Source: Thermoflexaceae bacterium
GTDB taxonomy: Bacteria > Bacillota > Clostridia > Lachnospirales > Lachnospiraceae
Direction of reading: 5' to 3'
Assembly (NCBI GenBank): GCA_029226085.1
Contig: JAQXXN010000204.1
Location: 1 to 33,728, forward strand
Length of the DNA stretch: 33,728 nucleotides
The notes beneath the pieces are model-generated. The model was not told the DNA's origin, did no database searches, and worked only from the letters and a program-made list of their open reading frames with translations. This document shows positions 1 to 33,728 of this stretch, one piece after another; position 1 is the stretch's first letter, and every line of letters starts with the position of its first letter. The translations under genes were made by a program, and so were the position numbers.

Positions 1-915
1 CCAGGAAGCATCAAAAGGATGCTCGGTTATCGGCATCAGCTCCACATGGGTGTAATGCATTTCCTTCACGTAGTCAATGACCATTGGGGCAAGTTCACGG
101 TAATTGTAAAATTCCCGTCCGTCCGTTGGTTTCTTAAAGGAGCCAAGATGGAGCTCAAGGACAGAAACAGGTGATTTTAAGGCAGAAGTCTTATCACGCA
201 GGTCAAGCCAGTTTTTATCCTCCCATTTAAAATTGGAAATATCATAAACCACGGAAGCATTACCCGGACGCAGTTCGGATTCAAATGCGTACGGGTCTGA
301 TTTTAAAATGACAAGACCGCCTTTGCACTTGATTTCATATTTGTAAAGTTCCCCGGTCCAGACACCCGGAATGAAAAGATCAAAGACACCGCTTTCGTAG
401 TCCTTTCTCATCTGATGGGTGCGTCCGTCCCAGTTATTAAAGTCGCCGACAACACTGACTCTTACTGCATTTGGAGCCCATACGGAAAAATGCGTGCCAA
501 GAACACCGTCTACTTCCGTGACATGTGCACCGAGGAGGTCATAGATACGGTAATTAATACCCAGTTCGAATTCCTTTAAGGCTTCACGGCTTACCGGATA
601 GTCATAGGCATACGGGTCACGGATTTCCTTGCTCTGTCCGTCAGGAAATGTGATGAATAAGGTGTATTTTACTTTTTTACGACCCGGTATCAGAACGGCA
701 AAATATCCGGCTTCGTCTACTTCTTCCATAGGATAGTTTTTCTTCTGGCCGTCTACTTTTACCACAATGCAGGATGCACCGGGTATGAATGCCTGGATTA
801 ACAGGCCTGCCGGGGTAACGTGCGGTCCCAGGTAGTCGTGCGGGTTATCACATTCGGAGTAAATAATGCCTTCGATTTCCGGCCAGTTCATTAATTTGTA
901 TAATTTCTTGTCCAT
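1..915 (-). CDS. glgB: 1,4-alpha-glucan branching enzyme, N-terminal part (runs off the window start)
   Basis: Reverse-strand translation reads MDKKLYKLMNWPEIEGIIYSECDNPHDYLGPHV...GTHFSVWAPNAVRVSVVGDFNNWDGR...YKYEI...DPYAFESE. The CBM48/GlgB 'FSVWAPNA..V.VVGDFN.WD' signature is present. A GGAGGG RBS precedes the ATG at 915. Confidence 0.93.
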   Translation of the reverse strand, partial: MDKKLYKLMNWPEIEGIIYSECDNPHDYLGPHVTPAGLLIQAFIPGASCIVVKVDGQKKNYPMEEVDEAGYFAVLIPGRKKVKYTLFITFPDGQSKEIRDPYAYDYPVSREALKEFELGINYRIYDLLGAHVTEVDGVLGTHFSVWAPNAVRVSVVGDFNNWDGRTHQMRKDYESGVFDLFIPGVWTGELYKYEIKCKGGLVILKSDPYAFESELRPGNASVVYDISNFKWEDKNWLDLRDKTSALKSPVSVLELHLGSFKKPTDGREFYNYRELAPMVIDYVKEMHYTHVELMPITEHPFDASW

Positions 916-947
916 AAAATCCCTCCAGTCAGTTCAAAGTGTGTTGT

Positions 948-1270
948 GAATCTGCGGGTCAAAAGCATCTGCATGGGTGGTACGCTTCCCTTACGGAGCC
1001 GGAGGGATTCTCCATCATCGGATGCGGTATTCGAATATAAGAAATTCTAAATGTTCCATGGGAAGGATATGGTTTCTGACGCAAACGGCTTCCAATCCGA
1101 CATCCTGTCGGGTGGAAGCCTTTCCAGCCAGCCGTGGCTGGAATTGCTGTATATCGGATGCAACATTAAGAATTTCTAATATTCTTCATAATGCATCCGA
1201 TGATGGAGAACTCCTCCGACTCTGTAAGGAAAACGTACCACCCATGCAGATGCTTTTGACCCGCAGATTC
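948..1270. repeat. 323-bp near-palindromic element: 78-bp terminal inverted arms, longer imperfect stem, two apical hairpins (MITE-like or structured RNA)
   Basis: Arms 948-1025 and 1193-1270 are reverse complements at 72 of 78 positions (hand-aligned). Pairing continues inward with few interruptions (GAATATAAGAAATTCTAAATGTT vs GAATATTAGAAATTCTTAATGTT). The apex holds two hairpins: GGCTTCCA-AT-CCGACA-TCC-TGTCGG-G-TGGAAGCC (1087-1120) and TTCCAGCCA-GCCG-TGGCTGGAA (1122-1143). Confidence 0.9.
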
Positions 1271-1406
1271 TTATATATATTTATATCTATTTTAACATTT
1301 GAGGAAGGAATAATCTACTAGAAAATGAAGTGTGCGTGTGGTATACTGATAAATACATGTATAAGTGTATCAGTAATATTCAGGATAAGGATGGAGGATT
1401 TCAGTC

Positions 1407-2243
1407 ATGAGGCATGAGACATTTGAGATTGAGATAGATTATGGGAAACTGGGAATTACGCATAATGAGGTGAAGGCAACATATACTACCTATCTTCTGG
1501 ATGTGTATCCGGAGTATCAGAGGATTCGTAAGAGACCGCTGATTGTGATTTGTCCGGGCGGCGGGTATAATCATCATTCCCCAAGAGAGGGAGAAGCCAT
1601 TGCAATCCGCATGAACAGCCTTGGTTTTAATGCGGTGGTGCTTCGTTACAGTCTTTGTCCGAATGAATATCCTTGCGCACTTTATGAACTGGCATCTTTG
1701 GTTGCACTGGCACGAAAGAATGCAGAAGAGTGGAATATTGATGAGAACAAGATTATTGTGGCAGGATTTTCGGCAGGAGGTCATCTTGCGGCAAGTCTGG
1801 GAACCATGTGGAATCAGGGATTTATTGAGGATGCCCTGAAGGTTTCGGCAGAGGAAATCAAGCCGGACGGGCTGCTTCTTTCTTATCCGGTAATTACATC
1901 CGGTGAATTTGCACACAGGGGTTCTTTTGAGAAACTTCTCGGAACACAGTATGACCAAATGGTGGATAAGGTATCTCTTGAGAAACTTGTTAATAAAGAT
2001 ACGCCGGAGGCATTTATCTGGCATACCTTTGAGGATGGTTCTGTTCCGGTGGAGAATTCATTACTTTTTGCGGATGCATTAAGGAAGAATGGTATACATT
2101 TTGAACTGCATATTTTCCCGTATGGGGGACATGGTCTGGGACTTGCAACGGAAGAGACCAATACGAAAGAAGGCAACAAATTACAGCCGGAATGTGCCAT
2201 ATGGCCGGATATGTTTGCAACGTGGCTTAGAAATTTAAATTAG
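1407..2243 (+). CDS. alpha/beta hydrolase (acetyl-esterase / xylan-esterase-like)
   Basis: Oxyanion-hole region 'VICPGGGYNHHSPREGEAIA', nucleophile elbow 'GFSAGGHLAASLG', late 'HTFEDGSVPVENS' and catalytic His region 'FPYGGHGLG'. Confidence 0.88.
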   Translation: MRHETFEIEIDYGKLGITHNEVKATYTTYLLDVYPEYQRIRKRPLIVICPGGGYNHHSPREGEAIAIRMNSLGFNAVVLRYSLCPNEYPCALYELASLVALARKNAEEWNIDENKIIVAGFSAGGHLAASLGTMWNQGFIEDALKVSAEEIKPDGLLLSYPVITSGEFAHRGSFEKLLGTQYDQMVDKVSLEKLVNKDTPEAFIWHTFEDGSVPVENSLLFADALRKNGIHFELHIFPYGGHGLGLATEETNTKEGNKLQPECAIWPDMFATWLRNLN

Positions 2244-2283
2244 AAAGTAGATTGGATAATAAATTTTGACGAGGAGAATAACA

Positions 2284-3525
2284 ATGAAAACAAATACTGT
2301 AAAAGGAACCAACGACTATCTGCCATCCCAGGTGGCATTAAGGGATTATCTTCAGTCTGTGATTTTAAAGACCTATCAGAATCATGGTTTTGAAAGAATC
2401 ATGACACCGATTCTGGAGGACATTGAGAACCTTGATAAGAGTGAGGGCGGCGAAAATCTTAATCTAATCTTTAAGGTGTTAAAGAGAGGCGATAAGTTAA
2501 GTGAAGCCATTGAGAATCAGCAGTTTAAGGAAAATGAGCTGGCTGACATGGGACTGCGCTATGATCTTACCCTTCCGCTTAGTCGTTACTATGCGAATAA
2601 TCGTGCCAGACTTGGTTATCCTGTAAAGTGCATTCAGATTGACCGGGTTTACCGTGCGGAAAGACCGCAGAAGGGAAGATTAAGAGAATTTATCCAGTGT
2701 GATATTGACATTATCGGTTCTTCCTCCAATAGCTGTGAAATTGAGCTGATTGATACCACGGCAAAGGCACTTCTTGCAATCGGAATTAAGAATTTTGTGG
2801 TAAAGATTAATGACAGGAGATTATTAAAAAATGTACTTCTGACGGCAGGATTTTTACCGGAGCAGTTAGACAGTGTGTGCATTACCATTGATAAGTTTGA
2901 TAAGGTGGGGACAGACGGTGTCCGTGAAGAGCTGACGGAGAAAGGATTTGCAACGGAAAGCATTGAGAAAATGATTAACATTTTTGGCAACCTTCCGTTA
3001 TCCCTTGAAGATGTGAAAAAATACTGTACGGATGAGGAAGCCTTAAACAGCGTGGAAACCATAATGAATGCAGTGAATGAAATAAATGACGGAAATTATT
3101 CCATTCAGTTTGATATTTCACTTGTAAGAGGACAGGGATATTATACGGGAACTATTTTTGAAATCCAGAGTCTTGATTTTAAGGGTTCCATTGCAGGCGG
3201 CGGAAGATATGATAACCTGATTGGAAAGTTTATCGGCGAGGATATTCCTGCGGTGGGATTTTCCATTGGATTTGAGCGTATCTTTGCAATTCTTTCCGAA
3301 ACCGGATATGAGATTCCGGGAAAGAAGAAAATTGCTATGCTTTTTGATGAGGCAGATGTGGTTCCTGCATTAAAGAAAGCAGATGAACTTCGTGCGGATT
3401 ATGACGTGGTAATGTATGTGAAGCCAAAGAAGCTTGGAAAGTTTTTAAATAAGTTGGAAGAACAGGGGCTTGCCGGATTCTACAATTTCGGACAGGCGGA
3501 TGAAGTGAAGATTTTTGGAGAGTAG
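2284..3525 (+). CDS. hisS: histidine--tRNA ligase (class II HisRS/HisZ superfamily)
   Basis: 'KGTNDYLP', 'GLRYDLTLPLSRYYA', 'ERPQKGRLREFIQCDIDIIG', 'GQGYYTGTIFEIQ', 'AGGGRYDNLIG'. Start at 2284 after GAGGAG RBS. Short C-terminal domain. Confidence 0.82.
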   Translation: MKTNTVKGTNDYLPSQVALRDYLQSVILKTYQNHGFERIMTPILEDIENLDKSEGGENLNLIFKVLKRGDKLSEAIENQQFKENELADMGLRYDLTLPLSRYYANNRARLGYPVKCIQIDRVYRAERPQKGRLREFIQCDIDIIGSSSNSCEIELIDTTAKALLAIGIKNFVVKINDRRLLKNVLLTAGFLPEQLDSVCITIDKFDKVGTDGVREELTEKGFATESIEKMINIFGNLPLSLEDVKKYCTDEEALNSVETIMNAVNEINDGNYSIQFDISLVRGQGYYTGTIFEIQSLDFKGSIAGGGRYDNLIGKFIGEDIPAVGFSIGFERIFAILSETGYEIPGKKKIAMLFDEADVVPALKKADELRADYDVVMYVKPKKLGKFLNKLEEQGLAGFYNFGQADEVKIFGE

Positions 3526-3560
3526 GGTGTGCTTTCATACCGGGACAACGGGAGTTTGTA

Positions 3561-5624
3561 ATGGATAATTATTTGGAAATGATTCTTGAAAAACTGAATA
3601 ACCGCATTAAGGAACTGGACATTTCCATTGATGAGGGGGAAAAGGACATTGAGGAAATGCACGAGTACTACTGGTCCAATTATACGGAAATGGATGAGTA
3701 CGGCTATGAGAATTTCGATAACCAGCAGGCACTTCTTACACGGATTAATGCCAATTCCCAGGCATTGGATTTAAAGCGCCGCTTTAAGAAAATGCTGGAT
3801 TCGCCGTATTTTGGAAGGATTGATTTTGTCTATGACGGGGAAAGTGCGCCGGAAAGTTATTATATTGGCATAGGAAATTTCTCAGAGGGTGCCGGAAAGG
3901 CTCCGTTAATCGTGGACTGGAGAGCTCCGGTTGCAAGTCTTTTTTATGATTTTGATAAGGGAGAGGCCTCCTTTGCAACTCCGGAAGGTGTTTTGGAGGG
4001 GGAAATCACATCCAAGTGGCAGTATAAGATTAAGCAGGGGAAAATGGTCTATGCCTTTGAAAGTGATGTTAAGATTGATGATGAAATCTTAAAGAGCGAG
4101 CTTGGAAATAACGGTGACGTGAAGCTTAAGAACATTGTAAGTACCATTCAGAAGGAGCAGAATCAGATTATCCGTAATGTTCAGGATAAAATCATGGTGG
4201 TACAGGGTGTGGCAGGAAGCGGAAAGACTTCCATAGCGCTCCACAGGATTGCATATCTTCTGTATCACGACCGCAAGAACTTAAAGGCAGCCAATGTGCT
4301 GATTTTGTCACCAAACGGTGTGTTTACGGATTATATTTCCCATATTCTTCCGGAACTTGGGGAGGAAAATATCCGGGAAATGAGTTTTGATATTTTTGCC
4401 TACCGGGAATTAAAAGGAATTGCTGCAGACTGTGAGGAACGGTATGATCAGATTGAAAGGCTGCTTGCAGCAGAAAGTGATGAGCTTTATAAGGATTCGG
4501 ATATTGCAAAGAGGTATCATTATAAGCAGTCGAAAGAATTTGTCAATGAACTGAATGGATATGTGCTGGAACTGGAAAGCGAGCTTTTGAATTTTAAGAA
4601 TATTAAGTATAAGTTTGTTAGTAAATCCGCAAATGACATCATGGAGCTTTTTTATTACAAATTTCCGGATATTCCGCTGCTTTCACGAATGGAGGCTGTG
4701 GCAGAATATGTGATTGATGAAGCGGAAACGTTAAACGGAAGAAGTCTGGATGACATTGAGATGGCAATTATCATGGAATCCTTTAACCAGATGTATGTCA
4801 CAAAGGATATTTATAAGCTGTACAGTGAATTCTTAGAGCGAATGGACATGGCGGGACTTGCGGATGTACCACTTGAGGACAGGAAGCTTCGGTATGAAGA
4901 TGTATTTCCGGTGCTGTATCTTAAATATCAGCTTTTATCCCGTAAGGATAAGAGGGAGATTAAGCATCTGGTCATTGATGAAATGCAGGATTACAGCTAT
5001 ATCCAGTATCTGATTATTAAGAAATTATTTGACTGTAAGATGACAATTCTTGGGGACAAGGCTCAGACCATGGAGGAGAGAAAAAGTGATGTGATGAAGT
5101 TTCTTCCAAAGATTTTCGGAAGAGGGATTAAAATGCTATCCATCAACAAAAGCTACCGCCAGACGGTGGAAATTGCCACATATGCCAGGAATCTTACTGA
5201 TGATGAGGAGATAGAGCTTTTGGAACGGCATGGAAAGGAACCGGTCGTTCATAAGAATATTTCTTATGAGGAAAGTCTTAAGGAAGCTGCGGGAGTGCTT
5301 TGTGAAAATCTGGAAAGATTTGACACATTTGCGGTAATTACCATGTCGGAAAAGGATGCGGAGATGACTTATAAGAAGCTTAAGAAAATTCTTGAAGACA
5401 GTGGCGTGGATACCATGAAAAAATTGTCTTACATTAATCGTGACAGCAAGGAATTTAAGAGGGGAATTGTGGTAACAACCTTCTATCTTGCAAAGGGGCT
5501 GGAATTTGACCAGGTTCACTGCATTTACGAAGGGAAACTTGCAACACCTTTGCACAGACAGGCAAAGTATATCATGGCGACAAGGGCATTGCATGAATTA
5601 TATGTTTATGAGTATGAAAAATAG
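3561..5624 (+). CDS. helD: HelD-like UvrD/Rep-family ATPase (RNA polymerase recycling / DNA helicase IV-like)
   Basis: Walker A 'VVQGVAGSGKTSIALHRIAYLLYH', 'LILSPNGVFTDYISHILPELGE', Walker B-like 'HLVIDEMQDYS', 'LGDKAQTM', 'VTTFYLAKGLEFDQV'. N-terminal coiled-coil arm followed by 'DWRAPVASLFYDF', typical of HelD. Confidence 0.88.
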   Translation: MDNYLEMILEKLNNRIKELDISIDEGEKDIEEMHEYYWSNYTEMDEYGYENFDNQQALLTRINANSQALDLKRRFKKMLDSPYFGRIDFVYDGESAPESYYIGIGNFSEGAGKAPLIVDWRAPVASLFYDFDKGEASFATPEGVLEGEITSKWQYKIKQGKMVYAFESDVKIDDEILKSELGNNGDVKLKNIVSTIQKEQNQIIRNVQDKIMVVQGVAGSGKTSIALHRIAYLLYHDRKNLKAANVLILSPNGVFTDYISHILPELGEENIREMSFDIFAYRELKGIAADCEERYDQIERLLAAESDELYKDSDIAKRYHYKQSKEFVNELNGYVLELESELLNFKNIKYKFVSKSANDIMELFYYKFPDIPLLSRMEAVAEYVIDEAETLNGRSLDDIEMAIIMESFNQMYVTKDIYKLYSEFLERMDMAGLADVPLEDRKLRYEDVFPVLYLKYQLLSRKDKREIKHLVIDEMQDYSYIQYLIIKKLFDCKMTILGDKAQTMEERKSDVMKFLPKIFGRGIKMLSINKSYRQTVEIATYARNLTDDEEIELLERHGKEPVVHKNISYEESLKEAAGVLCENLERFDTFAVITMSEKDAEMTYKKLKKILEDSGVDTMKKLSYINRDSKEFKRGIVVTTFYLAKGLEFDQVHCIYEGKLATPLHRQAKYIMATRALHELYVYEYEK

Positions 5625-7935
5625 AATTAAAGTCTTAATGGTATTAATGTTGATTTTTGTGTCGGCAAATGTGCAGATGACTTATGCCGAAGACAATATC
5701 GATGCTTATTTTGAAGATGAATATGAGGGTACCAGCAATTATTACCGGACGGAAACAAGAACCAAGAAGGGATTGCAGGAAGCGTATTCCTATTCGGGAG
5801 CGTATGCGGATCTTGGAATCAGCCACACACTGATTAATGTCTGCTTAAACCAGCTCCTGAATGGAAATGTAAAACACGTCTATAACGGAAAGACCTATTA
5901 TTTCAATTATATTCCGGATTTGAGCACGGACGCGGTCATGGAGTTTAATCAAAATGATGTATGTGTGACGGTTGTTCTGCTTATGCAGATGGATTATCGT
6001 TCTTTATCCAATAATCTTATTTATCCAGGCGGAGTCGGCAATATTCATGAATTGTATTATGGCTGGAATGTTTATGATGAACAGGCAGTGGAGACGTTGT
6101 CTGCATTGATGGATTTTCTGGCATCCACTTATGGCAGGGAAGACTGTCATATTGATAACTGGATTGTGGGGAATGAAGTGAACATGCCGAATGCATGGAA
6201 TTATACGGGAACTACGTCTCTTTCTGTGAATGTGGATATTGCGGCAAGGTCATTTGTTATTGTAAATGATGCCATCAAACGATATAACAGCGGGGCAAGA
6301 GCGTATTTGTCCCTGGATCACAGCTGGACGCATAATGATGAGGGAAGAGGAATTGCAGGAAAGACGTTTTTAGATGCATTTGCGGTAAGAATCGAAGAAC
6401 TTTCACCGGGAATTGACTGGAATCTGGCGTATCATCCATATGCATCCATCATGACGGACTCGAATATCTGGAATTCCAGAAATGCATACCGCTATACGCC
6501 GGAGAGTGAAAATGCGGATTTTATCAGCGCAAGAAATCTGAATGTTCTGACGGATTATGTAAAATATAATTTTGGGGAGAATGTGCGGATTATTTTATCG
6601 GAGCAGGGATTTACGGTATATAACGGGCAGGAGGCAAAACAGGCGGCGGCACTTGCGTATACATATTATGCGGCAGAGTTTAATGACATGATTGATGCCA
6701 CGATGTTTCGTGCCCTTAAGGATGCTTCGGCTGAAATAAAGGATCATTTTTATTTCGGACTGTTAAACAGTGACGGAAGCAAACGACTTTCCTATGATGT
6801 GTTTAAATACATGGATACGGAAGAATGGGAAACCTATACAAAGGGATGCCTGGATACCATCGGTATCAGTCTGTGGAATGAACTGGTAACGTATTTTGAC
6901 GGGGAACGGTTTAAATTAAAACCTCTGGAGGAGCTGACCCTTAAAAAGACCGGGACAGTGCTTGCAGTGGGATACCGGGATAAACCGGAGTACACTGTTT
7001 ATCCGGAATTTGCTTCCACAAAGGGGCTAAAGTGGATTAGTGATGATGAAAGTGTGGTATCAATCGATGCCAATTCCGGGGAAATGACTGCAGTGGGAGC
7101 CGGAAGAACGGTTGTCATGGCAGTATGTGACGGCACAGAGTATGCAACCTGCATTGTGGTGGTCAAAGATACGGATGAAAGCAGGGGAAATGTGGAGAAC
7201 TTTATTAATGAGCTTTATGAGACTGTCACCGGGGCTAAGGCTTCGGATGAGGATCTGTTGAGTTACCGGGAACGGCTCATGAACCATTATATGACGGCGG
7301 CACAGGTTGCCTATGAAGTAATTGGCGGAAAAGAGGCAAATACCCCGTCTGAAACGGATGAAGAGTATGTGCGGCTTTTATACCGTGCAATGCTTGGATT
7401 ATCAGACGAGGAGATTGATACGGCGGATGTTGAAAAGTATGTAACCTGTCTTGATGCCGGAATGTCACGTGACAGAGTATTTGCTGACATGATTGCATTG
7501 ACGGAATTTGATTACCGGTGTTATGATTTTGATATTGATACAGGAAGTTTTGGTGACATTTATGCTTTGCGGAACCTGAATCAGACAAGCTACAACCGTA
7601 ATTCGGATGTAACATATTTTGTTGTAAAAACAATGGAACGGATGCTGGGACGCAAACCGGGTGAGGAAGAACTAAAGGGTCTGTGTTCCAGGCTGCTTTC
7701 TTCCAGCGTCAGCAAAGGTGATATCATTGAGACAATTTTTAAGTCAGAAGAATTTACGGCAGAGAATGTTTCGAATGAGGAACTTCTGGACATGCTGTAT
7801 GATGTTACCGGAATTGTGAGGATTAATCCAATTACAAGCCGGATATGGCTTAAGTTAATGGAGAGTAATGCAGTGGAACGGGAAGAGGTTGTAAAAGAAT
7901 TTATACGTTACATGACAGGGGAGGCTGTTTCATGA
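5614..7935 (+). CDS. secreted DUF5722-like (putative glycoside hydrolase) protein with Ig-like (BIG2) and DUF4214 regions
   Basis: Signal peptide MKNRIKVLMVLMLIFVSANVQMTYA. TIM-barrel-like module with 'NWIVGNEVNMP' and 'RIILSEQGF', then a BIG2-like segment 'LKWISDDESVVSIDANSGEMTAVGAGRTVV', then DUF4214-like repeats 'YVRLLYRAMLGL' and 'FKSEEF'. Start choice 5614 (ORF open from 5488) is uncertain; it overlaps the helD stop. Confidence 0.75.
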   Translation: MKNRIKVLMVLMLIFVSANVQMTYAEDNIDAYFEDEYEGTSNYYRTETRTKKGLQEAYSYSGAYADLGISHTLINVCLNQLLNGNVKHVYNGKTYYFNYIPDLSTDAVMEFNQNDVCVTVVLLMQMDYRSLSNNLIYPGGVGNIHELYYGWNVYDEQAVETLSALMDFLASTYGREDCHIDNWIVGNEVNMPNAWNYTGTTSLSVNVDIAARSFVIVNDAIKRYNSGARAYLSLDHSWTHNDEGRGIAGKTFLDAFAVRIEELSPGIDWNLAYHPYASIMTDSNIWNSRNAYRYTPESENADFISARNLNVLTDYVKYNFGENVRIILSEQGFTVYNGQEAKQAAALAYTYYAAEFNDMIDATMFRALKDASAEIKDHFYFGLLNSDGSKRLSYDVFKYMDTEEWETYTKGCLDTIGISLWNELVTYFDGERFKLKPLEELTLKKTGTVLAVGYRDKPEYTVYPEFASTKGLKWISDDESVVSIDANSGEMTAVGAGRTVVMAVCDGTEYATCIVVVKDTDESRGNVENFINELYETVTGAKASDEDLLSYRERLMNHYMTAAQVAYEVIGGKEANTPSETDEEYVRLLYRAMLGLSDEEIDTADVEKYVTCLDAGMSRDRVFADMIALTEFDYRCYDFDIDTGSFGDIYALRNLNQTSYNRNSDVTYFVVKTMERMLGRKPGEEELKGLCSRLLSSSVSKGDIIETIFKSEEFTAENVSNEELLDMLYDVTGIVRINPITSRIWLKLMESNAVEREEVVKEFIRYMTGEAVS

Positions 7936-8702
7936 GAAGGTATGACTATGACATGAAAAAAACATATCGATATATTGTCATGCTGATTGCTGTTTTTTTG
8001 TTGTTTCTATGCGGCGTTTTTTTGTTCCTTTACAGGATGGAGATAAAAAAGTATCAATGGGTACAGTTACAACGGGAGAATCTGGAATATATCTTTGATG
8101 ATTCTGCGCCATGCAGACTGCTGAAACTTTCTGACGCTGAGGAATTGTATCAGGAGGTTTATGAAACAGCGTATGATTTTGATGGTGACAAAATAGCGGA
8201 ACCGGTACAGATTATTTTTGAAAGACAACCGGAACAGAAATTAGTGACAATTACGGCAGAGGGAATAGAACCGGTACAGGTGGTGTTGGATTGTCCGGAC
8301 GGATATCAGATGTCCTGTGTGATAACGGGAATTGACGGGAAAACGGGGCAACAGCTTGGAATCGTGGAATCGGTCTTTTCACCGGAAGAAGGAAAAGGAT
8401 ATCTGAACTGCCATTTATTTTCCTTTAAGGATAATTCATTTGTAAAAAGTGCTGATTATACTTATTCCGGTGTGATTGGCGGCCCGGGTCATATGGTGGA
8501 AGGCTGTGTGGAAAATTCCATGCCGGAGAATGCATATGTTTATGATGTGCAAACCAGCCAGAATGAGTATATTTATGAGAGGTCGGTTATTCTTGCGGAC
8601 ATGAAGGATGTGGGACTGAGGTTACCGTATGAGACGATGGGGAAGTTTCAGGTGAGGTATAAGAGGAATGTTACGGGATTGTTTTATGTGATTGTGTATT
8701 AA
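7932..8702 (+). CDS. membrane-anchored hypothetical protein
   Basis: ATGA overlap with the upstream stop (7932-7935), single N-terminal TM 'YIVMLIAVFLLFLCGVFLFLY', extracytoplasmic domain with 'DFDGDKIAEPVQI'. Confidence 0.75.
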   Translation: MRRYDYDMKKTYRYIVMLIAVFLLFLCGVFLFLYRMEIKKYQWVQLQRENLEYIFDDSAPCRLLKLSDAEELYQEVYETAYDFDGDKIAEPVQIIFERQPEQKLVTITAEGIEPVQVVLDCPDGYQMSCVITGIDGKTGQQLGIVESVFSPEEGKGYLNCHLFSFKDNSFVKSADYTYSGVIGGPGHMVEGCVENSMPENAYVYDVQTSQNEYIYERSVILADMKDVGLRLPYETMGKFQVRYKRNVTGLFYVIVY

Positions 8703-8860
8703 GGTAGTATGGAAAAACAAGTTAGAAAAAGAAATCATCGGATTTTATCTTGCGGACAAGTAAGGAATATTTGGAAGTATCTTAATTTACAGGGGGAGGA
8801 GAAAAATAATGAATGGAACAATTGGTAGAAGAATGGGCAATTAATACGAATATATTTATA

Positions 8861-8914
8861 AAAAAAGCTGTAAGGATGTCAAAGTACGGTATTTGCATCT
8901 TTACAGTTTTTTTT
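8861..8914 (+). terminator. Rho-independent terminator (or attenuator) downstream of the DUF5722 operon
   Basis: CTGTAAGGATG (8868-8878) pairs with CATCTTTACAG (8896-8906), one G:U, followed by eight T residues. Confidence 0.8.
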
Positions 8915-9175
8915 ATGTCTATATTAATGGGTGATAAAATTTTATGCAATGTTATAGGAGTAAGTTATAAGAATTTTTTCAGATTAGACAAGATACAATT
9001 ATTATTATGCACAATTGTTATAGAAAATATAACTTTGCGATGGTTTTGCATAGTTCATTAATAAAGTACAATACATTTAGATAATTATATCATTTAATAA
9101 GTTAATTTGGTAAATAAAATACAAAAGAGATGGTAGAATTAATAAAATATATTGCGAAAGGAGAAATAAAAATAT

Positions 9176-10516
9176 ATGGTTAAAAATAGTAAAAAGAAAA
9201 AACAGATAGACCTTATATTAAAAGGAATTTTATATGCAACACCTATTTCATTAACGGCTATATTGTATTTCCTGACGTATGAAAGAAGTAATATGTTATC
9301 TTTTAATCTTTACAACTTTTTACTAGTTTCAATTTGTCTTATTCTATCCATATATTTTAGGCAAAATGAAAACAAGGTGGTTGCTTTAAGTAATATAATA
9401 ATGATTAGTATATGGACTAGCATAATAAATGTTAAGGAATATGGAGTGGTATTTAGCAAACAATTATTTGTAGACTATATGAGTAGCTGGTGTGGCTTGT
9501 GGCTGTTATTTGGATTGCTAGCAATAATGTATTTAGTCATTCTTCTAGTGAGAAAAATTGATTTAAAAATTCTGAAAGCAGAACTGATTTCAAATGAAAA
9601 TGTAGTAACAGTAGAAAAAATTTGTGATTATAGGGATAAACTCAAAGACATTGATGGAGAAGAAAAAAATTATGATACTGCAAAATTAGATGAAAAGAGA
9701 AGCGAGCGCAAACAGGAAGAATTTGAACAGAAAAATAAACAAGAGAAATTTGCGCATGTTGGTTCCATTGTTTTAACAATTATTATTTTGTCGATTTATT
9801 TCTTTTTGCCAATTAGTTTGTTAGATTATATTGAAAAATGGGCGGATAATTTAAATAAATTTGGTTTGTATGAACAAAAACCCCTTGAAGGGCAAATTTA
9901 TATTTCAATTTTAACATATACTATTTACTTTATTATGGTAACTGGAATAATAATTTCCGCCTTTATTGTACTTTATCAGTGTATTCAAACTTTTATAAGG
10001 AAAAAGGTAACAAGCAAAAATATATATAGTAGTTGGTCAAAGTTTTTTGATTTATATAAAATACCAATTGTAGTAATGATTTTTGGCGTTGCGATATTGA
10101 TTACATTTTCAAGAGAAAATTATACTGAAAATATACTACGAAATATAGGTTATGCAACATTAATTGTCAATTTGATAATCTTAATCTTAATGGTTGTATT
10201 GGAATTGCTAAGGCTCTCTTTAGACCAATGCACACGGGAAAAATCACTTCTCAGGAGAGTAATAAGGTACATATATATTTTAACTGTAAATTGTGTAATG
10301 GAAATAGTAATGGGGATATTAGCAGAAATAGATTTTCGTGGGTGGATTTCTTCATTTATCAGTTTCTTTGGAATTGATTCTAATAATGCAGTGAAAAAAA
10401 GAATTAGAGCAGCTATGGAGAAGGCTGTATTGGAAGAAATTTTAAATATTGAAGGAAAACAAGAAAAAGGAAAATTCCAACACTTTAAGAGGAAAGTAAA
10501 AAGTATCAGGAGGTAG
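9176..10516 (+). CDS. polytopic membrane protein of unknown function, first gene of AT-rich cluster
   Basis: Long ORF with a GAAAGGAG RBS upstream. About nine hydrophobic segments and a charged central segment 'DEKRSERKQEEFEQKNKQEKF'. No family recognised. Confidence 0.8.
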   Translation: MVKNSKKKKQIDLILKGILYATPISLTAILYFLTYERSNMLSFNLYNFLLVSICLILSIYFRQNENKVVALSNIIMISIWTSIINVKEYGVVFSKQLFVDYMSSWCGLWLLFGLLAIMYLVILLVRKIDLKILKAELISNENVVTVEKICDYRDKLKDIDGEEKNYDTAKLDEKRSERKQEEFEQKNKQEKFAHVGSIVLTIIILSIYFFLPISLLDYIEKWADNLNKFGLYEQKPLEGQIYISILTYTIYFIMVTGIIISAFIVLYQCIQTFIRKKVTSKNIYSSWSKFFDLYKIPIVVMIFGVAILITFSRENYTENILRNIGYATLIVNLIILILMVVLELLRLSLDQCTREKSLLRRVIRYIYILTVNCVMEIVMGILAEIDFRGWISSFISFFGIDSNNAVKKRIRAAMEKAVLEEILNIEGKQEKGKFQHFKRKVKSIRR

Positions 10517-10520
10517 ACTA

Positions 10521-12617
10521 ATGGATAAAAATAATAGTATGTCAGGTGCAATTAATTTATTGCGTATATGTACAATATTATTGGCAGGAGTGTCATTCTG
10601 GGCTACTGCTCAGGGAATGATGGATTATGTTTTTCAAGAACAGTGGCAGGCATATGCAGCTTCTTTAGCCGTGCAAGGCATGCTTTTGGGATTAAATTTC
10701 TATCTGCCTATGTTCGTAGAAAAAACCAAAGGAAAAATAAAAATAATATTTTTAATAATATTAACGTGTATTGTATTGTTTTGCTCTTCGTGGTTTAGTT
10801 ATGTATTTATTGTTGGAAAAGTTTATTCCCAATCATGGGAAACGGAAAGTCAATTATTGGTAGAACAGAACTATAGAACTGAATTGTATAATGGAACAGA
10901 TTATACAAAAACATATGAGAAGGTTTTAAAAGAAAGATTGGAGTCTGAAATGTTAGAAATATTTTTAACTGTAGATTCCATCAGTGATAAGCAAGGCGAA
11001 CAGTCAGATGCACAAATTAATTGGCAGAAGGAAAGAGAAATATATACTGCAGAAGGATTTGCTGCTAAAGAGTATATGAATAATGTTATATATGCAATGG
11101 AAGATGCTACAAATAAAGAAGCAAGTCTGGATAAAATGGATATAGCAGAGAAAGAAATAGTACAGAAAAGAAAAAATATAGAAACTGCAATTGAAAATTT
11201 AAATAAACAATTGGAAGAATTGAACGTGGGTTTGCAAAATGCGTTAAATAGATGGGAATCGGCACAATCAGCCAGAAATAACGCAACAGATGAAGAAAGT
11301 ATTAAAAGTTTAAATTGGGCAGTTGAAAGTTGGACAGAAACATATAAAAGTATAAGTAATAATATAAAGGAATTGGAAGCTAAAAAAAGTGATTTTGAAA
11401 CTGCATTGGAGCGACTGCAAGTATATCAAGATCAAATTGATTCGATAAAAGGAAAAACGGATAATAGTATTAATTTATCTTTGCAAAAAATACAAGAAGA
11501 AATTTTATCTGAGTCACCTGATGTTGAAAAAATGTCAGAATTAGCAATTGAAGTATTTAATTCATTAAAAAATACGGCTAATGTTTCGAAGGATAACGGT
11601 AGTTCATATATGCAATTATTGAACAAAATGAGTAATTTTATTGAGAAATTAAATGATTATAAAATACTTAAAGAATCGGCCAAATCATTTGACGAAAGTA
11701 TAGAACGGTTAAGAGAAGAATCAAACGAAACATTAGCGGAAAATGATGCATGGAGAATAACATGGAAAGAGAAAATTGATAAACTTAAGTCTTTGATTAG
11801 TGGTTTGCCATTGTATGATGAGAATGACAATGAAATTTTGAATCAATATAATCGAACTAAATCAGTTCAAATTTTAGATGATGTAATTCGAACCTATATA
11901 ACAGAACATAATGCTGCACAACAAGGGCTTATTTATTTGATGAGTCCCTATAATGAATTAGCCATATTCACAATTATTTTGGCGCTTTTCCTTGATGTAG
12001 CGGCCTTTGTAACCGGAATGTTAATATATGTTGTAAATAAAGAACAGGGAAAAAATAATAAAGAGGAAGATATTGAAAAAAAAGAGAATCAAGGTGATAC
12101 AAATAAAAAGCAGGATCTTGATGATACAAAAGATGAAGGTCATTGGACTGTAATTGAAAGTGCTAATAAATATATTTTTTTTACTGGTGATTATGTAAAG
12201 GCAGGAAATGAGTACTCCTATGTAGCATATGATGAAGGTGACGAAATTACTATAAATTTGGAGAGTAAAGAAATTATGGAAGCAGGGATATATTTGCAGG
12301 AAGGCAGTGAGTTTTTTAAACTTGTGCCACAAAAACTATCATTTGAGGTAGCAACTTTACAAATGTGTGATGGTATATATATAAATTGTGGATTGCATTG
12401 GAAAGAACATTTGTTGTCAATTTCCGATGAGGAAGGGAAAGAAGAATTTCTTGCCAATACAGATGAAAATACTCCGGTATACCAAATGGATAGTGCGAGC
12501 TTTGCAATATTTCCAGTAAGTGAACTACAGGGAGAAAAAGTAGATATGACAGTAGTATCTTTAAATAAAAATGGAACAATGGTTGCCAAAATTTATCTCT
12601 TGAACATCAATAATTAA
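10521..12617 (+). CDS. membrane protein: three N-terminal TMs, ~350-aa coiled-coil/helical region, fourth TM, acidic linker and C-terminal soluble domain; unknown function
   Basis: Starts 4 nt after the upstream stop (AGGAGG RBS). TMs at 'LLRICTILLAGVSFWATAQGM', 'AYAASLAVQGMLLGLNFYL', 'IKIIFLIILTCIVLFCSSWFSYVFIV' and 'LAIFTIILALFLDVAAFVTGMLIYVV'. Heptad-rich E/K region between TM3 and TM4. Confidence 0.82.
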   Translation: MDKNNSMSGAINLLRICTILLAGVSFWATAQGMMDYVFQEQWQAYAASLAVQGMLLGLNFYLPMFVEKTKGKIKIIFLIILTCIVLFCSSWFSYVFIVGKVYSQSWETESQLLVEQNYRTELYNGTDYTKTYEKVLKERLESEMLEIFLTVDSISDKQGEQSDAQINWQKEREIYTAEGFAAKEYMNNVIYAMEDATNKEASLDKMDIAEKEIVQKRKNIETAIENLNKQLEELNVGLQNALNRWESAQSARNNATDEESIKSLNWAVESWTETYKSISNNIKELEAKKSDFETALERLQVYQDQIDSIKGKTDNSINLSLQKIQEEILSESPDVEKMSELAIEVFNSLKNTANVSKDNGSSYMQLLNKMSNFIEKLNDYKILKESAKSFDESIERLREESNETLAENDAWRITWKEKIDKLKSLISGLPLYDENDNEILNQYNRTKSVQILDDVIRTYITEHNAAQQGLIYLMSPYNELAIFTIILALFLDVAAFVTGMLIYVVNKEQGKNNKEEDIEKKENQGDTNKKQDLDDTKDEGHWTVIESANKYIFFTGDYVKAGNEYSYVAYDEGDEITINLESKEIMEAGIYLQEGSEFFKLVPQKLSFEVATLQMCDGIYINCGLHWKEHLLSISDEEGKEEFLANTDENTPVYQMDSASFAIFPVSELQGEKVDMTVVSLNKNGTMVAKIYLLNINN

Positions 12618-12680
12618 TTGAAAAAGATAGTGGAGTAAGCAGGTCCAATAGTAATGGTATTATGAAGGAGAGAGTCATTT

Positions 12681-13337
12681 ATGAATTGCATTTGGAATGA
12701 AAAAATTAATCTAAAGAAAAGAATTAATATGGAAATAATAGGAGTATTTATTTTTTTAATAGCAGTACTGTTATTTATAAAACTTTATGACAAGGGTGTT
12801 AGTGGGCAATATCTTTATATGATGTTATGTACGGTAGGAGTGGCTTTGGGTGTAGAACTCATGGTATTGCCACTTAACTTTGCTAATAAGTATATACTAT
12901 ATTTTGCTTTAATTATTTGTGGGGCATTATTAGCAACATGCTATTTTAGTAATTATGCAAGAGTATTTTTTGTTCTTTTTATTTTAGTAATTGCAATTAC
13001 AGGTATTGTGTGTATAATGAGAAAAGTTTTTTCAGCATTTTTATTATTCACTATATTGAGTATGGTTGTAATCATGTCATGAAGTTTAATCATAAGAGTT
13101 ATTCCTCAGTATTCGCCCGCAGGGGTCTACATTTCAATTGTGTTTGGCTGTATTATTTATAATATGATAGGAGTAAAGGTTAATAAAAGAATTTTACAAA
13201 GTTTATTCGGAAAAAATGAAACTTATGATGAACGGCAATTAAAAGATCATTTTAATTTTATCTATATGATTATATTTATATTACTAAATATAACAAATTG
13301 GTTTATTATAATACAGAATGTGCATAACTGTTTTTAA
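12681..13337 (+). pseudogene. small multi-TM protein gene, 218 sense codons interrupted by in-frame TGA at 13080-13082 (ORFs 12681-13082 and 13140-13337)
   Basis: AAGGAGAG RBS before 12681. Frame is continuous across the TGA: ...LLFTILSMVVIMS*SLIIRVIPQYSPAGVYISIVFGCIIYNMIGVKVNKRILQSLFGKNETYDERQLK..., with more hydrophobic segments on both sides. Confidence 0.6.
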
Positions 13338-13461
13338 TAAAATTTTAATGTAGGCAAACTAAGAAATTATACTGTTACTTTTAGAACAAAATAGGTTGAC
13401 TTTTTTCTATATGAGGATTACAATTTATTCATACGAATATTCTTTATGTGGCAACACATTC

Positions 13462-13505
13462 TGGCAGTTTCTGCCAAGTATTCACATTATTAAATTTGGC
13501 AGAAA
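13462..13505 (+). promoter_or_regulatory. mutually exclusive hairpins upstream of the Rpn-like gene
   Basis: TGGCAG-TTT-CTGCCA (13462-13476) versus TTTCTGCCAA (13468-13477) pairing with TTGGCAGAAA (13496-13505). The central arm is shared. Confidence 0.45.
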
Positions 13506-13583
13506 TCGAAGTAAATCTGGTCTTTAAATGATATCCTTTTTCATGTTTATTATGTATTTCTGCCTATCATAGGAGGCTGGTAT

Positions 13584-14546
13584 ATGCAGGAAAAAACGGT
13601 AGTGGCAAATGATCTGGAACTGGCGGGAATGATTGCCCAGTATGATGAACATGCCAAAAGGATTATTAGTAACAAAGGAGTACTGGCAAGGATTCTGAAA
13701 GAATCGGCAGAAGAGTTTCAGGAAGTTTCACTGGAAGAGCTTGAACAATGGATTGAACCGGACGGCTTGATGGAAGGACATATTGCCGGAAACAATACTG
13801 AGGACAAGAAACCGGGTGAGGGCGAGATTTATTATGATGTACGTTTTCAAGTCTGGATTCCGGCAAAAGGGAAAAAAGTTCCGGTAAAACTTCTGATTAA
13901 CATTGAGGCACAGAAGGATTTTTACAAGAAGTATCATATTGTTACACGTGGTGTATTTTACGGTGCAAGAATGATATCGTCCCAGCTTGGAACGGAATTT
14001 ACCGGTTCGAATTATCAGAATGTGCGGAAGGTGTACAGTATCTGGCTGTGTATGAATGCACCGAAAAGAATCGGGAATGCCATGACGGAGTATCATCTGA
14101 GCGAGAAAAACATTGTGGGAAACATGCATGAGAAGAAGGAACATTATGATAAGCTTTCGGTTATTATTATCTGTCTGAATGAGAAGATGCAAGTGAAAGA
14201 GGGTGGAATCCATGATTTCTTAAATGTGTTGTTTTCAACAAGACTTTCGGTTGAGGAAAAGAAGCAGGAGCTGGAAAGCCGTTTTGATATGAAAATGTCA
14301 AAAGAATTAGAGGAAGGAGAGGGAAAAGAAATGTGTAATTTAGGTGAAGCAATTTATGAGGAAGGGATTAGTCAGGGAATCAGTCAGGGGATTAGTCAAG
14401 GGATTTTAAAAGGAAAACTCGAAGGAGAGGAACGAGTGAGCAGACTGAATCTGATCCTGATCGAAGCAAAGAAGTTTGTGGAACTGGAACGAGCATCAAA
14501 GGATGCCGTGTACCGCAGGCAGTTGTTTGAAGAGTATGGAATCTAA
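13584..14546 (+). CDS. Rpn-family / PD-(D/E)XK nuclease transposase-like protein
   Basis: 'YYDVRFQVWIPAKGKKVPVKLLINIEAQKDF...VTRGVFYGARMISSQ' matches the D-ExQ core of Rpn/PDDEXK transposase-like proteins common in Clostridia. C-terminal (ISQG)n repeat. AGGAGG RBS. Confidence 0.78.
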   Translation: MQEKTVVANDLELAGMIAQYDEHAKRIISNKGVLARILKESAEEFQEVSLEELEQWIEPDGLMEGHIAGNNTEDKKPGEGEIYYDVRFQVWIPAKGKKVPVKLLINIEAQKDFYKKYHIVTRGVFYGARMISSQLGTEFTGSNYQNVRKVYSIWLCMNAPKRIGNAMTEYHLSEKNIVGNMHEKKEHYDKLSVIIICLNEKMQVKEGGIHDFLNVLFSTRLSVEEKKQELESRFDMKMSKELEEGEGKEMCNLGEAIYEEGISQGISQGISQGILKGKLEGEERVSRLNLILIEAKKFVELERASKDAVYRRQLFEEYGI

Positions 14547-14588
14547 ACACATATCATTGATTTACATAATGAAGAACGAAGAAGGTAT

Positions 14589-14611
14589 AAAAGGCAGCTA
14601 TTACGCTGCCT
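14589..14611 (+). repeat. stem-loop TATAAAAGGCAGC-tATTAC-GCTGCCT, near-identical to the hairpin at 16143-16170
   Basis: TATAAAAGGCAGCtATTACGCTGCCT at about 14586-14611 versus TATAAAAGGCAGCgccATTACGCTGCCT at about 16141-16167. Confidence 0.6.
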
Positions 14612-14627
14612 CAGAGTGTAGACAAAG

Positions 14628-14655
14628 TCCACGGCACTGCCGTGGATTTTTCTTT
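14628..14655 (+). terminator. Rho-independent terminator downstream of the Rpn-like gene
   Basis: Perfect TCCACGGCA-C-TGCCGTGGA followed by TTTTTCTTTATTT. Confidence 0.8.
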
Positions 14656-14715
14656 ATTTAAGAGGCTGAAAAGTCAGTATTTACAAAACTTTTAAATCTC
14701 TATGGAATTAAAAGT

Positions 14716-14907
14716 ATGCGCCAGATAATCAAAGAAATCGAAGTAAACATGGCATATCGTTGGTTCCTTGGACTAGAACTTTATGATTCTGTTCCTCACT
14801 TTTCTACTTTTGGGAAAAACTATACGAGAAGATTTAAAGATACCGACCTGTTTGAACAAATTTTCCAGCACATCTTGGAAGAATGTTATCGTTTTAAATT
14901 ATTTTAA
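14716..14907 (+). pseudogene. IS1182-family (DUF772-type) transposase fragment
   Basis: 'EIEVNMAYRWFLGLELYDSVPHFSTFGKNYTRRFKDTDLFEQIFQHILEEC' is the conserved N-terminal segment of IS1182-type transposases. The DDE catalytic part is missing. Confidence 0.72.
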
Positions 14908-14979
14908 AAATGTCCATTGTGTATATAAAAATTGACAAAGAAAGCTATTTTGTCTAATATTATGGATAAAGATTTTCTC

Positions 14980-15452
14980 AGGTACAAAAGGGAGGGAATT
15001 TTATTCTTTTGAATACGATGAGAAATGGTTATTGCATGCAGGGACAATTCTTGACCCCGACCTTAAGCTGTATAAAGGAAGACAGTATGTGAGTGATGAT
15101 AAATATATATTTGCTGTGTTTGCGGACTCCTGTCCTGACAGATGGGGACGTATGCTGATGAAACGAAAGGAAGCAGTCAGAGCTAAAAAGGCAGACGAGA
15201 AACCTGGAAAGCTTCTGGAAAGTGATTTCCTTTTAGGCGTCTACGATGAGTCATGAATGGGAGGCCTTCGATTTAAGACGGAATTAAATGGTGATTTTTT
15301 ATCGAATGATAGAGGATGAACAGGCAAAAATAATTGTGAATGAGATTAAAAATACGGTTAAGAATAACTGGAGAAATCTGGCAAAAAAATATGGTCTTGG
15401 ACGAAGTGAGATAGAACGAATGAAGCCTGCGCTTAGAATCAGTGAATGTTAG
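14980..15452 (+). pseudogene. HipA-family toxin kinase, internally deleted remnant
   Basis: Frame reads GTKGREFYSFEYDEKWLLHAGTILDPDLKLYKGRQYVSDDKYIFAVFADSCPDRWGRMLMKRKE...LLESDFLLGVYDES*MGGLRFKTELNGDFLSND (HipA N-terminal region with an in-frame stop). It is followed directly by a C-terminal-like IEDEQAKIIVNEIKNTVKNNWRNLAKKYGLGRSEIERMKPAL. The central kinase domain is absent. Confidence 0.72.
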
Positions 15453-15494
15453 TCTTAAAGCATAATAAATAGATGAATATTTTGGAGGAATGGT

Positions 15495-15815
15495 ATGTTT
15501 TTGATGAAATTACAATCTCTTGTTCCGGAACAGGAAATATCTGATGCAAAGGAAGATTATAAATCAGCTAAGAGGGTAGGACAATATAAAGTGAGCGCAA
15601 AGGCAATCTACAAGCCTGATGGCGGTTATGTGCCGTTTGCGGCTGTAAAGGATTATGTCATCGATAAAAGTAGTGTGCATGTGACAGGATGCTGTGCAGG
15701 AGGGGTTCCTGTGGAACGAATTATTCTCATTACAGACGAAGGAAAGTTCCCGTTTATCTTCGACTCACAAAAGGCAGTTGACAAGGTTGTGGAGTTGATG
15801 AAGCTATGTATTTGA
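15495..15815 (+). CDS. hypothetical protein (106 aa)
   Basis: ORF with TTGGAGGAATGG RBS region. Protein-like composition (VSAKAIYKPDGGYVPFAAVKDYVIDKSSVHVTGCCAGGVPVERI). Confidence 0.55.
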   Translation: MFLMKLQSLVPEQEISDAKEDYKSAKRVGQYKVSAKAIYKPDGGYVPFAAVKDYVIDKSSVHVTGCCAGGVPVERIILITDEGKFPFIFDSQKAVDKVVELMKLCI

Positions 15816-16000
15816 TTTCTGCATATTTTGACGAGAAAAGCAATCAAATATTGCAAAGATACATTGATTAGATTGCAGCAAAGACGGGTAATACTTTTAT
15901 GACTGCTAATCATGTGCTGCCGCATGTAACAGAGTGACGGATTAAATGTGAGCGTAGTTCCTATATGGAAGTGGTTATTGCAGGAATAAGGATGTAATCA
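15806..16000 (+). pseudogene. 2'-5' RNA ligase-like remnant
   Basis: MYLISAYFDEKSNQILQRYID*IAAKTGNTFMTANHVLPHVTE* resembles the N-terminus of the LigT/2'-5' RNA ligase family ('F.....PHLT'), with multiple stops. Recognised by memory only. Confidence 0.4.
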
Positions 16001-16142
16001 ATGAATATTGAACTGATTTGTGAGGACAGATATGCGTAAGAAAATCATGAAATGCTGAAGATATACTGAATATACCGAAGTATTCCGGTGTGGCGTGGCA
16101 TTTGCAAATATAAGCCGGGAAATGATGCCGACAGAAGAATAT

Positions 16143-16170
16143 AAAAGGCAGCGCCATTACGCTGCCTTTT
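16143..16170 (-). terminator. terminator of asnB with the asnB stop codon in its loop (potentially bidirectional)
   Basis: Perfect 11-bp stem AAAAGGCAGCG / CGCTGCCTTTT around loop 16154-16159. asnB TAA occupies 16157-16159. Confidence 0.75.
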
Positions 16171-18001
16171 TCTCATCATCTCCAAAAAATTCCTGATACC
16201 ATACAAGGAACATGAAAATAGTCCATATTTTTCTGCTGTTATCTTCCTTGCCGGCTTTGTGGCGGTCGAGAAGCTTCACGATTTCATCCACGTTAAAGAA
16301 TTTCGCTGCGGCCTTGCTGGTAAAGGATTCTTTTACAATATTGTAATATTTGTCTTCCTTCAGCCAGATTCGAATCGGGACCGGGAATCCCAGTTTTTTC
16401 TTCTCGGCAACCATATCCGGAAGATAGCGGTGTGCTGCTTCACGCATGGCTACCTTGGTGTTTTTGTCTGTAACCTTATATTTGGTTGGAATGGTTCTTG
16501 CCAGCTCAAATACTTCCTTGTCAAGGAACGGTACACGTACCTCAAGGGAATTTGCCATACTCATTTTATCTGCCTTAAGGAGAATATCGCCAATCAGCCA
16601 GAAATGAATATCAATATACTGCATCTTGGTTACATCATCCTTGTCGGCGACTTTTGCATAATATGGTTTGGTAAGTTCCATAAACGGATATTTTCCGGTA
16701 GGATTTTTTAATATCTTTTCCCGTTCTTTTTCGTTGAACATGAATGCATTTCCAATAAATCGTTCTTCCACATCCTTGCTGGCACGGATTAAGAAATTCT
16801 TGCCCTTGAATTTGAATGGAAGTGCCTTTGCTATTCCTGCCATTGCCTTGCGAAGAGGCTTTGGAATCTTCTTCATCGGAGCCAGGGATAGAGGTTCGTG
16901 GTAGATATTATAGCCACCGAAAAATTCGTCTGCACCTTCACCGGATAAAGCTACCTTAACATGTTCTGCAGCTGTTTTACTTACAAAGTAAAGGGCAATG
17001 GCGGAAGGATCTGCAAGTGGCTCGTCCATGTGGTACTGGATTTTCGGAAGAACATCCCAGTATTCGTCAGTGGTGATTAATTTGCTGTAATTATCAATTT
17101 TTATTTTTTCGGATAATGACTTTGCATAGCCGATTTCGTTATACTTTTCATAATCAAAGCCTACGGTAAAGGTCTTGTCGCCATGGAAACTTGCGGCTAC
17201 ATAACTGGAGTCCACACCGCTTGAAAGGAAGGAACCAACTTCCACATCGCTGATTTTGTGGCTTTTTACGGAATCCTGCATGACGTCATCAATTTTGTCA
17301 ACCAGCTCTTCCATGGTAACATTTTCATCCGCTTCAAATTTCGGTTCCCAGTAACGGGTAATTTCCATTTTTCCATCCTTGAATATAAAATAGTGTGCCG
17401 GCATTAATTTAAAGATTCCTTTGAAAAATGTTTCCGGCAGTACGGAATACTGGAAGGTAAGATAGTTTTCCAGGGCATTTTCATTCATTTCTTTTTTATA
17501 TCCCGGATATTCGAGAATGCTTTTGATTTCGGAGCCATAGACCAGATTGCCGTTGATGTTGGTATAATAAAACGGTTTGATTCCAAAGTAATCTCTTGCG
17601 CCAAAAAGCTGCTTTTTATTGCTGTCCCATATAACAAATGCAAACATGCCGCGGAGCATGTTTAACATGTCCGGACCATATTCTTCATAAGCATGAATAA
17701 GAACTTCCGTATCTGCATTGTTGGAAAAAACATGTCCTTTTGCAATTAAATCTTCACGCAGAATCTGGTGGTTATATATTTCTCCGTTAAAGGTAATGAC
17801 AATGGACTTGTCCTCGTTATACATTGGCTGGCTTCCAAAGTCCAAGTCAATGATACTTAAACGCCTGAATCCCATTGCAACGGAATCATCTATGTGCTGA
17901 CCTGCACTGTCAGGCCCGCGATGGATAATCTTGTTCATCATATTCGTAAGACAGGTTTCCTTGTCATCTAAATCTCCGGTAAAACCGCAAAAACCACACA
18001 T
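16157..18001 (-). CDS. asnB: asparagine synthase (glutamine-hydrolysing)
   Basis: MCGFCGFTGDLDD... (Cys2 GATase), 'HRGPDSAG', 'FNGEIYNH', 'SSGVDSSYVAA', 'GEGADEFFGGY', 'SLEVRVPFLD'. Confidence 0.95.
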   Translation of the reverse strand: MCGFCGFTGDLDDKETCLTNMMNKIIHRGPDSAGQHIDDSVAMGFRRLSIIDLDFGSQPMYNEDKSIVITFNGEIYNHQILREDLIAKGHVFSNNADTEVLIHAYEEYGPDMLNMLRGMFAFVIWDSNKKQLFGARDYFGIKPFYYTNINGNLVYGSEIKSILEYPGYKKEMNENALENYLTFQYSVLPETFFKGIFKLMPAHYFIFKDGKMEITRYWEPKFEADENVTMEELVDKIDDVMQDSVKSHKISDVEVGSFLSSGVDSSYVAASFHGDKTFTVGFDYEKYNEIGYAKSLSEKIKIDNYSKLITTDEYWDVLPKIQYHMDEPLADPSAIALYFVSKTAAEHVKVALSGEGADEFFGGYNIYHEPLSLAPMKKIPKPLRKAMAGIAKALPFKFKGKNFLIRASKDVEERFIGNAFMFNEKEREKILKNPTGKYPFMELTKPYYAKVADKDDVTKMQYIDIHFWLIGDILLKADKMSMANSLEVRVPFLDKEVFELARTIPTKYKVTDKNTKVAMREAAHRYLPDMVAEKKKLGFPVPIRIWLKEDKYYNIVKESFTSKAAAKFFNVDEIVKLLDRHKAGKEDNSRKIWTIFMFLVWYQEFFGDDEKKAA

Positions 18002-18196
18002 GTTAGCCTCCAATCTGCCAGTAGCGTAATCCTATTGACGTGTGTTTTCTCACATATTCTTAACCATAATCATCCAAATTATATCAAAGTGGAAAGAAAA
18101 CGTCAATTTATGGGATAAATTTAATAGTTATTTAATGGTAAGAAAGGAATTTATTTGCTATAATAAAATCCAAAGGCTGACAAAGGGGATTTGTGA

Positions 18197-20332
18197 ATGA
18201 AATATTTTAGCAAAGAAAATCTGACAAAAGATATCCTTTCAGGAATTATTGTTGCTCTGGTGTCCATACCGATTGCCATGGGATATGCCCAAGTTGCAGG
18301 ACTTCCGGCTGTTTACGGACTGTATGGTTCGGTGTTTCCGATTCTGGTATATGGATTCTTTACGTCCTCACCGCAGTTTGTATTTGGCGTGGATGCGACT
18401 CCGGCAGCACTGGTTGGGGGTTCGCTTGCAAGTCTTGGAATTGTGTCGGGTTCGCCTGAGGCAATGAAAACTGTTCCGGTAATAACCATGGTTACAGCGT
18501 GCTGGCTTTTAGTTTTTTATTTCGTGAAGGCCGGAAAACTGGTTAATTACATATCCACGCCGGTTATGGGAGGCTTTATTTCGGGTATCGGATGTACTAT
18601 TATTCTGATGCTGGTTCCTAAGCTTTTTGGTGGAGATGTGGGAACGGGAGAATTATTTGTACTGCTTTATCACATCTGGGAAGAACTTGGACATTTTAAT
18701 CTTCTTTCTGCTGTCCTTGGAATTGCAACAGTCATTATTATGCAAATAGCAAAAAAATACATACCGAAGTTTCCAATGTCGGTTGCACTCATGGCAATCG
18801 GCGCAGGACTTACGGCTTTCTTTCATGTTGACCGGTATGGAGTCAAGCTGCTTCCAAGTGTGGAGGCGGGAATGCCTAAAATTGTCCGGCCGGATTTTTC
18901 TGTTCTTCTGAAGCATGGAGAAGATATCATTGTACTATCCTTTACAATTGCATTGGTAATCGTGGCGCAGACTCTTCTTGCAACTAATAATTATGCGCTT
19001 AAATATAATTATAAAATAAATAATAATCGAGAAGTGCTGGCATATGCGGCGGGAAATGCAGCAGGAGTGCTGGTAGGATGCTGTCCGATTAACGGAAGTG
19101 TGTCGAGAACCGGAATTGCAGACCAGTATGGATGTAAATCACAGGTGATGTCTGTTGCGGCGGCTGTTACAATGGTTCTGGTACTACTTTTCGGAACGGG
19201 AATTCTTGCTTATCTTCCGGTACCGGTTCTTACGGGAATCGTTGTTTCGGCGCTGATTGGCATTATTGAATTTAAGGTAGCCAAAAAGACCTGGGAATCC
19301 GATAAGCAGGAATTTGGAATTTTTATGGCGGCATTTTTGGGAGTACTGCTGTTAGGCACAATTTATGGTGTGGTTATCGGTGTTGTGTTATCCTTTGTTG
19401 CAGTAATCATCCGTGCGGTAATTCCGCCAAAAGCATTTCTTGGAATGATACCGGGACATGAGGGATTGTATAATCTTAAGAGAAACAGGGATGCAAGACC
19501 GATTGAACATACGGTAATTTATCGTTTCAGCGGCAATCTTTTCTTTGCTAATATTAATGCATTCCAGCAGGACATTGAAAATGCCATAAAGGAAGATACA
19601 AAACAGGTTATTGTGGATGCAAGGGGGATTGGTAATATTGACATTACAGCAGCAGAACGCCTTGTTATTCTGAATCGGAATCTTAAGAACCGGGGAATTC
19701 ATTTTTATCTGACCGAGCATGTGGGCGCGGTAAATGATCAACTTCGGGCACTTGGCGCAGGGTGTCTCATAGAAGAAGGAGTGGTACGCCGGACGGTATC
19801 GCTTGCTTTGCGTTCGGCAGGAGTTACGAAACCTTATCCACTTGAGGGCGTGGAAAAAAACGTGGAATATCCTTATGTGGAGGCAAATGAGCGTCTTGCT
19901 GAATTTGAGTGGGCATTTGGTGAAGGTGCCGAGGAGAAAATGGAGCAGCTTGCAACGGAGGTGGCAGAAAAGCTGGCACATTCGGAAAATTACAGCGTTG
20001 AGAATATTGTGGAAGCGGAAAATGATGCTTCATGGGGCAGGGTAGGTCTTTTTGATGAGGATGAACTTCTGGGACGTCTGGAAATGCATTTGTCAGAACT
20101 TGAGGATGCAAATGAATTGAAGATGGATATGAAGGAGATTGAAAAACGGATTGCACAGAGGCGCATGGTAATTGAAAAGAAAATTAAGAATTTAAGCCCT
20201 GAAGCATTGGAGATGTTAAAGAGACATCGAGAGGAAATAGAGGAACATCTTAGGAAGAAGAATCCGGAATATTATGAGAGGGTTGTAGAGATGAGGGAGA
20301 AATTTGAAAAGAATCAGGAGAAAGAAAAATGA
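18197..20332 (+). CDS. SulP-family anion transporter with STAS domain and long C-terminal cytosolic extension
   Basis: 'GIIVALVSIPIAMGYAQVAGLPAVYGLYGS', 'GCCPINGSVSRTG', STAS region 'HTVIYRFSGNLFFANINAFQQDIENAI...VIVDARGIGNIDITAAERL'. Confidence 0.92.
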   Translation: MKYFSKENLTKDILSGIIVALVSIPIAMGYAQVAGLPAVYGLYGSVFPILVYGFFTSSPQFVFGVDATPAALVGGSLASLGIVSGSPEAMKTVPVITMVTACWLLVFYFVKAGKLVNYISTPVMGGFISGIGCTIILMLVPKLFGGDVGTGELFVLLYHIWEELGHFNLLSAVLGIATVIIMQIAKKYIPKFPMSVALMAIGAGLTAFFHVDRYGVKLLPSVEAGMPKIVRPDFSVLLKHGEDIIVLSFTIALVIVAQTLLATNNYALKYNYKINNNREVLAYAAGNAAGVLVGCCPINGSVSRTGIADQYGCKSQVMSVAAAVTMVLVLLFGTGILAYLPVPVLTGIVVSALIGIIEFKVAKKTWESDKQEFGIFMAAFLGVLLLGTIYGVVIGVVLSFVAVIIRAVIPPKAFLGMIPGHEGLYNLKRNRDARPIEHTVIYRFSGNLFFANINAFQQDIENAIKEDTKQVIVDARGIGNIDITAAERLVILNRNLKNRGIHFYLTEHVGAVNDQLRALGAGCLIEEGVVRRTVSLALRSAGVTKPYPLEGVEKNVEYPYVEANERLAEFEWAFGEGAEEKMEQLATEVAEKLAHSENYSVENIVEAENDASWGRVGLFDEDELLGRLEMHLSELEDANELKMDMKEIEKRIAQRRMVIEKKIKNLSPEALEMLKRHREEIEEHLRKKNPEYYERVVEMREKFEKNQEKEK

Positions 20333-20532
20333 AAAGCATTTTAATAAAAGACACAACCAAACAGGAGCGAATTGCCATCATCAAGGAATGGATTCCGGAG
20401 GATGACGGACTGAATGACTGTGAAATTGATATGTGGGATATGTACCGGGATTATATTAACGGGGAAAAGGAAATCTCAGAAATTAATGCAGAATTCCGGA
20501 CAGATTTTTATTCCGAACCGGAAGAAAAATAA
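20329..20532 (+). CDS. small hypothetical protein (67 aa), translationally coupled to the SulP gene
   Basis: ATGA overlap at 20329-20332. Compact acidic protein. Confidence 0.65.
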   Translation: MKSILIKDTTKQERIAIIKEWIPEDDGLNDCEIDMWDMYRDYINGEKEISEINAEFRTDFYSEPEEK

Positions 20533-20544
20533 TGGGGTGACAAA

Positions 20545-21168
20545 ATGCAAATTATCAAATTGGTTCTGGGTGCATGTATCACGAACTGTTATGTCATAGC
20601 TTCGGATAAAGGGAATGCGGTTCTGATTGACCCGGCAGATGAGGCAGATAAGATTATAGAGGCAATTGAAAGCCAAAACCTTAAGTTAAAATATGTTTTC
20701 ATAACACACGGACATACGGATCATATTCTTGCACTTGAAAAGGTAAAAGATCATTTTAAGGTGCCGGTTGTGATTTCGAAAATTGATGCATGGCGTCTTG
20801 AAGATGAAGCATTAATTAATGAGCGCCCTTATGTGACGGTGCCTTATAGGGCGGTACGTCCGGATATTCTGATTCAGGAAGATGATGAAATTTATCTGGA
20901 TGAGCTATGCTTTCGGTTCTATGGAATGCCGGGACATACGGACGGCTCCATGGCGATTGTCATGGGAGATGTTATTTTTACGGGCGATACGCTTCTTTTT
21001 GAAAAGCACGGCAAGACGACGCTTCCGGGTGGAAATGAAGACAAACTTGTGGATTCCATTAACCGGATGATGAAGGATTTTCCGGGAGATTACAGGATTC
21101 TTACCGGACATCGGGAAGAGACCACGTTGGAGCATGAAAGACAGCATAATCCTTATGTGAGAAGATAG
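20545..21168 (+). CDS. MBL-fold metallo-hydrolase (glyoxalase II-like)
   Basis: 'FITHGHTDHILALEKVK', 'GMPGHTDGSMAIV', 'FTGDTLLFEKHGKTTLPGGNEDKLVDSI', 'LTGHREETTLEHERQHNPYV'. Confidence 0.9.
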   Translation: MQIIKLVLGACITNCYVIASDKGNAVLIDPADEADKIIEAIESQNLKLKYVFITHGHTDHILALEKVKDHFKVPVVISKIDAWRLEDEALINERPYVTVPYRAVRPDILIQEDDEIYLDELCFRFYGMPGHTDGSMAIVMGDVIFTGDTLLFEKHGKTTLPGGNEDKLVDSINRMMKDFPGDYRILTGHREETTLEHERQHNPYVRR

Positions 21169-21186
21169 AATGGAGAGGTTAAGAAC

Positions 21187-21598
21187 ATGATTGAACAGCT
21201 CATAAAAGATTTTACAGCCTGCCCACAGGTGGAGGCTGTGGCACTTGGCGGTTCCAGAGCTGGTGAAGCATATGATGAAAAATCCGATTATGATGTATAT
21301 GTGTACTGCAATGGCAGCATTCCGGAGGAAAAACGTCATGAAATCTTATCTGACTGCTGTAAGGTAATGGAGATAGGAAATCATTTCTGGGAATATGAGG
21401 ATAACTGTACACTTACAAATGGCGTGGATATTGATATCATTTACCGAAATCTGTAAAAAGCAGTGCAGATATCTTCCGAAAGATTTTGAAGAAAATCTCG
21501 AACGGCTTTTTTCTGACATGTCTGTAAATCCGGACATGGTACCAAAAGATATTGATAAGATTATCACGGCGTTAGAAAACGGACTTTTAAATTTATAG
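21187..21598 (+). pseudogene. nucleotidyltransferase-domain protein (DUF4037-like), internally deleted and frameshifted
   Basis: N-terminal 'VALGGSRAGEAYDEKSDYDVYVYC' (GSRA...SD.D NTase motif) ends at 21456. A C-terminal-like 'CRYLPKDFEENLERLFSDMSVNPDMVPKDIDKIITALENGLLNL' follows in another frame (21395-21598). Confidence 0.6.
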
Positions 21599-21618
21599 TT
21601 ACAAAGGAGCGGGGTAAC

Positions 21619-22263
21619 ATGACAATTACAAAGTATCTATTATTATTACTTGGCTTACTTTTTCTTACCGGGAGTGGAAGTTATCAGGAACCTCCCAAGA
21701 CAGAGATGAATCAAATGGATGGCTGGATGGAAGCATATGTGGATAAGATGACAGAATGCATGCAGGAAGATCCGGAGAGTTCATTTGAACTGATTTATGT
21801 GGATGATGATGATATTCCGGAGCTTGCGGCAGGAAGACAAGGTGTTTATGTGAGTGTATTTTCCTACGGACCGAAGGGGATTACCACCATTGTGGATCAG
21901 TGCGGTTATGGAGTCATGGGAGTTGCAGGATATGAATACAGTCCACGGGATAATGTGATGCGAGTGTATGATGCTGATTTTGCAGGAGCAATTATGTGGC
22001 TGGATTACTGGAGAATTGGAGAGGACAAGGAACGGGAAGAATTTTATGATCAGGCGTTATGCTGTTCGTATTATAATGAGATTTATGAAATGGCAGACGG
22101 AGGAGAACCGGACTGGGAGACCATGTATTATTTCTATGGGGATGAGCAGATTACTCCGGAAGAGTATGATTCTTATCTGATAGATGGTGATTACTGCTAC
22201 ATTGTGCTTGGAAAATCTTATGAGGAAATAATGGATGAACTGATGGAGATACGGAAAGAATAA
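21619..22263 (+). CDS. secreted hypothetical protein, former lipoprotein-like
   Basis: Hydrophobic N-terminus MTITKYLLLLLGLLFLTGSGS (lipobox-like, Ser at the Cys position), soluble remainder. GGAGCGGGGTAAC upstream. Confidence 0.7.
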   Translation: MTITKYLLLLLGLLFLTGSGSYQEPPKTEMNQMDGWMEAYVDKMTECMQEDPESSFELIYVDDDDIPELAAGRQGVYVSVFSYGPKGITTIVDQCGYGVMGVAGYEYSPRDNVMRVYDADFAGAIMWLDYWRIGEDKEREEFYDQALCCSYYNEIYEMADGGEPDWETMYYFYGDEQITPEEYDSYLIDGDYCYIVLGKSYEEIMDELMEIRKE

Positions 22264-22384
22264 ATTTTACTCAAATATGAAGAGTTTACAAATCATGCAT
22301 TTTATTATAAAATGATATCAAATTTTTACTTTACGCCCCAAAAAGCGAAAAGTGCCATTCTTGTGGATTTAGGAGGATACGTTT

Positions 22385-23593
22385 ATGGAAAAGATTAAAA
22401 TGACAACACCACTTGTTGAGATGGATGGAGACGAGATGACCAGAGTTCTCTGGAAGATGATTAAGGATGAGCTTTTATTACCATTCGTTGATTTAAAGAC
22501 AGAATACTATGATCTTGGACTAGAGTACAGAAATGAAACCAATGACCAGGTAACAGTAGATTCAGCCAATGCCACCAAGAAATATGGTGTTGCGGTTAAA
22601 TGTGCAACCATTACTCCGAATGCGGCAAGAATGACGGAATATAATCTTAAAGAAATGTGGAAGAGCCCGAATGGAACCATTCGTGCAATTCTTGACGGAA
22701 CGGTTTTTCGTGCTCCGATTATCGTAAAGGGTATCGAACCATATGTTTCCACATGGAAGAAGCCGATTACCATTGCAAGACATGCATATGGTGATGTATA
22801 TAAGGGAACGGAAATGAAGATTCCGGGACCGGGAAAGGCTGAACTTGTCTATACGGCAGAAGACGGAAGCGAGACACGTGAGTTAATCCATGACTTTAAG
22901 GGTTCAGGAATTATTCAGGGCATGCATAATCTTACAAGCTCCATTGAAAGTTTTGCAAGAAGCTGCTTTAATTTTGCACTGGATACAAAGCAGGATTTGT
23001 GGTTTGCAACAAAGGATACCATTTCCAAAAAGTATGATCATACCTTTAAGGATATTTTCCAGGAAATCTTTGATGCAGAATATGCGGAAAAGTTTAAGGC
23101 AGCAGGAATTGAATATTTCTATACACTGATTGATGATGCAGTGGCAAGAGTTATCCGTTCCGAGGGCGGTTATATCTGGGCTTGTAAGAACTATGACGGT
23201 GATGTAATGTCCGACATGGTTGCAACTGCATTTGGCTCCCTTTCCATGATGACTTCCGTACTTGTTTCACCGGAAGGTAACTATGAGTATGAGGCAGCAC
23301 ACGGAACGGTACAGAGACATTATTATAAGTATTTAAAGGGAGAGAAGACTTCAACCAATCCGATTGCAACCATCTTTGCATGGACGGGTGCCTTAAGAAA
23401 GAGAGGCGAGATGGATCAGCTTCCGGAGCTGATGGGATTTGCGGACAAGCTTGAGAAAGCATGTATTGATACCATTGAAAACGGTGAAATGACAAATGAC
23501 CTTGCTATTATCACAAAGCTTCCAAATCCGGTTGTGTTAAACAGTGAGGAATTTATCAAGGCTATCCGCAAGACACTGGAAGCATCTTTATAG
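22385..23593 (+). CDS. icd: isocitrate dehydrogenase (NADP-dependent, eukaryote-like type)
   Basis: '[32 protein letters not shown]', '[39 protein letters not shown]', '[30 protein letters not shown]'. Confidence 0.95.
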
Positions 23594-23639
23594 AATGGAA
23601 ACCGGCAGATAACATATTATAACAAAGGATTTTGTGTTT

Positions 23640-24419
23640 ATGATTAAACTAATTGCAAGTGATGTGGATGGCACATTACTTCAACGTGGAGAAAATAAAA
23701 TCAGTCAGGAAGTATTTGATGTTATTAATGCGGTAAGCGATATGGGCGTGCTGTTTGTAATTGCAAGCGGCAGGCCTTATTGCGAGTTAAAGCATCTTTT
23801 TGAACCGGTCATGGACAAGATTGCGCTGGTATGCAGTGACGGGGCATTGACCGTATATCATGGCAAGAATGTCTTGAAGACTTCCATGGATCGTCATAAG
23901 GCTGAGGAACTTTTATATGACGTGGAAATGAAACCTGATTGTGAGTTTCTGGTATATGGCGAATTCATTGCGTACATGAAGCCAAAGGATGAGTCTTATG
24001 ATTTAAAAATCCGAGAAACCTGTTTTAACAATGTAAATGTAATTAATACATTTAAAAATATTGGAGAAGATTACCTTAAAATCGGCATATATAATAAAAA
24101 GGGGATTGCACAGGTTGAGGATTATTTTCTTGGCAAATGGTCAAAGGATTTTGAAGTGATTTATTCGGCAAATGAATGGCTGGAATTCACCGCTCCGGGG
24201 GTTAATAAGAGCGTGGGAATTGAAGCACTGATGAAGAAGTTTGGCATAAAAAAAGAAGAAACCATTGCGTTTGGCGACAGTTATAATGACATTGGAATGT
24301 TTCATGCGGTGGGACGTGGATATGCCATGGAGACTGCCAAGGACAAACTTAAGGAAATTGCATACGGAAGCTCTGAGCGCGTGGAATGGTCTGTTAAGAA
24401 ATTATTTGGAATTGATTAA
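23640..24419 (+). CDS. HAD-superfamily phosphatase (Cof-type)
   Basis: 'MIKLIASDVDGTLL', 'VIASGRPY', 'APGVNKSVGIEALMKKFGI', 'IAFGDSYNDIGMFHAVGRGYAM'. Confidence 0.9.
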   Translation: MIKLIASDVDGTLLQRGENKISQEVFDVINAVSDMGVLFVIASGRPYCELKHLFEPVMDKIALVCSDGALTVYHGKNVLKTSMDRHKAEELLYDVEMKPDCEFLVYGEFIAYMKPKDESYDLKIRETCFNNVNVINTFKNIGEDYLKIGIYNKKGIAQVEDYFLGKWSKDFEVIYSANEWLEFTAPGVNKSVGIEALMKKFGIKKEETIAFGDSYNDIGMFHAVGRGYAMETAKDKLKEIAYGSSERVEWSVKKLFGID

Positions 24420-24437
24420 TGGAAAACGGGGTGTATC

Positions 24438-25922
24438 ATGGAAAAGAAGTATGTAATGGCACTGGATCAGGGGACTACAAGTTCACGTTGTATTCTCTTT
24501 GATAAAACAGGAAAAATCTGCAGCATGGCACAAAAAGAGTTTACCCAGTATTATCCGAATCCGGGCTGGGTGGAGCATGACCCGGTGGAAATCTGGTCTT
24601 CACAGATTAGTGTGCTATCTGAGGCAATGAGCAAGATTTCCTGTACGGCGGAAGAGATTGCTGCCATCGGCATTACCAATCAGCGGGAAACCACCATTAT
24701 CTGGGATCGGGAAACAGGAAAGCCGGTATACAACGCCATCGTATGGCAGTGTAAAAGAACATCAGACAGGATAGACCGGTTGAATGAAGAAGGATTTGGA
24801 GATGTGATTCCTGCCAAGACAGGGCTGATTCCGGATTCTTATTTTTCTGCAACCAAGATCCAGTGGATTCTGGAACATGTGGAAGGGGCAGAAAAACGTG
24901 CAAAAGAAGGCAAACTGTGTTTTGGTACGGTGGATTCATGGCTTATGTATAATCTTACGGAGGGCAAGGTTTTTACCACGGATTATACCAACGCCTCCCG
25001 AACCATGCTATATAATATTGAGAAGCTGGACTGGGATGATGAAATCCTGGAATATTTTAACATACCACGGTGCATGCTGCCGGAAGTAATGCCATCGTGC
25101 GGAATTTTCGGTTATACTTCCAAAAAACTGACCGGCGGCATGGAAATTCCAATTGCCGGTGTGGCAGGTGACCAGCAGGCGGCACTTTTCGGACAGTGTT
25201 GTTTTGATGCCGGTGAGGTGAAAAATACTTATGGAACAGGCTGCTTTATGCTGATGAATACGGGAAAACGCCTGGTAAGAAGCGGTAACGGTCTGCTCAC
25301 AACACTTTCTGCCGGAACGAAGGAAACTCCGGAATATGCCCTGGAGGGAAGTGTCTTTGTGGCCGGTGCGGCAATTCAGTGGCTGCGGGATGAATTACAG
25401 CTGATTCGTAACTCTTCCGAGACGGAGGAAATTGCAATGAAAGTTCCGGATACCAACGGGGTCTATCTTGTACCGGCATTTGCCGGCCTTGGTGCGCCAT
25501 ACTGGAATCAGCATGCAAGAGGAATCATAACAGGTCTTACAAGGGGTGCGGGAAAGGATCATATTGTGCGGGCAACTCTGGAATCCATAGCATATCAGGT
25601 TAATGACCTGCTTTCTGCGATGGAAAACGATTCCCATATCCGGTTAAAATCCCTAAAAGTTGACGGAGGCGCATCCGTAAATAACTTTTTAATGCAGTTT
25701 CAGGCGGATATTCTTAAAAAACCGGTGGAACGCCCAAAAACTGTGGAAACTACGGGACTGGGGGCGGCATTTCTTGCGGGACTTTCAGTGGGATTCTGGA
25801 GGGACAAGGAGGAACTTCGCAGTATTTGGGAAAAGGAACGGGAATTTGTTCCGATGATGGAAGAAAAACGCAGGGATCAACTGGTGGAAGGATGGAAAAA
25901 GGCCATTAATCTGCTTATATGA
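24438..25922 (+). CDS. glpK: glycerol kinase
   Basis: '[21 protein letters not shown]', '[13 protein letters not shown]', '[30 protein letters not shown]', '[17 protein letters not shown]', '[21 protein letters not shown]'. Confidence 0.97.
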
Positions 25923-26060
25923 TTTCAAGTCTTGAATTTTTATGGTTGAAAAAATTGCCGGATTGAGATATTATATTTTATTGTGGATATATTTAGGGAT
26001 TTATGGAGAAATTATAACTTCATGAATTGATATTCAATATTATGATTAGGCGGGGAAATT

Positions 26061-26648
26061 ATGTTTAATTATTATTTTCATGGGATGAATATATGTCAGC
26101 TTGTAATATGGTTTTTTATTTACAGCTTTTTCGGATGGGCAATGGAATGTGTTGTTATCCGCAGGGAGAAAGGATACTGGGAGAACCGGGGATTTGCAAA
26201 ACTGCCGTTTTGTGTAATTTATGGCTTCGGTACTTTTATCGCATTTAATATTTTTAAGCCGATTCAGGATAATTACGTTCTTTTATACATTGCCGGCTCG
26301 ATTGGTGCCACAGTTTTTGAATACATTACAGCATTACTGATGAATAAGCTTTTTGGAGAAATCTGGTGGGACTATACCGATAAGAAATTCAATTACAAGG
26401 GGATTCTTTGTTTGGAAAGTACGGTTGCATGGGGATTTTTGGCTTTGTTTATTTTCGGATTCCTGAATTGTCATGTTGAGAATTTTGTCATGTCCTTAAA
26501 TGACCGTATTGTGATGTTTTTAAGCTTTGCGTTGTGTCTGAGCTATTTTATTGATTTTTCGTATCATTTTATTCATTCTTTTATACACAGGGATGATGAG
26601 GAAACAGAAGAGGATAAGAAGCGTGTCACTCATATTAAAAAGGCATAA
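26061..26648 (+). CDS. multi-TM protein of the 'putative ABC-transporter type IV' (DUF1113-like) family
   Basis: 'IYSFFGWAMECVVIRREKGYWENRGFAKLPFCVIYGFGT' and 'WWDYTDKKFNYKGILCLESTVAWGFLALF' are characteristic. Confidence 0.82.
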   Translation: MFNYYFHGMNICQLVIWFFIYSFFGWAMECVVIRREKGYWENRGFAKLPFCVIYGFGTFIAFNIFKPIQDNYVLLYIAGSIGATVFEYITALLMNKLFGEIWWDYTDKKFNYKGILCLESTVAWGFLALFIFGFLNCHVENFVMSLNDRIVMFLSFALCLSYFIDFSYHFIHSFIHRDDEETEEDKKRVTHIKKA

Positions 26649-26673
26649 GCTTATTCGGAAAAATTGGATTCCT

Positions 26674-26708
26674 GGGCTGTAGCATGTGTTTGCGACAGCT
26701 CTTTTTTT
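26674..26708 (+). terminator. Rho-independent terminator
   Basis: GGGCTGT (26674-26680) pairs with ACAGCTC (26695-26701), followed by a T-tract. Confidence 0.7.
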
Positions 26709-26751
26709 ACTTTATTTGGACGGTAACCGTATCTGACATGATGGAGGAAAA

Positions 26752-28512
26752 ATGAATAAGTATAATAGGAATAAGCTGGTTAAATTTGATATTTTTTATA
26801 AAATCATTTCCGTGGCGGTGTCATATCCGATTCTATTAATGATTGTAAAGCTGGCATTGAAATTTAGCGGAGTAAAATATCTTACAAATGAATATATATA
26901 TACTTTTTTCAGTAAGCCAACTACGATTTTGGGTGTTTTTCTAATCATGCTGCTGTTTTTACTGAATGTCAGCATGGAGCAGCAGTTTGTTTTTGCCGGG
27001 TATGAACGGTTAAGAACAGAAAGAATGCGGATTGCTTATGTGATTGATAATGGTTTTTGGGGAATGAAGAACATTCTGAAACCGTGGAATATTCTTTCTT
27101 TATTACTTACGGGTATCATTGTTATTACAATGAATCTTGCGGTGGTTTATAATATCATCATTAATGTAGTGAATGTAAAAACATATATTGCCGAAGGATT
27201 AAAAAAGAGTGTGGACATACGCTATATTATTGTGGGAATTCTGGCAGTGCTGTTGTTTGTTACTGCTATGGGAATTTTTACTTCCTGTATCATGTATGAT
27301 AAAAAGACAAGCTTTTTTGGGGCATTCAGGGAGAGCTTTCGGATATCTGCAGGAAATTTGCTTAAGGTTCTATTTTATGTAACTGTGTATAACATTGCGG
27401 TGATGGCCGTAGTGATTATTTTGTATGCCGCAATTTCAGCAATAGTCATAGCCGGAGTCAATGTTCTTGATTTAAATAAAGCCGGAGCTGCTATTTATCT
27501 TACGGTTATCCGTTATTTCAGTATGTTTATGAATGTGGCGTTAAGTCTTGTCAGTGTTCCTGTAACTTTTGTCTTTATTTCATGGATGTATGGGAAATTT
27601 GCCGGTAACGCACCCGGAAGTCGGATAGATAGGGAAAAAAGCTATCATTCACTGGTAAAATTTGTGATTGCTGCCTCCTGCATTCTGGATATATTTTATG
27701 TATATTCGTCAATAAATGATAATCATTTTAAACAGATTGATTTTTTTAGAATTGTGGAAATTACATCCCATCGGGGAAGCAGTCTTTCTTTTCCGGAAAA
27801 TACCATGCTTGCATTTTAACAGGCACTGGAAGAGCTGGCAGATTATATTGAGCTGGATGTAAGGCAGACTGCGGATGGAAAATTTGTGGTAATGCATGAT
27901 GAAAATCTGAAAAGAACAACAGGAATTGATGCCAGGGTGGGAGAACTGACACAGGAACAGATATGTTCACTTAATGCCGGTTATGACACGGAAGGCGTTT
28001 TTTCGGGGGTAACCGTTCCATCCCTGGAGGAGGTTCTTGAATTTGCAAGTGGAAAGCTTATACGCCTTAACATTGAACTGAAAACGGCATCCACAGATAA
28101 GAATTATGCGCAGGAGCTGTATCAGCTGTTGGAGGAATATGACATACTGGATTCCTGCGTAATTACTTCTTCCGATTATCAGATTCTTAAGGAAATGAAG
28201 CAGTTGGATGAAAATGTTGAAACGGGTTATATTCTTTCCATGGCAGTGGGCAACTATTATGACATGGAATATGTTGATTTTTTTAGTGTAAATTATCGCT
28301 TTGTCACCAGTACGATGATTTACATCATGCATTCCATGGGCAAGGAGATTCATATCTGGACACTCAATAATGAAAGTGATATCCGGAAATATGCTAACAT
28401 GGGGGCAGATAATATCATAACGGATGACCCGCTTTTCGCAAGAGAAGTTGTTTATTCCATGGATACACCGGATATTTTTGTTTATGTACTGAATTATGTT
28501 TTTGGAAATTAA
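26752..28512 (+). pseudogene. membrane-anchored glycerophosphodiester phosphodiesterase interrupted by one in-frame TAA (27817-27819)
   Basis: ORFs 26752-27819 and 27886-28512 are in the same frame: ...EITSHRGSSLSFPENTMLAF*QALEELADYIELDVRQTADGKFVVMHDENLKRTTG... Both halves of the GDPD domain are intact. Confidence 0.88.
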
Positions 28513-28621
28513 TTGTATTTTTACTGGAAATACAGTATAATATTTTCGATAAATGCTGAAAGATTTTGACGACGGAACGTTGGATTTTTTGGCAGGAGCG
28601 ATTGCAGGACGGAGGATTAGC

Positions 28622-29557
28622 ATGAATAATAAGAGAATTGTTGTCGCATTGGGAAGGAATGCATTTGGAGAGACATTTCCGGAACAGCAGGCAAATGTTA
28701 AGAAGGCAGCAAAGGCAATTGCGGACCTTGTTGAAGCAAAATATGAGATTGTGATTACACACAGTAACGGACCACAGGTTGGAATGATTCAGACGGCCAT
28801 GACGGAATTTGCAAGGCTGGATTCCAAATATACGGTAGCACCAATGTCACTGTGCGGTGCAATGAGCCAGGGGTACATTGGTTATGATCTTCAGAATGCC
28901 ATTCGTACCGAACTTTTAAACAGAGGCATTTATAAGACGGTTTCCACCATTATTACACAGGTAAGGGTTGATCCGTTTGATGCAGCGTTCAGCAATCCAA
29001 CCAAGGTAATTGGACGCTATATGACCAAAGAGGAGGCAGAGGCAGAAGAGAATAAAGGCAACTATGTGGTGGAGGAAGAAGACGGTAAGTACCGAAGAGT
29101 TATTGCAGCGCCACAGCCAATTGACATTTATGAAATCGAAGCCGTAAAGACACTTCTGGAAGCCGGACAGATTGTTATTGCAGGCGGAGGCGGCGGTATT
29201 CCGGTATTGCAGCAGGGAACCAGACTGAAGGGAGCCAGTGCAATCATTGAAAAGGATTACACGGCAGCGAAGCTTGCAGAACTTTTGGAAGCCGATACAC
29301 TTTTATTCCTTACGGCATATGACCAGCTGACAATTGGTAAGGGTACTCCAGAAGAGAGGGTATTCGACAAGATTACGGCATCTGAACTTAAGAAATACAT
29401 TGATGACGGACATTTCCCGGCAGTAACCACATTCCCAAAGGTGGATGCCTCCATCCGTTTCGTATCTGCATTTCCGGAAAGTAAGGCAGTTATCGCAAAT
29501 CTGGAAAAGGCAAAGGATGGTCTTTTAGGAAAGTCCGGTACAACAATCACGGCATAA
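28622..29557 (+). CDS. arcC: carbamate kinase
   Basis: 'RIVVALGRNAFGETFPEQQANVKKAAKAIADLV', 'VITHSNGPQVGMI', 'VIAGGGGGIPV', 'GASAIIEKDYTAAKLAELLEADTLLFLTAYD'. Confidence 0.93.
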   Translation: MNNKRIVVALGRNAFGETFPEQQANVKKAAKAIADLVEAKYEIVITHSNGPQVGMIQTAMTEFARLDSKYTVAPMSLCGAMSQGYIGYDLQNAIRTELLNRGIYKTVSTIITQVRVDPFDAAFSNPTKVIGRYMTKEEAEAEENKGNYVVEEEDGKYRRVIAAPQPIDIYEIEAVKTLLEAGQIVIAGGGGGIPVLQQGTRLKGASAIIEKDYTAAKLAELLEADTLLFLTAYDQLTIGKGTPEERVFDKITASELKKYIDDGHFPAVTTFPKVDASIRFVSAFPESKAVIANLEKAKDGLLGKSGTTITA

Positions 29558-29578
29558 TCTGCCCATATAGAGAAATAC

Positions 29579-29620
29579 AAGAGGAAGCTTATCTTGTGGA
29601 AGAGAAAGCTTCCTCTTTTT
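29579..29620 (+). terminator. Rho-independent terminator of arcC
   Basis: AAGAGGAAGCTT...AAGCTTCCTCTTTTT. Confidence 0.85.
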
Positions 29621-29693
29621 GTTGAATAAGTTTTAATGAAACATGGAAATACTATTCCCAAAGAAGAATTTTCTGGAAGGAATGGTATATTTT

Positions 29694-30317
29694 ATGAAAA
29701 ATAAAAAACCTAAACATATTGGAATTATCCCGGATGGTAACCGCCGATGGGCAGTCGAAAAAGGCATGGAGAAAAAGGAAGGCTATGAGCATGGTTTGAT
29801 GCCGGGACTTAAGCTTTTGCGGATAGCAAGAGAAAACGGAATTGAAGAGATTACTTATTATGGGTTTACGGTGGATAACTGCAAACGGCCTCCTGAACAG
29901 TTTCAGGCATTTCAAAAGGCGTGTGTGGATGCAGTACGGCTGCTGACAAAGGAAGGTGCTGACCTTCTGGTAATGGGAAATAGTAAGTCTAAATGTTTTC
30001 CTGAAGAACTTATTCCCTATACAAAAAGAACGCCGGTAAATGGCGGAGGAATAAAGGTTAATTTTCTGGTAAATTATGGATGGGAGTGGGACCTTTCACA
30101 TATACGGGAAGACGGAAAGCCATACTCTTTTGATATTTCAAGAATTGACCTTGTGGTTCGCTGGGGCGGAATGCGGAGACTTTCCGGATTTTTACCAATA
30201 CAGAGTGTATATTCGGATTTTTATGTAGTGGATCATTACTGGCCAGATTATGAGGATGAAGATTTTACTAAGGCACTTTTGTGGTATTCCGGGCAGGACG
30301 TGACACTGGGAGGATGA
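29694..30317 (+). CDS. divergent undecaprenyl diphosphate synthase family (cis-prenyltransferase-like) protein
   Basis: 'KHIGIIPDGNRRWAVEKG', 'ITYYGFTVDNCKRPPEQ', 'DLVVRWGGMRRLSGFLPIQSVYSDFYVVDHYWPDY' align with UppS motifs. Several canonical positions differ. Confidence 0.8.
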   Translation: MKNKKPKHIGIIPDGNRRWAVEKGMEKKEGYEHGLMPGLKLLRIARENGIEEITYYGFTVDNCKRPPEQFQAFQKACVDAVRLLTKEGADLLVMGNSKSKCFPEELIPYTKRTPVNGGGIKVNFLVNYGWEWDLSHIREDGKPYSFDISRIDLVVRWGGMRRLSGFLPIQSVYSDFYVVDHYWPDYEDEDFTKALLWYSGQDVTLGG

Positions 30318-30402
30318 AAAGCAGAGTTTTCGGAATAAAACCCGACTATTTGCTTGAATTAACTGATAATTTAATGTAAAATTATCTAAAAGAAAATGAA
30401 AT

Positions 30403-30447
30403 GGCTGCGAACGTGACAGTAGGGCGGTAAGGCTACAGAAAGCAGCA
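30403..30447 (+). promoter_or_regulatory. possible structured 5' leader of the hemerythrin gene
   Basis: Nested pairing GCTGC (30404-30408)/GCAGC (30442-30446) enclosing GTAG/CTAC, with G-rich internal region. Confidence 0.3.
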
Positions 30448-30482
30448 CGGAGTAAATAAAATACAAATTGTGGAGGTAAAAC

Positions 30483-30896
30483 ATGAAGGTAGAATTTGAC
30501 AAGAGTCTGGTAACAGGAAATGAAATGATTGATGAGCAGCATAAGGAACTGATTGAGAAAATTGATAAGCTGCTTGCGTGTTGTGAACAGGGAAAAGGTA
30601 AAATTCAGGCAATCAAGATGTTAGATTATCTGGCAGAATATACGGAGTATCATTTCGGAGAAGAAGAAAAGCTTCAGGAAGAAGTTGCTTATCCGGGTAT
30701 CGCAGAGCATAAGAAAAAGCATGCGGAATTCAAAAAAGCCGTGGAAGAGCTTCATGAGATGCTGTCAGAGGAGGAAGGCCCGTCCGATGCATTTGTGGCA
30801 GCTGTAAAGAAGAATGTGGTTGACTGGCTGTTTAACCATATTAAAAATATGGATAAGGCGCTGGCGGCATATGTTCAGAGGGAGGCTGGCAATTAA
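30483..30896 (+). CDS. bacteriohemerythrin-like protein
   Basis: 'MIDEQHKELIEKIDKLL', 'EYHFGEEEKLQEEVAYPGIAEHKKKHAEF', 'WLFNHIKNMDKALAAYV' (hemerythrin diiron ligands). Confidence 0.93.
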   Translation: MKVEFDKSLVTGNEMIDEQHKELIEKIDKLLACCEQGKGKIQAIKMLDYLAEYTEYHFGEEEKLQEEVAYPGIAEHKKKHAEFKKAVEELHEMLSEEEGPSDAFVAAVKKNVVDWLFNHIKNMDKALAAYVQREAGN

Positions 30897-30898
30897 AA

Positions 30899-31297
30899 GT
30901 GTTAGTGTTGGTTTATAGAAAATGCAGTACATGCCAGAAGGCATTAAAGTGGCTTGAGGAACATCAGGTGGATTTTGATGAGCGTCCGATTGTGGAAGAA
31001 AATCCTGCTTATGAGGAATTAAAGGCATGGTATGCAAAAAGTGGATTGCCACTGAAGAAATTTTTTAATACAAGTGGTTTGATGTACAAAGATATGGGAC
31101 TTAAGGATAAGCTTGGAAAAATGTCTGATGGAGAGATGCTGAAGCTTCTGGCAACTAATGGAATGCTGGTAAAAAGACCACTGGTTGTAGGGGAAGATTT
31201 TGTGCTGGCAGGTTTTAAAGAGGAAGAGTGGAAAGAAAAACTGTGTAGCAGACGAAATGTGGACGCAGATAGGTGTGCATCTGTCACATTTTGTTGA
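30899..31297 (+). CDS. ArsC/Spx/MgsR-family protein (arsenate reductase-like)
   Basis: 'YRKCSTCQKALKWLEEHQVDFDERPIVEENPAYEELKAW', 'LPLKKFFNTSGLMYKDMGLKDKL', 'LLATNGMLVKRPLVV'. GTG start. Confidence 0.9.
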   Translation: MLVLVYRKCSTCQKALKWLEEHQVDFDERPIVEENPAYEELKAWYAKSGLPLKKFFNTSGLMYKDMGLKDKLGKMSDGEMLKLLATNGMLVKRPLVVGEDFVLAGFKEEEWKEKLCSRRNVDADRCASVTFC

Positions 31298-31690
31298 CAT
31301 CTATGGAATGAAGTAAGCTGACGGAACAAGTCATAACTAACAGATGAATGACAGGAATTTTTAAAACTATTAAATGATTTTATGTTGTAGAACTGGAAAA
31401 ATCGGAGTTGAGCGAGGTGCTTATTGTTGAAAATGCATCAGGATTTACAGCGTTTGCAAAGACAAAGGAGACCGCAAGCAGAAATAACATTGGAGGCGAA
31501 AGATTATGAGAAACTATCAGGCTATGTATTATACAGGTGCATCGATTAGCATGTTGGTGGGGCTGTTATTGTGATGTTTCTGCTTCTGGCTCCGTTTATT
31601 CGCTTTGCTGTGTCAATGCGGGAAAGTAAAAAGGGAGGCATTTAAACCAATTTCAATTTGAAGGAACAATACAGATTTGGGGGAAAGAAT

Positions 31691-32431
31691 ATGGAAAAGA
31701 AAGACAGGACAGGGCTTAAAACGGCAGTGGCGTTAATGCTTCTCCTGCTCTTCTTCTTTGCGCAGGGCGCAATTGTAGTGATTACAAAGATGGAAGGGGT
31801 ACAGTCCGCCATTGTAAGAGGAACTGTGATTTGGAGTCTTGTTGTGATTACACTGGCATATTACATAATCAGGTATCGGGGAATATCCATGCTGGGATTT
31901 CGCAAGGTGAAAAAAGGAACAGCAAATAGAGTACTTTATTATTCACCGCTATTGCTTATCGCTTTTTTGCCTCTTGCAGCTGGCGTGGATTTGGAAGAAG
32001 GAGAAGCCTTTCTTTTCGCCAATTTGTTCTTGACACTGGGCATTGGTATGGCGGAAGAAATCTTTTTCAGGGGAATCATTTGCAATCTGTGGCTTAAGCA
32101 CGGAGTAGTCAAAGCCATGCTGTTGTCATCTGTTCTTTTTGGGATGAGCCATATCCTGAACGTGGCAGGTGGTGCAGGTCTTTTGGCAACGATTCTTCAG
32201 ATATGCTTTGCTATTGTCTATGGAATGGTATTTACACTCATATTTTTCGAGGGTAACAGTCTGATTCCTTGTGTTTTGATGCATGCACTGCATGATTTTT
32301 GTTCCTTTATCAGTGCGGAGGAGTCTATGCAGTCTGACATGATTTTGGGTGCAGTTCAGTTTATTATTTTGCTGGCATATTTTCTATATATGCTTCATCA
32401 AAGAAGATGGAAAGGGAAGGATACATTATGA
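31691..32431 (+). CDS. CPBP-family intramembrane metalloprotease
   Basis: 'GIGMAEEIFFRGIICNLWLKHG' (EExxxR), 'SSVLFGMSHILNV' (FxxxH), 'LMHALHDF' (H). Multi-TM. Confidence 0.9.
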   Translation: MEKKDRTGLKTAVALMLLLLFFFAQGAIVVITKMEGVQSAIVRGTVIWSLVVITLAYYIIRYRGISMLGFRKVKKGTANRVLYYSPLLLIAFLPLAAGVDLEEGEAFLFANLFLTLGIGMAEEIFFRGIICNLWLKHGVVKAMLLSSVLFGMSHILNVAGGAGLLATILQICFAIVYGMVFTLIFFEGNSLIPCVLMHALHDFCSFISAEESMQSDMILGAVQFIILLAYFLYMLHQRRWKGKDTL

Positions 32432-32482
32432 AGAAACGTATACGACAATATATAAAAAAGAAAAGAAAGTGAGGAAACTACT

Positions 32483-32821
32483 ATGAAAGAATTGATTGCC
32501 TGCTGCGGGCTGGACTGCGAGACCTGCGATGCCCGCATTGCTACACTGAACAATGACAACACTCTCCGGGAAAAGACTGCGAAGCTTTGGAGTGAGCTCA
32601 ACGGAGTTCCCATTACGCTCGATATGATAAACTGTCTGGGCTGTCGGACAGAGGGAGTCAAGACGCCGTTTTGCGACAAGCTGTGTCCTATCCGCCAGTG
32701 CATCTTGAAAAAAGGTCTTTCTACCTGCGGCGACTGCCCGGACAGGGAAGGCTGCCCCACAGTGGATGCGGTCTGGAGCAACAATCCGGAGGCAAAGGAG
32801 AGGCTGTGTGGCCGCTCATGA
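32483..32821 (+). CDS. DUF3795-like Cys-rich protein
   Basis: 'LIACCGLDCETCDARIAT', 'CLGCRTEG', 'CDKLCPIRQCILKKGLSTCGDCPD' pattern. Confidence 0.82.
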   Translation: MKELIACCGLDCETCDARIATLNNDNTLREKTAKLWSELNGVPITLDMINCLGCRTEGVKTPFCDKLCPIRQCILKKGLSTCGDCPDREGCPTVDAVWSNNPEAKERLCGRS

Positions 32822-32864
32822 CCAAAACGCCTAAAACACACTTAACTTATGGAAGGAAATCAAC

Positions 32865-33728
32865 ATGAAACAGCAAAAATTTTTCAATATCATTCTTGTC
32901 GTCTGCGCTCTTCTGACCCTTGCCGGGTGCGCATCGACGTCCACCTTTGACGGTAGCAGAGTAAAGAATGCGGATTCCTATCAGTTGGACATCAAAACCA
33001 TGAACGGCACAGACACTCACACCCTGGAGTTGAAGCAGGGTGACACGCTCAAAATTCAATTTGAGACGGTGAAGGGCAATCTTTCCATGAAAATTACGGC
33101 GCCGGACGGAACCGAACTTTACCAGGGAGACGGAACAGTAAAGGAAATTACCGTGGAGGCTCCTGTGGACGGCTCCTATTACATCGTCGTCGTGGGGCAG
33201 AAGGCAAAGGGCAGCATCCACATTGATGTGGAGAGAGTACCCGAAGCTGCGGAGCCGGAGGGGACTCAGGAACAGGAGCCGGCGGCTGTGACTTTGACAG
33301 TGGATGAACTGGTCGGTCCATGGCATTTGGCGGAAAATCAAAAAGACAATGTCACCGCTATGGAGACAATCCCCGGTGCTATGGAGTTTGGCAGTAGCAT
33401 GGAGATCACAAGCGACGGCCATATCTCATGGTATATTGGAGCGGACGGAGGAACCGGTACATATTCGCTGAGTGGCGATATTCTCTCCGCCGACATGACC
33501 AATGATTTTGACGAAAGTTCCATGAAAATGGAGTTTACGGCTGAGAAAACGGAAGGCGGGACATTCCTGTACACAGAATATAAGGGACTCTTGCTGTGTT
33601 GGTCGCAGGGCGAGGGCGAAACAGGAAAGGGTGGAGACGATGAGGTTGAGGCGAGTTATCCGGGAGCGGATGTGGTGGAGCTTGTGAATCTCCGTGGCGA
33701 TACGACAACGGTATATAAATTAGTAGAC
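32865..33728 (+). CDS. lipoprotein, hypothetical (runs off the window end)
   Basis: Lipobox 'FFNIILVVCALLTLAGCAST'. Frame stays open to the window end (288 codons). Confidence 0.85.
   Translation, partial: MKQQKFFNIILVVCALLTLAGCASTSTFDGSRVKNADSYQLDIKTMNGTDTHTLELKQGDTLKIQFETVKGNLSMKITAPDGTELYQGDGTVKEITVEAPVDGSYYIVVVGQKAKGSIHIDVERVPEAAEPEGTQEQEPAAVTLTVDELVGPWHLAENQKDNVTAMETIPGAMEFGSSMEITSDGHISWYIGADGGTGTYSLSGDILSADMTNDFDESSMKMEFTAEKTEGGTFLYTEYKGLLLCWSQGEGETGKGGDDEVEASYPGADVVELVNLRGDTTTVYKLVD

Follow-up and report, generated by a model that had tools for sequence, protein, structure and literature searches.

Upstream of glgB, the gene for glycogen branching enzyme, lies a 323-nt near-palindrome whose presence raises a simple question: is it a structured leader RNA that belongs to glgB, or a mobile element that happened to land there? 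The window, which is the whole 33,728-nucleotide stretch that we analyzed, comes from the draft genome of a gut bacterium (here G000; 2.73 Mb, 261 contigs, 88% complete) that its nearest named glgB relatives place with Lachnospiraceae. It opens with the 5' part of glgB on the minus strand (1–915; Pfam GlgB_N 5e-29, CBM_48 9e-32), which runs off the window. The palindrome occupies 948–1270, with its RNA sense on the minus strand, and its end is 33 nt from the glgB start codon (913–915), a distance that the initial annotation had given and that we confirm.

Results

The outer arm nearest glgB (948–1030) and the arm far from it (1188–1270) form an 83-nt inverted repeat that is 90% complementary, and the stem is continued inward by 27 nt of 89% complementary sequence at 1033–1059 and 1158–1184. 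When the minus-strand RNA of 930–1290 was folded, its minimum free energy was -215.7 kcal/mol compared with a shuffle mean of -91.0 (sd 5.7; z = -21.9), and 0 of 100 shuffles equaled the native stability. In the minus sense the arm stem comprises 72 Watson-Crick pairs, four G:U pairs and three mismatched or gapped positions that include a terminal bulge, in agreement with the 72 of 78 matching arm positions counted initially. The same fold bears out the two discrete neighboring hairpins that had been proposed at the apex, the first at 1122–1143 and the second at 1087–1120. An open frame of 114 codons on the plus strand (977–1321) crosses the element and its end and was judged spurious.

The center of the palindrome has a known identity. 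Minus-strand positions 1026–1191 match the TwoAYGGAY RNA (RF01731) at full length, over covariance model positions 1–168, and score 114.1 bits where the gathering score is 43. Judged by its sequence, the glgB copy is a degenerate member of this family: the loop of the first hairpin reads ACGGCU (1130–1135) and has lost GGA, the loop of the second reads AGGAU (1102–1106) and has kept it, so that neither shows the AYGGAY consensus, while the overall model match is unaffected. Many RF01731 copies, this one among them, have a loop without GGA, and copy C203 of the same genome carries AUGGAU in both hairpins. We also observed a recurrent five-base loop class without GGA, ACGAN, that stands in place of one AYGGAY loop of the pair in copies from G001, G011, G025 and G026, and an additional hairpin inside one apical loop of the core in G000:C252 (L023, 36–231). 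Rfam types RF01731 as Cis-reg and places it in the Csr-Rsm clan CL00106, and many of its loops conform to the CsrA GGA-hairpin motif.

A search for further copies, which the initial annotation had called for, returned 22 RF01731 matches in the same genome, some truncated at contig ends. Three subfamilies can be distinguished among the complete copies: A (the glgB copy C204, together with C203 and C59), B and C, of which B and C copies form composites with conserved outer ends. The outer-end sequence AAATTGGGGNTTGTNGNG has 24 matches in this genome with at most two mismatches, compared with 2 for the reversed pattern. No autonomous partner with the same ends was recognized when our draft genome was searched with the conserved ends, and the idea that such a partner lies between widely spaced copies was rejected for G025:C2 and G007:C10, where only ordinary genes occupy the interval.

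Comparison with related genomes revealed insertions. In the sister species G003 the region upstream of glgB (L166, JAMPBI010000154.1, whose GlgB is 79% identical to that of the window) aligns through the position of the element, which is absent there. When the two flanks of each of three other copies were joined, they matched one uninterrupted locus in G003 or G001, which gives orthologous empty sites at four loci: those of C204 and C203 lie in G003, those of C59 and the C129 composite in G001. A target-site duplication was sought at the sister-species empty sites, where the junctions are too diverged between species to be read. The distribution of RF01731 is patchy and often multi-copy: 7 of 61 relatives carry it, but G002 and G003, which belong to the same genus, do not, and across the family it occurs in 60 of 396 genomes. 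Other copies adjoin unrelated genes in all orientations; for the 55 copies with both neighbors called by a simple ORF heuristic there were 11 codirectional sense, 19 antisense, 13 divergent and 12 convergent placements, with no preference. Multiple dispersed copies without coding capacity, terminal inverted repeats and empty sites in relatives are all characteristic of MITEs, and the TwoAYGGAY family appears to be propagated by transposition and not to constitute a fixed leader of glgB.

Some copies have unusual arrangements. RF01731 copies are often arranged as divergent (minus, plus) pairs a few hundred bases apart, as in G000 (C39 and C178; L010, L027), G001 (C64 and C198; L069, L072) and G011 (C47 and C33; L098, L100); their outer ends are conserved in G000, and a composite mobile unit is possible. 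Compared with other composites, the one at G000:C55 (L022, 9087–9630) has its C hairpin in the opposite orientation, as would result from an inversion through recombination between the arms of that hairpin.

At glgB itself, GGAGGG at 921–926 upstream of the ATG is the probable ribosome-binding site. Just outside the far end of the element, an AT-rich stretch at 1271–1310 on the minus strand has TATAAA at 1280–1285 and resembles the sequence upstream of the G003 empty site; although not called by the sigma-70 scan, it is the probable promoter region of glgB, and the element would thus sit between this promoter and the ribosome-binding site. Assuming a transcription start some 7 nt past the TATAAA box, the glgB leader would measure about 350 nt and consist mostly of the element, and the empty site would by comparison give glgB a short leader. 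The divergent alpha/beta hydrolase gene starts at 1407, on the opposite side of the element from glgB, and a promoter-like site for it lies outside the element at 1319–1347 on the plus strand (9 of 12 consensus matches); this was the single site found, which is not above the chance mean of 1.8.

We then considered how so long a palindrome stays matched. The near-perfect stem continues past the Rfam model in most complete copies, although a few copies have no such continuation. This outer stem is about 24–34 bp long in the majority of copies from G007 and G025, and 45–82 bp long in the majority of complete copies from G000 and G001. Left arms resemble their own partners much more than the arms of other copies, with identities of 84% versus 53% in G025, 91% versus 52% in G001 and 84% versus 70% in G007; in each of these genomes 0 of 5000 permutations reached the observed value. 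The effect is weaker but present in the recent B family (96.5% versus 92.3%; 93 of 5000 permutations), and the C subfamily (836 of 5000) has too few copies to tell. Copy C224 carries an identical one-base insertion mirrored in both arms. The initial annotation had taken four G:U wobbles in the minus-strand transcript, versus two in the plus, as a weak hint of selection on minus-strand RNA. Among the outer-arm imperfections of all copies examined we counted 55 G:T and 48 A:C (p = 0.55), with no strand preference, and the wobble argument therefore fails. Template-switch correction of quasipalindromes has been documented and can look like compensatory evolution (PMC8794818, PMC7202029), and arms that match within a copy and diverge between copies fit such a mechanism, which we infer may operate here.

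The core also covaries, as the initial annotation had proposed to check. Among 13 G025 copies, 48 of 63 core pairs show changes in both partners, and 89% of cells are paired; 0 of 500 shuffles and no slid version of the structure come near these values, with the structure having been derived from the same G025 alignment, which favors it over the slid versions. Because template switching can also produce covariation, this result is silent on whether RNA or folded DNA is selected. An apparent excess of G:U in the core (72 to 14, and 107 to 19 in a second count) disappeared once only pairs predicted on both strands were counted (19 to 15), and is therefore artefactual, the structure having been chosen from a single strand.

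CsrA binding has been proposed for the GGA-bearing hairpin loops of TwoAYGGAY (PMC4333381). In a survey of 396 family genomes, for which a minimum completeness of 90% was requested and which include our own genome (88%), csrA was found in 57 of 60 RF01731 genomes and in 141 of 336 others (Fisher p = 9e-16, counting genomes as independent and without correction for phylogeny). Our genome has csrA at G000:C207:18140-18298. Two of the three RF01731 genomes without csrA are fragmented assemblies from genera with csrA in a sampled sibling; the remaining one, G302, is assembled as a single contig, has one RF01731 copy and lacks FliE as well. FliE occurs in 59 of the 60 RF01731 genomes, and since FliE and csrA mark almost the same genomes, the correlation cannot separate CsrA from motility; our attempt to set csrA apart from flagella as the correlate failed for this reason. 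The correlation thus fits the published proposal while being inseparable from flagella, and CsrA binding by the core is a plausible prediction from its sequence. RF01731-bearing G414 and G326 have 7 and 6 CsrA-family matches, where most genomes have one.

Discussion

The element upstream of glgB is a MITE-like mobile element and not a conserved glgB leader. The initial annotation had left the choice between a MITE and a structured leader RNA: the 22 matches, four empty sites and patchy presence uphold the first, the second stands as far as a structured RNA of a known Rfam family is concerned, and a leader tied to glgB does not stand. Our preferred reading, to which we assign a probability of about 0.7, is that of a dispersed non-coding mobile element with a TwoAYGGAY center. 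Its conserved part is made up of two apical hairpins, with loops that usually carry GGA, on a stem extended outward by quasi-palindromic arms. Copies would arise by transposition with the enzyme supplied in trans, and the arms would be kept matched by template switching at the DNA level and not through selection that favors pairing in one RNA strand. The transcribed core may bind CsrA, so that copies act as CsrA decoys, and the copy described here, having landed between the probable promoter and the ribosome-binding site, would form most of the glgB 5' leader. The copies have no fixed relation to neighboring genes.

We give hardly any credence to a conserved cis-regulatory leader of glgB. Its Rfam type, an RNA sense that is also the glgB sense, and the position between the probable promoter and the ribosome-binding site would all suit such a leader, but RF01731 was found at 0 of 80 other glgB loci in public genomes, within the flanks included (a set in which L167, whose sequence starts within glgB, carries no information and L166 represents the empty site of G003), and this absence is a strong argument against it, as are the empty sister locus and the unrelated neighbors of other copies. 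Very improbable as well is a REPIN-like element mobilized by a Y1 (RAYT or IS200-type) transposase. Divergent hairpin pairs do recur in G000, G001 and G011, as such an element would have it, but Y1_Tnp is present in only 16 of 37 RF01731 genomes and is lacking in multi-copy genomes of high completeness, G025, G084 and G353 among them, and we rejected Y1 as the mobilizer because it is missing from most hosts tested; our own genome (88% complete) gave 0 matches.

The remaining alternatives concern what keeps the structure. That the outer arms are held paired by selection on RNA structure, making the whole 323-nt stem a functional long RNA, is unlikely: the fold is very stable and outer helices have changed on both sides among G025 copies, but RNA selection predicts an excess of G:U that the near-equal G:T and A:C counts do not show, and the mirrored insertion of C224 and the documented alternative of template switching also speak against it. 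More serious, if still the lesser possibility, is a purely selfish palindromic MITE, in which hairpins and loops are kept as folded DNA recognized by the transposition machinery and the link to RNA function and CsrA is incidental to motile lineages. The evidence for mobility, the lack of placement bias at 55 copies, the confounding of csrA with flagella and the artefactual core G:U excess are all consistent with it, but the frequent fit of the loops to the CsrA motif and the placement of RF01731 in the Csr-Rsm clan are not what it would lead one to expect.

Returning to the preferred reading of a mobile element with a CsrA-decoy core, an orphan RNA family typed as cis-regulatory is recast as the core of a mobile element able to spread candidate CsrA-binding sites in gut Clostridia, with statistical support for the CsrA proposal that is confounded with motility. 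It is a tentative and rather doubtful extension that TwoAYGGAY elements are transposable CsrA-binding cassettes, which titrate CsrA genome-wide and put single genes, here glgB, under CsrA control; if true, jumps into promoters and leaders would rewire a global post-transcriptional network by transposition. The arms furthermore offer many natural copies for studying how long palindromes stay matched.

ERIC, bcr1 and REP elements are bacterial MITE-like palindromic repeats and serve as analogues of the TwoAYGGAY element. Like these and REPINs it is a short, dispersed, non-coding intergenic palindrome with empty sites in relatives, a likeness in kind. Unlike them, it has arms that diverge between copies yet pair within each, and it carries an Rfam RNA core; unlike REP/REPIN, it does not require a Y1 transposase, judging by presence. 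With TwoAYGGAY as described (RF01731; Weinberg et al. 2010, PMC2864571) the glgB copy shares the full-length model match and the two apical hairpins, whereas both of its AYGGAY loops are degenerate and its stem runs about 78 bp past the model on each side; the mobile, multi-copy nature for which we present evidence is not stated in those parts of the family literature that we had at hand. CsrB, CsrC and RsmX/Y/Z (clan CL00106) share with TwoAYGGAY the GGA-bearing hairpin loops, the proposed CsrA binding (PMC4333381) and the Rfam clan. In contrast to these one or two sRNA genes, TwoAYGGAY, whose CsrA binding is putative, occurs in many dispersed genomic copies and is found in csrA- and flagella-bearing Lachnospiraceae.
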